A stretch of DNA of 64,000 nt from Methylicorpusculum sp. GTDB taxonomy: Bacteria; Pseudomonadota; Gammaproteobacteria; Methylococcales; Methylomonadaceae. Where the stretch lies: NCBI RefSeq assembly GCF_030651835.1, contig NZ_JAUSBX010000045.1, forward strand, positions 1 to 64,000. Reading direction: 5' to 3'. Below the pieces are notes generated by a model. The model ran no database searches. It worked only from the letters and a program-made list of their open reading frames with translations, and was not told where the DNA came from. Positions 1-64,000 of the stretch are shown one piece after another (the first letter of the stretch is position 1; every line of letters starts with the position of its first letter). Both the position numbers and the translations under genes were made by a program.

Positions 1-1
1 G

Positions 2-118
2 CGGACTTTTTTTGAACATCTTCGCGCTTTAATGCAGTATCTTCCATTCGATGACTGGGATCATTTGATGCGGTTTATGCTGAAAGGACTCAACGGCACA
101 ATTCCTGACTCCGGGTAG
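2..118 (+). CDS. 3' end of an unidentified protein-coding gene
   Basis: Frame 2 is open from the window edge to a TAG at 116-118 and gives 38 residues ending in ...LKGLNGTIPDSG. The residue mix (FFEHLRALMQYLPFDDWDHL, amphipathic helix-like) looks like genuine coding sequence rather than random translation, but it is too short to assign a family. The gene starts upstream of the window. It is convergent with the zinc-ribbon gene that ends at 208. Confidence 0.45.
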   Translation, partial: RTFFEHLRALMQYLPFDDWDHLMRFMLKGLNGTIPDSG

Positions 119-125
119 GGTTTTA

Positions 126-178
126 AAATGAGAATTGCTGAGTTCTAACCGGTAACTCTCATTTTGAGAAGAAAAAGG
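126..178. repeat. possible degenerate ends of the CAGCAATTCTCA mobile element
   Basis: AATGAGAATTGCTG at 127-140 matches the right terminal repeat of the element family described at 4958-5119. The stretch from about 152 (ACTCTCATTTTGAGAAG) resembles its left end plus the adjacent purine run seen at 41159. No internal part or target duplication is visible, so this is at best a remnant. Confidence 0.3.
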
Positions 179-207
179 CATTGAATTCAAGCCTGCTCAA
201 CTGTCTT

Positions 208-1395
208 TTAATAACGAATCGGCTGTTCAATAGAATACTGCTGAATGACCATTCCGTTTTCCTGCATTTTTTGCAAGGCGCCGGACTTATCAAGATAATA
301 GTAAATGCCAGCTGCCAGCATCAACGAAGCCAGTACGGCAAAGGTGATCTTCCAGACACTGTAAGGGCGCTCACCCTGAACTTTACCGGACCGGCCATTA
401 ATGACAAAGCGGTAGGATTTATCCTTGTAACGAAACGCCGCCGACCAAACCGGCAGCAAACAATGCTTGTATGTCGTTCTGCTGTGCCGGGTTTCGACAT
501 GATGAATGCGCTGGTGATCGCCGCCGATATCGAAGCAAATGTCGCGGTAAATCTGGTCATCCATGATCTGCCGGGCATGATCAAAGCCCTCAGCCAATTC
601 GACCTGATAATATTCACTGCGAAAGCCGCTCAGATAGTTCTCGTCATAAGGAATTAACGCATACAAATCCCAGGGTTGCAGGGCATCCAGGATTTTGCGG
701 GGCAATGAACTGCTGGCACCGACCAGGACATCATCGAAAAAACGGCGGACCTGCCCGCTGACCGGTGTCCAGCGAATTTTGGGCACTTCCCTCATCTCAG
801 TCACGACCCGATTATTTTTGACTACCTGCACAGGCTGCCTCACGTAATAAACATCACCCCGCTCTCCTGAGTAAGCCGTGACCGTATCGCTGTCGAACGT
901 CCAGTACGGAAGATAGACACCGGTTAATTTGGTGTCACTTCGGGCATATTTTTTTACTGCGTTGGGAGCAAACCAGAGTCCGGCAATCCAGCGTTTAAAT
1001 CGTTGCCGGGCAGCCGGTTCGTCAATACTGAACGGCAACAGCGATTTGGGCTGTATCGGTTTGATTTCTGTAGTCGCCGTGACTATGGGCGTCCCGCAAA
1101 AAGGGCATTCCCCCGCATGTATTTTGGCTTCGAACTGAAACCCTGCCCCGCATTCGTCACAATGGATTGTCGGCACGGCCGCTTCGGCACGGGTTTCTGT
1201 CACCCGTTTAAGCGCTTCTTTGAGATCGTACTCCTCGATAACACCCGTGCGTTGTTCTATTCGATTTTCGGTACCGCAGTACTGACAGATCAACAGGTCA
1301 GTGCCGGGTGCATACTTAATAACTGCGCCGCATTGTTTGCAAGGAAAACGCAGCGTCAATTGTTTGGCATCACGGGGCTTGATAACTGAAGACAT
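208..1395 (-). CDS. YdjG-like double zinc-ribbon membrane protein
   Basis: A 395-residue protein with two four-cysteine zinc ribbons at the N-terminus: Cys19/22/37/40 (CKQC, CQYC) and Cys79/82/97/100 (CDEC, CPFC). A long soluble middle region follows, then one membrane segment at about 348-368 and a short tail. Similar proteins are often labelled primosomal protein N'-like because of the ribbons, but there is no helicase domain. Family knowledge: in Bacillus the zinc-ribbon membrane protein YdjG is needed to place the SPFH protein YdjI at the membrane in a PspA stress module. The preceding gene here is an SPFH protein 9 nt upstream, on the same strand, which supports the same partnership. It ends a leftward operon with SPFH, telA and an xpaC-like gene. 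The function in this organism is inferred. Confidence 0.75.
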   Translation of the reverse strand: MSSVIKPRDAKQLTLRFPCKQCGAVIKYAPGTDLLICQYCGTENRIEQRTGVIEEYDLKEALKRVTETRAEAAVPTIHCDECGAGFQFEAKIHAGECPFCGTPIVTATTEIKPIQPKSLLPFSIDEPAARQRFKRWIAGLWFAPNAVKKYARSDTKLTGVYLPYWTFDSDTVTAYSGERGDVYYVRQPVQVVKNNRVVTEMREVPKIRWTPVSGQVRRFFDDVLVGASSSLPRKILDALQPWDLYALIPYDENYLSGFRSEYYQVELAEGFDHARQIMDDQIYRDICFDIGGDHQRIHHVETRHSRTTYKHCLLPVWSAAFRYKDKSYRFVINGRSGKVQGERPYSVWKITFAVLASLMLAAGIYYYLDKSGALQKMQENGMVIQQYSIEQPIRY

Positions 1396-1404
1396 TTTTG
1401 CCGA

Positions 1405-2502
1405 TTACTTGGGGACAGGGGGAGGAACCTGCGCAAACACGGGGGCCAGCGCTGTGACTTTTTCTGCAGCAGTCCATTCGACCAAATCCTGGCTCCAAAC
1501 CAAGGTTGCACGCGTCACCTCGCCTGTTTTGATTTTCTCCATTAACTCGGGCACAGAAAAAGGACCGCTTTGCTGACCGGCAACCGCGATAAAATACGTG
1601 GCAGCTCCGGGAATGGGGGGAGGAGAACCCGAAGCGGGCGGTTGCGATGCATTTAAGGTCTTCCCCAGATTTTGAGCCATCGCAAACCCCATTCCCATAC
1701 CAATACCTTCCCCGGCACCACCGGACGGATTCTTTGCCGCTGCCGCCAGCGCTTCCGCCGCCTGAAACTGAGTATAACGACCAAGATCGCCGATTATGCC
1801 CATACTGGTTCGCTTATCCAAAGTTGCTTCCACTTCAGGCGGCAAGGAGATGTTTTCCACCATCAGTTGCATCACATCCAGACCGTAGGACTCAAATTCC
1901 GGCTTGATTTTTTGTGTGATGAATTCGCCCAACTCATTGTAATTTGCTGCCAAATCCAGCGCCGGAATACCCGACTCCCCCAGAATATCGGCAAAACGGG
2001 CGACAATCAGATTCCGCAGCTGTTCGGCAATGTCTCCGGTTTGAAAATGTCCGCTGGTACCGACAATTTCCTTGATCAAGGTCAGCGGCTCTTTGATCCT
2101 GAACGTATACGTACCAAAAGCCCGCAAGCGAATCGGGCCAAACTCCTTGTCACGCAACATGACCGGATTTTTGGTTCCCCATTTTAAATCGGCAAATCGG
2201 CGCATGTTAAAGAAATAGACTTCCGCTTTGAAAGGACTGGAAAATCCGTGCGGCCAACTTTCAAGCGTTGTCATGATAGGCATATTTCGAGTTTCCAGGC
2301 GATAAAGGCCGGGCTCAAAGAAATCCGCGATCCGGCCCTCATTAACCAACACCGCTGTTTGCGATTCTCTGACCGTCAGCATGGCGCCGTATTTGATTTC
2401 GTTGCCGTAGCGCTCAAACCGGTAAACCAGTGTGTCACTGGTTGAATCGGTCCATTCAATCACATCGACAAATTCGCCAAACAGTTTATTAAAAATACTC
2501 AC
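1405..2502 (-). CDS. SPFH (virion-core/YdjI-type) protein with C-terminal GYF_2 domain
   Basis: 365 residues. The first ~220 residues are an SPFH/band-7-like region of the YdjI type (DVIEWTDSTSDTLVYRFERY near the N-terminus), with no clear transmembrane segment. A Gly/Ala/Met-rich linker (GGAGEGIGMGMGFAMAQNLG) and a Pro-rich spacer lead to a GYF_2-like domain at about 302-350 (GPFSVPELMEKI...LVWSQDLVEW). SPFH proteins form membrane-associated scaffolds; GYF_2 modules usually bind proline-rich peptides. Partner candidates are the zinc-ribbon membrane protein immediately downstream and TelA upstream. An 85-bp mobile element lies in the gap to telA. Membrane-stress or envelope-integrity function is inferred from the family. 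Confidence 0.8.
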   Translation of the reverse strand: MSIFNKLFGEFVDVIEWTDSTSDTLVYRFERYGNEIKYGAMLTVRESQTAVLVNEGRIADFFEPGLYRLETRNMPIMTTLESWPHGFSSPFKAEVYFFNMRRFADLKWGTKNPVMLRDKEFGPIRLRAFGTYTFRIKEPLTLIKEIVGTSGHFQTGDIAEQLRNLIVARFADILGESGIPALDLAANYNELGEFITQKIKPEFESYGLDVMQLMVENISLPPEVEATLDKRTSMGIIGDLGRYTQFQAAEALAAAAKNPSGGAGEGIGMGMGFAMAQNLGKTLNASQPPASGSPPPIPGAATYFIAVAGQQSGPFSVPELMEKIKTGEVTRATLVWSQDLVEWTAAEKVTALAPVFAQVPPPVPK

Positions 2503-2569
2503 AGGGTCTCCTCTGTTTCATGTCAGACACTTTTAAGCCAAGGGCCGATTCAAAAAAACCGGATCTTAT

Positions 2570-2654
2570 CAGCCATTCCCAGTCTAAACTTTTAATGCTG
2601 CTTTGAGGATTGGCGTATGCCTCCCCGTTTTTATCGTCAAACTGGGAATTCCTG
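2570..2654. repeat. MITE-like element, short copy (85 bp) with 9-bp target duplication
   Basis: The left end CAGCCATTCCCAGTCTAAAC and the right end TCAAACTGGGAATTCCTG form imperfect terminal inverted repeats of the same family as 4958-5119. The flanks are GGATCTTAT (2561-2569) and GGATTTTAT (2655-2663), an 8/9 match that I read as a target-site duplication. The right duplication overlaps the telA stop codon (2660-2662), so the element landed exactly at the end of telA inside the operon. The AACTTTTAATG-type subterminal segment is shared with the copy at 24348-24500. The long internal part present in other copies is missing. Confidence 0.7.
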
Positions 2655-2659
2655 GGATT

Positions 2660-3826
2660 TTATACCTTGGTTGACGGACTGGCTTGAGCCGATGCCAATG
2701 TTTTTCTCAATTCAGCTTCGCACTGCTGCAACTGCACCACGGCTTCGCTTCGCATTTTTTTGCCCAAATCGGCGATTTGCAAACTTTCCTCGATGGTGGC
2801 TATTAAGGCCTGATTAGCCTGCTTGACGGTTTCTATGTCAAAAACGCCGCGTTCAAGCTGTTTACGCGTCTCGGCATTGGCCTGTTTGAGATTTTCGGCG
2901 TTGGCAGCCAACAGATCATTGGTCAAATCGGTTGCCGCCTTAACCGTTTCGGCCGCTTGCGATGATCTGAAAATGGTTACCGCAGTCGCAAGCTGTTGAC
3001 GCCACAACGGTATGGTGTTGACTATCGTCGAATTGATTTTATTGACCAAGCCTTTATCATTTTCCTGCACCAGCCGGATACTGGGCAGGCTTTGCATCGA
3101 TACCTGACGGGTTAAACGCAAATCATGAACACGCCGTTCCAGGTCATCCCTCATGGAGCGCAAATCGCGCAAATTTTGCGAGGCGATCACTTCCTGACTG
3201 CTTTCGGCCAATTTGGCCTGCTCCGGAATGATGAGGTTATCGAGCTCACGCAGTTTCTCTTCACCGGCAGCGATGTAGTCTTCCAGCGAATGAAAATAAT
3301 CGAGATTAGCCTGATACAGTCTGTCCAATGAAGCTATATCGGTTAACAGACTGGTTTTATGCCTTTCCAGTTTGTCAGTAATACTGTCAATTTGTTTGCG
3401 TACGTCTTCATATTGCTGGACAAACTTAACCACCGGCTTGGCCTTGCCGATTAGCTTTGAGAAAAAGCCCTGTTTTTTATTCGGATCAAGGTCGTCTATT
3501 TCAAAGCCGCGAATTGTCGCGACCATTGCATTCAAATCTTCACCGGCCGGGCCGGTATCTTTGTTTTTAACGCCTTCCAGCATTCGGTCCGATACCGTGG
3601 TCAATTGTTCCTGGGCTTTACTGCCGAAAAATAATATCGAGTGTGTATCTTTAATATCGATCTCTTGTAACAGTTGGCTAATTTTTTGCTTTTTTTCACT
3701 AGGAGCCTCCTGAAAAGAAACGATGTCGGCCTGAACACCGGGAACGAGTTCCTGAGTCGGGGGCAGCTGCGTTTCGTCTATTTGCACAGGGGCGCTGGTT
3801 ATTACCTGATCTTGTTGTTCACTCAT
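2660..3826 (-). CDS. telA: TelA-family toxic anion (tellurite) resistance protein
   Basis: 388 residues, highly charged and helical, matching the TelA family (PF05816) in length and character (KQKISQLLQEIDIKDTHSIL; KTSLLTDIASLDRLY; ANAETRKQLERGVFD). There is no signal peptide or membrane segment, so it is probably a cytoplasmic or membrane-peripheral coiled-coil protein. TelA proteins are linked to resistance to tellurite and to envelope-active agents, but the biochemical role is not established. The gene lies between an XpaC-like gene (34 nt upstream) and the SPFH gene, a neighbourhood shared by many bacteria, so it probably acts in one membrane-stress complex. Confidence 0.85.
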   Translation of the reverse strand: MSEQQDQVITSAPVQIDETQLPPTQELVPGVQADIVSFQEAPSEKKQKISQLLQEIDIKDTHSILFFGSKAQEQLTTVSDRMLEGVKNKDTGPAGEDLNAMVATIRGFEIDDLDPNKKQGFFSKLIGKAKPVVKFVQQYEDVRKQIDSITDKLERHKTSLLTDIASLDRLYQANLDYFHSLEDYIAAGEEKLRELDNLIIPEQAKLAESSQEVIASQNLRDLRSMRDDLERRVHDLRLTRQVSMQSLPSIRLVQENDKGLVNKINSTIVNTIPLWRQQLATAVTIFRSSQAAETVKAATDLTNDLLAANAENLKQANAETRKQLERGVFDIETVKQANQALIATIEESLQIADLGKKMRSEAVVQLQQCEAELRKTLASAQASPSTKV

Positions 3827-3860
3827 AGCGGATGATTCTCCATCGATTTATTATGCAACA

Positions 3861-4718
3861 TCACATGATGCCTTCGCGTTTCAGTTGTGCGGTCAGTACT
3901 TCAATTTTCACGTCCAGATCGAACATGTCTTCTTCCAAAAGCTTTTGTTGTTGTTCCTTAAAAGCAGACTCTATAGCTTCCAGCGCCTGCCTGAAGTTTT
4001 GTTCCAGTTCCTGAGAGGCGGATTGTCTATGGGTTTTTGCATAGCCTTCCGTCACTTGCTTGACACTGTCCAGGTAGACATTAAGAAATTTTCTAGCCCG
4101 GCGAATGCCGCGCGGATCGGCTTCCAGCTCCGAGATCACCCCTTCGGCAATTTCGCAAATACTGTCAATTCGTTGATTAAGTTCACTGTTGAGAATTTTA
4201 CGATTGGCTTGTTCAATGGTCTTTATGGTGGCAAATGCACCCGTCAAAGTTTGCCTGATCTCATCACCGGAATAACCATGCGCCTCAGTTAACTGAAAAG
4301 GTTTAGGCCGGTCAAAGCCATAACTCAAATACATGCCCAATAAAGCGCCAACGCCGTAGATCAACGATACGGGCAGGCTTTGCTGCGCGCCTAGTACGGC
4401 CAGCAGACCTGTTGTTAAAGCAACCAGCAGCGCCGCAATTAATTTCAAGGGCCATTTGGTTGCATTCAACCATCTGTTCATCCGCGTAGAGGCTTCGGCC
4501 GCCAGACCTCTGCGTAGCAGCATTGCTGCCAGGCAATAAAGTGCAAACCCGGTTGCATTAACAATGATGGACATCACATGACCTTTTACAAGTCCGATGA
4601 TCACCGCAGGAATAAGAGCCAGCGCTAAAAAATAAAGCAGCAGTCCTCGAGGCGAGTAATGGTGCAAAGTATCTTCGGTAAAACGCTTGGCGAATTTCAA
4701 CGACGGCAGCCTGTCCAT
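3861..4718 (-). CDS. XpaC-like (5-bromo-4-chloroindolyl phosphate hydrolysis) membrane protein
   Basis: 285 residues. Two hydrophobic hairpins (LLLYFLALALIPAVIIGLV and the following helix; then LKLIAALLVALTTGLLAVLG and LIYGVGALLGMYLSYGF) give about four membrane segments in the first half. The second half is a charged helical cytoplasmic region ending in LEEDMFDLDVKIEVLTAQL. XpaC proteins were named for an indolyl-phosphate phenotype; an enzyme activity is not proven, and they co-occur with TelA. Its ATG overlaps the stop codon of the upstream 47-aa gene (TAATG), implying translational coupling. Confidence 0.75.
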   Translation of the reverse strand: MDRLPSLKFAKRFTEDTLHHYSPRGLLLYFLALALIPAVIIGLVKGHVMSIIVNATGFALYCLAAMLLRRGLAAEASTRMNRWLNATKWPLKLIAALLVALTTGLLAVLGAQQSLPVSLIYGVGALLGMYLSYGFDRPKPFQLTEAHGYSGDEIRQTLTGAFATIKTIEQANRKILNSELNQRIDSICEIAEGVISELEADPRGIRRARKFLNVYLDSVKQVTEGYAKTHRQSASQELEQNFRQALEAIESAFKEQQQKLLEEDMFDLDVKIEVLTAQLKREGIM

Positions 4719-4861
4719 TATTTAATTCCCTGTATAAAAAATGAGTGATTTTCGGCAAACGTATCGGCGGACTCGGCCTTGACTATAGACTGACACGTTA
4801 CCAAACCGACAGTGGCCACCAGCAAGATGAAACCAAGCAATTTTCTGAAAAATCCGGACAT
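4718..4861 (-). CDS. 47-residue membrane-anchored micro-protein, first gene of the TelA/SPFH operon
   Basis: The reading frame starts at ATG 4859-4861 and ends in a TAA that shares one base with the ATG of the XpaC-like gene. The product begins MSGFFRKLLGFILLVATVGL, a basic start followed by one hydrophobic helix, then VTC and a short polar tail ending FFIQGIK. LVTC resembles a lipoprotein box but has Thr at -1, which is atypical, so a simple membrane anchor is equally likely. No family recognised. Reality is supported by the tight coupling and the sensible signal-like N-terminus; there is no strong ribosome-binding site. Confidence 0.5.
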   Translation of the reverse strand: MSGFFRKLLGFILLVATVGLVTCQSIVKAESADTFAENHSFFIQGIK

Positions 4862-4908
4862 ATCTTTCTAAACCTCTTTTTTATTCTGAATGATCATTAA
4901 GCGCTGTA

Positions 4909-4945
4909 CTGCATTTACCAGTTAAACCTTTTAATGTGGTTTTGA
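4909..4945. repeat. remnant end of an older copy of the mobile element
   Basis: The sequence from about 4909 (CTGCATTTACCAGTTAAAC) to 4945, including CTTTTAATGTGGTTTTGA, matches the terminal and subterminal segment of the copies at 24348-24500 (reverse complement of its right end) and 2570-2610. It lies outside the complete element at 4958-5119, so the newer copy appears to have inserted next to or within an older degenerate one. Confidence 0.4.
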
Positions 4946-4957
4946 TGGCAGCCTACC

Positions 4958-5119
4958 CAGCAATTCTCAGTTTGATCTTGTCGGCGTCATTTTGGGCTGG
5001 GAAAAGCCTTTTGAGGAACACCGTAAACCCTCCATGGGGGCTTGACAGCAGCATCCCTGCTGCCGACATCCTCAAAAAGCTTCCCCCTGCCCTTTTTTTG
5101 TTCAAATTGAGAATTGCTG
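4958..5119. repeat. MITE-like element (162 bp) with perfect 9-bp target-site duplication
   Basis: The terminal inverted repeats are CAGCAATTCTCAGTTTGATC on the left and the reverse complement of GTTCAAATTGAGAATTGCTG on the right. The flanking 9-mers are identical: CAGCCTACC at 4949-4957 and 5120-5128. Internally there is a perfect hairpin GCAGC-ATCCCT-GCTGC (5048-5063). Relative to the copies at 24348 and 41159 it is inverted. It contains no transposase, so it must have been moved in trans by an enzyme that makes 9-bp duplications. It occupies most of the 589-bp gap between the 47-aa gene and the HD-GYP gene; I see no further gene in that gap. Confidence 0.85.
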
Positions 5120-5450
5120 CAGCCTACCTAGAGCCGTCATCGCTTCAAATGTTAATGCCTACCCTTTTCATCATCAACTGGGGCATTGCGACGCTGCACA
5201 TTTCCTGCTTGACCCTACAAATGTAAATAAATGCCGCTAAAATTAGCGTACCAGAATTCATTCCGTCCTATCTCACAATGACCGTTTTTTTTACTAAAAA
5301 ATCCTTAATGTAGACTCTTCGGCCATTCGAGATAAGACTGACGACCCTTTAATGCCTTGACAAAAGCCTTGTTCAAGGGGGAAAGTGAATTATAAGCAGC
5401 ACTGATGACTTTGAGACTTAGGTACGTGAATTTTTCGTTTGAATCAAGCT

Positions 5451-6593
5451 ATGGAAAAAATAAAAATCATCGAAACTGATTTATTTATCGGCATTCCGCT
5501 GGAATGGGCCGTTTATGATGAAGAAGGGCAGTTACTGCTCGATAAAGGCTATATGCTCAATTCCGAAAAGCAAAAGCAAATACTTTTGACTCAGGGTATT
5601 TTTCGTCTCGATTTTACGGCTCAGACTATTGAAAAACCAAGACCTCCGACTGACGGTAAGTTTTTTAAAGGCACCACACATGATACGCTGAAATTATTAG
5701 GCAAAACACTCAGAGTGTTGTTCGACAAGATTCATGAAAACACGCCTGATGATTATTCAAATCACTTTCTGGATTTAGCAGCCGTCATCCAAAGACTCTG
5801 CCGCACTCAATGCGATGCGGTTCTGGGAACCATATTGCTTGATCAGAGTTTTAATTACTCACATATTCATCCGCTGCTTAGCGCCGTGTTGACGGAGCTA
5901 CTGGGAAAACGAAAACAACTGAATGAAGACAATAGAAGAATTTTTATCGCCGCTGCACTCACCCAAAATATTGGGATGTTGGAACTCCAAAAAAAACTGG
6001 CCAATCAAGCCTCTCCCCTCTCGGACCAGCAACGGGACATAATCAAAGCTCATCCGGAACTGGGCCGAGCTTTGCTACAAAAAGCCGGCATTAACAATGC
6101 GGAATGGTTGAATGCCGTACATAATCACCACGAACGTATTGACGGCAATGGTTATCCGGACGGTTTATCAGGTGATGCAATCCCTGTCGCAGCGCGAATT
6201 TTGTCGCTTACCGATATTTACAGCGCAATGATATTACCTCGGGCCTACCGTGACGGCTTTTATGTAAAAAAAGCTTTGCGCGACATTTTTTTACAGCGGG
6301 GAAGCGCCGTAGATGAATCACTTGCCCATCTTTTGATCAAAGAAATTGGCATTTATCCACCCGGTACTTTCGTTTTATTAGCCAATGGCGAAACCGGTGT
6401 CGTATTAAAAAGAGCGCCTGTTGATACAGAATCGATCCATGTGCTCAGCCTTCTTAATCCTCAGGGTAAGCCTTTCGCAAATCCAAAACAAAGAGTCAGT
6501 GACGAAACCGTAGCTTTTAAAATTATAAAAGCCACTCAACGCCTCAAAAACGTCGCCATCCAACCGGACCGTTTTTGGCCATTATCCCATTAA
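5451..6593 (+). CDS. HD-GYP domain protein with degenerate HD motif
   Basis: 380 residues from ATG 5451 (an in-frame TTG at 5439 is the alternative; neither has a clear ribosome-binding site). The C-terminal half carries the HD-GYP core: AHPELG, then HHERIDGNGYP at about 226-236, then SLTDIYSAM and RAYRDG. HD-GYP proteins normally hydrolyse cyclic di-GMP with a di- or tri-metal centre. Here the eponymous HD of HDxGK is replaced by Gln-Asn (TQNIG, about 171-175), removing two metal ligands, while the other histidines, the last Asp and the GYP motif are intact. It may therefore be a c-di-GMP sensor or a weak enzyme. The N-terminal region (IGIPLEWAVYDEEGQLLLDKG) resembles the start of other HD-GYP proteins. 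It appears monocistronic. Confidence 0.8.
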   Translation: MEKIKIIETDLFIGIPLEWAVYDEEGQLLLDKGYMLNSEKQKQILLTQGIFRLDFTAQTIEKPRPPTDGKFFKGTTHDTLKLLGKTLRVLFDKIHENTPDDYSNHFLDLAAVIQRLCRTQCDAVLGTILLDQSFNYSHIHPLLSAVLTELLGKRKQLNEDNRRIFIAAALTQNIGMLELQKKLANQASPLSDQQRDIIKAHPELGRALLQKAGINNAEWLNAVHNHHERIDGNGYPDGLSGDAIPVAARILSLTDIYSAMILPRAYRDGFYVKKALRDIFLQRGSAVDESLAHLLIKEIGIYPPGTFVLLANGETGVVLKRAPVDTESIHVLSLLNPQGKPFANPKQRVSDETVAFKIIKATQRLKNVAIQPDRFWPLSH

Positions 6594-6752
6594 GAAATCA
6601 CTGCAAAGCACATTACGTGCCTTTTAAAATATTTATCATTTTCTCAGCAGAGACAAATACATAAATAATTGATTATTATAGACATAAATAAAATTTCCAC
6701 GGTTTTTTGTAAAAGTTTGTCAATGCACAGATGAATCTGCTTGTACAGTTTT

Positions 6753-6758
6753 TATAAT
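6753..6758 (+). promoter_or_regulatory. candidate -10 box upstream of the mxaK-like gene
   Basis: A perfect TATAAT lies 49 nt before the mxaK-like ATG in an AT-rich gap. No good -35 hexamer stands 16-18 bp upstream (the bases there read GATGAA), so if it is a promoter it is weak or activator-dependent. Confidence 0.3.
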
Positions 6759-6807
6759 ATGCTTTAATTGACATCAAATTTACCTATCATCTGCTTTTTT
6801 CGCATTA

Positions 6808-7392
6808 ATGCCATCCCTGAACCCTCAAAAAAAGTTAACTCATTACACCTCTTTTCATCCTTTTATTGCCTGGCTGGTTTTTCTAATCTTGGCCGGTTTC
6901 GCGCTAAATGAACTTAACCAGATCAGAACAATATGGCGTTTGAACGATCTGATCGAAAATCCTGAAAAAATCAACTCTTCCGATACGGACCTGCCACCGG
7001 AAGTTCTGTTTGCCAAAGCACGTTATCTGAATGATCAAGGTGACTATCAGGAAGCTTTGCGCCTTTATTTACAAATTGAACATCAGGGAAATGAAAATTT
7101 CCGTTTGAAGGTTCAATACAATATGGGCGTGATCTATCTTCAACAGGCCAGTAAACTCTGGAAATCAAAAGGCGTTTGGGAATACAGCCAGATCAATACC
7201 CTTTTAGATTTAACCGAACAATACCTTAGACAGGTGCTTAACAAACAACCGGATCATTGGCAGGCACGATTTAATCTGGAATATGCTTTACGAATTCGCC
7301 CGCCGGCGAAGGAAGAGGAAAAATCTGACTGGCAAGGCCATAAAAGCAGCGTTCATGCAATCATGCCGGGAATTCCTGAGGGCGGGCCTTGA
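6808..7392 (+). CDS. mxaK: MxaK-like TPR membrane protein
   Basis: 194 residues: an N-terminal membrane anchor (PFIAWLVFLILAGFALNELN, about 18-38) and a periplasmic TPR-like region (AKARYLNDQGDYQEALRLYL; QYNMGVIYLQQASKLW; HWQARFNLEYALRIRPP). Size, topology and the directly following von Willebrand A gene match MxaK of the methanol dehydrogenase clusters, where MxaA/K/L (with C) help insert calcium into the MxaFI enzyme. The stop TGA lies inside the TTGA overlap with the mxaL-like start, so the two are translationally coupled. No mxaF, mxaI or mxaA is nearby, so this could be a split locus or a paralogous pair serving another quinoprotein. The symbol rests on resemblance and context. Confidence 0.65.
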   Translation: MPSLNPQKKLTHYTSFHPFIAWLVFLILAGFALNELNQIRTIWRLNDLIENPEKINSSDTDLPPEVLFAKARYLNDQGDYQEALRLYLQIEHQGNENFRLKVQYNMGVIYLQQASKLWKSKGVWEYSQINTLLDLTEQYLRQVLNKQPDHWQARFNLEYALRIRPPAKEEEKSDWQGHKSSVHAIMPGIPEGGP

Positions 7393-8264
7393 TTTACCGG
7401 GATTTCAGACTTTGGTGCCCGGCCGTTGCCATCGCGCTGTTGATGTGGGCGGCATTGAATCCACAGATCAAAGTGCAGAAAGATACTTACAACTTGATGA
7501 TCGTCATTGACATCACGCAAAGTATGAATGCGCAGGATTATCATGTCGATAACCAGCCTGCCGATCGTTTGTCTTTTGTTAAAGCGGCATTGAAAGAAGT
7601 CCTTGCCGAACTGCCCTGCGACTCTAAAATAGGCTTAGGACTATTTTCGACTAAAAATATATTTTTGCTGTTTGAGCCATTGGAACTTTGCGCTCATTAT
7701 GCAGCAATCGATGAAAGTCTCGCAAAAATTGACTGGCGCATGGCCTGGGCTGCAGACAGCCATATCGCCCGGGGAATCTACACCAGTTTAAGCGACATTC
7801 AAAAACTGGAGTCAAAACCCGGTCTGGTATTTTTTACCGATGGTCAGCAAACGCCAAAATCCGCCAAAGAACCGTTTTTTCAAATGGAAGCAGGGAAAAC
7901 TCCGGGCTTGATCGTTGGCACCGGTAATCTGGAGTCAGTCCCTGTGCCCAGACTGGATAATCAAAACCAACAGATTGGATTCTGGCAAATTTCAGAAGCA
8001 GAAGGCCGCCGACGCGCTAACACCGATATAACCGGAAATTATCTAACCGCGGTTCAGGAACCCTACTTACAGAGATTGGCGGTTATTACCGGATTGTCGT
8101 ATCACCATCTGGAAGACGCGGATAAACTGCTCAGTGCTTTAAAAGCATCCAGCCTCTTACAAAAACAGCCGGTCAATTATCCGTTTGCATGGATGCTGGC
8201 AGCCGTGTCTCTCCTCTTGTTACTTACTCCCTTCGCAGTAAACCGGTTGGCCCAAAAGCCATGA
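7389..8264 (+). CDS. mxaL: MxaL-like von Willebrand factor A domain protein
   Basis: 291 residues from TTG 7389, which overlaps the previous stop by 4 nt. N-terminal membrane helix (about 11-24), a VWA domain with MIDAS motif Asp41-Ile-Thr43-Gln-Ser45 (DITQS, a DxSxS variant with Thr) and the FFTDGQQTP loop, and a second helix near the C-terminus (about 266-285). This anchor-VWA-anchor layout is that of MxaC/MxaL-type proteins, which place a metal-binding VWA domain in the periplasm and take part in calcium insertion into methanol dehydrogenase. ATGA overlap with the next gene extends the operon to a transporter. Confidence 0.7.
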   Translation: MIYRDFRLWCPAVAIALLMWAALNPQIKVQKDTYNLMIVIDITQSMNAQDYHVDNQPADRLSFVKAALKEVLAELPCDSKIGLGLFSTKNIFLLFEPLELCAHYAAIDESLAKIDWRMAWAADSHIARGIYTSLSDIQKLESKPGLVFFTDGQQTPKSAKEPFFQMEAGKTPGLIVGTGNLESVPVPRLDNQNQQIGFWQISEAEGRRRANTDITGNYLTAVQEPYLQRLAVITGLSYHHLEDADKLLSALKASSLLQKQPVNYPFAWMLAAVSLLLLLTPFAVNRLAQKP

Positions 8265-9169
8265 TTTCCCGTTTGGTTAATCTCTTCCCGTTATGGGCGG
8301 CCATTCTGGCTTGTGCCGCTTATTTTTATCCCGGCCTGTTCATTTCCGGCAAGCAGATGATTGTTCCTTTGCTGTCGTTGATTATGTTTACTATGGGGCT
8401 GACCCTGACCTGGAGTCACTTTCAGGACACGCTGAAATATCCCGGCATTATTTTGTTGACCATGGCTATCCAGTTTACCGTGATGCCGCTGCTGGCTTGG
8501 CTGCTGTCCGGATCATTCAGCCTGACGAATGATCAGTCAGCCGGCATGATTCTGGTGGGATGCAGTGCAGGAGGGACTGCATCCAACGTGATCTGCTATC
8601 TGGCCAGAGGTAATGTGGCCCTGTCCATTCTGATGACTTTGTCATCTACAGTGGCTGCTGTTTTTATCACACCACTACTGACACTGGTTTTAATGGACCA
8701 GTCAATCAGCCCACCTTTCTCTGATATGATGAAAAGTCTGATAGAGTTGATCATTATTCCCGTCATGCTGGGCACTATGCTCAATACATTCTTTCAAAAC
8801 CGGATAAGCGCAATTCATCACTTTTTACCGCTGATGGCCAGTCTGGCCATCGTAGCCATCATTGCCGTAATCGTATCGCTCAATCAACAGCAGATCGAAG
8901 ACATGGGATCGACTCTATTGGCTGCAGTCGCACTTCATAATTTGGGCGGTATGCTGGCAGGGTATGCGATTCCATGGCTGCTTCGCTATGACAAACAGAC
9001 GTGCCGGACAGCCAGCATTGAGGTGGGCATGCAAAATTCAGGACTGAGTGTTGCATTGGCTATCACTTATTTTTCCAGCGCAGCTGCACTTCCCGGCGCC
9101 ATCTTCAGTATCTGGCACAACCTGTCAGGTTCGTTTGCCGCCATGATATGGCGAAAATATGACGTTTGA
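8261..9169 (+). CDS. bile acid:sodium symporter (BASS) family transporter
   Basis: 302 residues starting at ATG 8261, which overlaps the mxaL-like stop (ATGA). Upstream in-frame codons lie inside mxaL and are discounted. About nine to ten hydrophobic segments, with the BASS hallmarks SLIMFTMGLTLTW near residue 50 and GCSAGGTASNVICYLARGN near 110, plus GMQNSGLSVALA toward the end. BASS proteins import organic anions with Na+; the bacterial substrates are mostly unknown. Translational coupling to mxaK/L-like genes is curious and might point to a role in one-carbon metabolism, but that is only context. Confidence 0.8.
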   Translation: MISRLVNLFPLWAAILACAAYFYPGLFISGKQMIVPLLSLIMFTMGLTLTWSHFQDTLKYPGIILLTMAIQFTVMPLLAWLLSGSFSLTNDQSAGMILVGCSAGGTASNVICYLARGNVALSILMTLSSTVAAVFITPLLTLVLMDQSISPPFSDMMKSLIELIIIPVMLGTMLNTFFQNRISAIHHFLPLMASLAIVAIIAVIVSLNQQQIEDMGSTLLAAVALHNLGGMLAGYAIPWLLRYDKQTCRTASIEVGMQNSGLSVALAITYFSSAAALPGAIFSIWHNLSGSFAAMIWRKYDV

Positions 9170-9280
9170 TAGTAACCACCTGCCTCACTAGCACCTTAAT
9201 TTCTATAACTATCAAGACACTAGATTAATTGGCCTTTTTATTGCTGGAAAAAATGAGTACCTAAAAAAAAAGGGGCTTGT

Positions 9281-9547
9281 ATGCGAATTTATCGTACGGT
9301 GATTATCCTGCTACTGAGTTGCACAACTCTGTCTTGCGCAACACAAAATCAAAACATAAACGATCAGGCCGCTTCTTCTGAAGCACTGACCTCCCGGGAA
9401 GAAGCGGTAGGATTTTTCAGCTCGATTTACAGTTTTATGCGAGATACCGAACGAGGTGCTTACGGCTTGATGTACGATATTCGTGATGGAACGGACAGCT
9501 TTATCTATGATGTCCAAAAAGACTATTACGAAGATTATCAAAAATAA
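9281..9547 (+). CDS. small predicted lipoprotein
   Basis: 88 residues. The signal MRIYRTVIILLLSCTTLSC ends in a lipobox-like TLSC followed by AT, consistent with a lipidated N-terminus after cleavage before Cys19. The mature part is acidic and aromatic near the end (AYGLMYDIRDGTDSFIYD, YYEDYQK). The ATG is preceded by an AAGGGG ribosome-binding site. No family recognised. An imperfect inverted repeat GATTGG...CCAATC (9562-9595) follows the stop. Confidence 0.6.
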   Translation: MRIYRTVIILLLSCTTLSCATQNQNINDQAASSEALTSREEAVGFFSSIYSFMRDTERGAYGLMYDIRDGTDSFIYDVQKDYYEDYQK

Positions 9548-9642
9548 GCTGACAACAAGCCGATTGGTTAAGCTCGGAGTAGCGGTTACCCAATCAACGA
9601 CTATAATCTGATTACGATATTATTAACAAATGGCGTCATACT

Positions 9643-10104
9643 ATGGAAATTAAATCAAGTTTTCTCGGCGAACAACAGGTAGACCCAACTACTCTCATCA
9701 CTTTCCCCAAAGGCATCCCCGGTTTCGAAAACCAGACAAAGTTTAAACTATTTCATCAGGAACAAAACCCTATCATTTACTGGTTACAATCCATTGATGA
9801 CGAAAATTTGACTTTCTCTGTCGCAAACCCGGCAAATTTCAATATTAACTACAGCTTCGTTATTAGCGACGAAGAGCAAGCGTTGCTCAAACTGGAAAAC
9901 ATGGACGATTTAATTATCCTGATTCTATTGCATGCCGGAGCGGATGCCCAAGAAGCTGGAAAACCGGCAATAAAAGGGGCCATAAAATCGCCTTTGTTGA
10001 TCAACAGCGCCGAAAGAGTCGCCATTCAAAAAAACTTGTCAGAAATTGAACAGTCCATCACCGTGTTTGAAAAAAATGAAATGGTAGACACGGCCGAGAT
10101 ATAA
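9643..10104 (+). CDS. fliW: flagellar assembly factor FliW
   Basis: 153 residues, the usual FliW size, with the family core ITFPKGIPGFENQTKFKLF near residue 25, SVANPANFNINYSFVI in the middle and a C-terminal KGAIKSPLLIN segment. FliW binds flagellin and, when released, binds CsrA to relieve translational repression of flagellin. Often fliW is adjacent to csrA; here csrA is not adjacent and the gene stands alone, followed by a hairpin. The only other flagellar genes in the window are flgK and flgL at the far end. Confidence 0.9.
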   Translation: MEIKSSFLGEQQVDPTTLITFPKGIPGFENQTKFKLFHQEQNPIIYWLQSIDDENLTFSVANPANFNINYSFVISDEEQALLKLENMDDLIILILLHAGADAQEAGKPAIKGAIKSPLLINSAERVAIQKNLSEIEQSITVFEKNEMVDTAEI

Positions 10105-10131
10105 GTACAACCGCATACAAAATAGGCTCCA

Positions 10132-10170
10132 CCGTGTTTCCAATCCCCTGAAGTCAGGTGGAAACACGCG
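10132..10170 (+). terminator. long hairpin downstream of fliW
   Basis: CGTGTTTCC (10133-10141) pairs with GGAAACACG (10160-10168), and CCTG-AAGT-CAGG pairs inside the loop. No T-run follows, so it is either a factor-assisted terminator or an mRNA 3'-end stabiliser. Confidence 0.45.
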
Positions 10171-10311
10171 GAGAATATAAGCTTTGATCAGCCGGTCAAA
10201 CTTTCGCTTTCAGAGACTTAGAAAGCCTATGACATTAAAGTTTGAGGTTAATTGGGGTTGAAATTTAAATGGATAATTTAAAAACCTGAGAACCGCTCAA
10301 ATTGACACGCA

Positions 10312-10692
10312 TCAGGCCGCTTGAACGGGAATCGCGTTTCCGGTTCGAATGATTTCATTTTTATCATTGAAATAAACCAGTGTTGGCTTGAATGCAGCCA
10401 ACTCCTGCTGATCCAAAATCGCGTACGCACACACAATGATCAAGTCGCCTGGACAAGCCAGACGGGCAGCAGCACCATTCACAGAGAAAATGCCGGAACC
10501 TGCCTCAGCGCGAATAGCATATGTCGTAAAGCGCTGGCCATTATTGATATTGTAAATTTGAATTTGTTCGTATTCTCTGATACCCGCATAATCCAAAATT
10601 TTACTGTCTATAGCACAGGAACCTTCATAACCCAGTTCCGAAAAAGTAACTGTAGCCCTGTGCAATTTGGCTTTTAGCATTGTTGTTTGCAT
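10312..10692 (-). CDS. panD: aspartate 1-decarboxylase
   Basis: 126 residues, the normal length for the PanD proenzyme. The self-processing site is intact: GYEGSCAID with Gly24-Ser25, where cleavage generates the pyruvoyl cofactor; the [12 protein letters not shown] start and the [16 protein letters not shown] block also fit. It makes beta-alanine for pantothenate and coenzyme A. panC and panB lie upstream on the same strand (120-nt gap), so the whole beta-alanine/pantoate branch is grouped here. Confidence 0.95.
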
Positions 10693-10811
10693 AATCGAAC
10701 AAATAAATTTTAAAGAAACCGTAAATTATTCCCGAATAAGTGATCGCCTTCAACAAAAAACTCTTATCGGCTTATCACTCTTGACAGACAACATCACAAA
10801 CCCGCTCTCAA

Positions 10812-11666
10812 TTAATGAGGAGCATACCTTGAAAATCTCAAATTATCAATCAACCTGGTTTTACCCAGTTTTGCCGCGGCCAGCAATACCAATTCACTAT
10901 CCTGCTCAGATGCCGGCTCAAGATCATGGCTTCGGCAAAAACTGACATACTCCGGTTCAAATCCCAAGGACGCTAATATAGCCATGGCTTCCCTCTGTAT
11001 TTCAGCCAATTGACTTTCGGGTTGTTGCGCTTTATCTCGGGCATTACACAATAACTTATATAATTCCGAAGCACATTTTCTTTGTTCTACAGAAAGATAA
11101 TTGTTTCGTGAACTCATAGCCAGACCATCTGGCTCTCTAACAGTCGCGACACTTTTAATCTCGATATCAAAATTAAGATCCCGAACAAGCCGCCGGATAA
11201 TGGTTAATTGCTGGAAATCTTTTTCCCCGAAAAAGGCGATATCCGACTGAACTATATTAAACAGCTTCGCAACTACGGTAGCAACACCGTCAAAATGTCC
11301 CGGCCTTGAACGTCCACAATGCAAAGTGGACAGATTTTCTATTGTAATAGAAGTAGCATGGTCCTTGGCATACATCGCCTCAGGTCTGGGCAAAAACAGC
11401 ACATCGACCGAACAAGAAGCCAAGGCTTTTGCATCATCGGCTTCGGTACGCGGATAACTGGCAAAATCTTCGCCCGGACCAAACTGAGATGGATTGACAA
11501 AAATACTGACTATGACTCTTTCAGCAGCTTTACTCGCCTCTTCTACCAGTTTTAAATGTCCTGCATGAAGATTGCCCATAGTGGGCACAAAAGCAATACG
11601 CTGACCTTCAAGCCGCCATTTTTTTACCAGAGGTCTAAGTTCAGCTATCGATGAAACGGTCAGCAT
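10812..11666 (-). CDS. panC: pantoate--beta-alanine ligase (pantothenate synthetase)
   Basis: 284 residues. The nucleotidyl-transferase signature PTMGNLHAGHLKL (HxGH) is near residue 28, SIFVNPSQFGPGEDFASYPR follows, and MSSRNNYLS stands in for the KMSKS loop. It joins pantoate and beta-alanine using ATP in the cytoplasm. The start is ATG 11666, 6 nt after the panB stop, implying cotranscription with panB and folK. Confidence 0.95.
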   Translation of the reverse strand: MLTVSSIAELRPLVKKWRLEGQRIAFVPTMGNLHAGHLKLVEEASKAAERVIVSIFVNPSQFGPGEDFASYPRTEADDAKALASCSVDVLFLPRPEAMYAKDHATSITIENLSTLHCGRSRPGHFDGVATVVAKLFNIVQSDIAFFGEKDFQQLTIIRRLVRDLNFDIEIKSVATVREPDGLAMSSRNNYLSVEQRKCASELYKLLCNARDKAQQPESQLAEIQREAMAILASLGFEPEYVSFCRSHDLEPASEQDSELVLLAAAKLGKTRLIDNLRFSRYAPH

Positions 11667-11672
11667 AACACC

Positions 11673-12491
11673 CTAATAACTGTGTTCAATGGTTGGAAAC
11701 CGGGCTTCTTTAACCGCAATATGATAATTACGAATTGCGTCTTCAATAGAAGCAGCCCCTTGCATAAAATCTTTGGAGAATTTTGGCCTTCTACCGGCAC
11801 CGATATTCAAAATATCGTAAAGCACCAAAACCTGACCATCACAGTCAATGCCTGCGCCTATTCCGATCACTGGAATGGTTAATTGCTGACTGATGGTTTG
11901 TGCAAGACTGGCCGGCACGCACTCCAGTATCAACAGACCGGCTCCGGCTTGTTCCAATGAAACTGCATCCGAGATAATACGCTCCGCATCAGACAACTCG
12001 CGTCCCTGAACTTTATACCCGCCCAAGCAATTAATAAATTGCGGCAACAAACCCAGATGCCCACACACAGGCACGCCATTACCCACGAGAAAACTGACCA
12101 CATCAGGCCGGGCGCCTTCCAGCTTGATCATATTCGCGCCGCCGCTTTGAATCAGTCGGGCGGCATTTTCAGCGGCCGCGAGGAGACTGGTATAACTCAT
12201 AAAAGGCAAATCGGCTACCACCAAAGCCCTGTTACAGCCCCTGGAGACGCATGCAGTGTGATAAAGCATGTCATCCATCGTCACCGGTAATGTTGTCGTG
12301 TGCCCTTGAAAAACCATGCCCAAGGAATCGCCGACAAGAATCACTTCTATGCCTGCTTTATCCAAAACGGCACTAAAACTGGCATCATACGCAGTCAAAC
12401 AACTGATTTTTTCATCGCGGTTTTTCATAGCCTGCAAATCATTGACAGACAATCGCTTCTTTTCGGACACTCGGGAAGTATAGGGTTTCAT
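11673..12491 (-). CDS. panB: 3-methyl-2-oxobutanoate hydroxymethyltransferase
   Basis: 272 residues from ATG 12491; this start overlaps the folK stop as ATGA and is preferred over the longer frame that runs into folK. Family motifs: TAYDASFSAVLDKAGIE, VGDSLGMVFQGHTTTLPVT, ANMIKLEG, CGHLGLLPQ and VIGIGAG. It transfers a one-carbon unit from methylene-tetrahydrofolate to ketoisovalerate to give ketopantoate, so co-expression with folK (folate synthesis) makes metabolic sense. Confidence 0.95.
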   Translation of the reverse strand: MKPYTSRVSEKKRLSVNDLQAMKNRDEKISCLTAYDASFSAVLDKAGIEVILVGDSLGMVFQGHTTTLPVTMDDMLYHTACVSRGCNRALVVADLPFMSYTSLLAAAENAARLIQSGGANMIKLEGARPDVVSFLVGNGVPVCGHLGLLPQFINCLGGYKVQGRELSDAERIISDAVSLEQAGAGLLILECVPASLAQTISQQLTIPVIGIGAGIDCDGQVLVLYDILNIGAGRRPKFSKDFMQGAASIEDAIRNYHIAVKEARFPTIEHSY

Positions 12492-12985
12492 GAATAAAGC
12501 TGTTGCAGACCGACTTGAGGGCAATGCTCAAGCAATGTCGTTAATGGACCATAACCGGGAACAAGCAAATCCGGAGCGATTTCATGCAAAGGATAAAGTA
12601 CAAAAGCCCTGTCCGCGAGGCCACTATGAGGCAAGGTCAACACCGGGTCAGCCAATTGCATTTGATCATAGATCAAAAGATCGAGATCCAGTGTTCTGGC
12701 CCCCCATCGCAACCCGGTCCGGACCCGACCCTGTTCATGCTCAATAGCTTGAAGACAGCGTAGCAGTTCAAAGGGCTCCAAGTCTGTTGATACCGACATC
12801 ACCGCATTGACATAGTCAGGCTGATCCTGAGGCCCCATAGGTAAGCTGCGATAAAGGCTGGAAAAGGCAACTTCGCTGATCTTATCTATCGCAGCAATCG
12901 CAGCACGGGCAGATTTAATTTGCTGCACGGGATCATCAAGATTACTGCCCAAGCCGATATACGCGATAACCGTAGCTACCGTCAC
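12488..12985 (-). CDS. folK: 2-amino-4-hydroxy-6-hydroxymethyldihydropteridine diphosphokinase
   Basis: 165 residues. HPPK signatures are clear: AYIGLGSNLDDP at the start, PQDQPDYVNAV in the middle, and RWGARTLDLDLLIYD with the metal-binding aspartates. It pyrophosphorylates the pterin precursor in folate synthesis. It overlaps panB (ATGA) and follows pcnB by 13 nt, the usual pcnB-folK-panB-panC order of gammaproteobacteria. Confidence 0.95.
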   Translation of the reverse strand: MTVATVIAYIGLGSNLDDPVQQIKSARAAIAAIDKISEVAFSSLYRSLPMGPQDQPDYVNAVMSVSTDLEPFELLRCLQAIEHEQGRVRTGLRWGARTLDLDLLIYDQMQLADPVLTLPHSGLADRAFVLYPLHEIAPDLLVPGYGPLTTLLEHCPQVGLQQLYS

Positions 12986-12998
12986 AAGGCGCCTCCTG

Positions 12999-14357
12999 TC
13001 ATACGCTATCTTGCGGATGTCTGTTTACCGCTTTAGCTTTGTTTGTCCGTCGGCGTTTGGTCTGTTTCCGCTGAGGATTACGGGATAACGAAGCAATCAT
13101 TTTTTTCTGTTCAAGCTCGGGTACTTCCTGAAACTCCGTCCACCAATCCCCTAGAGCAGGATCTTCGCCTTCAGCTTGAATACGCAACAACAGGAAATCA
13201 TAAGCCGCTCTGAATCGGGGATGACTCAACAAACGGAATGCCCGGTTACCTTCCCGTCGCGAAAACCGGGGTTGCAAGGTCCATACTTCTCGCATGGCCA
13301 GCGTAATTCTTTTGGGAAAAGCCGTCGATTTTAACTGACGATTGATAATTTCACTCGATGCATTCTGGTAGGCAATCGTTTCGTTAACGCCCTGTTGAAT
13401 TTGTCTTTTCGCTTCAGTCTTAACCGGATTCCAAAGAAATGCAGCAAACAAAAAATAGGCCGTGACTGTTTTACCGTCGGTTATTCGGGCATCGGAGTTT
13501 TCAAGTGCCTTGATCAAAAATAATTTGGGGAAACCTTCCTCTTCCTCGGCCAAAGAATCTTCGACTAAGGGAAAAAGCTCTCGAAACAAATCATAATGAC
13601 GCAACATTTCAAAGGTTTGCAAAGCATACCCGGATAAAAATAATTTGAGCGTTTCGTCAAATAAGCGAGCAGGAGGAATGTTATTAAGTAGGTCAGCCAA
13701 GCCGGCAATGGGTTTCTCGCTGTCGGGATGCAGATTAAAACCCAGTTTGACAGCAAACCTGACGGCCCTCAGCATCCGGACCGGATCCTCCCGGAAGCGG
13801 GTTTCAGGATCACCAATTAACCGCAAAGTACCGGAAAGATGGTCTTCCATGCCGCCCACATAATCAATAACACTGAAGTCCTTGATATTGTAATAAAGGG
13901 AATTCACGGTAAAGTCCCTTCTCCACACGTCTTCTTCAATGTTACCGTACTGGTTATCCCTGAGCAGCCGACCTTCTTCATTCAGAAAACGGTGCTCACT
14001 ATTTTCTTCTACCGATCCTCGAAAGGTAGCGACTTCTATGATATCCCTGCCGAATTGCACATGAGCCAAACGAAATCTGCGGCCAACCAAGCGGCAATTA
14101 CGAAACACTTTTTTGATCTGATCCGGACGCGCATCAGTAACCACATCAAAATCTTTAGGCTCTCGGCCTAACAAAAGATCACGAACACAGCCACCTACCA
14201 GATAGGCTTCAAATCCGGCTTTTTTTAGTCTATAAAGGACCTTTAAAGCGTTTTCGCTAACTTGAGAACGCGATATTGAATGTTCTGATCTAGCATAGAC
14301 TCTAGGCCCCGGCTTAATTTGCACCCTCTCTTCCGTAATCTGAGAAGACGGTTTCAT
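12999..14357 (-). CDS. pcnB: poly(A) polymerase I
   Basis: 452 residues. The N-terminal nucleotidyltransferase core has AYLVGGCVRDLLLGREPKDF continuing into the catalytic DFDV, then VGRRFRLAHV and the RRDFTVNSLYY block typical of PcnB. The C-terminal tail is strongly basic (RKQTKRRRTNKAK), as in the family, for RNA binding. It adds 3' poly(A) tails that promote RNA decay. First gene of the pcnB-folK-panB-panC group. The ATG at 14357 has no visible ribosome-binding site, so the true start could be slightly downstream. Confidence 0.95.
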   Translation of the reverse strand: MKPSSQITEERVQIKPGPRVYARSEHSISRSQVSENALKVLYRLKKAGFEAYLVGGCVRDLLLGREPKDFDVVTDARPDQIKKVFRNCRLVGRRFRLAHVQFGRDIIEVATFRGSVEENSEHRFLNEEGRLLRDNQYGNIEEDVWRRDFTVNSLYYNIKDFSVIDYVGGMEDHLSGTLRLIGDPETRFREDPVRMLRAVRFAVKLGFNLHPDSEKPIAGLADLLNNIPPARLFDETLKLFLSGYALQTFEMLRHYDLFRELFPLVEDSLAEEEEGFPKLFLIKALENSDARITDGKTVTAYFLFAAFLWNPVKTEAKRQIQQGVNETIAYQNASSEIINRQLKSTAFPKRITLAMREVWTLQPRFSRREGNRAFRLLSHPRFRAAYDFLLLRIQAEGEDPALGDWWTEFQEVPELEQKKMIASLSRNPQRKQTKRRRTNKAKAVNRHPQDSV

Positions 14358-14603
14358 GGAGGAGCTAATGATTTTCTTGAAGAAACTTAAAATAGCCTTT
14401 TTCCTTGCTTTATTTTTATAATGAATTAATCATACCACCTGCCGCGTTAGCAACTCAATCAACACGATTCTTTTTAGATACCAGTTTTTATAGTAGAATC
14501 TAGTAATATTTAACAAGCGAGACGTTCTCCGCCTTATCAACCGATCGGCACATTGACTTCCCGTTTAGCGCTTTATTCACCCAAAACATACCGGAGTTAA
14601 ATC

Positions 14604-14783
14604 ATGTTCAAAAAGATAATCATAGCTTTAATTGATAAGCCTTTATTAACAAGCCTTTTTGTAACGGATTTGGGGATTTTACTATTTCACAGACCGCCCT
14701 TCCTTTTCTCAGTGGTCATGTTTGGGGCGTTGCTGGCAATGAGCATGTATTTCGGACAAAAACTGTCTCTGTTCAAAAATTGA
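14604..14783 (+). CDS. 59-residue membrane protein
   Basis: A frame from ATG 14604 to TGA 14783 encodes 59 residues, MFKKIIIALIDKPLLTSLFV..., with two hydrophobic stretches around the short loop LFHRPPFLF. A CGGAG ribosome-binding site stands 7 nt upstream. It lies 22 nt before the RDD-family gene on the same strand, so the two are probably one transcript. No family recognised. Confidence comes from the ribosome-binding site, clean membrane-protein composition and spacing. Confidence 0.6.
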   Translation: MFKKIIIALIDKPLLTSLFVTDLGILLFHRPPFLFSVVMFGALLAMSMYFGQKLSLFKN

Positions 14784-14805
14784 ATTTGACAGGGGTTATT
14801 CTTCG

Positions 14806-15249
14806 TTGGTAACTCATAAGTCACTCAAACCAAGCCAAAAGCATCCCGGCTTTTGGCGGAGAATGGCGGCACAAGCATACGACCTTTTTCTGTTGCTGGC
14901 GGTATTATTTGTTGCCACTGCCATCATTCTCCCCCTCAATGATGGCGAAGCATTTGCACCCACTCAGTTTTTTTATCCCGCCTACCTGCTTCTCATCAGC
15001 TTCATTTTTTACGGCTGGTTTTGGACCCATGGCGGCCAAACACTGGGACTGAGAGCTTGGAAATTAGCAGTGTTGACAGTCGATCAAAAACCGCTTGGCT
15101 GGAAGCAGGCCGCGATGCGTTTTTGCACGGCGTTGTTATCGTGGCTTCCTTTAGGTCTTGGTTTCCTGTGGGTCCTTGTAGATAAAGATAAGAACAGCTG
15201 GCACGACCGGCTGTCAAAAACTTATCTGTTCTATACATCACCGAAATAA
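14806..15249 (+). CDS. RDD family membrane protein
   Basis: 147 residues with the RDD layout: GFWRRMAAQAYDLFLLLAVL (R...D in the first helix), a second hydrophobic pair, GQTLGLRAWKLAV, and DKDKNSWHDRLSKTYLF near the end. Roughly three to four membrane helices. RDD proteins are poorly characterised; some relate to sodium or osmotic tolerance. The start is a TTG at 14806 with AGGGG about 10 nt upstream; no ATG exists before the conserved RRMAAQ. It converges on lptG with only 3 nt between the stops. Confidence 0.8.
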   Translation: MVTHKSLKPSQKHPGFWRRMAAQAYDLFLLLAVLFVATAIILPLNDGEAFAPTQFFYPAYLLLISFIFYGWFWTHGGQTLGLRAWKLAVLTVDQKPLGWKQAAMRFCTALLSWLPLGLGFLWVLVDKDKNSWHDRLSKTYLFYTSPK

Positions 15250-15252
15250 TTT

Positions 15253-16320
15253 CTACTGAACCCGACGAAGCGCATATAAAGCCACAGTAAAAACCGTCAA
15301 ACTGGGTACAAATGCCATAATCGCCGGATTAAGATCATAGATCAAACTCATATGACCTATGATTTTATCTCCGATATTAAATCCTAGACCGATCACCACG
15401 CCAATCAACATCCGCGCACCGGCACTCACTCCTCTTTTAACACCAATAACAAACGGTGTTGCAATCATCAGCATCACAAAAGTCACGAAAGGATTGACTA
15501 CCCGCCCCCAGAATGCAAATTCGTAGGTTTGCGACTTTTGTTTGTTGTCTTTCAAAAACCGAATGTACGTATTAAGGTCGTAAAGCGACAGATTATCAGG
15601 GCTCACCACTACAACGTTCACCAATTTGGGATCGATTGATGACTTCCATGGCAGACTTTTCAATTTGGCTACTTTGACTTGTTCAGTTGAAATATCACTT
15701 TGCTGGATATTTTCCATTTCCCACTGATTCGCTCCCTTGAATAACGCTTTTTGAGAATGCATCGCCTTGGATAAGCGGTTATTTTCATCCAGCTCATAGG
15801 TGTAGATATTTTCCAAATCACCGTTCTCTTCAATTTTCTTGACGTTAATGAAGGTCTGCCCCTCTCTTAACCACAAACCATAAAGGCTTTTGATCATGAT
15901 TTGATCTGCGCGGGACTTGGATTTCAGTGTTTGTGCCATTTGCTCTGTATTTGGCGCAATCCATTCACCAACAGTGATGGCGACAGCCACAAGAATGGCA
16001 CCGGCCAGCATAACCGACTTAATGATCGACAACACTGAAACACCGGAGGCCCTCATAGCAACCAGTTCACGGTGGTTGCCCATGCCGCCCAGCACAAACA
16101 AACTGCCTAATAGAGCGGAAGCCGGCACCAATTCATAAAAAACCCGGGGCGAGGTGAGCGCCACGTAATAAACAATTTCTTTAAGGTTATAACTGCCTTT
16201 TCCCAGACTTTTTAACTCATCGCTGAACGTAAAAAGGCTAAACAAGGTTAATAAAAACAAGGCTGCTAACGACGATCCTTTCAGCACCTCTTTTACAATA
16301 TAGCGTGTCAGTACATTCAC
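15253..16320 (-). CDS. lptG: lipopolysaccharide export permease LptG
   Basis: 355 residues from a GTG at 16320 that overlaps the lptF stop as GTGA; the longer open frame upstream lies inside lptF and is rejected. NVLTRYIVKEVLKGS begins the first helix, LVPASALLGSLFVLGGMGNHRELVAMRASGVS is the coupling-helix region that docks on LptB, and three helices close the protein after the periplasmic beta-jellyroll domain. With LptF and LptB it drives LPS out of the inner membrane. lptB is not in the window. Confidence 0.93.
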   Translation of the reverse strand: MNVLTRYIVKEVLKGSSLAALFLLTLFSLFTFSDELKSLGKGSYNLKEIVYYVALTSPRVFYELVPASALLGSLFVLGGMGNHRELVAMRASGVSVLSIIKSVMLAGAILVAVAITVGEWIAPNTEQMAQTLKSKSRADQIMIKSLYGLWLREGQTFINVKKIEENGDLENIYTYELDENNRLSKAMHSQKALFKGANQWEMENIQQSDISTEQVKVAKLKSLPWKSSIDPKLVNVVVVSPDNLSLYDLNTYIRFLKDNKQKSQTYEFAFWGRVVNPFVTFVMLMIATPFVIGVKRGVSAGARMLIGVVIGLGFNIGDKIIGHMSLIYDLNPAIMAFVPSLTVFTVALYALRRVQ

Positions 16321-17387
16321 AGTCCCAGTTTCCCCCTCAGGCTTTCTTTTAAGTAACGCCATCCAAACAGCCGCATCAAAAGAATGAGCGCCAAAATCAT
16401 TAACAGCACATGAACCCATACGGCGCCAAACCAAACAGGAATCTGGCCCTTAATCACCCAACTATGGCTCACTCTGATGAAATTTCCGTAAGCAAAATAA
16501 ATTAAAAATGCCACCAGCACATTGCCGTAAACCCCCCCTCTGGGCGCTGTTTGAGCCAAAGGAACGGCCAGCAAACTCAAAACAAAAACACCCGCGGGAA
16601 TCGAAAAACGCCGCTGCAACTCAGCAATATCCCTGACTTCAGTAGACTCCAAGAGTTTACCAGTAGCAATCGACTCATGGTCGTAATTCAGGACTGTTTC
16701 CTTTTCTTCCAGTCGAACGGCATATTCAACAAATTCTTCGATAATATAATCCGCTTGACCGGGAGTACCTTGAGTCCTTCTGCCATTATCAAGAACCAGA
16801 TAAAGGCCTCCGGGTCGGTTTTCCAAATTGCCTGATTCGGCATTGAATATACTGACTTTGTTACCCTGCCTGTGTTGGACAAACACCTGGTGCATTATTC
16901 CATCCTTGGTAAGATCCTCCACGTAAAAGACAAGATCACCGTGCTGATATTCGCTAAATCGGCCTGCAGCGATACCTCGGATATCTGCTGATTTTTCATC
17001 TTCATGCATCAACTCCTTGACCGTCGCTTCGGCCCAGGGTCCCGTATAAAATGACAGCGCAAATGAAATCAGCATCAAAGGTAAAACCAGCACATAAAGA
17101 GACCGATAAATTATCCCTGAGCTGCCTCCGGCCGAAAATACAGCCGCCATTTCCTGATCACGATACATGCGCCCAACTACCATTAATACGGCCATAAACA
17201 GAGCTGCAGGAAGAAATGCAATAGCCGCGCTTATCATCTTAAGCCCTAAAACATGTATCAAGGTCTCACTCGAAACCGCGCCCTCAATAGCTTTTTCCAG
17301 TATTTTGATAAACCGTTTACTAACGATAATTACGACGATCACCGACAAAACCGAGACTAACGTTCCTGCCAAATCGAGCACGATCAT
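16317..17387 (-). CDS. lptF: lipopolysaccharide export permease LptF
   Basis: 356 residues if started at ATG 17387 (MIVLDLAGTL...); the frame stays open to a GTG at 17474 and an in-frame GTG at 17399 would match the E. coli protein length best, so the start is uncertain. Conserved SKRFIKILEKAIEG, LMVVGRMYRDQEMAAVFSAG (coupling helix) and the GPWAEATV motif identify LptF. It pairs with LptG in LPS extraction. It is divergent from pepA, an arrangement conserved in many gammaproteobacteria. Confidence 0.92.
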   Translation of the reverse strand: MIVLDLAGTLVSVLSVIVVIIVSKRFIKILEKAIEGAVSSETLIHVLGLKMISAAIAFLPAALFMAVLMVVGRMYRDQEMAAVFSAGGSSGIIYRSLYVLVLPLMLISFALSFYTGPWAEATVKELMHEDEKSADIRGIAAGRFSEYQHGDLVFYVEDLTKDGIMHQVFVQHRQGNKVSIFNAESGNLENRPGGLYLVLDNGRRTQGTPGQADYIIEEFVEYAVRLEEKETVLNYDHESIATGKLLESTEVRDIAELQRRFSIPAGVFVLSLLAVPLAQTAPRGGVYGNVLVAFLIYFAYGNFIRVSHSWVIKGQIPVWFGAVWVHVLLMILALILLMRLFGWRYLKESLRGKLGL

Positions 17388-17597
17388 TTTGTCCAACACA
17401 CTGATCAGCGGAGACCTTCTTTTTCGCCCACGTTCGGACCATAATTCGCTCAATTTCTTCCCCTCATAACACACCTACACATTTGAGTTTCATCTATAAA
17501 GTGATACGTTAATTATTCAAACCAGGTTGACTGTGCATTTTTCCAGACAATACAGGTGGTTGCCCAACTTTTACGCTTCGTAAAAAATGACTTGCTG

Positions 17598-17603
17598 TAT
17601 AAT
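17598..17603 (+). promoter_or_regulatory. candidate -10 box upstream of pepA
   Basis: A perfect TATAAT preceded directly by TG lies 79 nt before the pepA start in the lptF-pepA divergent region. There is no convincing -35 box at normal spacing. Confidence 0.25.
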
Positions 17604-17682
17604 AAAAAACATGACTATACGCTGATTTTGGCGCATCCCTTAGACACGAAACTCATCTGACTCAACTTACATCAAAAAAAGT

Positions 17683-19182
17683 ATGGACTATTCTATAGAA
17701 AGCACGCCATTAGAAAAACTGCAATGTGACTGTCTCATTGTCGGGATTTATGAAAATCTTCAGCTTAGCCCCTCCGGCGCGCTATTGGATCAGCTTTTGA
17801 AAGGGGCGATCAGTCAATTAGCCGCGCGTGGTGATACCAAAGGAAAGTTGAACGAAGCCTTGCTTATCAATTGGTTACCGGACATGACGATTAACCGGGT
17901 CGTGCTCGTCGGACTGGGCAAACAGGACAGCCTGACCGGTAAGCAATATAGAACGGCTTTAGCCGCAGCCATAAAAACAATCAGAGATGCTCAAATCAAA
18001 TCCGCCGTCTGCACTTTGGCAGAACTGCCTGTAGCTCAATACGACTGGCGCTGGAAAACCAGACAGATTATCGAAGTTTTCGGTGACGCGCTTTATCAAT
18101 TCAAACAGTGCAAGTCTGTCGTGGAAAATGAATTCAAAACTGAACAGATCACTGTCCTGGTCCCAGAAGACCAGCTGACTGGCGCACAAAAAGGATTAGC
18201 TGAGGGTCTGGCTATTGCCGATGGCGTATCTCTAGCCAAATATCTGGGCGATTTACCCGGCAATATCTGCACCCCTTCATTTCTCGCAGAACAAGCGCAA
18301 AGCATTGGAAAAAAACTCTCCAAGCTGGCCGTCGATGTCTTGGAAGAAGAAGACATGCAAGCACTGGGCATGGGTTCTTTCTTATCCGTTTCACGAGGCA
18401 GCCGCCAGCCCGCCAAACTGATTATCATGAACTACCAGGGCGGAGAAAAGAACAGCAAACCGATTGTATTGATCGGCAAAGGCCTGACTTTTGATGCGGG
18501 CGGCATCTCGTTAAAACAGAGTCTGGGCATGGATGAAATGAAGTACGACATGTGTGGCGGCGCGAGCGTCATCGCGGCATTACAAGCCGCAGCCAGCCTT
18601 CAGTTACCCTTAAATATCGTCGGTCTGGTGGCTTCCTCTGAAAATATGCCGGATGGCGATGCGAATAAACCCGGCGACATTTTGACCAGCATGTCCGGAA
18701 AGACCATCGAAGTCCTCAATACTGATGCAGAAGGCCGGCTGATTCTCTGCGACACGCTCACCTACGCCCAACGCTTCGAGCCTGAAGTCGTAATCGATAT
18801 GGCGACGTTGACCGGCGCCTGCCTGGTTGCCTTAGGAAGAGTACCGAGCGGCTTGCTGGGTAATGATGACGCTCTTTGTAATGACTTGCTGGCCGCCAGC
18901 GAAACTTCTTGCGACAGCCTATGGCGTCTCCCGTTATGGGAAGAATATCAGGAACTGCTTAAATCCAATTTTGCCGATATGGCTAACATAGGCGGAAAAG
19001 ACGCGGGAACCATTACTGCCGCTTGTTTTCTAGCCAAATTTGCTGAAAACTTCCGCTGGGCTCATCTCGACATCGCAGGAACAGCTTGGCGCACGGGTCC
19101 CAACAAAGGTGCTACAGGCCGACCCGTGCCTTTATTGATGCAATATTTATTGAATAGAAGCTCGACTCTCACCGCCCGCTAA
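17683..19182 (+). CDS. pepA: leucyl aminopeptidase (PepA)
   Basis: 499 residues, normal for the M17 family. The two-metal active site is present: IGKGLTFDAGGISLKQS, the MKYDMCGGASV block, NMPDGDANKPGDI, and the signature NTDAEGRLILCDTL. It removes N-terminal residues from peptides, and PepA homologues also bind DNA in Xer recombination and carAB control. It is followed immediately by holC (ATG right after its TAA), so the pair is co-translated. Confidence 0.95.
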   Translation: MDYSIESTPLEKLQCDCLIVGIYENLQLSPSGALLDQLLKGAISQLAARGDTKGKLNEALLINWLPDMTINRVVLVGLGKQDSLTGKQYRTALAAAIKTIRDAQIKSAVCTLAELPVAQYDWRWKTRQIIEVFGDALYQFKQCKSVVENEFKTEQITVLVPEDQLTGAQKGLAEGLAIADGVSLAKYLGDLPGNICTPSFLAEQAQSIGKKLSKLAVDVLEEEDMQALGMGSFLSVSRGSRQPAKLIIMNYQGGEKNSKPIVLIGKGLTFDAGGISLKQSLGMDEMKYDMCGGASVIAALQAAASLQLPLNIVGLVASSENMPDGDANKPGDILTSMSGKTIEVLNTDAEGRLILCDTLTYAQRFEPEVVIDMATLTGACLVALGRVPSGLLGNDDALCNDLLAASETSCDSLWRLPLWEEYQELLKSNFADMANIGGKDAGTITAACFLAKFAENFRWAHLDIAGTAWRTGPNKGATGRPVPLLMQYLLNRSSTLTAR

Positions 19183-19611
19183 ATGACCGGAGTCAGTTTT
19201 TATATCCTGGAGAAAGACTCTGCGCAGGGAAAATATATTTTTGCCTGCAAGTTGATCGAAAAAGCTTACCGGCAGGGTCAATTCAGTTTTGTACTGACTA
19301 AAGATGATCGTCAGAGCCAAATCATGGATGATTTGCTCTGGAGTTTTCGGCCCGGCAGTTTCATTCCTCATGACAAAATGCCCTGCACACCTAATACTAA
19401 TTCATCCAGAGTATTGATAGGGAAAGCGCTACCCTCAGATGACCATCAAACCTTGCTGATCAATCTCTCTGAAAACTGCCCGGATTTGGACCATCAAAAT
19501 GCCCGTATCATTGAAATTATCGAAAATGATGAAACGGCAAAAGCAGCAGGCCGGGCACGCTACAAACAATACCAATCAGCGGGTTTTTCTATAGAAACTC
19601 ACCGTCTCTGA
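19183..19611 (+). CDS. holC: DNA polymerase III chi subunit
   Basis: 142 residues. SFYILEKDSAQGKYIFACKLIEKAYRQG at the N-terminus and DDLLWSFRPGSFIPHDK are characteristic of HolC (split here: DDLLWSFRPGSFIPH). Chi links the clamp loader to SSB during replication. It begins at the base after the pepA stop, the usual pepA-holC order; valS, often next, is absent here and instead a hairpin and a convergent lipoprotein gene follow. Confidence 0.92.
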   Translation: MTGVSFYILEKDSAQGKYIFACKLIEKAYRQGQFSFVLTKDDRQSQIMDDLLWSFRPGSFIPHDKMPCTPNTNSSRVLIGKALPSDDHQTLLINLSENCPDLDHQNARIIEIIENDETAKAAGRARYKQYQSAGFSIETHRL

Positions 19612-19613
19612 GT

Positions 19614-19637
19614 CAGCGCTGAAGAAAATCAGCGCTG
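19614..19637. terminator. perfect hairpin after holC, shared by convergent genes
   Basis: CAGCGCTGA (19614-19622), loop AGAAAA, TCAGCGCTG (19629-19637): a perfect 9-bp stem starting 3 nt after the holC stop. No T-run on either strand, so termination would need a factor, or the hairpin protects the mRNA end. Confidence 0.5.
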
Positions 19638-19700
19638 CCAGTAAACACGATGGTCATTTTGTTAATCTACTAACGAATTCAATGACCCCAGGATGCGGCT

Positions 19701-20195
19701 TTATTTTTCAGCAACCGGTACTGAAGGGGCAGGAGCTACTTGAGCAGCGGGAGCGCTTGTTTGATCATCAGCCGGCTTTTGTTCGGGTTGTTCAGACTCG
19801 CTGACTTCTTCCTCACTGCTCATAATCAGCGAGGCAAAGCAATTCATCGTGCTTTCCGTATAGTTTCTATGCGCTTCAGCTAAACCTTTAGGCGAGCCGA
19901 ATTCTGTCCGCAACTCTTCCATCACTTGCTGAGGATTTTTTGCATCCTTCAAGGTCAGCATTCTTGCATAACTACGAAAGGCCTCAAGACGTCTTGGATC
20001 GTAATTGAAAATACCGCCCATGTTGGCAGAACTTAAGTCAACAATGCATCGTGTTACGACTTCAGGATCAAGCTTATAATCCTTTACATCTTGCTCATTT
20101 TTAATCTGTTCCATGACGGCTTTTTCATAAGCCGTTCTTTCCTGACATCCGGACAACAACAAGACAGCGCCACATAGGAATAATAATTTTTTCAT
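19701..20195 (-). CDS. predicted lipoprotein of unknown function
   Basis: 164 residues with a textbook lipoprotein signal, MKKLLFLCGAVLLLSGC (LSGC box, Cys17). The mature part has a helical region with two conserved-looking cysteines (VVTRCIVDL and TMNCFASL) and a Glu/Gln/Pro/Ala-rich disordered tail (SESEQPEQKPADDQTSAPAA). No family recognised. It stands alone between holC (convergent) and plsC. Confidence 0.7.
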   Translation of the reverse strand: MKKLLFLCGAVLLLSGCQERTAYEKAVMEQIKNEQDVKDYKLDPEVVTRCIVDLSSANMGGIFNYDPRRLEAFRSYARMLTLKDAKNPQQVMEELRTEFGSPKGLAEAHRNYTESTMNCFASLIMSSEEEVSESEQPEQKPADDQTSAPAAQVAPAPSVPVAEK

Positions 20196-20382
20196 AGTCT
20201 GATTTTGGATAGGTCTATTGAGCAGGGAATCTGCGCCAAGGTGATATAAAACTTATGAACAAACACGAAATAACCCAAAATTTACAGGCTCTTATTCCCA
20301 ATAAAAAGTGGCTTAAATAAACCATTTTCCGGAAAGTTAGAGAGTATTTTTTAGTTTGATCCTCGTGTTCGCTCGTTAAAAT

Positions 20383-21156
20383 TCAATCAGGTATAGGTAC
20401 CGAACTGATTTGCTTCATGGTATTGTGAATCCACGCTTCAGCTTCGGCATTAATGTCCTGAGCCTTGCGATTGCCACTCTCGATTGGCGGCCCAATGACA
20501 ACCTTAATACAACCGGGATATTTCAAAAAACTGTAGCGCGGCCAAAATTCGCCCGCATTGTGCGCAATCGGAATAATCGGAACGCCTGTCTTTTGAGCCA
20601 GCATGGCACCACCGGCATTAAACTTTATTTTTTCACCCGGCGCTGTTCGCGTACCTTCGGGAAAAATAACGACCCAACTACCCTGTTTTAGATAAAGGGT
20701 GCCTTTTTCGATCAATGTTCTGAGCGCACCAACTGCATTTTTACGATCGATTGCAATCGGTTTTAACATACCCAAAGCCCAGCCCCAGACAGGAAACCAC
20801 AACAACGATCGTTTTAACAATGTTGCCTGTTCCGGTAATAGCCAACGCATCGCCAATGTTTCCCATGCTGATTGATGCTTACACAAGGCAATAGCAACAG
20901 GGCATTCTTTAATATGCTCCAGCCCTTGTATATCATAGGTAAGTCCGCAAAAAAACCTAGCCATCCAGATGACCAACGCGCACCAATATTTGGCGAACTG
21001 ATAGCCTAACCAATAACTGAAAGGTGTCGACAACAAAATAAGGAAGCCAACCATTGTCGCGGTAACAAAAATACAGACAAATAACACTGAAGACCCGATA
21101 TAGAGCCGGCATTTATCGAATAGCGTAAATTGATGGATATCAGTCATCGCACTCAT
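20383..21156 (-). CDS. plsC: 1-acyl-sn-glycerol-3-phosphate acyltransferase
   Basis: 257 residues. One or two N-terminal membrane helices are followed by the acyltransferase motifs: KHQSAWET (motif I, with Glu where E. coli PlsC has Asp, a variant common in this subfamily), AIDRKN, FPEGTRTAPGE (motif III) and GVPIIPIAHN (motif IV). It makes phosphatidic acid at the inner membrane. MTDIHQF (ATG 21147) is an alternative start. It follows glyS by 38 nt on the same strand. Confidence 0.9.
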   Translation of the reverse strand: MSAMTDIHQFTLFDKCRLYIGSSVLFVCIFVTATMVGFLILLSTPFSYWLGYQFAKYWCALVIWMARFFCGLTYDIQGLEHIKECPVAIALCKHQSAWETLAMRWLLPEQATLLKRSLLWFPVWGWALGMLKPIAIDRKNAVGALRTLIEKGTLYLKQGSWVVIFPEGTRTAPGEKIKFNAGGAMLAQKTGVPIIPIAHNAGEFWPRYSFLKYPGCIKVVIGPPIESGNRKAQDINAEAEAWIHNTMKQISSVPIPD

Positions 21157-21194
21157 TACAGTTGTTAATCGTTAATTTAGTCATCCAATCGTGC

Positions 21195-23264
21195 TTACGA
21201 TTGCAACTTGGAAATATCGGCACAGGTTAAAAACTGTCCGGACACCAATTCCAGCAAAGCCAAACGGTTGTTACGCAAGATCAAATCATCCGTCATAACC
21301 ATGACATGATCAAAGAAGGCATCAACCCCGTCTTTTAGACTTGCCAGCCTGCTGAGCACTGCTTGGTAATCGCGCTTCTCCAGTAGAGGCTGAATGGCCT
21401 CGGCCGATTCCTTCGCCGCTGCCAGTAAAGTCAATTCCTGGATCTCCACCAAGCCTGTAACCTCAAGGGCCGCTTCGCCGCCGGATTTTTTCAGAATATT
21501 ACGTATCCGTTTGTTGGCGCCAGCCAAACTTTCCGCCTCGGGCAGTTGCCTGAATAACTTGACGGCCTGAAGCCTTTGCATGAAATCCAGGGGTTCGCGC
21601 GGCATAATCGTATAAACGGCATCAAACTCATCGGGTTTGTAGCCTTTATCCAGGCAGTAGCCCCGTAATCTTTCGTAAATAAAATCGATAACGCGGTCCT
21701 GCGTCTCTGTTTTGTTAAAATCATGAACGAATTGTTCTAATGCGAATTCGACAACAGCGACCAAATCCAGCGCAAGCTCGCGTTCAATGATGATTCTTAA
21801 CACACCCAATGCCGCCCGTCTGAGCGCATAGGGATCCTTATCACCTGTGGGAATCAGGCCGGCACTGAAAATGCCTGTCAATGTGTCGATTTTTTCAGCG
21901 ATGGACAGAATTTGACCGGTAACACTGGATGGCGTAAGGCCTCCGGATTGCTTGGGGAAATATTGCTCCTCCAGAGCCAGTGCCACTTCTTCAGGTTCAT
22001 TATCAGCCAAGGCATAATAACGGCCCATGGTACCTTGCAGGTTGGCAAACTCTCCAACCATATCCGTCATCAGATCGGTTTTAGCCAGCATTGCTGCCCG
22101 CTTTGCCAATTCGCTGTCCGCGTCCAATTGCGCCGCAATGTAATCGGCCAGTTGTTTGACCCGATGCGTTTTATCGGCCAATGTACCCAGTGTTTTCTGG
22201 AATACTATTGAATTCAGACTTTCTATCCGGTCTTCCAGACTCTTTTTTCTATCCTGCTTCCAGAAAAACTCGGCATCCGACAAGCGCGGCGTAATAACCC
22301 GCTCATTGCCCGTCTGTATTGATGCCGGACGCTTGCTCTCGATATTACTGAACGTGATAAAGTGGGCCAGCAAACTGCCGTCAGCGCGTTTGACCGGAAA
22401 ATATTTCTGATTGGTCTGCATGGTGGTGATCAGCACCTCGGCAGGCAGCTCCAGAAAACGCTGATCGAAATGCCCTACAACAGGAACCGGCCATTCATTC
22501 AATGCGGCGATTTCCTCTAATAAATCGTCTTCGATATGAGCAATGCCACCCATATCGGAAGCGGCTTGATGAGCGGCCTGACGGATGATGTCTTTACGCG
22601 TTTCAAAATCAGCGATCACATGGCCTTGCTGATATAAAACATCACTGTAAGTTTCAGGCCGTTCCAATAGAATGGACTGCGGCGCATGAAAACGGTGACC
22701 TCGTGTATGAGCACCCGCTTTCAAACCTAATATTTCAGCCTCGATTATCTGCTCACCAAACAGTAACACGACCCAATGAACCGGCCGGACAAATTCAGTA
22801 GCGAAGCTGCCCCAGCGCATTCTTTTGGCAATCGGCAGATCGGCGATACTTTTGCTGATGATTCCCGGAATCAAATTTTCTGTTGCCTGGCCTTTGATGG
22901 CTTGATGATAAGCCAGCCACTCACCTTTATCAGTAACTAAACGCTCCAATTGATCAAACGAGGCGCCGCAACTGACTGCAAAGCCCTGTGCCGCCTTACT
23001 GGGTGTTCCATCAGGCATAAATGCCGCCTGTATGGCCGGCCCCCGCTTCTCTACCGTTTTGTCCGGTTGAGCCGTGACCAGATCGCTGACAAAAACCGCC
23101 AACCGTCTTGGCGTCGCATAAGCTTTAACATCCTTATAACTTAATCCGGCGTCAGTAAGGCCTTGAACCATATTGTTTTGCAATGCCCGGCTCAAAGTGA
23201 GCAAGGTTTTAGGCGGCAATTCTTCCGTGCCCAACTCAAATAAAAGGTGTTTATACTGGCTCAT
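21195..23264 (-). CDS. glyS: glycyl-tRNA synthetase beta subunit
   Basis: 689 residues, the full usual length. Starts [15 protein letters not shown] and contains RRLAVFV, KRMRWGS and [11 protein letters not shown], all typical of GlyS, with the C-terminal anticodon-binding (DALR-like) region. With GlyQ it forms the alpha2-beta2 enzyme that charges tRNA-Gly. Its start overlaps the glyQ stop by 4 nt (ATGA). Confidence 0.97.
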
Positions 23265-24187
23265 GCCGGGACTCCTTGTTCTTGTTGCTGCAATAGGGGG
23301 AATCCTAAAGCCTCTCTGCGGTTATAGAAGCATTCGGCAACCGCTTTGGATAAATTTCTTACCCTGAGAATATACCGCTGCCGTTCCGTTACCGAAATGG
23401 CATGACGGGCATCGAGCAAATTAAAGGTATGCGAGGCTTTTAAAACCATCTCGTAAGCAGGCAAGGGCAAATCGCGCTCCAGTAATGACTGGCATTCCTG
23501 TTCAAAGGTCTCAAAACAATTGAACATAAACTCGACATTGGCATGCTCAAAATTGTAAGCCGACATCTCAACTTCATTTTGATGAAACACATCGCCGTAA
23601 GTCACTTTACCGAAAGGGCCATCCGTCCATACCAGATCGAATACGCTTTCCACACCTTGAAGATACATGGCCAGCCTTTCCATGCCATAGGTGATTTCAC
23701 CGGTCACCGGTTTACATTCCAATCCGCCGACTTGCTGAAAATAGGTAAACTGGGTCACTTCCATGCCATTAAGCCAGACTTCCCAGCCCAAACCCCAGGC
23801 TCCCAGCGTCGGTGACTCCCAATTATCTTCCACAAACCGGATATCGTGTTCCAGCAGGTCAAAGCCCAGGTACCGCAAAGACCCCAGATACAACTCCTGG
23901 ATATTGTCAGGCGACGGCTTTAGAACGACCTGATACTGGTAATAATGCTGCAGGCGGTTGGGATTTTCGCCGTACCGGCCATCGGTAGGACGGCGCGAAG
24001 GCTGAACATAAGCGGCATTCCAGGGTTCCGGACCAATAGCTCTCAAAAATGTAGCCGGATGAAAAGTTCCTGCTCCAACCTCTTGATCCAAAGGTTGTAA
24101 TAATACACATCCCTGCTTTGCCCAATAAGCCTGCAAAGCGAGAATTAAACCCTGAAACGTTGATAAATCGTAGTTTGTTGAAGACAC
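23261..24187 (-). CDS. glyQ: glycyl-tRNA synthetase alpha subunit
   Basis: 308 residues. [17 protein letters not shown] and [20 protein letters not shown] near the N-terminus are hallmark GlyQ sequences, followed by [20 protein letters not shown] and the class II motif [18 protein letters not shown]. It carries the catalytic site of the heterotetramer. First gene of glyQ-glyS, with plsC possibly read through downstream. Confidence 0.97.
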
Positions 24188-24347
24188 GACGGTTCTGTGA
24201 TTCCGTAATAAAGGGCGAAAATTATAACTTAATTTACCCTCAAATACACAAGCATACGGACACAGCGGAAAATAAACCGGATGGATAGAAGGTTTTTAAC
24301 TTGTTTTATCACACGCCAGCCTGCTTTAAATGGCAAGGATCATCGAT

Positions 24348-24500
24348 CAACAATTCCCGGCTTGATGATAACGGAAGCTTTGCTGGGATGTTGGCAGCAG
24401 GATGCTGCCGTCAAGCCCCTATCGATGGGTTTACGACGTTCCTGGCAAGGCTTAAGCCACCTCTTAAAACCACATTAAAAGTTCAAACTGGAAATTGCTG
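24348..24500. repeat. MITE-like element (153 bp), degenerate copy
   Basis: The left end CAACAATTCCCGGCTTGAT and the right end TTCAAACTGGAAATTGCTG are the family's terminal inverted repeats. Flanks ATCATCGAT (24339-24347) and ATCATTCAT (24501-24509) agree at 7 of 9 bases, consistent with an ageing target duplication. Internally GGCAGC-AGGAT-GCTGCC (24393-24409) forms a perfect 6-bp hairpin. Same orientation as the copy at 41159. The rest of the glyQ-GAPDH gap (24188-24683) shows nothing I can call. Confidence 0.7.
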
Positions 24501-24683
24501 ATCATTCATGGATTACAGGGTCATGGCTGATTAATTGTTCAGGCAGACAGTAACGCACTTCAAACCCTTGAAATTTGACCTAGTATTAACAGGCCATTTG
24601 ACGAAAGCACGGCAAGCTCTTTATAAAAAAAGCTTTACGCCTCCTCGGCGTAGATACCCATTCCCTTGAACGAGAATAGACAT

Positions 24684-25730
24684 ATGACTTTACGAGCAGG
24701 CATTATCGGACTTGGCAGGATTGGCCGTGGCGTGTTGAGAGCCAACTACGCTCAATTTTCGGAGGGCCGGTTTGATATCAAAGTGATCTGTGATGTGATG
24801 ACCGTCGAACAGGTTGCCTACCTGCTGGCTCACGACAGCACCTATGGCGCCCCGCCATTCTCTGTAGAATGCGATGAAACTCATCTGATTGTGGGCGGCA
24901 GATCAATCGCCTACCGACAGGTAGACAGGCGCCGCTCGCTGCCTGCAGAGGACAGCTTTGGACATTTGCGGAAATTTGAGCTGGATGTACTGCTCGATGC
25001 AACCGGTACAGCATCAATTGATAATTTACGCTCACTGGTCACCCACAAAACAGCCAAAAAGGTGGTTTGCACCATCAATCTGCCGGGCTGTGATTTAAGC
25101 ATGGTCTATGGCGTGAACCACAAAACGTATAACCCGGATAGCCATCATGTTGTCTCCGCAAGCACATGCACAGGCAATGCGGTAACACCGGTATTAGCTA
25201 TTCTTGAAAAACACATCGGAATTGAGAGTGCACGCCTGATTACTATCCATCCTCTGTTATCCGATCAACGCGTCCTGGACGGTTATCATTCCACTTCACA
25301 ATTAGGCCGGGCATGCGCAACATCCATACTGCCTACCCGCACGCAAGTGGCCAATTCCGCAGAACTAGTGCTGCCGTCACTGGCCGGCAAGCTCGATTCC
25401 ATTTCGTATCGCATTCCCACCGCCATCGTGTCAGCATTAGATGTGACCGCCTATTTATCCCGAACAACGACACGAGAGGAATGCATTGAATTGTTTAATC
25501 AGTATGCTCAATCTGAGGAAATGCAAGGCATTATCAACTGCGATTCAGGCGCGTGGGGCCACGAAAAAGCAAGTATTGATTTCCTGGGCACTCCCTATTC
25601 CGTCATCATATTAATGAATCACCTGACCTTGACTCACGGCCGGCAACTGGGGCTGGCACTCATGCATGACAACGAATTCGCTTACTCTATGCGGGTACTG
25701 GATGTTTTCGGTGTATTGGCTAAAACCTGA
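24684..25730 (+). CDS. divergent glyceraldehyde-3-phosphate dehydrogenase-like enzyme
   Basis: 348 residues from ATG 24684 (a TTG at 24666 is possible). The NAD-binding start RAGIIGLGRIGRGVLR and overall order match type I GAPDH, and the catalytic Cys and His are in place (SASTCTGN for the usual SNASCTTN; TIHPLLSDQ for TVHAYTxDQ). Several normally fixed positions differ: the DLRRxRAA segment is STSQLGRACATS, PTSTGAAKA is PTRTQVANSA, and NEWGYS is NEFAYS. Arg of the phosphate site (YRIPT) is kept. It is probably a dehydrogenase of a phosphorylated aldehyde, perhaps not the main glycolytic GAPDH; erythrose-4-phosphate dehydrogenase is another option. The gene stands alone. Confidence 0.75.
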   Translation: MTLRAGIIGLGRIGRGVLRANYAQFSEGRFDIKVICDVMTVEQVAYLLAHDSTYGAPPFSVECDETHLIVGGRSIAYRQVDRRRSLPAEDSFGHLRKFELDVLLDATGTASIDNLRSLVTHKTAKKVVCTINLPGCDLSMVYGVNHKTYNPDSHHVVSASTCTGNAVTPVLAILEKHIGIESARLITIHPLLSDQRVLDGYHSTSQLGRACATSILPTRTQVANSAELVLPSLAGKLDSISYRIPTAIVSALDVTAYLSRTTTREECIELFNQYAQSEEMQGIINCDSGAWGHEKASIDFLGTPYSVIILMNHLTLTHGRQLGLALMHDNEFAYSMRVLDVFGVLAKT

Positions 25731-26306
25731 ACCATTCTCCTGAAAAACACTGTGCGTTAGCAAGTCGCCTGGCACACTTTATTTGATGATCTGCATTCTG
25801 CGGGTATCACGTGAATATTTTCGTGCTTTAAGTGTTTTACGTGCCGCAAATGAATATTCGACCATAAATTAGGCTATGTTCGAGTTAGTAATTGAAAGGA
25901 CATCCACGCCGCCATTACGGCATGGATTGCCGGAGTCGTTAGACCGCGTAAGCGAATCCAGGTCACAAGGATGTAAAAGCCCAACGTCATCCTTAGCTTC
26001 TAAAGCCCTGCAATACGTGCCGGGGCAACATCAACTTTTAACATAAACATTGCCATTAACAAAAAGAAAGAGGATCAGGCACTGGAATCCGTGGCATCGA
26101 CGGAATCTTTGAGACTCCAGGCGACTTTGAAGCTGTAACGTTCCAGTTGAGAGAAGGTTAGTTTTTTTCACTCATTAAAGAGGGATGGATTGGGTTAGCC
26201 GGGAGAGCGTCATCCAATAAGTGAAGTATTGACCGGCCAAAAGCCAACCATACCCAACACGGTGCATCACCTTCGTTTTATTGTCCCGCTATAAACTACC
26301 CAAAAC
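25731..26306. other. 576-bp intergenic region with repeat-like segments
   Basis: No credible gene. Between 25900 and 25985 lies a GC-richer stretch with short inverted repeats (ACATCC...GGATGT; GCC-GCCATTAC-GGC) resembling dispersed intergenic repeats. Around 26167-26226, TTCACT...AGTGAA brackets the segment GATTGGGTTAGCCGGGAGAG, another repeat-like block. Neither carries the CAGCAATTCTCA ends of the element family elsewhere in the window. The region separates convergent genes. Confidence 0.35.
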
Positions 26307-27419
26307 CTAAATCAGCTGGCTCAGGTTTTTAAAGCGGCTCTGCAAACCCAAGTCATTGGCTACTTGTTCGCTGGTCAGATGTCCTTGATAAACCAATATG
26401 GCTTTTGAAAAGCCTGCGTCATTCCGGATTAAATTTTGCAGTCCGGTTTCTGCCAGATTGTAGATATAAGGCAAACTCGCATCAACTAAAGCCAGTGTCG
26501 ACGTGACGGGGTAAGCGCCGGGCATATTCGTTACGCAATAATGTATGACGCCATGTTTGACAAACACCGGCTCAGAATGAGTTGTAGGCTGGGATGTTTC
26601 CATACAACCGCCTTGATCTATGCTCACATCAACAATCACGGAACCCTTAGACATATTTTTTACCATGGCTTCGGTAATAATTTTTGGCGCTTTTGCACCG
26701 CGGCAGAGTACGGCGCCCACTACCAGATCGGATTGAGCCGCTTGTTTTTCTAGGTTTTCATGAGTAGAAACCATAAAGTCTACTTCCGGCAACATAGAAA
26801 CTTTTAGCCATTGCATCCAGGCCGTATCGATGCCCGCTATGGTTACTTTAGCACCGAGACGGCAAGCTGCCTGCGCGGCATGCTGTCCGACTATACCGTC
26901 ACCTACGACCAGGACAGAACCGTGTTGTTTACCAAGTACCGTTCCAAGCTGAACCCCTTTACCCAGATTAGGCTTGGCCAGATAATAAGCCCCCATCAAA
27001 GTAGCCATATTGCCGGCTATTGCACTCATAGGCGCGAGTATGGGTAGCCTTCCCTCCTCGTTTTCCAGCGTTTCATAAGCTATCGCCGTTACTTTAGAAT
27101 TTAATAAAGCTTCGGTTAGTGCCAGATCGACTCCGGACAAATGAAAAAAGGTAAACAACATTTGCTTATCAAAGTACTGATATTCCGATTGCATCGGTTC
27201 TTTAACCTTGACAACCAGATCAACGTTCCATGCATCTTGAACAGCAACTAATTTAACGCCGTTAGATTGGTAATCTTCATTACTGAAGCCGGAATCCACG
27301 CCGGCATCAAGCTCAACGAAAACCTCATGACCTTTATCAATCAACTGCTTTGCAGCTTCAGGTGTCATTGCGACACGGCCTTCTTGAACTTTGATTTCTT
27401 TTGGCACACCGATTTTCAT
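26307..27419 (-). CDS. ald: alanine dehydrogenase
   Basis: 370 residues, the standard length. MKIGVPKEIKVQEGRVAMTP opens the protein; VFVELDAGVDSGFSNEDY, TYFHLSGV-like TFFHLSGVDL, the Rossmann motif VVGDGIVGQHAA and DQGGCMETSQPTTHSEP all match Ald. It interconverts alanine with pyruvate and ammonia; in methanotrophs it is a known ammonium-assimilation route at high ammonium. Monocistronic here. Confidence 0.93.
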   Translation of the reverse strand: MKIGVPKEIKVQEGRVAMTPEAAKQLIDKGHEVFVELDAGVDSGFSNEDYQSNGVKLVAVQDAWNVDLVVKVKEPMQSEYQYFDKQMLFTFFHLSGVDLALTEALLNSKVTAIAYETLENEEGRLPILAPMSAIAGNMATLMGAYYLAKPNLGKGVQLGTVLGKQHGSVLVVGDGIVGQHAAQAACRLGAKVTIAGIDTAWMQWLKVSMLPEVDFMVSTHENLEKQAAQSDLVVGAVLCRGAKAPKIITEAMVKNMSKGSVIVDVSIDQGGCMETSQPTTHSEPVFVKHGVIHYCVTNMPGAYPVTSTLALVDASLPYIYNLAETGLQNLIRNDAGFSKAILVYQGHLTSEQVANDLGLQSRFKNLSQLI

Positions 27420-27594
27420 TTCATTACCCTCAGTTGCTGATCATTCAACTCAAATTTTGGATCTTTACATTTCGACTTAAAAAAGGTTGGAATTCATGAT
27501 ACAGGAATTGTGAAAATCGACCGGGACAGAATCGCCGAATGCCTTTACTGAACCTTATTTTCTCTATCATCACCTTCTTTTAAAACCGGAAGGC

Positions 27595-28050
27595 TTATTC
27601 ATTTTCATAACTGTTATAGATTTGCTGATTATTGTCTTTGTCAAAAGAAATGACCTGATAGGGATCTTTCCGCCCGCCCATTTCCATACCCGGGGTGCCC
27701 ATAGGCATACCCGGCACACTGATACCGGCTATTTTCGGCTTATCCTTCAACATTTTTTCGATATCAGCGGCAGGCACATGCCCTTCAACCACATAGCCGT
27801 CGATTACTGCCGTGTGACACGATGCCAGCTGCTTTGGCACGCCCAATTTTGCTTTCACCTCATCCATATCTTCAGTGACAATATCTTTGACGTCGAAGTT
27901 ATTCTGTTTTAAATGCTCCAGCCATTTGCCGCAACAACTGCAAGTTGGGCTACGATAAACCAAAATTTCTTTAGTCGTTTCTGCGATGGCGGATTGAAAA
28001 ATAATGCTAAGCGGCATTACCAACGCTAAGAGTTTTTTATTCATTTTCAT
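27595..28050 (-). CDS. DUF411 periplasmic metal-binding protein
   Basis: 151 residues: signal peptide MKMNKKLLALVMPLSIIFQSAIA, then the DUF411 core ILVYRSPTCSCCGKWLEHLK with a CSCC cysteine cluster, CHTAVIDGYVVEGHVPA with a second Cys-His site, and a C-terminal Met/Gly-rich segment (PGMPMGTPGMEMGG). This family (CopG-like) sits with copper-resistance genes and can bind copper with the Cys/His sites; the Met-rich tail adds a further potential Cu(I) site. An AAGG ribosome-binding site precedes the ATG. The role in periplasmic copper handling is inferred. Confidence 0.85.
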   Translation of the reverse strand: MKMNKKLLALVMPLSIIFQSAIAETTKEILVYRSPTCSCCGKWLEHLKQNNFDVKDIVTEDMDEVKAKLGVPKQLASCHTAVIDGYVVEGHVPAADIEKMLKDKPKIAGISVPGMPMGTPGMEMGGRKDPYQVISFDKDNNQQIYNSYENE

Positions 28051-28186
28051 GATTAACCTTGTGCGGTAGAGATTGTTGATGACTTTCGGTAGGATTCTTT
28101 TAAATATCCAAGGTTCACTGGTAGAGGTATAAAAATCTCCCCGCTCTCATTAAAGCGAATTCATCCCAAACGCTGAATAACCCGAT

Positions 28187-28609
28187 TTACGCTTGTCCAT
28201 GCAAAGTGATAATAACTGTTCTGGCGCCGCCATGGTCTCTATGCTCGTTGAGATAAACCCCTTGCCAAGTACCCAATTGAAGCCTGCCGCTGCCGATAGG
28301 GAGTGTCAATTGGCAACCGATAAGAACCGTTTTAAGATGAGCCGGCATATCGTCCGACCCTTCAAGCGTATGCAGAAAATAAGGTTCGTCCTCCGGCGCA
28401 AGCTTGGAAAAATAAGCTTCCATGTCCCGCCGGACATCAGCATCGGCATTTTCATTAATGGCCAATGAAGCGGACGTATGCTGAATAAACACATGCAACA
28501 AACCGATGCTGATATTGCCAATTTCCGGAACAGCCGAAACAATATCCGAAGTGATCAGATGAAATCCTCGTTTTTTAGGCGGAAGTCTCAGCGTTTTTTG
28601 TAACCACAT
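28187..28609 (-). CDS. YjbQ/UPF0047 family protein
   Basis: 140 residues with the family signature FIQHTSASLAINENADADV, the middle block EGSDDMPAHLK and the end GTWQGVYLNEHRDHGGARTV. The fold is a trimeric metal-binding barrel; some members show weak thiamine-phosphate synthase activity, and the physiological role is unsettled. It lies 30 nt after hemE on the same strand. Confidence 0.88.
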   Translation of the reverse strand: MWLQKTLRLPPKKRGFHLITSDIVSAVPEIGNISIGLLHVFIQHTSASLAINENADADVRRDMEAYFSKLAPEDEPYFLHTLEGSDDMPAHLKTVLIGCQLTLPIGSGRLQLGTWQGVYLNEHRDHGGARTVIITLHGQA

Positions 28610-28639
28610 CAGTCAATCATTTCCTTGCACGTTAAGTGT

Positions 28640-29713
28640 CTAAACGACTGGCACATGAAAAGCAGGGCTGAATTCATGCACCGCATCAACCATGGCTTTT
28701 ACATGGTCCGGTGGAACATCGGGCAAAATGCCGTGCCCCAGATTAAACACATGACCGGAACCGGTTCCATAACCCGCCAGGATGGCTTTCACTTTTTCTC
28801 GTATCACTTCGGGAGAAGCATACAAAGAGATGGGGTCCATATTTCCTTGCAGTGCAACCTGATTTCCGACGCGGGCACGGGCCGCATGAATATCGGTTTG
28901 CCAATCCAAACCCAACGCGTCGTAACCGGTTTCTGCCATCTCTTCAAGCCATAAGCCGCCACCTTTGGTAAACAAAATAGTAGGGATTTTTTGACCCGCC
29001 ACATCCGTATTTAAATGGGCTAAAACCTGTTTTGCGTAGTACAGCGAAAATTCTAAGTAATCTTCGGTGGTCAGCATGCCGCCCCAGGTATCGAACAGCA
29101 TGACGGCTTGAGCACCGGCAGCGATTTGGGCATTGAGGTACAGCGCCACCGACTTCGCCAGCTTATCCAGCAATTTATGAACAGTTGCCGGCTGTTCATA
29201 CATAAACGTCTTAATTTTTTGAAAGCTCTTGCTGCTTCTGCCTTCGACCATGTAGGTTGCCAAAGTCCAAGGACTGCCTGAAAAACCGATCAGCGGCACA
29301 CGGCCTTGCAGCGTCGTTCTGATCAAGCGCACCGCATCAATTACATAGCGCAGTTCCTGCTCAGGATCGGGTATCGGCAACTGGTCAACGTCGGCAGCCG
29401 TCTTGATAGGACGTTCAAAAATGGGCCCCTCGCCTTCACTAAAATACAATCCCAAACCCATGGCATCCGGGACCGTCAATATATCGGAGAAAAGTATGGC
29501 TGCATCGAATTTGAAACGATCCAGAGGCTGAAGCGTCACTTCACAAGCCAACTCGGGATTGGTACACAATCCCATGAAGCTGCCTGCGCGGTCTCTGACT
29601 TGCCGGTATTCAGGCAAGTAACGCCCGGCTTGACGCATCATCCATACCGGCGTTCTGTCAACAGGTTGTCTTAATAAGGCGCGTATAAATATATCGTTTT
29701 GTAATAAAGTCAT
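28640..29713 (-). CDS. hemE: uroporphyrinogen decarboxylase
   Basis: 357 residues. [16 protein letters not shown] is the substrate-binding signature, followed by [17 protein letters not shown] and [16 protein letters not shown]. It decarboxylates uroporphyrinogen III to coproporphyrinogen III in haem synthesis. It sits downstream of the aroK-aroB-DamX-like group, the usual neighbourhood in many gammaproteobacteria. Confidence 0.96.
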
Positions 29714-29806
29714 TTAAGTAGCTATTGGCATAATAAAATCTTTATAACCTTTCAGATCAGGAGCAAGGTCTTTTGCGCTCCAGGCTGACTCGTTACAGCT
29801 TTTTGA

Positions 29807-31276
29807 TCAGGGCTCTTTTCGGGTTTCCGATTGCAAGCCGTTAAAACTGCGTACCCAGGATTGCTGAAGTTCTTTAGGTAACGTTTGAATAGCCTTTTGC
29901 GCGGCAGCGGCGTTAGAAAATGCTCCGTAAACCACAATGAACTTTTCCTTACCGCCTATCGTTGTCCGGATATAACGTAAAGGCTGAGGTAATTGGTTAT
30001 ATTTCTTTACCAAGTCTTGAGCCGCCTGAAGGCTGGACAACACCATCACTTGCACGGTATGGCCGCTGGCTTGTTGTGCTTGCAACCAAGACTTGTGATC
30101 ATTGACGGGTCCGCTTTTTTGATCTGCAGGAGCCACCAGTTTATAAGGCAAAGGTTCTTTTTTCTGTTCTGCTTGGGTTTCTTTTAACACAATAGGTTTG
30201 GGCTGTTCTGCCTGGACCCCTTCTTTATTTTCTGGCTTAAGTTCGGTTGTTTTATCCTGAAGGAAAGCCGGCTCCTCCTCAATGACAGCCCGGTCTTGCT
30301 CTAAGTACCTGCGGGAGATATCCGCCTCTGCAAATTCCTGCTCATCCTGGCTATACAACGGCTCGGGCGTGGCTGTTGTTTCGCTGGGGACTGCGGCTTG
30401 ATCAAGCTTTAAGGTATCCTCCGCTTGCTCCGTAAAAGGTAGCGAGATTGTGCTTTGGTCTTCTAATTCTGTCTCTTGCCAGACAAAATAGATCACAGCG
30501 GCAGCGATTAACAAAGCAGCAAAAAGAAAGCTGGATCGTCTGGATTTTACCCTTCTTTTTTTGTAATTTGACACATGAGGCCATTCAGCGACAATCAAGC
30601 CGGGAATGCCGTGTGTTTCCCGATAAAGATCCGCCACCATCGTTTCGGTAATCGCCTGAAAAGGTAGAGCCGCACCGGGCTTTCCTGATAAATTCTGCAA
30701 AAACTCCATGCACTGTTTTTCAGAAAGTGGCGGTAATTCAATAAAATGACAATCCTCTACCGCATTATCCGTAGTATTTTTGACATAGAGCTCATCTTGG
30801 GTCAACGCAAAAACGATTCTTAACGCCGGATTGTCTTCAGCATAATGCGCTAAGCGGTTGATCAAACCCGGCTCTAAGCCACCTGCTTCGTCTAATATCA
30901 AAACCAGCTTTTGATGTTGTTTTTCCAAGCGATGAAGTAAAGCAGGCAAACTGAGTGATTCAGTTTTAACCGCGTTCTGACTAAGAAACTGACTTACTTG
31001 ATTCTGTATAAATTCAAAAGTGAGGTGGTTGGCGCTTTTGACATAACAGCATAAACAATCGGCTGTTATTTTTTCTACCAGGCGATTCAGCAACGTTGTT
31101 TTACCGATGCCATGTGGTCCACAGACAATGATAGGCTGCACCAGATTACTGATCAGATGGATCAGTAAATCCAGTTTTTGTGAACGCTCAGTCGTTATCA
31201 GTGATTGGGTCGCTTGTTTCGATGACGCAGTCACTGATTGACCCGCTTTCGCAGTCAATACCTCATTCTCTTCCAT
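29807..31276 (-). CDS. DamX-like protein: AAA ATPase, membrane helix and SPOR domain
   Basis: 489 residues. The N-terminal ExeA/GspA-like ATPase has Walker [10 protein letters not shown] (residues 53-61) and Walker [11 protein letters not shown] (about 118-127). A membrane helix at about 243-262 ([17 protein letters not shown]) is followed by an acidic, Pro-rich periplasmic linker and a C-terminal SPOR domain (about 405-480, [20 protein letters not shown]). SPOR domains bind denuded septal peptidoglycan. Position directly after aroB is that of DamX, which in E. coli is a division protein lacking the ATPase part. The start overlaps aroB by 14 nt. Confidence 0.85.
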
Positions 31277-32345
31277 AGGATTTAAGTGTCATTTCTAATA
31301 ATTCTTTTTCAACACTAACGGGCAATGTCGCCTCGCCGATTTTTTTCAGCAAAATTAATCGCACCTTACCATCCAGATTTTTTTTATCTACGGCCATCAG
31401 TTCGATAAACCGGTCTGAATCCATAGACTCTGGAGGAAGTACCGGAAGATTCGCCTTTTTAAACAACGCGATAATGCGGGCAAATTCGCTTTCTGTTAAC
31501 CAGCCTAGTCTTTTTGATAAATCAGCAGCTTGACAGGTACCGATAGCAACGGCTTCTCCATGTAAATAATGACCGTAACCTGACCCTGTTTCTATCGCGT
31601 GGCCAAATGTGTGACCCAAATTTAATGTTGCTCTTACATCCGCTTCAAGTTCATCGGCAACAACCACTTCCGCCTTGTTCCGGCAGGAACGCTCAATGGC
31701 AAAGGACAATGCCGGCTTATCCCTGGCCAGCAGCTTGTCAATGTTGTCTTCCAGCCACTCAAAAAAATCGGGATCTCTAATCAGCCCGTATTTAATAACT
31801 TCGGCCAACCCGGCAGAAAGCTCTCTGTCCGGCAAGGTATCCAGTACATCGGTATCGATAATGACAGACTGCGGCTGATAAAAAGCCCCAATCATGTTTT
31901 TGCCCAAAGGATGATTGACTCCGGTTTTCCCCCCCACGGAAGAATCGACCTGCGCCAATAACGTGGTCGGAATCTGAATAAAAACGATGCCCCGTTGATA
32001 ACACGCGGCGGCAAAACCGCCCATGTCACCGATTACTCCGCCACCCAGCGCGATCAACGTAGCATTACGGCTGAATTTTTTAGTCAGCAGCTGATCAAAA
32101 ATCCGGTTGAGATAGTCCAGCGTTTTATATTGCTCGCCATCAGGAAGAACTACCGTCTCGACCGAGTAGCCCCCCAGATGATTTATTAGTGTCGCAAGAT
32201 AAAGCGGCGCCACGGTTTCATTGGTAAGAACCAGCACTTGTTGAGCCCGGATATGTTTGCGAACCAAATCAGCTTGATTTAACAAACCTGCTTCGATATA
32301 AATGGGGTAGCTCCGGTCACCCAAGTCAACCTGTAATGTATTCAT
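31263..32345 (-). CDS. aroB: 3-dehydroquinate synthase
   Basis: 360 residues. [51 protein letters not shown] and [11 protein letters not shown] are the diagnostic AroB blocks with NAD- and zinc-binding residues. It catalyses the second step of the shikimate pathway. Overlaps aroK by 4 nt (start) and the DamX-like gene by 14 nt (end). Confidence 0.97.
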
Positions 32346-32863
32346 TTCAATGATTCGTATTTATCGAGGATATGCTTGACTACGGTTTTACTGGACATTA
32401 TACCGGTATTCACCTGAGTGTCAGCACAGCTGAGATACAACGGCTCTCGCAGTTCATATAATTTTTCCAAACGTTCTCTGGGATTTTCGGTTTGCAAAAG
32501 CGGGCGGTGATTATCGCGACGGGTTCGCTCCAGGATTCTTTCTATCGAGCACTGTAAATAAACAACAAAGCCGTTCGACTGCAGACGTTTACGATTTTCC
32601 TCACGTAAAATAGCGCCCCCTCCCGTCGCCAGAACAATTCCCTTAAGATCGGTTAACTGATGGATCATCTTTTCTTCACGATCCCGGAAACCTTCCTCGC
32701 CCTCAAATTCAAATATTGTCGGAATATCAACACCTGTCGCCTCTTCAATCGCTTTGTCGCTATCGTAGAAAGGAAACTTTAACGCTCTGGCTAACTGCCT
32801 GCCAATTGTCGTTTTACCCGCTCCCATTAGGCCGATTAAATATATATTTTCTGATTTCGCCAT
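32342..32863 (-). CDS. aroK: shikimate kinase
   Basis: 173 residues from ATG 32863. An in-frame ATG at 32902 is rejected because it lies inside the pilQ terminator hairpin. Walker [10 protein letters not shown] is at about 11-19, [13 protein letters not shown] supplies the magnesium and shikimate Asp, and [23 protein letters not shown] carries the GGG motif. It phosphorylates shikimate. The promoter must be read-through past the terminator or lie within it, since only 25 nt separate the hairpin from the start. Confidence 0.95.
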
Positions 32864-32888
32864 GAAGTGAGTCGATTTTTTCGGCATT

Positions 32889-32915
32889 AAAAAAGGGGGC
32901 ATTATGCCCCCTTTT
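32889..32915 (-). terminator. intrinsic terminator after pilQ, immediately before aroK
   Basis: On the minus strand AAAAGGGGGCA-TAA-TGCCCCCTTTT forms an 11-bp stem with a 3-nt loop and is followed by further T residues (six in all). It lies 18 nt beyond the pilQ stop and ends 25 nt before the aroK ATG. Confidence 0.9.
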
Positions 32916-32933
32916 GGCTATTAGTAGAAGCAA

Positions 32934-35231
32934 TCAGTTATTAGCGGTATTGGTCTGTACAATTTTAGGCGTTACAAATATCAACAACTCGGATTTGTCA
33001 TCCTGTGTGACTGTTTTCTTGAACAAAAAACCGATGCCGGGCAAATCTGCGAAGAAAGGTATTTTATTGACATTATTTCTTTGCGTACCTTCAAAAACAC
33101 CCCCTAATACGACTGTTTCGCCATCCATCACATTAACATTGGTTTCAATTCCACGTTTAATGATGGGCGGTTGACCTTCTGTGCCGATTGCTCTGGCAAA
33201 ATTGGGTTCGTCTTTGGTAATGGTCAACGCCATCAGAATGCTTCCATTTGGCGTAATTTGCGGCATCACAGCCAATTCCAACAGGGCTTCTTTAAAGCTG
33301 ATGTTTGCCCCCTGGTTCGCACTGGACGCCTGGAAAGGTACTTCTTGGCCTAAACTGATCTTAGCTTCGCAGCGATCCGATGTCATGACTCTGGGGTTGG
33401 ATAGAATCTCACCACGCCCCTCATCCTGCAAAGCGGACAATTCCAGATTGAGCACATAATCAGCCCCTCTCGCCAACGTCATGCCCAAAGCCCCGTAAGG
33501 ATTGGTCGCACTCAAATCTACCAGCATTTCACTGATTTGTTGGGCGCCACTGATATCTGACTGGGTATTCCTACCACCAACACCATAGTCCGAACCACCT
33601 ATTGAACCTTGCTTAGCCACGCCAAACCTAACACCCAGATCACGCGCAAAGGTATTATCGGCAATCACAATACGTGATTCGATCATGACTTGTTTGACCG
33701 GCACGTCCAGTTCGCGAATGAGTTTTTTAATTTCAATTATCCGGGCCGCCGTCTCCCGGACAATCAACGTATTCGTTCTGCCATCAACGACGACTGTACC
33801 TCTAGGCGACATCAAGGAAAATTTATCATCCTGAGCACCGGCTCGCCCCTGATTGCCTTGTCCTCCTTGCCCACCTTGAGCAGATAGTCCACCCTGCATT
33901 TGATTTCCTGCTTGCCCTTGCCCGCCACCTTGCTGACCCATCGTCGTGGAAGCACTGGTCACTCCGCAAACACCCAATGAACCGGCATTGCGTCCATAGA
34001 GTAAGTTGCTCAGATTTTCAGCTCGCGCATAGTTGATTTTAATGTACTCCGTTTGCAAGGGCTCCAGTTGCTCAACCACTCGCTCGGTTTCGCGTTGTTT
34101 TTCCTTGTAATCCTTGATTTTACCCACTGGCGCGATCAGCGTTACATTGCCGGATTGGTATTTTTCCAGGCCCTTGGTCATCATGATAAAGGCCAAGGCT
34201 TCATCCCAGGGCACATCATCCAGTTTTAACGTTACCATACCGACCACATCATCACCCGCCACCACATTCTGACCGGTAAATTCGGCCAGCAAGGTAATCA
34301 CACTGCGAATATCGATATCCTGAAAGTTCAATGACAAACGATCGCCGACAAAGCGGTCTTTTTGACTGTCCTTGACATCTTTTTCGGCCTGAGTCAACGG
34401 TCTGAATTCGACCGTCAGCAAACCCTCGGATTGAAATAATGAGTACTCGTAAAGTGGATTTTGTAATTCCACCGTCATGGTGGTTTCCTGAGGCGAGTAA
34501 ACCGTGTCTATGTATTTGACCGGCGTAGCAAACTCGGATACATCCAAACGCCTGGACAAATTAGACGGCAACGTGGTATTGACAAAACTTAACACGACCT
34601 TACCCCCTATTTCCTTGGTGTTCACCATCGTATTGGGCTTGTTTAAAGACACGAGTATCCGGCCCTCGCCTCTGTCCCCGCGCCTGAAATCAACGCCTTT
34701 GATATCCTGTTCCGGCATTAACTCGGCCACAATTGATTTACGATCTGTGCCCGTCACTGCTGGAAGAAATGAAGTCTGCGGCATGACAGGAGCTGATACT
34801 TCTGCAGCCTGATTTAACGTGAGAAAAAAAAGATTTCCTTCGACCCTTGTTTCATAAGGGACTGAAGACAACAGGTTGACAATAACGCGAACTCTACCCC
34901 CCGATTCGGCGACATAGACACTGTCCGCTGCGCCCTGATTGATGGGAAATTTCTTTTGTGTCAGCGCACTTTTTACACCGCTAAAGTCGAGGGCAATACG
35001 CGCAGGGTTTTCGGTATGAAAAACACGAGGCTCAATGACCGGACCATCCATTTCAAGCTGCAACTGCAAGGCGCCCCCCGCACTTTTGGTAAAGTCCAGC
35101 GATTTGATTTGACGCGGTTCGGCCAAACTGCCGGCAGAATACCCAAGTATCAATAGTGTACTTAATAAAAGTGTGCTCCATGAGAGCTGAGAAAATATTT
35201 TCACTGTAATACCGTTATTCATAGTAGTCAT
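32934..35231 (-). CDS. pilQ: type IV pilus outer-membrane secretin PilQ
   Basis: 765 residues from ATG 35231, chosen because GGGGAA stands 7 nt upstream; ATG 35222 is the alternative. Order: signal segment, two AMIN-like domains (the first around IKSLDFTKSAGGALQLQL), STN/N0 (LSLNFQDIDIRSVITLLAEF), N1, then the secretin barrel (VPFQASSANQGANISFKEA; TNVNVMDGETVVLGGVFEG). About residues 427-470 form a Gly/Gln-rich insertion (MGQQGGGQGQAGNQMQGG) inside the N-domain region. PilQ forms the pore for the pilus and docks on PilP. Last gene of pilMNOPQ, ended by a strong terminator. Confidence 0.95.
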   Translation of the reverse strand: MTTMNNGITVKIFSQLSWSTLLLSTLLILGYSAGSLAEPRQIKSLDFTKSAGGALQLQLEMDGPVIEPRVFHTENPARIALDFSGVKSALTQKKFPINQGAADSVYVAESGGRVRVIVNLLSSVPYETRVEGNLFFLTLNQAAEVSAPVMPQTSFLPAVTGTDRKSIVAELMPEQDIKGVDFRRGDRGEGRILVSLNKPNTMVNTKEIGGKVVLSFVNTTLPSNLSRRLDVSEFATPVKYIDTVYSPQETTMTVELQNPLYEYSLFQSEGLLTVEFRPLTQAEKDVKDSQKDRFVGDRLSLNFQDIDIRSVITLLAEFTGQNVVAGDDVVGMVTLKLDDVPWDEALAFIMMTKGLEKYQSGNVTLIAPVGKIKDYKEKQRETERVVEQLEPLQTEYIKINYARAENLSNLLYGRNAGSLGVCGVTSASTTMGQQGGGQGQAGNQMQGGLSAQGGQGGQGNQGRAGAQDDKFSLMSPRGTVVVDGRTNTLIVRETAARIIEIKKLIRELDVPVKQVMIESRIVIADNTFARDLGVRFGVAKQGSIGGSDYGVGGRNTQSDISGAQQISEMLVDLSATNPYGALGMTLARGADYVLNLELSALQDEGRGEILSNPRVMTSDRCEAKISLGQEVPFQASSANQGANISFKEALLELAVMPQITPNGSILMALTITKDEPNFARAIGTEGQPPIIKRGIETNVNVMDGETVVLGGVFEGTQRNNVNKIPFFADLPGIGFLFKKTVTQDDKSELLIFVTPKIVQTNTANN

Positions 35232-35248
35232 TGTGTTATTCCCCAACA

Positions 35249-35797
35249 TCATTCCGCTAAAGCCAGTGAAGTTTGCTGCTCTCGCCATGTGCCGGGCTTG
35301 TCAGCCACTATCTCCATCAATTCGATTTTATCTTCGACGATTCGGATAATTTTCCCGTGATTTTTTCCCAAGTAATTACCTACCTGCACTCTATGGACTG
35401 TCTTATCCACAGCCTTGATCAGCGCCCAAATACCGTCCTTTTTGACGGTACCCACCATACGCAAGGAGTCCAGCGGGTAAGCTTCCAGCTCTTCTTTACG
35501 CCTTGTATTATCAGGCTTTACGCCTAATCCCACAGAGGCTCCGGCAGCTTCGGCCAGATCAATTTTTTCATTGGGTTTAAAAGGATCCCTTAGACCATTG
35601 GGTTTAAACAAAAAAGGCTCAACCAATTTTATTTCGGGCAAGGGCTCAATTTGTGTTTTGGGACGCGCCTTAATCTCGGCCACAAAACCTCTAAGGTCGG
35701 ATGGATCTTTATCCGCACACCCAATTAATCCGCTTGATCCTAGCATGATCAACACGATGGACAGATAATTTGGTTTTTTTCTCGGCAACGGCTTCAT
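35249..35797 (-). CDS. pilP: type IV pilus assembly lipoprotein PilP
   Basis: 182 residues with a lipoprotein signal ending in GLIGC (Cys27). The mature protein has an extended Pro-rich region containing LRDPFKPN, typical of PilP, then the beta-domain LDSLRMVGTVKKDGIWALIK. PilP links the PilN/PilO inner-membrane complex to the PilQ secretin. Its start overlaps the pilO stop (ATGA). Confidence 0.93.
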   Translation of the reverse strand: MKPLPRKKPNYLSIVLIMLGSSGLIGCADKDPSDLRGFVAEIKARPKTQIEPLPEIKLVEPFLFKPNGLRDPFKPNEKIDLAEAAGASVGLGVKPDNTRRKEELEAYPLDSLRMVGTVKKDGIWALIKAVDKTVHRVQVGNYLGKNHGKIIRIVEDKIELMEIVADKPGTWREQQTSLALAE

Positions 35798-36429
35798 TTT
35801 TTGATCCTTTTAGCAGCTGCCTTCTGTCCGGTACCAGGAGCACCAGAATCATTTTCGCTACCCTCATTATAGGTTTTAACCGTTGTGTTCATGACCATAT
35901 TATCGCTCTTGGCCATAGGCGAAATCTTGACGTTGTGGACAGTAACGATACGAGGTAATGAAGATAAGCCGCTCACGAACAAACCCAGTTCTTCATATTT
36001 CCCGACAACCTGAATATCTATGGGCAATTCATAATAAAAATCCCTTTTAATAGGCTGACTTGGCTTGAACAAGCGGAATTCCAAGCCACTGGCCAATCCG
36101 GTTTGCGAAATATCGACTAACAAACTGGCCACCTCAGCCTTGGTGGGCATTTGTCTGATCATTTCTTCGAGTAGGGACTCAATCTGTTGAAGCTGGTCTT
36201 TATAATCCTGCAAGTTAACCGCTTTTTTTTGCTTTATTTCAAAGTTACTTTTCAACTCAATTTCACTTTTTTCCAAAGCCGCCAATTGATCCATTTGATC
36301 TACCGTATCGTAGTAGTAGCCAGCTGCTGCTGCCGATATACACACGATCAGGATGGCGATAACTTTAACAGGTAAAGGCCAAACTCCGGCCTCGTTGATA
36401 TCCCAATTAACTTCCGATAAATTCATCAT
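35794..36429 (-). CDS. pilO: type IV pilus inner-membrane protein PilO
   Basis: 211 residues: a short cytoplasmic N-terminus, one membrane helix (VKVIAILIVCISAAAAGYYY), a coiled-coil (LAALEKSEIELKSNFEIKQK) and a periplasmic ferredoxin-like domain with YYELPIDIQVVGKYEELGLF, the signature of PilO. It heterodimerises with PilN to form the alignment complex. ATGA-type overlaps on both sides. Confidence 0.94.
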   Translation of the reverse strand: MMNLSEVNWDINEAGVWPLPVKVIAILIVCISAAAAGYYYDTVDQMDQLAALEKSEIELKSNFEIKQKKAVNLQDYKDQLQQIESLLEEMIRQMPTKAEVASLLVDISQTGLASGLEFRLFKPSQPIKRDFYYELPIDIQVVGKYEELGLFVSGLSSLPRIVTVHNVKISPMAKSDNMVMNTTVKTYNEGSENDSGAPGTGQKAAAKRIKK

Positions 36430-36994
36430 TTATTACCATTGGGTTGGACGGGCTTAGCGCCTAGCTTGGCAACCAAAACAAAATCACTCAGTTGTTCAAC
36501 TTTGGTTTTATCTTTAGCCTGGATAATTTGTAGATTGGGACTATGCATCCAGCTTGACGCATCAATTGAACGCATAAATGCGGAGACCCTGGCATTTGAT
36601 TCCGCTTTGCCGTTAAAAGTAAGCCTGTCATCGGTCTGGGTAAAACTGGTCAGATACACGCCGTCTGGTGCTGTTTTAGCCAGTTCATCAAATAGCCTGA
36701 CAATTAATGGGCGGCTGCCCTGTAATTTTTGTATGACATCAATCTTGGTCAACAACTGCTTCTTTTTCTCTTCGATAACCTTGATCTCTTGAATCTTCTT
36801 TTCAACAATCGCTATTTCGCTTTTTAAATATTGGTTCCTGCTTTCCTGGTAGGCTTTGGCGTCTTCATAGTACATATGAATCGCGAGCTGGATCAGGACC
36901 GTTATAAATAGCGCAATCAATCCTGCGATAAAAAAATCTTTCTGCTTTTGTTTTTTCTGCTCTGCGCGCCAAGGTAGTAAATTAATACGAGCCA

Positions 36995-36995
<1 letters not shown>
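36426..36995 (-). CDS. pilN: type IV pilus inner-membrane protein PilN
   Basis: 189 residues. The N-terminal ARINLLPWR is the conserved cytoplasmic peptide bound by PilM. One membrane helix follows (FFIAGLIALFITVLIQLAI), then a coiled coil and a periplasmic domain with DGVYLTSFTQTDDRLTFNGK. Partner of PilO. Its ATG shares one base with the pilM stop (TGATG). Confidence 0.95.
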
Positions 36996-38074
<1,079 letters not shown>

Positions 38075-38206
38075 CTAAATTGTTAGAAAGATTGTTAAAA
38101 GACACCGCATTGCCTTCTTGGTTAAGTAGATCGCAGAAATAAATAATGCCCAAAGTATAGTAGCCTTTTAAAATTCATCATAAAAAAACTAATAAATTTC
38201 AGTAAA

Positions 38207-38247
38207 ATGTTGCTCTTAAGTAGAATCAAGTTTATTTTGAGCAACAT
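38207..38247. promoter_or_regulatory. 9-bp inverted repeat in the pilM/mrcA divergent promoter region
   Basis: ATGTTGCTC (38207-38215) and GAGCAACAT (38239-38247) are perfect inverted repeats 23 nt apart, 63 nt upstream of the PBP1A start. It could be an operator or an mRNA leader hairpin; the sequence alone does not tell. Confidence 0.4.
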
Positions 38248-38309
38248 GTTTTTGTTCCGGTTAGTTTTTTAGGAATAAAAATCCAAACCGCGAGCAACCT
38301 GGACTTTTT

Positions 38310-40688
38310 GTGGCAAAAAAATTGCTATTTAAACTATTGAAATGGCTGGCTTTTTCCTTAGCACTGCTTGCCGTAACCGGCATGATTGGCAGCTATTTGG
38401 TTTATAACAAAATTCTGGAAGAGCTTCCTGATGTCAATCAGCTAAAGGAAGTTCATTATCAGATACCCTTACAGATATTCAGCAAGGACGGCGCCCTGAT
38501 TGCAGAATTCGGGGAAAAGAAACGGACGCCCATTACTATCGACAAGGTTCCCAAAAACCTCATTCATGCTTTTATCTCGGCTGAAGACGACAGCTTCGAA
38601 ACACACCCGGGCGTCGATTATAAAGGTATTATCCGCGCAGCCATACAACTTGCTCTTACCGGCAAGAAATCTCAAGGTGGAAGCACCATTACAATGCAGG
38701 TTACCCGCAATTTCCTGCTTACCAGCGAAAAAACCTTTACCCGCAAAATCAAGGAAATCATCCTGGCATTACAAATTGAGCAAACGTTCAGCAAAGATAA
38801 AATTCTTGAACTTTACCTCAACAAAATATATCTCGGCCACCGTTCTTATGGCGTAGTTGCTGCTGCTCAGACTTACTTTGGAAAGTCACTGGATGATTTA
38901 ACCATAGCCGAGAGTGCGATTATTGCTGGTCTTCCTAAAGCGCCTTCTTTATTTAATCCATTCACTAACGAGGCCAGAGCGCTTGAACGACGAAACTATG
39001 TCTTACGTCGCATGCATGAATTAAAGCACATTAATGCAGATGAATTTGAAACCGCATTAAAACAACCGAACACGGCTAAACCTCAAGCAAGCAACGTTAC
39101 ACTATCAGCCCCTTTTGTCGCTGAAATGGTACGTAAGAAAATCGTCGAACAATACGGGGAGGAAGCCTACAACTCGGGCATGCGGGTTTACACCACGATA
39201 ACCCAACCGCTTCAAACAACAGCCAATCGCGCATTGAGAAATACCCTGCACGCTTATGATGAAAGGCACGGCTACAGATACACATCACACACTGCGCTCA
39301 ATAAAAAGAAAAACCTCTTTCCTGAACTGCCAACTGTGGGGGACTGTTTACCCGCGATAGTTACTCAACTAAGCCCCGATGCGGCTATCGCCCAATTACA
39401 AAACGGCACAGCGATCGTCATTTCCTGGGAAAACATGAAATGGGCCAAAAGATATATTTCCCGAGACGCACGAGGTGCGGCGCCTGAATACGTCAGTCAA
39501 ATCTTGAAAAATGGTGACCTTATTTATGTCCGCCAAGTTGAAAACCAATCCTGGCGTCTTGCGCAGATCCCTGAGGCCGAAGGCGCTTTTGTTGCGATTA
39601 ATCCCTATAACGGCGCTGTACTCGCACTGGCTGGCGGTTATGACTTTTATAACAACAAATTTAACCGCGCCGTGCAATCTATTCGCCAACCAGGTTCCGG
39701 ATTCAAACCGGTTATTTATACCGCAGCACTTGAAAATGGTTATACCGCTGCCACTCTGGTCAATGATGCGCCTATCGTCATCGCCGACCCCAGCCAGACC
39801 AATGGTTGGCGGCCTGAAAACTATAATAGAAAATTTCGTGGCCCTACACCATTAAGAACCGCTCTAAAAAAATCCATCAACCTGATTTCAGTGCGCATTC
39901 TTCAGCAGATCGGCGTCAACAAGGCCTTAGAAACGGCATTAAGATTCGGATTTACTGAAGACCAACTACCAAAAACAATGAGCCTGGCTTTGGGAGCCGG
40001 CAAAGCAACGCCGATGCAGATGGCCAGACTTTATGCTGTTTTCGCTAATGGCGGATTTTTGATTGAGCCCTTTTTTATTGAGCGCATCGAATCAAGTGAA
40101 GGCCAACTTTTATTCCAGACCAGACCCGTTCACTCCTGTAGCACTTGCGCTGCAGATGACCCGTTTCCGCAACCCGGCACCGCACCCAGATCGATTTCAC
40201 CACAAATTAATTTTATTATGAATTCAATGTTACGAGATGTGATTCAAAGCGGGACCGCGACGCGCGCGAAAGTTTTGGGACGCCAGGATCTGGCTGGAAA
40301 AACCGGTACAACAAACGATCAAAGAGATGCCTGGTTTAATGGATATAGCAATAACGTATCGGCTACCGCATGGATAGGCTTTGATAATACAAGCCCATTG
40401 GGCTCAAAGGAAACGGGCGGCGCAGCAGCACTACCTATGTGGATTGATTTTATGCGTTACGCGCTGGAAGGAATTCCAGAAACACCATTGACACCGCCCG
40501 ATGGAATTATCAAACGGTTTATCGGTTCAACTAATGCGTCATTAACGACAGAGACCTCACCATCAGGAACATGGGAGTATTTTGATGCCACCCGCCCAGA
40601 GATCATCCCAAGCGAGGGTTCTCCTAAAACATCAAAGCCAACTTCTAACTCAAATGAGGATAAAAGCTCGGTCGAGGCATTATTTTAA
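38310..40688 (+). CDS. mrcA: penicillin-binding protein 1A (bifunctional peptidoglycan synthase)
   Basis: 792 residues from a GTG start. Membrane anchor, then the GT51 glycosyltransferase with EDDSFETHPGVD and GGSTITMQVTRNF, an OB-like insertion, and the transpeptidase with RQPGSGFKP (SxxK, serine near 462) and KTGTT near 663. It polymerises and crosslinks peptidoglycan on the periplasmic side. Divergent from pilM as in many relatives. The tail is low-complexity Ser/Pro/Thr-rich. Confidence 0.96.
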   Translation: MAKKLLFKLLKWLAFSLALLAVTGMIGSYLVYNKILEELPDVNQLKEVHYQIPLQIFSKDGALIAEFGEKKRTPITIDKVPKNLIHAFISAEDDSFETHPGVDYKGIIRAAIQLALTGKKSQGGSTITMQVTRNFLLTSEKTFTRKIKEIILALQIEQTFSKDKILELYLNKIYLGHRSYGVVAAAQTYFGKSLDDLTIAESAIIAGLPKAPSLFNPFTNEARALERRNYVLRRMHELKHINADEFETALKQPNTAKPQASNVTLSAPFVAEMVRKKIVEQYGEEAYNSGMRVYTTITQPLQTTANRALRNTLHAYDERHGYRYTSHTALNKKKNLFPELPTVGDCLPAIVTQLSPDAAIAQLQNGTAIVISWENMKWAKRYISRDARGAAPEYVSQILKNGDLIYVRQVENQSWRLAQIPEAEGAFVAINPYNGAVLALAGGYDFYNNKFNRAVQSIRQPGSGFKPVIYTAALENGYTAATLVNDAPIVIADPSQTNGWRPENYNRKFRGPTPLRTALKKSINLISVRILQQIGVNKALETALRFGFTEDQLPKTMSLALGAGKATPMQMARLYAVFANGGFLIEPFFIERIESSEGQLLFQTRPVHSCSTCAADDPFPQPGTAPRSISPQINFIMNSMLRDVIQSGTATRAKVLGRQDLAGKTGTTNDQRDAWFNGYSNNVSATAWIGFDNTSPLGSKETGGAAALPMWIDFMRYALEGIPETPLTPPDGIIKRFIGSTNASLTTETSPSGTWEYFDATRPEIIPSEGSPKTSKPTSNSNEDKSSVEALF

Positions 40689-40711
40689 TCTTTTAATTTT
40701 TTATAATTACC

Positions 40712-40790
40712 GGTTTCGGGCTATTTGATCTGATGATAACAACGAAGCTTGATGCTCCTTTAAGATTATTATCACCAACGACCCGAAACC
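40712..40790. repeat. long imperfect inverted repeat between mrcA and rpmE
   Basis: GGTTTCGGG (40712-40720) pairs perfectly with CCCGAAACC (40782-40790), and inside TGATGATAA can pair with TTATTATCA. The whole ~79-nt segment could fold as one long hairpin. It sits between convergent genes and has no T-run. It may act as a 3'-end structure or a small RNA. Confidence 0.45.
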
Positions 40791-40857
40791 AGTTAATTCC
40801 ATACACGGCCCTTTCCTTAGGCTTTGAACGCACCTCATCCCTGCAGCAAAGAAATAC

Positions 40858-41058
40858 TTATTTGCCGTATTTTTTGCGGAATTTATCGACACGGCCAGCG
40901 GTATCTAAAACTCTTTGCTTGCCGGTATAAAAGGGATGACAGGCGGAACATACTTCTATATGAAGATCGCGACCGATAACTGAAGCGGTTTCAAATGTAT
41001 TACCGCAACCACATGTTACAGTGATTTGTTTGTATTCTGGATGAATGTCTGGTTTCAT
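40858..41058 (-). CDS. rpmE: 50S ribosomal protein L31, zinc-binding form
   Basis: 66 residues from ATG 41058; the longer frame upstream is not L31. The zinc ligands of the C+ form are present: CGC (TCGCGNTF) and CSAC ([15 protein letters not shown]). [14 protein letters not shown] is the classic start. Presence of the C+ form means L31 can act as a zinc reserve in cells that also have a C- paralogue; no paralogue is in the window. Confidence 0.96.
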
Positions 41059-41158
41059 TGTTTTGCTTCCACAGGACCTTAAACGGGTTACATACTTATT
41101 TGAGAACTGCGTATAATACTGATTCACTTGTTAAATCGCAACCAGCAATATTTAATGA

Positions 41159-41322
41159 CAGCAATTCTCAATTTGAAGAGAAAAAAGGGCTGGGGGAAGC
41201 TTTTTGAGGATGTCGGCAGCAGGGATGCAGCTGTCAAGCCCCCATGGAAGGGTTTACGACGTTCCTCAAAAGGCTTTCCCCAGCCCAAAATGAAGCCGAA
41301 AAGATCAAACTGAGAATTGCTG
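41159..41322. repeat. MITE-like element (164 bp)
   Basis: Ends CAGCAATTCTCAATTTGAAG and ATCAAACTGAGAATTGCTG are the family's terminal inverted repeats. The inner arms are also complementary over a long stretch (GGGCTGGGG...CCCCAGCCC; GCTTTTTGAGGA...TCCTCAAAAGGC), so the element can fold into one extended hairpin. The flanking 9-mers (ATTTAATGA, GGGTTTTGG) do not match. It lies 45 nt beyond the stop of the HlyD-type gene that ends the peptide cassette. Confidence 0.8.
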
Positions 41323-41367
41323 GGGTTTTGGCCATAGCTGGCGATTTAAAAAGCTGCGTCAGCGCGT

Positions 41368-42714
41368 TCAAACCAGATTACTTCTGTCCAGCAACAGCCT
41401 TCGGATTTGATAAAACACCCGTTCCAGTAGCCGCATATCTTCCGTCACAATCTCGGCTCTGCCCTGCATTTCCTGTTCGAACGGCAACGTTTTATTGGCA
41501 CTGGTTTTAAGCGGATAAGCCAGCTTTGCCTGAACGCTGTAATGATCTTTATCGGGCAGCAATGAAATCATATCAACCTGACTTTCTATCAAACCGAATT
41601 CTTGAAACGGATAACCGGCCAGTTTAATCAGAATTTTCTGGCCTTGTTTGACTTTGCCTGAGTTGGCCAACGGCATGTTAATTTTTGCAATAATACCCTG
41701 CTCTTGTTCAGGAACCACAGTCACAACCTCTTCCCCGGCTTTTACAAATTGCTTGTCACTCCAGAATTTGAACTTGACCAGACGCCCCGTAATGGGCGCG
41801 GTGAGCAGATAGTTTTTTTCCCAGCTGTCGACCGAGGAAAGTAACTTTTGATAATTTTCCTCAAGACGTAACCTATAGTCTTTTTGCTGCTGCTGGTTTG
41901 CCAGATCAAGGCTGATCAACTCACCTGCCAAACGCGTGATTTCCAATTGTGTTCGGGCCTGCTCAATTGATAATTGCTCTTGTTGATGGGCATTACGCAA
42001 TACATCCAGGCGTTTATCATCGACGGCCTGCTCTGCAACAAAATGTTTTTCTATCAACTTTTGATACCGCGTCACATGGCCTTCCAATAATTTTTTTTGC
42101 TCCTTTAATACGGCTTGTTCAGATTCATGCTGTTTCAACATCTGTTGCAATTGCCCTTGTTTGACTCTGGCATTTTCCCGCTTCTGCACAAAGGGCTGTT
42201 GTTGCAGAAAAAACCTGAACTCATCCAGGCTCTTGTAAAAAGCTGCATAGGCCTCATTCAGCTCGCCCAAGGCCAAATTTTCGGGCGGCATGTCCAGCGC
42301 TGAGATATTTCCGTTGAACAGCTCTTTGCGGTTGTTAGTAAACCACTGCCTCAAGGCACCGACCGCGTCGATATCAGCCGGATTATCGATCCAGGCCAGC
42401 GTTTCGCCTTGACCGACCCGGTCACGCTCGCCTTTTCTCAGCCAGCGTATTTGCCCGTCACGCTGACTGACAATGCGTATCGGCGGCTGAGGCGTGGTGA
42501 TTGTAACGGAAGCGGAAATGACATCAGGATATTTAACTTGCCACGATGCTGCGAGTAGCGCAGCCAGACAACCCAAAACCACGAATCCACCCCAGCGGAG
42601 CAGCCAACCCGGCGGTTTGCCCAATAGCTCCTGGGTATAGAGACTGTAATCCTGAACGACTGTTATGGGGGTAGCCGTGCTGAAGGAATTAGGTAAAATA
42701 TTAGTCTCGCTCAT
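41368..42714 (-). CDS. HlyD-family periplasmic adaptor of a peptide exporter
   Basis: 448 residues. A cytoplasmic N-terminus and one membrane helix (WGGFVVLGCLAALLAASW, about 41-58) are followed by a first biotinyl-lipoyl half (IRWLRKGERDRVGQGETLAWI), a long Gln/Glu-rich coiled-coil hairpin (about 165-300), the second lipoyl half (LLTAPITGRLVKFKFW) and a beta-barrel domain. It bridges an inner-membrane ABC exporter to an outer-membrane channel; no TolC gene is nearby. 15 nt downstream of the C39-ABC gene in the peptide cassette. Confidence 0.88.
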   Translation of the reverse strand: MSETNILPNSFSTATPITVVQDYSLYTQELLGKPPGWLLRWGGFVVLGCLAALLAASWQVKYPDVISASVTITTPQPPIRIVSQRDGQIRWLRKGERDRVGQGETLAWIDNPADIDAVGALRQWFTNNRKELFNGNISALDMPPENLALGELNEAYAAFYKSLDEFRFFLQQQPFVQKRENARVKQGQLQQMLKQHESEQAVLKEQKKLLEGHVTRYQKLIEKHFVAEQAVDDKRLDVLRNAHQQEQLSIEQARTQLEITRLAGELISLDLANQQQQKDYRLRLEENYQKLLSSVDSWEKNYLLTAPITGRLVKFKFWSDKQFVKAGEEVVTVVPEQEQGIIAKINMPLANSGKVKQGQKILIKLAGYPFQEFGLIESQVDMISLLPDKDHYSVQAKLAYPLKTSANKTLPFEQEMQGRAEIVTEDMRLLERVFYQIRRLLLDRSNLV

Positions 42715-42729
42715 AGCATTTCTCGTTGA

Positions 42730-44931
42730 TTAATTACCCAGCTCAAGCTGATTTTTGACCAGATTGAAATAAACCCCACGCGCTGCAGTCAGTTGCTGAT
42801 GATTGCCGCTCTCAACCACACACCCTTTATCGAGCACCAGAATTTGATCCGCGTTTTTCACAGTGCTTAAGCGGTGAGCAATGACAATGACGGTTCGGCC
42901 CTGGTAAAACTGCTCCATTTTTTCGAGGATAATGCGTTCATTTTTAGCATCCAAGGCACTGGTGGCCTCATCGAAAAATAAAAAGGCTGGATCTTTATAA
43001 ACCGCTCTGGCAATCAATATCCGCTGATTTTGACCACCGCTCAGACTCAAGCCATCGGGACCGATTTTAGTATTCAAGCCATTCGGTAATCCGCTGATCA
43101 ATTCATCCAGATTTGCAATATCGATCGCACGTTGCAGCCGGTTTTGGTCGATCAATCCGTCTGATTCGGATTCGGTAATGTTGCGCAACACCGTGTCATT
43201 AAAAATAAAGCCGTTTTGCATCACCACGCCGCAGCTTTGCCGCCATGCCGTTGTCGATAAAGACTGAAGATCAATTCCGCCAACTCTTACGGCACCTTGA
43301 TTCGGCTCGTAGAATTTCAGTAAGATTTTTAATAATGTCGTTTTACCGCTGCCGCTGGCCCCAACAATTGCGGTGACTTTGCCTTTGGGAAACACCGCAT
43401 TGATATTGTTAAGCACTAACGGCGAAGCTTCTCTTCCATAACGAAAACACAGGTTATCCTGCAACATAATGGTATTGTCCGCACCGGATAGCTGAATAAA
43501 ATGCTGTGACTTGTTTTCATCGGCTTTATCGTGGACTTCGGCGAGACGGTTAAGGCTGATTTTTGCATCCTGAAACGACTGAACAAAACTGACGAAATTT
43601 GAAATCGGAACATTTAACTGACCAATGATGTATTGAGTTGACAGCATCATCCCCACGGTCATATGCCCTTCTATGACCGCTTTGGCACATAAGAAAGTGA
43701 TCAGAATATTTTTCAGCTCATTGATAAAATTCGCGCCGGTCATTTGGTACTGATAAAGCGCCAGACTGTCCACTGACACTTTAAACAAACGCACCTGAAT
43801 TTTTTCCCACTCCCAGCGACGGCGTCTTTCCGAATTATTGAGCTTGATTTCCTGCATGCCGCTAATAATCTGAACCATACTGCTCTGGGTTTGTGCGGCT
43901 TGTTCAAAGCGCTTGTAATCGAGCACCGCGCGCCGGCTCATGAACATCAGCACCCACCCGGCATAAAGTGCAGTGCCGATAGCAAACACGGCCAGAATCT
44001 GCAGGCTGTACCAGGCTAAAACACAGCTGAATAACACTAGGTTCAATGCCGAAAACAAGGTCGTCAGCGTGGCCGAAGATAAAAATTCCTCAACCCGATG
44101 ATGATCCTGCACCCGCTGCAGAAAATCGCCGATCATCTTGCTGTCGAAGAAAGCCACGGGCAGTTTCATCAGCTTCAACAAAAAATCGGAAATGATCGCA
44201 ATGTTGATGCGTGAACCGATATGCAACAATATCCAGCTACGGATCAATTCCACCGAAGTCTGCGACAAAAACAGCATCAGCTGGGCGGCCAGCAACACAT
44301 AAACAAAATTCAGATTATTGTGGTTGACGCCGTAATCGACCAGCGCTTGAGTCATGAACGGAAAGGCCAGCAGAATCAAACTACCCGCGAATAAACCAAT
44401 AAATAACTGACCTATTAACCGGTAATACGGCCGGAAATATGGCCATAAAAATCCGATACCGCACCCGCGTGCGTCAGGACATTCGTCGTCCCTATAAAAT
44501 TCCGGTGTCGTATCCAGCAACAATAAAATGCCTTCTTCATCGGAATCGGCATTGACAACATCGAGCCAGCCCGACAGAAACTCCTGAACACTGTATTTCA
44601 TAAGACCAAACGCAGGGTCAGCGACATAGACATGACCTCCTTTAATGGCATAAACAACAATAAAATGCTGCTGACGCCAATGCGCGATACAGGGCAAGAT
44701 GACATCGTCCTGCAAGGTCCTTAAATTTGCCTTAATCGCAACCGTCTTGAACGCATAAAGCTCGGCCGCCTCGGCAATACCGCCCAGCGTGACGCCTCCG
44801 CGGGTGATGGCGCATTTTTCGCGCACGTCATCCAAAGGCAAAATACGACCATAAAATCGCGCAATCATGTGCAGACAGGTCGGCCCGCAATCCATGGCAT
44901 CCATTTGTCTTTGAAAAGGAAATTTTTGCAT
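42730..44931 (-). CDS. C39 peptidase-containing ABC exporter (bacteriocin/RiPP type)
   Basis: 733 residues from ATG 44931, which has AAGGATC 7 nt upstream; the longer frame is rejected. The N-terminal C39 peptidase has Gln9, catalytic Cys15 (MDCGPTCLHM) and HFIVVYAIKGGHVYVADPA with the His and Asp. Membrane domain of about six helices follows, then the ATPase: Walker A GASGSGKTTL, signature LSGGQNQRI, Walker B FLFFDEATSALD. C39 domains cut leaders after a double glycine and the transporter exports the released peptide. The adjacent precursor candidate has such a Gly-Gly. Confidence 0.95.
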   Translation of the reverse strand: MQKFPFQRQMDAMDCGPTCLHMIARFYGRILPLDDVREKCAITRGGVTLGGIAEAAELYAFKTVAIKANLRTLQDDVILPCIAHWRQQHFIVVYAIKGGHVYVADPAFGLMKYSVQEFLSGWLDVVNADSDEEGILLLLDTTPEFYRDDECPDARGCGIGFLWPYFRPYYRLIGQLFIGLFAGSLILLAFPFMTQALVDYGVNHNNLNFVYVLLAAQLMLFLSQTSVELIRSWILLHIGSRINIAIISDFLLKLMKLPVAFFDSKMIGDFLQRVQDHHRVEEFLSSATLTTLFSALNLVLFSCVLAWYSLQILAVFAIGTALYAGWVLMFMSRRAVLDYKRFEQAAQTQSSMVQIISGMQEIKLNNSERRRRWEWEKIQVRLFKVSVDSLALYQYQMTGANFINELKNILITFLCAKAVIEGHMTVGMMLSTQYIIGQLNVPISNFVSFVQSFQDAKISLNRLAEVHDKADENKSQHFIQLSGADNTIMLQDNLCFRYGREASPLVLNNINAVFPKGKVTAIVGASGSGKTTLLKILLKFYEPNQGAVRVGGIDLQSLSTTAWRQSCGVVMQNGFIFNDTVLRNITESESDGLIDQNRLQRAIDIANLDELISGLPNGLNTKIGPDGLSLSGGQNQRILIARAVYKDPAFLFFDEATSALDAKNERIILEKMEQFYQGRTVIVIAHRLSTVKNADQILVLDKGCVVESGNHQQLTAARGVYFNLVKNQLELGN

Positions 44932-45016
44932 AGTCAGATCCTTGTTATTCGAAACAGGAATTGCTGCCAAGAGCCGGTTGATTCATCTGGAAAAAAAAAT
45001 CAGCGCTGACGTGATC

Positions 45017-46102
45017 TCATATTGAATAATTGAGTGATCCAGAGCTTTGTTGAGGCCGCAGCGTATTCCAATTCCTTTTTAACGGTTGATGCGAAGCCGC
45101 CGTGATCATTTCATTCCAATTAAATACAAAGGGCTGAGATTTATCGGTAACAGTTTTATGAAGCTCATGACACAATCCATAAAATGGGACCATATGGTTT
45201 TTACGCCAGTCATCGGCCAGTTGTCTGAAACTATTTTGATGAAGATTACCAATTGCATAATCCCTGGAAAAGCCGTATTGGACCGGCACGATCATGCCAT
45301 CCGGTTCTATCGCTAACGAAGCAATACAATCGGCAAGCGAGGTATCAAATTCAGGGAGCTCACCGGCGGCATAAACTGACTCGGGATGCTGGAGAACAGC
45401 GACCCGTGTGGCAAAATCCATCTGAACTCTTAACTTGCCTTCCAAATTCTGCTGCAGCGTTTCCGATAATAAATAGGCATAGGCCGATTCTGTGCGATCC
45501 GGCGAATCCCCCATCAAATGAGCCGAAGCAAATCCGGCATTTTCCAGAGGATGGATTTGCAGCAATTGAGCGCCCTCCTGCAAAGCAAAATTGACTACCC
45601 AGTCCAATTCATTCAGGTTGTATTGCGTCAGCGTAAAAATAAAACCGAAAGGAATTTCAGCGGCTTGCACTATTTTTAAATTGGCGGCCATTTTTTTAAA
45701 TGCCTGCGTCGAATTGCGCATGCGATTATGAGATTCGGGCACACCGTCCAGACTGACGGCGACCAGATCGGTGACATTCTTGAGTTGAGCCACACGTTTT
45801 TTATCCAAAAACATGCCGTTGGTAGCAATAGCTGTGGCAAAACCTTTGAACTTGGCTTGTTCCAGCAATAACTCCAGAGAGGGATAAAGCAAGGGTTCTC
45901 CACCGGAAATACTGACATAGTTGTAGCCTTCCTCGGCGGCATCCGCCAAGGCCCGGATAAGCAGCGCGACATCAATTGCGCCGCGCTGCTTTGGCGATGA
46001 AGAAGAATAGCAATGCAGGCAACTCAGGTTACACAACCGGGTTGGATGTATTTGTATAGCTCGCGTTGTTCCGTTGGAACCTACTTTGTATTCTTTCTTC
46101 AT
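45017..46102 (-). CDS. radical SAM peptide-maturation enzyme
   Basis: 361 residues. The [4Fe-4S]/SAM motif is Cys24-x3-Cys28-x2-Cys31 (CNLSCLHC), followed by SISGGEPLLYP (SAM-binding GGEP) and VSLDG. The C-terminal third has the shape of a SPASM/twitch domain (ASLAIEPDGMIVPV, YAIGNL) but contains only Cys259 and Cys311, too few for two auxiliary clusters, so it holds at most one atypical cluster. A strong AGGAGA site precedes the ATG, 9 nt after the precursor gene. I infer it installs a carbon-centred crosslink or similar change on the 77-aa peptide; which one cannot be read from sequence. Confidence 0.9.
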   Translation of the reverse strand: MKKEYKVGSNGTTRAIQIHPTRLCNLSCLHCYSSSSPKQRGAIDVALLIRALADAAEEGYNYVSISGGEPLLYPSLELLLEQAKFKGFATAIATNGMFLDKKRVAQLKNVTDLVAVSLDGVPESHNRMRNSTQAFKKMAANLKIVQAAEIPFGFIFTLTQYNLNELDWVVNFALQEGAQLLQIHPLENAGFASAHLMGDSPDRTESAYAYLLSETLQQNLEGKLRVQMDFATRVAVLQHPESVYAAGELPEFDTSLADCIASLAIEPDGMIVPVQYGFSRDYAIGNLHQNSFRQLADDWRKNHMVPFYGLCHELHKTVTDKSQPFVFNWNEMITAASHQPLKRNWNTLRPQQSSGSLNYSI

Positions 46103-46111
46103 AAACTTCTC

Positions 46112-46345
46112 CTACCTTCTTAGCTGAGTAGAACTCAATTGGCTTTGATTTAACTGAGGATTGACCAGGTTTTGATTGATGGTTTTAAAAAAGGCCGGCT
46201 GCCCATAAATCCACCAACCGCTCACAGAAATTCCGCCCCTGGCTTCTAACGCTTCTTCTACGTTGGTGAATTCTGCCAGACTCCGTTTGCCGTTTTTTGT
46301 GCAGGTGAAATCTAATTTTTCAGAGCCTCTGATTTTATTGCTCAT
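46112..46345 (-). CDS. RiPP precursor peptide candidate
   Basis: 77 residues, first gene of the cassette, with a strong ribosome-binding site (TAGGAG, about 8 nt upstream). The leader-like half is charged and holds the only cysteine (Cys15); it ends in EEALEARGG (Gly37-Gly38), a plausible C39 cut site, although -4 and -7 are Ala instead of large hydrophobics. The predicted core starts ISVSGWWIYGQPAFFK, an aromatic cluster with motifs (WIY, YGQ, FFK) of the kind crosslinked by cyclophane-forming radical SAM enzymes. It ends with a Gln/Asn/Leu-rich tail in which NL/QL recurs every four to five residues, closing with Arg-Arg. No named family recognised. Confidence 0.75.
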   Translation of the reverse strand: MSNKIRGSEKLDFTCTKNGKRSLAEFTNVEEALEARGGISVSGWWIYGQPAFFKTINQNLVNPQLNQSQLSSTQLRR

Positions 46346-46373
46346 GACTGTTCTCCTAATTGCTATTGAATGA

Positions 46374-46389
46374 AGACCTTACAAGGTCT
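46374..46389. promoter_or_regulatory. palindrome upstream of the peptide cassette (possible operator)
   Basis: AGACCTTACAAGGTCT is a perfect 7-2-7 palindrome located 29 nt upstream of the precursor ATG, just 5' of the ribosome-binding site on the minus strand. It suits a dimeric repressor near the transcription start, or a small leader hairpin. Confidence 0.4.
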
Positions 46390-46693
46390 CAAGAATGAAT
46401 AAGAAGAGCTTAACAACCCGTTTTTCCATTAGCAGCATCTGTGCTGCAACTCTTCTCACTCGGCAATCAGTCTACAAATCTGTAACGGAAGTATCTGTGA
46501 AGAATTATCTGGACAGGGTGTGAAAAATTACCCTGCATAAACCTCGGAAAAGCATTTGTTCTACGAAAAAGACGATCATATTCAACAATAAATCAAATTT
46601 TGAACCGTCATCTTGGGTGAATGACAGAGCACTGCAACAGGCTGATGTTTTATGACTTTTGTGCTTTTTGAGGGGCTGGAGGAAGGATTTAGG

Positions 46694-46786
46694 GGATGTT
46701 GCAAAGAGCTACAACGACGAATTCACGTGTCTTTTGAAATCAAGCATCATCCCGTCAATTAAAAGTGGGCGAGTCATTATTACCAA
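46694..46786. repeat. hairpin-bearing intergenic repeat, copy 1
   Basis: From GGATGTTGCA through AGAGCTACAACGACGA and CTTTTGAAAT to GTGGGCGAGT, this matches the segment at 50320-50409 with scattered differences, in the same orientation. The end CCCGTCAATTAAAAGTGGGC forms a short stem. It ends 8 nt before the copA stop. Confidence 0.65.
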
Positions 46787-46794
46787 ATACTGAC

Positions 46795-49266
46795 TTATTT
46801 TTTCTGCAAGCGCAGTGAATTCAATACCACTGAAATAGAACTGAAGGCCATTGCGGCGGAGGCGATCATAGGATTCAGCTTACCCACAGCCGCGACAGGA
46901 ATTGCGACGGTATTGTAGCCTAGCGCCCAAAACAGGTTTTGTTTGATGATACGCAAAGTGGCTCCGCTCAATTCCATGACATCGGCCACTTTACTGATAT
47001 CGCCGTTAACCAGCGTCAGATCGGCGGTTTCAATAGCGACATCGGTGCCAGTGCCTATCGCAAAACTCACATCAGCTGCCGCTATGGCCGGCGCATCATT
47101 GATACCATCGCCTATCATGCCGACTTTTTCACCCCGGCCTTGTAATTCTCTGACGATAGCCAGTTTTCGTTCCGGCACGGCATGAGCAATCACATCGACA
47201 ATTCCGACCTGCTCCGCCACATATCTAGCCGTTTGCTCAGTATCGCCGGTTACCATGACAGGCTTGACACCCAGCTTGAGTAAGCGAGCAATCGCCTTTT
47301 CAGCATTGGCCCTCGGCTTATCAGCAATACCGAACAAAGCCACCACCTTGCCATCGACGCTCATACAAACAGGGGTCTTGCCTTGATGGGCTAAACTTGA
47401 AACCTGTTTTGCCAAGCTCTTTGAGTCAATACCGGATTCTTTAAACCAGGCAAGAGTCCCCATCAGTACCCGATGACCGTCTACCCGGCTGTTAATGCCG
47501 TGACCCGGAATATTTTCAAATTCATCGGCATTGCTGGAACTGACATTGCGGTCTTTTGCGTAAGCGACAATAGCTTTGCCCAAAAAATGTTCAGAGCCAA
47601 ATTCTGCAGCCGCCGCCAGTGTCAGCAGGTCATCTTCGTTATCTTTAGAAAGCACTATAAAATCGGTGACTTGAGGCTTACCTTCAGTAATGGTTCCGGT
47701 TTTATCAAAGACAATGGTGGTCATTTTCGAGGCCATTTCCAGGCTTTCACCATTACGGATGAAAACGCCCCGGCGCGCCGATTGACCTGTGCCCACCATA
47801 ATCGCCATCGGCGTGGCCAATCCCAGCGAACAAGGACAGGCGATCAGCAATACGGCAATGGCATTGCTGAATGCTCGGCCAAATCCGGCACCGACTGCCA
47901 TCCATGCCAGGAATGTGAAGGTTGATGCGGCAATCACGGAAGGCACGAAAACAGAGGAAATACGATCCACTGTTTTTTGAATCGGCAATTTGGACGACTG
48001 GGCCTGATCGACCATATGGATAATATTGGCTAACACCGTGTCTTTGCCGACAGCGGTGACTCGCATTTTCATAACACCATTTGCGTTAATGCAACCACCC
48101 ACCAGACGATGGCCCGGCTCTTTGACAACCGGCAGGCTTTCACCGGTAATCATTGACTCGTCCACCGTCGAGAGTCCTTCAATCAGAACGCCATCGGCCG
48201 GAATTTTCTCGCCGGGCCGTATCAGCAGAATATCGCCAATAACTACCTGATCAACCAGAATAAGGACTTCTTTATCGCCTTTCAGCAGCGTTGCGTTTTG
48301 AGGCTGCAAATCAACCAAGGAACGTATCGATTCATGGGCCTTGCCTTTGGCTTTTTCTTCCAAGTAGCGGCCAATCAATACAAAAGTAATAATCCCGGTC
48401 GCAGAATCAAAATACAATCCCCGCTTGCCGGCCAGCAGCGATACCAGGCTATAACCGTAAGAGGCACCGACCCCCATCGCTATCAGGCTGTCCATGTTGG
48501 TTCTTCGCAATTTGGCAAGCTTGTACGCTTTGACAAAGAATGGATTCCCCGCCCATAGAACAATCGGCATGGCTAAAAGATGTTGAGCCCAATGCCAAAA
48601 TCTGGACGATGGCGAAGCCATGCCTATTACCATAACAGGCAAGCTTAATGCGCCAGCGATAATCGCCCGTAGCCGGGCATCGTTCAGTCGTTGTTTTTCT
48701 CGTTCAATCAGAAATTTACGCTGCGTCAGCGTATCAAAAGCATGGGCCTGATAGCCCATTTTATCAATCAACGAAAACAACTGCTGTTGACTGATTCTGC
48801 CCGTCACCGTTGCCGTTTCAGTCGCAAAATTGACGTTGGCGGAAACGATACGCTTATCTTTTTTTAACAGCATTTCTATCAACAACGCGCAGGATACGCA
48901 GGTCATGCCATTGATAGAAATACTGAAAGATTGAACGGGCAGATTATTATCGCAATCGGCTGAGATAGAAGCAGACTGTTTGCCTCCGACAGTCGATGTC
49001 TTGGATCCAAGATTGCCGAGTAGAGCGTCCAGAATTTTGAGCAAATTTTCCTTGGGCAGTATCCGCGGATCAAAATGAACCGCTATTGATGCGATGTCCG
49101 GAACCGACCGCACCTGGATAATCCCCTGCCTTTTTTTCAACATGATTTCCAGAATACAGGATCGCTCAGGATCCTTGAGCAATACCGGCGAGATCAGCCG
49201 AACCCTGTGCTTGACTTCATGAACCACTATGCCGTGACTTAGGGTTCCGGTTTGGGTTGCATCCAT
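46795..49266 (-). CDS. copA: copper-translocating P1B-type ATPase
   Basis: 823 residues from ATG 49266 (AAGGA 7 nt upstream; ATG 49281 has none). An N-terminal HMA-like domain without CxxC (about 15-85) is followed by a true HMA domain with GMTCVSC (about 119-126). Transport core: [14 protein letters not shown] (about 475), [11 protein letters not shown] (about 519), SEHFLGKAI in place of the usual SEHPLAKA, and the final-helix motif [15 protein letters not shown] that defines Cu+ pumps. It exports Cu(I) from the cytoplasm, either for detoxification or to feed periplasmic cuproenzymes. The CxxC-less first domain suggests a regulatory or protein-contact role. Confidence 0.93.
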
Positions 49267-49369
49267 TTTGCTTTCCTTCATTTGGCTATGTCGTCAAAAC
49301 TTTTTTTCGGAAAAGTCGCATCTCACAAAATTACTAAAAAATGTTTCCTGCCGCTTTCCTTTCTAACGC

Positions 49370-49651
49370 TTACTCTTGTTCAGAAACCGCAATGATATCT
49401 TTACGGTATTTATAGACCAGATACCCTAATGCAAAACCAAGGCCGATCAGCGTCACGGGATGTGTCAGGACTTTTTTCAGCGTACTTTTTCCTGCAGCAG
49501 CAGAACCGGCGGCAATGGTCTTACTGACACCGTGCGCCATAGGCTGTTTGGCCGCCATACCCATTTTGCCCATGTCCGCCATGGATGAAGACATCATTTT
49601 GGCAGCCTCAGCAGTCCCCTGGGTGATTTTTGCACCATGTACGTGAGCCAT
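49370..49651 (-). CDS. Met/His-rich small membrane protein, paralogue A
   Basis: 93 residues with AAGGAGAA before the ATG. The N-terminal half carries HVH (residues 3-5) and a Met-rich run: Met19, 20, 24, 27, 30, 32 and 38, suited to Cu(I) binding. A single helix near the end (LTHPVTLIGLGFALGYLVYK) is followed by YRKDIIA. The helix and YRK(D/E)IIA motif recur in the protein encoded at 49855-50154, so they are paralogues. Position 104 nt upstream of copA, same strand, supports a copper role, which is inference. Confidence 0.7.
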   Translation of the reverse strand: MAHVHGAKITQGTAEAAKMMSSSMADMGKMGMAAKQPMAHGVSKTIAAGSAAAGKSTLKKVLTHPVTLIGLGFALGYLVYKYRKDIIAVSEQE

Positions 49652-49854
49652 AGGTTATTTCTCCTTAATATTATAATAAGTTAAAGTAGTAGTAATACTC
49701 ATATTGAGCTATTTATCAATAGATTCAGCTAATTTTGATGTCTGATTCTGCTTTATGTATGACCCCCAAGCCTAAACCGGCTAGGGCATTTTTTGGATTT
49801 TGTCCGACCGTTTGATTAAAACAATCATCCCTTGCAGGAGATTCTTATCACTGC

Positions 49855-50154
49855 TTACTTTGATTCGTCCGGCTCGCCTGCGTTTTCTCGGCTTTCCTCA
49901 ACCAAGTCGATCAGATTTTCTTTTTGGTGCAATAAAAAACTTTTGCTCTTATCGACAGAACGCTCCGCCATCGCGATAATTTCTTTACGGTATTTGCCGA
50001 TAAAATAACCGGCGGCAATGCCAAAACCGAAGACGATAAGCGGATGCCTGGCAATGATGCTGACCACACTACGTCCAGCATGATTGATGGTTGAAACAGC
50101 GACGCCAGTCGTTATCCCTTTAGCTAACACATCACCTTTGAAAGGATGAACCAT
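49855..50154 (-). CDS. small membrane protein, paralogue B
   Basis: 99 residues. RHPLIVFGFGIAAGYFIGKY and RKEIIAMAER correspond to the helix and motif of the 93-aa protein downstream (shared HP-x-GFG/GLGF-GY-KYRK-IIA). It lacks the Met-rich part and instead has a charged C-terminal tail (KSFLLHQKENLIDLVEESRE) that may be amphipathic. No family recognised. The two genes are separated by 203 nt and both lie upstream of copA. Confidence 0.65.
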   Translation of the reverse strand: MVHPFKGDVLAKGITTGVAVSTINHAGRSVVSIIARHPLIVFGFGIAAGYFIGKYRKEIIAMAERSVDKSKSFLLHQKENLIDLVEESRENAGEPDESK

Positions 50155-50310
50155 TGTTTTGGCTTCATCCTCTTTTATCGCATGATGGTTAATAGATTCA
50201 TTGTAAACTCGATTCGTTTGCTGTTGAGATGCCGGATTTATTGAATCATTAATTGTATCTGCTCACCCCCTCCAATTTTAGTGGGTGTAGGTGGTTGATT
50301 GAAAAGGCTT

Positions 50311-50409
50311 CTGCAACAGGGATGTTGCAGAGAGCTACAGGGACGTATTGATGCGTCCTTTGAAATAAAGCACCTACGCCCTTAATTCAAAGCGGGCGAG
50401 TAGTTACCA
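50311..50409. repeat. hairpin-bearing intergenic repeat, copy 2
   Basis: Matches 46694-46786 and is better preserved structurally: CTGCAAC-AGGGAT-GTTGCAG (50311-50330) is a perfect 7-bp hairpin, GGACG...CGTCC follows (50341-50358), then GCCC...GGGC. The loop AGGGAT and the hairpin position recall the internal hairpin of the CAGCAATTCTCA elements. It fills part of the 510-bp gap 50155-50664, where I see no gene. Confidence 0.7.
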
Positions 50410-50664
50410 TTAGTTTTTGTAGGGGCATATATAATTCATTTAATATTTTGCTGTCAATCAACTTCATTTGAGACAAAGCGGACTCCAGACGATTTGCTGG
50501 ATAAATGTAAATCTGATAAATGCTTGACCATTACCCTTGTTTTCAATAGCCTAACGCAATTTACGCAAGGCATTAAACTGTCCCGAACTCATTAGCATGT
50601 CGTCTCAAAAATTGAGCGGACATAGCCTAAAACCCTCATTTCAATCGACTTAAGCCACGCCAAT

Positions 50665-51954
50665 ATGAATGTCGAAAACCAAGACTTAGCCACTAGCCAC
50701 CCTGTGCGATTGTTCTTTAAAAGAACCTTTATGATTACACTCGCACTGTCGGGCATAGCTTTCATTCTTTGGCTGGACAGTTGGTTTATGGATCACGCAA
50801 GCATGCCTGATCTCGGTCGTGACATTGGCTACGGACTGTTAATCCTGATCGGCTTTTTGACCAGTTTTCATTGTGTCGGCATGTGCGGACCTTTGATCTT
50901 GGGCTATACCGCAAGAGAGGCCGCTACCGGTTACAAGTCCTATACCACACATTTTCTCTACGGTATTGGCAAAACCCTTTCCTATACGCTCATCGGTGCG
51001 CTCTTCGGCGCGTTCGGCGCTATCGTTGCTTTTACCCCGTACACTCAAGGCGCAGTAGGGATTGCCGCAGGATTTTTTTTGATTCTATTCGGTTTACATA
51101 TGCTCGAGGTGTTTCCGGCGCTTAACCATTTCCAGTTTAAAACGCCTGGATTTGTCATGCGTTTTGTCGGTAAAGAGTATCGAAAACACAGCAATCCGTT
51201 TTATATCGGTCTGCTGAACGGTCTGATGATTATTTGTGGGCCATTACAAGCCATGTATGTGATGGCAGCCGGAACCGGCAGTTGGTCTGAAGGCGCCAGA
51301 ATTTTGTTTTTTTTCGGCATCGGCACACTGCCTTTGCTCTTGGGTTTTGGTTTTTTGACCAGTCTGCTCTCCAAAAATCTGACACCCAAATTATTGAAAG
51401 CTTCCGGTGTCATCGTCATGATTTTAGGAACGGTCATGATGAATCGAGGGCTCGCCGTCACGGGTACCGGCGTCGACTTTAATACCTTGATTGCCCGGGC
51501 CTCACAATATTTATCACCGGCTATTGCCGAATCACCCAACTGGGAAACTGAACAGACGATTCACATGGATGTCATTAAGTCCGGTTTTTCTCCTAACAAA
51601 TTTACCCTGCGTAAAGGTGTCCCGGTCAAATGGATCATTAACGGTAAAGAATTAAATTCCTGCAATAACGCCATTGTGGTGCCTAAATACGGACTCGAAT
51701 TCAAGCTGCATGAGGGAGAACAAACCATCGAATTCACACCTCCCGAAAGCGGTGTCATTCCCTGGAGTTGCTGGATGGGTATGATTCCCGGAACATTTAT
51801 TGTCGTTGAAGACGAACCGAAACCTACTGAAGACGGCACACTCACCGTGCTTGACGGTACTGTAGAAAAGACAGATCAGCGCAGTTGGGTTCTGAGAATC
51901 AAAGAGTACTGGCTTAAATGGTTAGCGGATTATCAAGATAAATTGAGTCAATGA
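50665..51954 (+). CDS. TauE/UreH-like membrane protein fused to a cupredoxin domain
   Basis: 429 residues. An extra N-terminal helix is followed by a six-helix UreH_2/DsbD-like transporter region starting GFLTSFHCVGMCGPLILGY; the HCxGMCG motif is the hallmark of a family found with cytochrome oxidase and copper genes. From about residue 300 a cupredoxin-like domain begins (IKSGFSPNKFTLRKGVPVKW), with Cys333 (NSCNNAIVVP), Cys369 and Met371/373 (WSCWMGMIPG) as likely copper ligands. I infer periplasmic copper binding coupled to membrane transport or thiol transfer. It faces away from copA and precedes the NosL operon by 427 bp. Confidence 0.85.
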   Translation: MNVENQDLATSHPVRLFFKRTFMITLALSGIAFILWLDSWFMDHASMPDLGRDIGYGLLILIGFLTSFHCVGMCGPLILGYTAREAATGYKSYTTHFLYGIGKTLSYTLIGALFGAFGAIVAFTPYTQGAVGIAAGFFLILFGLHMLEVFPALNHFQFKTPGFVMRFVGKEYRKHSNPFYIGLLNGLMIICGPLQAMYVMAAGTGSWSEGARILFFFGIGTLPLLLGFGFLTSLLSKNLTPKLLKASGVIVMILGTVMMNRGLAVTGTGVDFNTLIARASQYLSPAIAESPNWETEQTIHMDVIKSGFSPNKFTLRKGVPVKWIINGKELNSCNNAIVVPKYGLEFKLHEGEQTIEFTPPESGVIPWSCWMGMIPGTFIVVEDEPKPTEDGTLTVLDGTVEKTDQRSWVLRIKEYWLKWLADYQDKLSQ

Positions 51955-52381
51955 GCTTATAACTTGAGTGAGCACTCATTGCCCATTTTTTAAATTATTT
52001 TCAGATAACGAACCGCTGTCAGCATAGGCATTACGTTAGCCATTTTTTAAAATATTACGCCACTTAACCCGATTTTATGCTCCATATAACATAGTTTAAT
52101 TTGTCTATTTTCCAGAAAACTATATATATCAATATATTATAATATATGGTTTAAATTATGCTTAAAGGTACTGATGATTCAATTCGACAGATAAGCCACA
52201 TAGCGCGTTAAAAGAATTACCTTGCAAAGCCTAAGCTTAAATGTTGAAAATACAGATTAAATACAAACCGCAAAACTTAACTGACAAGTAAATCACCCCC
52301 TGACTTCAGTGCTTAACGGGCGAAGCAACCCCGCAATGCCTTGCAACGCGTTTGTATGAAACCATTTTGGGGAAATCGTTT
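51955..52381. other. 427-bp AT-rich leader of the NosL/ABC operon
   Basis: TTGAGT-GAGC-ACTCA near 51964-51979 followed by a T-run could be a weak terminator for the cupredoxin gene. CCATTTTTTAAA occurs twice (around 51983 and 52039). A strongly AT-rich stretch (52119-52160, with overlapping TATA motifs) is a plausible promoter zone. No credible gene. Confidence 0.4.
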
Positions 52382-52675
52382 ATGAGAAAGTCTTCATTAT
52401 TTTTTTTAGGCCTGACCGCCGAAGTCATCGTGTTTAGCTTTTTGCTGGTCCATGCATCGCTGAGTGAAAGCTTTCAACAAGACGTTCTTGCGCAAAAATC
52501 AGCTCTGGTAAAAACACTACGCTTGACTGATCTGTGCCTTTTTACCGAAGCGCGCTACACCCGGCATCTGTCGCAAGCTGATTTAAATACCGCCTTTCAG
52601 GATCACCCCCTGTCCCTGGAGCATTTTCCTTCCGGGTCATTCACCCAGCCCTACGTTAAAAACGAAACCCCATGA
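52382..52675 (+). CDS. small signal-anchored protein, first gene of the NosL/ABC operon
   Basis: 97 residues from ATG 52382, preceded by GGGGAAA; an in-frame TTG at 52352 is less likely. One N-terminal helix (LFFLGLTAEVIVFSFLLVHA) and a periplasmic part with the distinctive block RLTDLCLFTEARYTRHLSQA and QDHPLSLEHFPSGSF. That block reads like a conserved motif, but I cannot name the family. ATGA overlap with the permease gene implies a shared complex. Confidence 0.65.
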   Translation: MRKSSLFFLGLTAEVIVFSFLLVHASLSESFQQDVLAQKSALVKTLRLTDLCLFTEARYTRHLSQADLNTAFQDHPLSLEHFPSGSFTQPYVKNETP

Positions 52676-53922
52676 CCCCCTGGATAGAAAAACAACGCTA
52701 TATTATTGATTTTACTATTTCTTCGTTATTGCGTAGAAAAGTCAAAAACATCGGCCTTTTGACTTTGTACACACTGATCGTTTTCATCCTGGCTTCAACG
52801 ATGTTTTTTACCCATTCCATCAAAAAAGAGGCTGCGATTATTCTGCAGGGTTCTCCGGAAATTGTTGTACAAAAAATTATTGCCGGACGACACGATCTGT
52901 TTCCGATCAGTTATATAGACTCCATCAAGTCTATACGCGGCATAGCCAATGTAGAAACCCGCTTGTGGGGGTATTACTATGACAGCCTGGTGGGTGCCAA
53001 TTACACACTGCTATCTCCGCCCGACAATTCCGGGACAACCCAACTTTCGGGCAAAACCACGGCAGTTGAGACAGATCCTGACGATGCGGAAGCGTTAGCC
53101 GCTACCAAGCCATTGTTTGAATACAACGGCGCTTTACTGGAACCCGGCACTTTAATCATCGGTAACGGCGTTTCCAGAATGCGTAATATCAGCAAAGGCG
53201 ATTACATGCCTTTCATGGCCGCTGACGGGCAAATCATGAATTTGAAAGTCTCCGGCACGCTGTCCTCATCATCGGAACTGGTGTCTTCAGATTTGATATT
53301 GATCACCGATGAAGATTTCAGAAAATTGTTCGGCATTGCCCCCCAGTTTGTGACCGATGCCATCGTGACCGTCAAAAACCCCAATGAAGTCAGCATGGTG
53401 GCTGGAAAAATCAAAAAACGCCTGCTCGACTCCCGGCCAATCATTCGTGATGAAATTCTCAGAACCTACGATTCGATATTCAACTGGCGCGGCGGCATGA
53501 TGATTGTCATTTTCTCGGCAGCCGTTTTGGCGTTTGTCATTTTCGCCTGGGATAAAGCCTCCGGATTGAGCGCTGGCGAACGCCGGGAAATCGGCATTTT
53601 AAAAGCAGTGGGCTGGGAAACCTCGGACGTCATCCAGATGAAATTTTGGGAAGGCGCGATGATTTCGTTAACCGCCTTTTTTACCGGCGTCATTCTGGCT
53701 TACATCCATGTGTTCTTCGCAGGATCACCGGTTTTCGAACCGGCTCTTAAAGGCTGGTCCAGCCTTTACCCTAATTTTGCATTGACCCCGTTTATCAATG
53801 CCGAACAGATTACCACGCTGTTTTTTCTGACTGTCGTGCCTTACACCGTCGCGACTATCGTTCCAACCTGGAGAGCCGCTACGATTGATCCCGATTCGGC
53901 CATGCGACAAACCGGAGAATAA
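52672..53922 (+). CDS. MacB/FtsX-type ABC transporter permease
   Basis: 416 residues: one N-terminal helix (IGLLTLYTLIVFILASTMFF), a large periplasmic MacB_PCD-like domain (about 50-265), then three C-terminal helices with SAGERREIGILKAVGWETSD between the first two, the FtsX-family signature that contacts the ATPase. Such transporters do not carry substrate through the membrane in the classic way; they work as mechanotransducers on periplasmic partners. ATPase gene is 3 nt downstream. Context suggests action on a NosL-type copper chaperone or the beta-barrel protein. Confidence 0.88.
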   Translation: MTPWIEKQRYIIDFTISSLLRRKVKNIGLLTLYTLIVFILASTMFFTHSIKKEAAIILQGSPEIVVQKIIAGRHDLFPISYIDSIKSIRGIANVETRLWGYYYDSLVGANYTLLSPPDNSGTTQLSGKTTAVETDPDDAEALAATKPLFEYNGALLEPGTLIIGNGVSRMRNISKGDYMPFMAADGQIMNLKVSGTLSSSSELVSSDLILITDEDFRKLFGIAPQFVTDAIVTVKNPNEVSMVAGKIKKRLLDSRPIIRDEILRTYDSIFNWRGGMMIVIFSAAVLAFVIFAWDKASGLSAGERREIGILKAVGWETSDVIQMKFWEGAMISLTAFFTGVILAYIHVFFAGSPVFEPALKGWSSLYPNFALTPFINAEQITTLFFLTVVPYTVATIVPTWRAATIDPDSAMRQTGE

Positions 53923-53925
53923 GTC

Positions 53926-54600
53926 ATGATTGAATTAGTTAATGTAAAAAAAGTATTTAATGCCGGCAATCCCAGTGAATTTTCAGCGCTGAACAGTGTG
54001 AATCTGGAAATTGCCCAAAACAAGGTAACGGTCCTCAAAGGCCCCAGCGGTTCAGGCAAAACGACGCTCTTGTCAATCGTCGGCTGTATGAGCAGGCCTT
54101 CTGCCGGTCGCGTCAAGTTAAACGGCCGTGAAATTACCAGCCTCCCGGAACGTTTTTTAACGGATATACGCCGCACAACCTTTGGTTTCATTTTTCAGCA
54201 GCCCAATCTGATCAAAGGCATTTCGGTACTTGAGAATGTGATGCTGCCGGCCTATCCGCTGGGTGAAAAACGCGCTCATTTAAAAATGAAAGCGCTTAAT
54301 GGCCTGGCCGGGCTCAATTTATCCAGCAAAGCATCATCACAAGTAGAGTGGTTGTCAGGAGGAGAAGCGCAACGCGTATCGATAGTCCGTGCACTAATCA
54401 ACGATCCTTCGATCATTATTGCTGATGAACCTACTGCCCATCTTGATACCAAATTATCGTACCGCTTTATGGAAATCGTCGAAAAATTCAAGGCTGAAGG
54501 CAAAACCGTGATCATCACCAGTCACGATCCTTTAGTTTACGATTCAGCCATGGTCGATCACGTTGTCAATTTACGCGACGGTAAAATCGAGGACGAATAA
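53926..54600 (+). CDS. MacB/LolD-type ABC transporter ATP-binding protein
   Basis: 224 residues. Walker A GPSGSGKTTLL, Q-loop FGFIFQQPNLI, signature WLSGGEAQRVSI, Walker B IIIADEPTAHLD and the H-loop in TSHDPLV are all intact, so it should be an active ATPase. Length and sequence type match the LolD/MacB/FtsE group that pairs with four-helix permeases such as the product of the preceding gene. Confidence 0.93.
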   Translation: MIELVNVKKVFNAGNPSEFSALNSVNLEIAQNKVTVLKGPSGSGKTTLLSIVGCMSRPSAGRVKLNGREITSLPERFLTDIRRTTFGFIFQQPNLIKGISVLENVMLPAYPLGEKRAHLKMKALNGLAGLNLSSKASSQVEWLSGGEAQRVSIVRALINDPSIIIADEPTAHLDTKLSYRFMEIVEKFKAEGKTVIITSHDPLVYDSAMVDHVVNLRDGKIEDE

Positions 54601-54602
54601 GC

Positions 54603-55616
54603 GTGATTCTGCATCCTACCGTTATTGCCAATCTGCTTGCAGCCTATATCTCCAGTTTCATGGTGGCCTATGCGACTTATTACGGCGCACAAATACTCAA
54701 ACACTGGAATATAGAAAGCGGAGACGAAATACAACTGACACTTGAGCGCAAAACCTATCTGATTTCGACCTTACTCAGCTATGTCTTCGGCCTGCAATTA
54801 CTTTCGCTTTTTCTCTATATTTTCACCGCGGACGCCATGGGCCCGTTATTCGTCGGCGCAATGTGCGCTGCCGGAACGCTGAATGTCAACGGCTTCGGCT
54901 ATCCGACGCTGGTTTTCAAAATTCTTAACTTTATCCTGGCCGGATTATGGCTGGTGTTAAATCATGCCGATAACCAGGGTTACGATTATCCGCTGATCAA
55001 AAAGAAATATGTGTTGCTGGCGCTTATCGCGCCTTTTATCGTGCTGGAAGCCCTACTGGAGAGCGCCTATTTTCTTGGGATGGAGGCGAATGTCATTACT
55101 TCCTGCTGCGGCAGTATGTTCAGCGAAGAAAAAGTCACCGGCCTGGGCTCTGAAATCGCTTCGTTGCCCGCCCGGCCCATGATGTGGATTTTTTATGGTG
55201 GAATGGTATTTACGCTGGCAAACGGCCTTTATTTCTATTTAAAAAATAAGGGGGGCTATCTTTACGCAGGTCTCAGCCTGGTGATGTTTGTCATTTCACT
55301 GGTTTCAATCGTATCGTTTATCTCGCTTTACATCTACGAGCTGCCTACGCATCACTGTCCGTTCTGCATCATCATGGAGGATTATCACTATATCGGCTAC
55401 CTGCTTTATATCCTGCTTTTTGGCGCGGTAGTATCGGGGATCGGCATCGGCGCGCTGATGCCTTTCCGAGGCATACCCAGTCTTGAGAGCCTGTTAAACA
55501 GCTTTATTCGCAAACTCGCGCTGACCTCTGTGCTTTTATACGCCGTGTTTACCGCCTTTGTAACTTATGAAATTATCTTTTCAAGCCTGGTTATCAACTA
55601 TGAAGTCGTCTATTAA
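54603..55616 (+). CDS. polytopic membrane protein with CPFC and SCCG motifs
   Basis: 337 residues from a GTG start 2 nt after the ATPase stop. About eight to nine hydrophobic segments. Distinctive sites: GAMCAAGTLNVNGFGYPTLV after the second helix, ITSCCGSMFSEE in a loop, and THHCPFCIIMEDYH between later helices. The His-His-Cys-x2-Cys group could bind copper or act as a redox pair. No named family recognised. It overlaps nosL by 17 nt, so it belongs to the same operon, and could be the inner-membrane metal-transfer or thiol component. Confidence 0.7.
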   Translation: MILHPTVIANLLAAYISSFMVAYATYYGAQILKHWNIESGDEIQLTLERKTYLISTLLSYVFGLQLLSLFLYIFTADAMGPLFVGAMCAAGTLNVNGFGYPTLVFKILNFILAGLWLVLNHADNQGYDYPLIKKKYVLLALIAPFIVLEALLESAYFLGMEANVITSCCGSMFSEEKVTGLGSEIASLPARPMMWIFYGGMVFTLANGLYFYLKNKGGYLYAGLSLVMFVISLVSIVSFISLYIYELPTHHCPFCIIMEDYHYIGYLLYILLFGAVVSGIGIGALMPFRGIPSLESLLNSFIRKLALTSVLLYAVFTAFVTYEIIFSSLVINYEVVY

Positions 55617-56121
55617 ACCTCAATTTACAACACCAAAACCCGGAGTTGCACTTTGGTCAGTATTATTGATTTGTTTGTTCAACCTGACTGCCAGCTACGC
55701 TGCCGAACCTGAGATTACCATCAAAAAGTCTGACCGCTGCCCGGTTTGCGGCATGTTCGTTTACAAATACCCGAAATGGGTGGCCCAGATCATTTTCCAG
55801 GACGGCACGTCTTATTTTTATGACGGCGCGAAAGATATGTTCAAGCATATTTTCGATACGGCGAAATATACGCCTGGAAAATCGGTGGATACGATCAAGG
55901 ACATCTATGTGACCGACTACTACGAAGTTGAACTCATCGAAGCGAAGCCGGCTTATTATGTGATTGGCTCCGACGTACTGGGTCCCATGGGCCATGAATT
56001 GCTGCCGTTCAAGGACCAGGAATCCGCACAGGAATTTCTGGAAGATCACAAAGGCAAGACCATCCTGCGCTATGAGGAAGTCACTCCGTCCATCATTGAG
56101 TCGCTGGACAAACGCTCATGA
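55600..56121 (+). CDS. nosL: NosL-family copper-binding protein
   Basis: 173 residues from ATG 55600. Signal segment (ALWSVLLICLFNLTASYA), then the NosL core with Cys47-Pro-Val-Cys50-Gly-Met52 (CPVCGM), FQDGTSYFYDGAKDMFK, and a second half with VIGSDVLGPMGHELLPF. NosL proteins bind Cu(I) in the periplasm and deliver it, classically to nitrous oxide reductase. No nosZ, nosD, nosF or nosY is present, so this NosL probably serves a different copper target. It is usually lipidated; here the signal lacks an obvious lipobox. Confidence 0.88.
   Translation: MKSSIKPQFTTPKPGVALWSVLLICLFNLTASYAAEPEITIKKSDRCPVCGMFVYKYPKWVAQIIFQDGTSYFYDGAKDMFKHIFDTAKYTPGKSVDTIKDIYVTDYYEVELIEAKPAYYVIGSDVLGPMGHELLPFKDQESAQEFLEDHKGKTILRYEEVTPSIIESLDKRS

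Positions 56122-64000: not shown

Follow-up and report, generated by a model that had tools for sequence, protein, structure and literature searches.

TelA and XpaC are widespread proteins, and to our knowledge a molecular function for them is still lacking. The genes of the two stand next to each other in xpaC–yaaN of Bacillus subtilis, llmg_1115–telA1 of Lactococcus lactis and lmo1966–1967 of Listeria, and, in the passages that treat them, the first two of these gene pairs are assigned to envelope-stress regulons (PMC3498285, PMC3139573, PMC12791056). In B. subtilis, xpaC–yaaN is listed as a core sigma-W operon (PMC3498285). In L. lactis, the XpaC-like/telA1 genes take part in the CesSR response, and under membrane-protein overload their deletion causes a partial growth defect, according to the section of PMC3139573 that deals with them. 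The pspA–ydjGHI operon of B. subtilis is also described as being under sigma-W control (PMC8581546), and the PspA–YdjGHI proteins are described as helping to anchor a stress complex (PMC8581546, PMC11237479, PMC9239133).

The window, a 64,000-nucleotide stretch of Methylicorpusculum sp. DNA, contains one operon that joins both kinds of module, an arrangement that makes sense because xpaC–yaaN and pspA–ydjGHI are both sigma-W operons in B. subtilis. The operon occupies positions 208–4861 and consists of five genes, all on the minus strand. The frames agree in their coordinates with the initial annotation, and the gene identities proposed there were supported by the Pfam scores and the CxxC pairs. 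The first gene (4718..4861) encodes a micro-protein of 47 aa. As the initial annotation had noted, it opens the operon through a TAATG junction: the sequence at 4716..4720 reads as an overlap in which the TAA of the micro-frame shares one base with the ATG of xpaC. The XpaC protein of 285 aa (3861..4718) matches PF10112 (XpaC/Halogen_Hydrol) with 124.5 bits against a curated cut-off of 29.8, over model positions 4–191 of 191. TelA (2660..3826), a soluble long-helix protein of 388 aa, matches PF05816 with 384.6 bits against a curated cut-off of 30, over model positions 2–331 of 332. The SPFH protein of 365 aa (1405..2502) begins with GTG and carries Band_7_1 (PF13421, 329.2 bits) followed by a C-terminal GYF_2 domain (PF14237, 54.7 bits). 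The last gene (208..1395) encodes a membrane protein of 395 aa with two zinc ribbons. Its translation, read by eye, contains N-terminal CxxC...CxxC units at C18/C21/C37/C40 and C79/C82/C97/C100, then a middle domain, which in YdjG-type proteins has an NTF2-like, YpeB-related fold, and finally a C-terminal hydrophobic stretch read as a membrane segment. The Pfam zinc-ribbon matches of this protein were all below threshold; it is conserved across an alignment of 12 sequences that includes the window's copy, and it accounts for the single PADLOC match (E 0.0004). The Rfam scan of window positions 1–9000 returned nothing over the gathering score. The promoter scan gave 12 sites, with 6.1 expected, none of them directly upstream of the micro-frame.

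The initial annotation had likened the SPFH–GYF protein to YdjI and the zinc-ribbon protein to YdjG. Both likenesses held: the Band_7_1 model matches here as well as in the B. subtilis control genome, and the zinc-ribbon protein has the two zinc ribbons, the domain and the membrane segment reported for YdjG (PMC11237479). This operon shares with the PspA–YdjGHI system, as it appears in the relevant passages of PMC8581546, PMC11237479 and PMC9239133, an SPFH protein with Band_7_1 and a membrane protein bearing two zinc ribbons. The two differ at the C-terminus of the SPFH protein, which is GYF_2 here but a zinc ribbon in the YdjI-type protein of B. subtilis (called YdjL in the corresponding passage of PMC11237479), and in the content of the operon, which here has neither PspA nor YdjH. 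A partnership of these proteins with PspA is doubtful, since the only PspA/IM30 match in the genome scores 28 bits, below the cut-off of 33.9, and lies outside the operon. Compared with the XpaC–TelA operons, the present one has the micro-protein before the pair and the SPFH–GYF and zinc-ribbon proteins after it, none of which is mentioned in the passages of PMC3498285, PMC3139573 and PMC12791056 on those operons. It should be added that the kinship with the XpaC of B. subtilis is drawn from the name, because PF10112 matches L. lactis alone among 14 control genomes and gives no match in B. subtilis.

That the combination is special to this genome was not supported: the XpaC–TelA pair, often accompanied by SPFH and zinc-ribbon genes, turns up repeatedly both in the class and well outside it. 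There is nothing unusual about the four larger genes here; the micro-protein is the new element. Among the matches listed in a search of open-licence papers, none describes the micro-protein or the XpaC–TelA–SPFH–zinc ribbon cluster, a weak negative in both cases.

The micro-frame is a real conserved protein under strong purifying selection, beyond chance. In two congeners its counterparts are 85% and 80% identical to it. Codons 1–31 are conserved and the tail is variable; over these codons the three congeneric sequences show 0.00–0.01 nonsynonymous against 0.22–0.35 synonymous differences per site. The search of 151 family genomes gave one match per genome in 40, all of them among the 44 genomes that hold XpaC. 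The micro-protein and XpaC are adjacent by coordinates in 39 of the 40, and in the other (G009) they lie at two contig ends. Methylotuvimicrobium buryatense 5G, a genetically tractable methanotroph of the family, also carries the pair (L103). As for the XpaC genomes missed by the search, the micro-frame was found on direct inspection at L088 and L089, the XpaC of G144 is cut at the contig start, and at L090 the 5' part of the micro-frame is lost near a contig edge. The own-family alignment comprised 33 of 37 sequences (L071, L087 and L099 were omitted as near duplicates and L090 for its lost 5' end), and none of the 33 had a Pfam or NCBIfam family over the cut-off, in line with the initial view that the micro-protein falls outside known families. 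No PADLOC family was over the cut-off for the micro-protein of the window. The invariant residues G10, L14 and T17 share one helix face, and the conservation moment of this face was equalled by 297 of 20,000 shuffles, a statistic that ignores relatedness.

Small membrane proteins of a similar kind are known. AcrZ and WatS1–4 of Methylomonas sp. DH-1 are presented in the relevant part of PMC10355033 (AcrZ as cited there) as stress-linked proteins of ~50 aa with one span and a proposed action on a larger membrane protein. According to the same part of that paper, WatS1–4 are homologues present in several copies, placed under WatR and associated with an RND pump, whereas the micro-protein is single-copy and fixed before xpaC. 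Copy number and location were the only grounds for setting WatS identity aside (PMC10355033).

The micro-protein adjoins and mostly overlaps the start of xpaC and accompanies full-length XpaC in the loci examined. The 36 XpaC loci surveyed yielded 4,279 short frames; among these, the own-family profile gave 20 matches at E < 0.01, all on the XpaC strand and at most 40 nt from the XpaC start; after iteration this was true of 22 out of 22. A short hydrophobic frame adjoined the gene start of XpaC in 25/36 cases, of TelA in 0/36, of the SPFH gene in 0/28 and of the zinc-ribbon gene in 3/22 (L251–L254, where an earlier screen had shown no candidate, are left out of this 36-locus survey, the candidate at L254 being counted in the later survey outside the class). 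At 11 own-family loci the micro-protein is present and the stretch examined lacks any SPFH gene, so that it goes with XpaC rather than with SPFH. Likewise, it occurs with XpaC and without TelA in the stretch on a Thiodictyon plasmid (L213) and at L254. At the class level, three of 25 loci had no profile member, namely L235, L236 and L239, the last reaching only E 0.02; a short hydrophobic frame precedes XpaC at L235 and L236, undetected by the profile and not counted as a member. The genome-wide search of the class with the family profile matched 26 genomes, six of which (E 1.6e-4 to 0.004) had no XpaC match. These six look like chance matches, mostly in longer or interrupted frames.

Outside the class, in genomes that appear to be Alphaproteobacteria, a different short membrane frame fills the slot before XpaC at 24 of 24 loci with a full-length XpaC and at 0 of 5 loci whose XpaC alignment to the model does not begin before position 150. 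This survey covered 29 of the 34 genomes passing the PF10112 cut-off, the other five having no locus. The profile was built from 15 of the 24 positives; the remaining 9 include some close relatives of these, and two of the positives score only E ~0.02. The micro-proteins of the class and those outside it are not claimed to be homologous (hhalign probability 4%); the slot may have been filled by independent inventions. We consider the chances evenly balanced that the full-length XpaC of Pseudomonadota is an obligate two-chain unit, in which a membrane micro-protein of ~24–70 aa would be translated onto XpaC and would fit against the membrane domain of XpaC, with the slot kept in the class and beyond it despite replacement of the peptide or its divergence past recognition, and empty where XpaC has lost the front of this domain.

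On the sequence evidence, we lean towards the micro-protein being a small membrane-embedded subunit of XpaC, its synthesis translationally coupled to that of XpaC, within an inner-membrane stress-protection assembly. Our confidence was lowered slightly by the six weak matches in genomes without XpaC and by the weak support for exactly four XpaC spans. Those six matches, and the fact that small hydrophobic peptides are common, would also suit a very small hydrophobic toxin, or a small protein that has nothing to do with the operon and hitchhikes at its start. This is very unlikely, as the micro-protein is single-copy in each family genome, lies beside XpaC wherever both share a contig and persists across the class, and no profile match was found away from XpaC at E < 0.01 in the 36 loci or at E < 0.05 in the 29 loci outside the class.

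The distance from the micro-frame stop to the xpaC start ranges from −4 to +44 nt at 35 own-family loci (L089 and L090 are left out), with overlap or abutment at 25/35 of them and at 14/23 class-level and 11/11 further loci. Such a junction would suit a leader peptide that mainly controls the translation of xpaC, by coupling or through the nascent chain, and has no role as a finished protein. We find this improbable: gaps of 9–44 nt precede xpaC at 19 of 58 own-family and class-level loci, and the micro-protein is conserved at the amino-acid level in its N-terminal two thirds while its C-terminal end is free to vary, the reverse of the pattern usual in arrest peptides. A small lipoprotein, with residues 1–22 as a signal peptide and C23 lipidated, also seems an unlikely identity. 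It would explain why C23 is invariant in 33/33 own-family sequences and is followed by a variable tail resembling that of small lipoproteins, and sub-threshold matches to an NCBIfam lipoprotein model were seen in 2/33 members (best E 0.0064), the window's micro-protein scoring 17 bits, where the cut-off is 50. However, every one of the 33 rows has T or S before C23, and T is unusual directly before a lipobox cysteine. The conserved lipobox cysteine of a lipoprotein family does not extend to the class level, where this cysteine is absent from 9 of the 22 profile members, and in several members the mature part would be only 6–8 residues long. Thiodictyon has W at this place.

By analogy with the described stress operons, the operon would encode an inner-membrane assembly whose probable role is protection of the cell membrane during stress. 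The micro-protein would cross the membrane once, its basic N-terminus probably being cytoplasmic, and would be translated just ahead of XpaC, so that both are made together. Its helix would pack against the membrane domain of XpaC, whose cytosolic helical domain may engage TelA. The zinc-ribbon membrane protein would anchor the SPFH–GYF scaffold, much as YdjG and YdjH do for YdjI in Bacillus. The XpaC system probably includes the micro-protein as a functional component that has so far escaped notice; if so, a subunit without a family model is something that work on XpaC only overlooks. It offers a small testable handle on XpaC, membrane stress and TelA, and its tie to full-length XpaC points to the part of XpaC that deserves attention.

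The AlphaFold2 model of XpaC (mean pLDDT 71, pTM 0.48) has helices at residues 27–45 (broken), 48–79, 91–110 and 115–133, and then at 151–281. This one moderate model suggests about four membrane helices followed by a cytosolic helical domain; a crude hydropathy count gave 3–7 spans, with only 1 in the XpaC of L254. The model of TelA had a mean pLDDT of 67, and Foldseek returned no PDB match at E ≤ 0.001 for either protein. The VIA-align results for TelA, with AhlB (Z 13.7, rmsd 3.6, 254 aligned) and BAR domains (Z ~9–11), were discounted because they may reflect a common helical-bundle arrangement. The sequence search of solved structures gave no convincing relative, the best E values being 0.63 for TelA, 0.13 for the zinc-ribbon protein and 0.03 for XpaC, the last to a designed coiled coil. 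In a related genus, in keeping with the proposed assembly, two SPFH genes neighbour a gene in which the XpaC domain is joined to NfeD.

The operon at 208-4861 on the minus strand consists of five co-directional frames. The first encodes a 47-aa micro-protein (4718-4861) and is followed by XpaC, TelA and SPFH-GYF genes, identified using Pfam, and by a frame whose product carries two zinc ribbons and, at its C-terminus, a membrane segment. The ATG of XpaC overlaps the TAA of the micro-frame by one base. The window's genome is that of a gammaproteobacterial methanotroph, and the initial annotation had correctly recognized this five-gene set in it.

A search of 151 Methylomonadaceae genomes detected the micro-frame in 40, with a single match per genome, and XpaC in 44. 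XpaC was present in all 40 genomes with a micro-protein match and adjacent to it by coordinates in 39; in the remaining genome, G009, they are on separate contigs, each at a contig end. At loci L088 and L089, the micro-frame was found by inspection, although the family search gave no match, and in one XpaC genome without a match XpaC is cut at the contig start. In the last of the four XpaC genomes without a match, at L090, the 5' part of the micro-frame is replaced close to a contig edge; this was the only candidate seen for the disruption in close relatives that the initial annotation had named as refuting its reading. Between the window and its two congeners, codons 1-31 showed 0.00-0.01 nonsynonymous versus 0.22-0.35 synonymous differences per site; codons 32-47 vary freely. 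Five residues (M1, G10, L14, T17 and C23) never vary in the 33 aligned own-family members, and four others (R6, T22, Q24 and S25) hardly do. Judged by its evolution, the micro-frame is a gene.

A profile built from the own-family micro-proteins alone was then run against 4,279 short frames of 36 loci. These comprised 25 class-level loci (all of the searched gammaproteobacterial genomes with PF10112, the XpaC model, above the cut-off, excluding the window's own genome and G010) and 11 of the 15 loci fetched from outside the class, L251-L254 being left out. The profile gave 20 matches at E < 0.01, every one on the XpaC strand beside the XpaC start, and iteration added two, likewise beside XpaC; therefore, 22 of the 25 class-level loci hold a recognizable relative. 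A short hydrophobic frame was seen at the start of XpaC in 25/36 loci, of TelA in 0/36, of SPFH in 0/28 and of the zinc-ribbon gene in 3/22. When 369 whole class genomes were searched with this own-family profile, matches occurred in 26, with XpaC present in 20. The other six, without an XpaC match (E 1.6e-4 to 0.004), are weak, lie mostly within longer or interrupted frames and are probably due to chance, but they count against a strict association with XpaC. They include loci L150 (genome G188) and L141 (G517).

In loci from outside the class, the position before XpaC is taken by another short membrane peptide, whose homology to the micro-protein could not be demonstrated (hhalign probability 4%). 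A profile built from 15 of these peptides found one at the XpaC start in 24/24 outside-class loci with full-length XpaC, nine of which had not been used for the profile, and in 0/5 loci where the XpaC match to the model begins no earlier than position 150. In these sequences, therefore, the peptide accompanies full-length XpaC. Four membrane spans are seen in the window's XpaC as modelled by AlphaFold2; other full-length XpaC proteins measured have 3-7 hydrophobic spans by a crude count (L254 only one), and three measured shortened ones have two. The four-span domain would be the peptide's partner.

The stop-to-start distance between the two frames is -4 to +44 nt in the own family (overlapping or abutting in 25 of 35 loci), -11 to +40 nt at class level (14 of 23) and -1 to +4 nt outside the class (11 of 11). 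The pair occurs without TelA in the stretch in two cases, L254 and a Thiodictyon syntrophicum plasmid, whose 47-aa peptide is annotated merely as hypothetical protein WP_172965400.1.

TelA follows XpaC in 36/37 own-family loci, the remaining one stopping where its contig ends; SPFH is present in 25/37. The class-level loci contain TelA in 25/25, SPFH in 15/25 plus two weak matches and the zinc ribbon in 12/25, though several contigs do not extend far enough to decide; for the 11 loci outside the class, the counts are 11, 11 and 10. The combined operon is thus a usual arrangement rather than something peculiar to this window. At L251-L253, a shortened XpaC has TelA on its other side and lacks SPFH and the zinc ribbon. 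The SPFH, zinc-ribbon or TelA frames of L084, L098 and L125 seem split in two by a frameshift, insertion or assembly error. At L240, outside the class, a DUF2927 protein with a lipoprotein-like N-terminus (5136-6089) lies between TelA and SPFH.

At L096 (3910-5673), from a related genus, Pfam showed the cytosolic domain of XpaC fused to an NfeD1b-like protein, with a short NfeD gene and two Band_7 (SPFH) genes lying upstream; this locus gave no micro-protein match. The fusion beside two SPFH genes suggests a link of XpaC to membrane SPFH systems. L097 has a similar frame, and frames of 587-610 aa resembling the fusion occur in six genomes of one genus (Pfam was run on L096 only).

In B. subtilis, xpaC-yaaN is described as a core sigma-W operon (PMC3498285) and pspA-ydjGHI as under sigma-W control, YdjG and YdjH being required for the membrane recruitment of YdjI and PspA (PMC8581546). 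The XpaC-like and telA1 genes of L. lactis go up as part of the CesSR response when membrane proteins are overproduced, a load under which their double deletion partly impairs growth (PMC3139573). Since PF10112 matches L. lactis but not B. subtilis in the control genomes, kinship with B. subtilis xpaC-yaaN rests on the gene name. From the sigma-W and CesSR links and the NfeD-XpaC fusion with SPFH genes, we infer that the operon products probably form a membrane-stress assembly in which the micro-protein would be a small subunit physically partnering XpaC. The conserved G10-L14-T17 face is consistent with helix packing; a face as strong arose in 297 of 20,000 shuffles for the own family and 236 with the class added, a test that ignores relatedness. 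Reading the micro-protein as a lipoprotein is counted against by the absence of the cysteine at the C23 position in 9/22 class-level members and in the Thiodictyon micro-protein. A PspA partner is likewise doubtful: the sole PspA-family match of the genome (G000:C18:18224-18751, a 219-aa frame) is under the Pfam cut-off.

A MITE-like element of ~162 bp (4958-5119), with terminal inverted repeats whose 18-nt arms are 94% complementary, lies between the XpaC-TelA operon and a divergent HD-domain gene. It has a second copy in the window at 41159-41324, and one motif resembling its ends is at 129-140. Scoring 40 of the 226 first-look candidates listed at least 42 matches for it across the genome, counting the element itself.

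Follow-up and report, generated by a model that had tools for sequence, protein, structure and literature searches.

A four-gene cassette from a methanotroph that probably makes and exports a new family of radical-SAM-modified peptides

Most of the radical SAM enzymes studied that act on ribosomally made, modified peptides (RiPPs) carry extra iron-sulfur clusters, the role of which is disputed. The triceptide enzymes carry a SPASM/twitch domain that binds one or more such auxiliary clusters, and among reactions of other kinds, spliceotide formation takes place at an X-Tyr-Gly splice site. A simpler arrangement is found in the proteusin epimerases of the PoyD family, which have the radical SAM cluster only and one conserved Cys that has been proposed as hydrogen donor (PMC8326336). 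Here we analyse a cassette from Methylicorpusculum sp., located in a stretch of 64,000 nucleotides (the window). We are fairly confident that it is a complete set of genes for the biosynthesis and export of ribosomal peptides modified by a radical SAM enzyme, and that these peptides form a new family, in which a short patch of the core would be modified by a single-cluster enzyme, and the product cut after Gly38 and exported. The gene set, its selection and linkage, the division of the precursor into leader and core, the patch, and the loss of the auxiliary-cluster cysteines are features of the sequences themselves.

A preliminary description of this DNA had placed four genes here on one strand, beginning with a 77-aa precursor with Gly37-Gly38, and the coordinates and Pfam matches agree with it throughout (Table 1). 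It also called the genes tightly spaced, which holds for the gaps between precursor and enzyme (9 nt) and between exporter and adaptor (15 nt), the enzyme-exporter gap being looser at 85 nt; it also mentioned strong ribosome-binding sites, and AGGAG-type sites lie 5' of the precursor and enzyme genes. The CNLSCLHC motif it had recognized corresponds to Cys24/28/31 of a radical SAM protein (Pfam Radical_SAM, E 4e-23). Its account of a C39 exporter with intact catalytic and ATPase motifs likewise holds when the gene is read from the ATG at 44931: Cys15, His89 and Asp105 are present, as are GASGSGKTT, LSGGQ and the DEATSALD Walker B (Peptidase_C39, E 6e-31). We place the start at this ATG and not at the TTG at 44970 because the orthologues begin there (MQKFPF, MSKFPF, MAKFVF, MKKFPF), and on this comparison the longer, TTG-started frame is a mechanical artefact. 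The adaptor matches Pfam HlyD_3 (E 1e-10) and has an orthologue, 44% identical, in genome L041. Promoter and terminator scans of the cassette gave no more than did shuffled sequence. Close behind the HlyD gene lies a 164-bp palindromic element (window 41159-41322) with 18-nt terminal inverted repeats; at least 40 copies, 87-98% identical, are present in the genome, one of them at window 4956-5119, and the element is MITE-like and has no Rfam match.

Table 1. Features of the cassette, in window coordinates
Feature	Position	Strand	Basis
Precursor peptide gene, 77 aa; leader 1-38 (ends Gly37-Gly38), core 39-77	46112..46345	-	ORF; co-conserved with the enzyme in 7/7 family genomes
Radical SAM enzyme, 361 aa; CxxxCxxC intact, SPASM-like domain	45017..46102	-	Pfam, alignments, AlphaFold model
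C39 peptidase-ABC exporter (PCAT), 733 aa	42730..44931	-	Pfam C39, ABC membrane and ATPase; orthologue starts; solved relatives
HlyD-family periplasmic adaptor, 448 aa	41368..42714	-	Pfam HlyD_3; NCBIfam type_I_hlyD (below cut-off)
Leader, residues 1-38 of the precursor	46232..46345	-	Alignment, identities, exporter comparison
Conserved core patch WWIYGQP, residues 44-50	46196..46216	-	Common to six distinct cores

Is the cassette real? Orthologous cassettes occur in seven genomes besides the source genome, the nearest relative being a Methylomicrobium MAG (L001) whose enzyme is 91% identical. Of the 237 family genomes, seven have strong enzyme orthologues (E < 1e-100), and when the family was searched independently with a precursor profile, the precursor turned up in exactly these seven and nowhere else; in each it adjoins the enzyme. 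The proposal that a frame of this kind should be conserved beside homologous radical SAM genes is thus upheld in seven family genomes and in one from another order, and for the enzyme clade within the family no other substrate was found. Between three close copies, dN/dS is about 0.06-0.09 for the precursor, whose frame is therefore a translated gene under purifying selection; the exporter is similar (about 0.05-0.06), and the enzyme lies above the precursor at 0.12-0.25. Because orthologous cassettes exist elsewhere, and because synonymous changes far exceed nonsynonymous rates in every gene, the cassette is not a chance arrangement. The sequence features expected of a RiPP cassette with C39 export are present, namely a conserved leader, a variable core, a GG site, and a C39 domain with its catalytic residues fused to an ABC exporter, and by sequence the four genes very probably form a real one.

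The cassette is rare. The enzyme family is present in 9 of 311 genomes of the order, and two of the nine are incomplete or orphan and were left out of the cassette counts: L042, whose enzyme is 41% identical, has no precursor within 600 bp upstream and its downstream side ends with the contig, and in L043 the copy lies at the end of a contig, is truncated and seems to have decayed. A 369-genome sample of the class added one further genome with the enzyme family, and the five other genomes from the order of L044, discussed below, held no further cassette. A tblastn search of plasmids gave no match to the precursor, and with the enzyme gave only distant radical SAM proteins, including NirJ and pseudo-SAM families; a search of viral contigs gave one weak match. 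The product had been suggested to be a bacteriocin or a metal ligand, either of which is conjecture; no immunity or metal gene was seen travelling with the cassette. Upstream of the cassette, L037 (6540-6827) and the window (49370-49651) have the same small gene (MAHV.GAKI..GTA.AAK), and the downstream neighbours differ, being an alcohol dehydrogenase in L037 and ribosomal protein L31 in the window. Since the neighbours differ on one side despite the common gene on the other, the region that holds the cassette has undergone rearrangement within this genus.

Across the precursors, the leader is conserved and the core divergent, with the exception of one patch. GG is present in 8/8 precursors, and the leaders of family members are 55-97% identical to that of the window. 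The N-terminal part of the leader, K-x-[RK]-G-S-[ED]-[KR]...Cys15, is retained by every one of the eight precursors, with S in place of R in L039, and Cys15 (window 46301-46303) is invariant; this Cys is presumably removed along with the leader. The second half of the leader is helical and ends in GG. The core (39 aa) lacks Cys, and the more distant family cores share with it 8-16 of 30-36 aligned positions. From the eight precursors six distinct cores are available, and each contains exactly one aromatic-x-x-G-x-P element, counted in the window from Trp45: WWIYGQPAF, GFPQGIPAI, WWKYGTPAI, WWIRGIPAV, WWRFGMPGL and VFPRGIPWP. An aromatic cluster and a QL/NL-periodic tail had been noted in the window core; the conserved part of this is the aromatic-x-x-G-x-P patch, and the tail is absent from the other cores. 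The motif, which was picked after the cores had been seen, arises in 1-5% of residue shuffles per core, or about 5e-10 jointly. With a general three-residue pattern, the number observed was reached by 0.31 of shuffle sets, a test that does not discriminate because hydrophobic triples are common; of the two, the aromatic-x-x-G-x-P test is the one that informs. Conservation of this kind makes the patch (WWIYGQP in the window) a likely modification site.

One orthologue amounts to a natural exchange of parts. In L044, a genome of a different order within the class, the enzyme is 48% identical to that of the window, and the precursor begins MSEKIRGSDKLKMQC and has VFPRGIPWP as its core element. 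Its exporter and adaptor are only 28% and 26% (partial) identical to those of the window, and the two genes are in swapped order. The second half of its leader has been replaced along with the exporter and reads LTCEEIEQVAGG, with hydrophobic residues at -4, -7 and -12, which is the leader pattern for C39 exporters (PMC10885120). In this natural experiment the exporter and the end of the leader have thus been exchanged, and the enzyme, the leader start and the patch have stayed together. The exchange is our strongest evidence that the enzyme would read the start of the leader and act on the patch, and it points to leader residues ~1-15 as the probable recognition site. It also bears on whether the peptide is modified at all. 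Since the precursor resembles peptides of the class II microcin type, and the exporter would suffice for its secretion, the product might be a double-glycine bacteriocin or signal peptide that stays unmodified, with the radical SAM enzyme acting on something else. We consider this very unlikely, given the strict one-to-one linkage of precursor and enzyme and the conservation of leader N-terminus and patch even beside an unrelated exporter.

To which class might such a peptide belong? Sactipeptides and ranthipeptides are excluded by the lack of Cys in any of the six distinct cores, so that the preliminary argument from the window core is borne out more widely. By score, the triceptides, darobactins and dynobactins are remote: the best precursor match is XyeA, at 12.4 bits against a cut-off of 33 and in L044 only, and the enzyme reaches 64 of 450 bits for DynA. 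The auxiliary-cluster domain of triceptide and darobactin enzymes is matched no better, the cluster cysteines being gone except Cys311. NirJ, of haem d1 biosynthesis, gives 102.6 of 515 bits, and three of four ligands are lost. A spliceotide-like reaction at X-Tyr-Gly (I-Y-G here), which would remove a tyramine unit and leave an alpha-keto-beta-amino acid, has in its favour that the patch includes Y-G in the window and L039, and that C39-type exporters serve spliceotides (PMC10885120). We regard it as very improbable, since the site occurs in 2/6 cores and R-G, F-G or Q-G stands there in the others. The precursors have no Pfam or NCBIfam family match above cut-off, in keeping with the earlier statement that the core could be placed in no named class, and a literature search of partial coverage, with most subscription papers outside it, found no description of such a cassette. 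Because the cores lack the Cys of sactipeptides and ranthipeptides, the triceptide and darobactin scores are low, and a consistent spliceotide site is absent, the best reading is that the cassette stands outside the named classes, as a new RiPP family with an unusual enzyme.

The enzyme clears no curated cut-off; NirJ is the closest named family (E 2e-29). Its C-terminal domain aligns with NirJ-like proteins, which have C-x2-C-x5-C-x~20-C there, and the cassette enzymes keep only the first of these, Cys311; the SPASM 'PC' position is Val, Leu, Ile or Met. By alignment, then, the enzyme derives from a NirJ-like SPASM lineage in which three of four cluster cysteines have been lost. This loss, which went unnoticed at first, speaks against reading the enzyme as a simple one of the triceptide or darobactin type. 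An AlphaFold model built with 44 sequences (pLDDT 91.6; a model with seven close sequences, pLDDT 67, was set aside) shows a radical SAM barrel and a degenerate SPASM-like domain, and its best solved structural matches are the RiPP maturases SkfB (Z 26.8) and SuiB (Z 24.6). The protein has only 23 residues N-terminal to its first cluster Cys, and its SPASM-like part is followed by no spare domain; with no room on either side, the enzyme lacks an RRE, and the cassette holds no PqqD-like gene.

The cluster motif is missing as well from distant relatives of alphaproteobacterial type (L078-L081, L045). In several of them the enzyme gene directly follows a small ORF of 61-108 codons, which suggests that the wider enzyme clade modifies peptides or small proteins. 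In L096 (5556-5882), L097 (5823-6140) and L099 (minus strand; reverse-complement 5165-5482), ORFs of 105-108 codons run up to or into the start of genes for distant relatives of the enzyme; the ORFs have in common a D-x-C-x-Y-G-x-C-x-D-[YF] motif, match no Pfam or NCBIfam family, and are possible substrates or partners of another enzyme branch. On the minus strand of L095 a 61-aa ORF (reverse-complement 7089-7274) lies upstream of an enzyme (7356-8378) that is 44% identical to that of the window and has Thr for Cys311; no exporter was noticed nearby. This pair may show a related reaction without Cys311.

From these sequences we infer how leader recognition, cleavage and export would proceed. 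The enzyme would recognise the start of the leader, as far as Cys15, without an RRE, and alter the core at the aromatic-x-x-G-x-P patch. The C39 domain of the exporter would then cleave after Gly37-Gly38, and a peptide of ~39 residues would leave through the ABC exporter, the HlyD adaptor and a chromosomal TolC-type channel. Modification followed by cleavage and export is the established order in cassettes of this type.

What reaction would such an enzyme carry out? By analogy with the PoyD family, we tentatively propose that the reaction is redox-neutral, for example an epimerisation at C-alpha in which Cys311 donates the hydrogen. Cys311 is kept in all cassette members, and its role as donor is weakened by its loss in more distant enzymes (Val in L078, and Thr in L079, which is 44% identical) and by its homology to an old cluster ligand; judged by that descent, it may be no more than a relic. 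A rival for the chemistry, which leaves the reading of the cassette unchanged, is a crosslink of the triceptide or darobactin kind, a cyclophane or ether in which one of the aromatic rings in the WWxxGxP patch is linked to a side chain nearby, with a loss of 2 Da for each C-C link. The patch is rich in aromatics and has a variable side chain two residues on, every core is free of Cys, and the weak NCBIfam matches of the enzyme include the DynA and WgkB maturases. Those matches are far under the curated cut-offs, however (59 of 650 bits for WgkB), no precursor scores above cut-off for XyeA or a similar family, and the positions following the patch aromatic are not fixed (I-Y, K-Y, I-R, R-F, P-Q, P-R). 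Moreover, DarE has a cluster-binding SPASM/twitch domain (PMC9055067), and the cassette enzyme is without those cysteines. We hold a crosslink to be slightly less likely than epimerisation. That the chemistry is something other than epimerisation or an aromatic crosslink is as possible as our proposal of epimerisation. A specific version, which we think unlikely, is that a NirJ-lineage enzyme that has shed its auxiliary cluster performs an undescribed modification on W-W-x-x-G-x-P, the leader being read without an RRE and Cys15 perhaps taking part in catalysis or binding.

With the fold of the cluster-bearing maturases but not their extra clusters, a 77-aa substrate, a fixed target patch, and variants from several genera, the cassette would be a convenient system for asking which chemistry such an enzyme can do without them. 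An antibacterial product, if that is what the cassette makes, would represent a new class from methanotrophs.

How does the cassette compare with known systems? The likeness to the proteusin epimerases PoyD and OspD, which consists in a radical SAM cluster only and a conserved Cys (PMC8326336), is known from published descriptions; those enzymes carry an RRE at the C terminus and go with very long, nitrile-hydratase-like leaders, whereas the cassette enzyme leaves no room for an RRE and its precursor has a leader of 38 residues. The epipeptide epimerase EpeE (YydG) has a similar fold (Z 20.8), a short leader and a Cys hydrogen donor, but it binds two clusters (PMC8326336), is 14% identical in structural alignment, and acts on an unrelated precursor. 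The sactisynthase SkfB and the lysine-tryptophan cyclase SuiB are RiPP maturases with a barrel and a SPASM/twitch domain, but both have an RRE and auxiliary clusters, and sactipeptides need a core Cys that the cassette lacks. NirJ and AhbC, of the haem d1 and haem pathways, align in the C-terminal domain, but the context here is that of a peptide and the cysteines are lost. Triceptides and daropeptides resemble the cassette in a Cys-free core with an aromatic patch and a radical SAM gene beside the precursor; they differ in that no family match is found and in the double-glycine leader, C39 exporter and absence of auxiliary-cluster cysteines seen here. The exporter aligns over residues 3-726 with the full-length solved transporters PCAT1 and ComA (E 4e-99 and 6e-88) and has the C39 triad intact, and unlike them it works with a Gram-negative HlyD adaptor.
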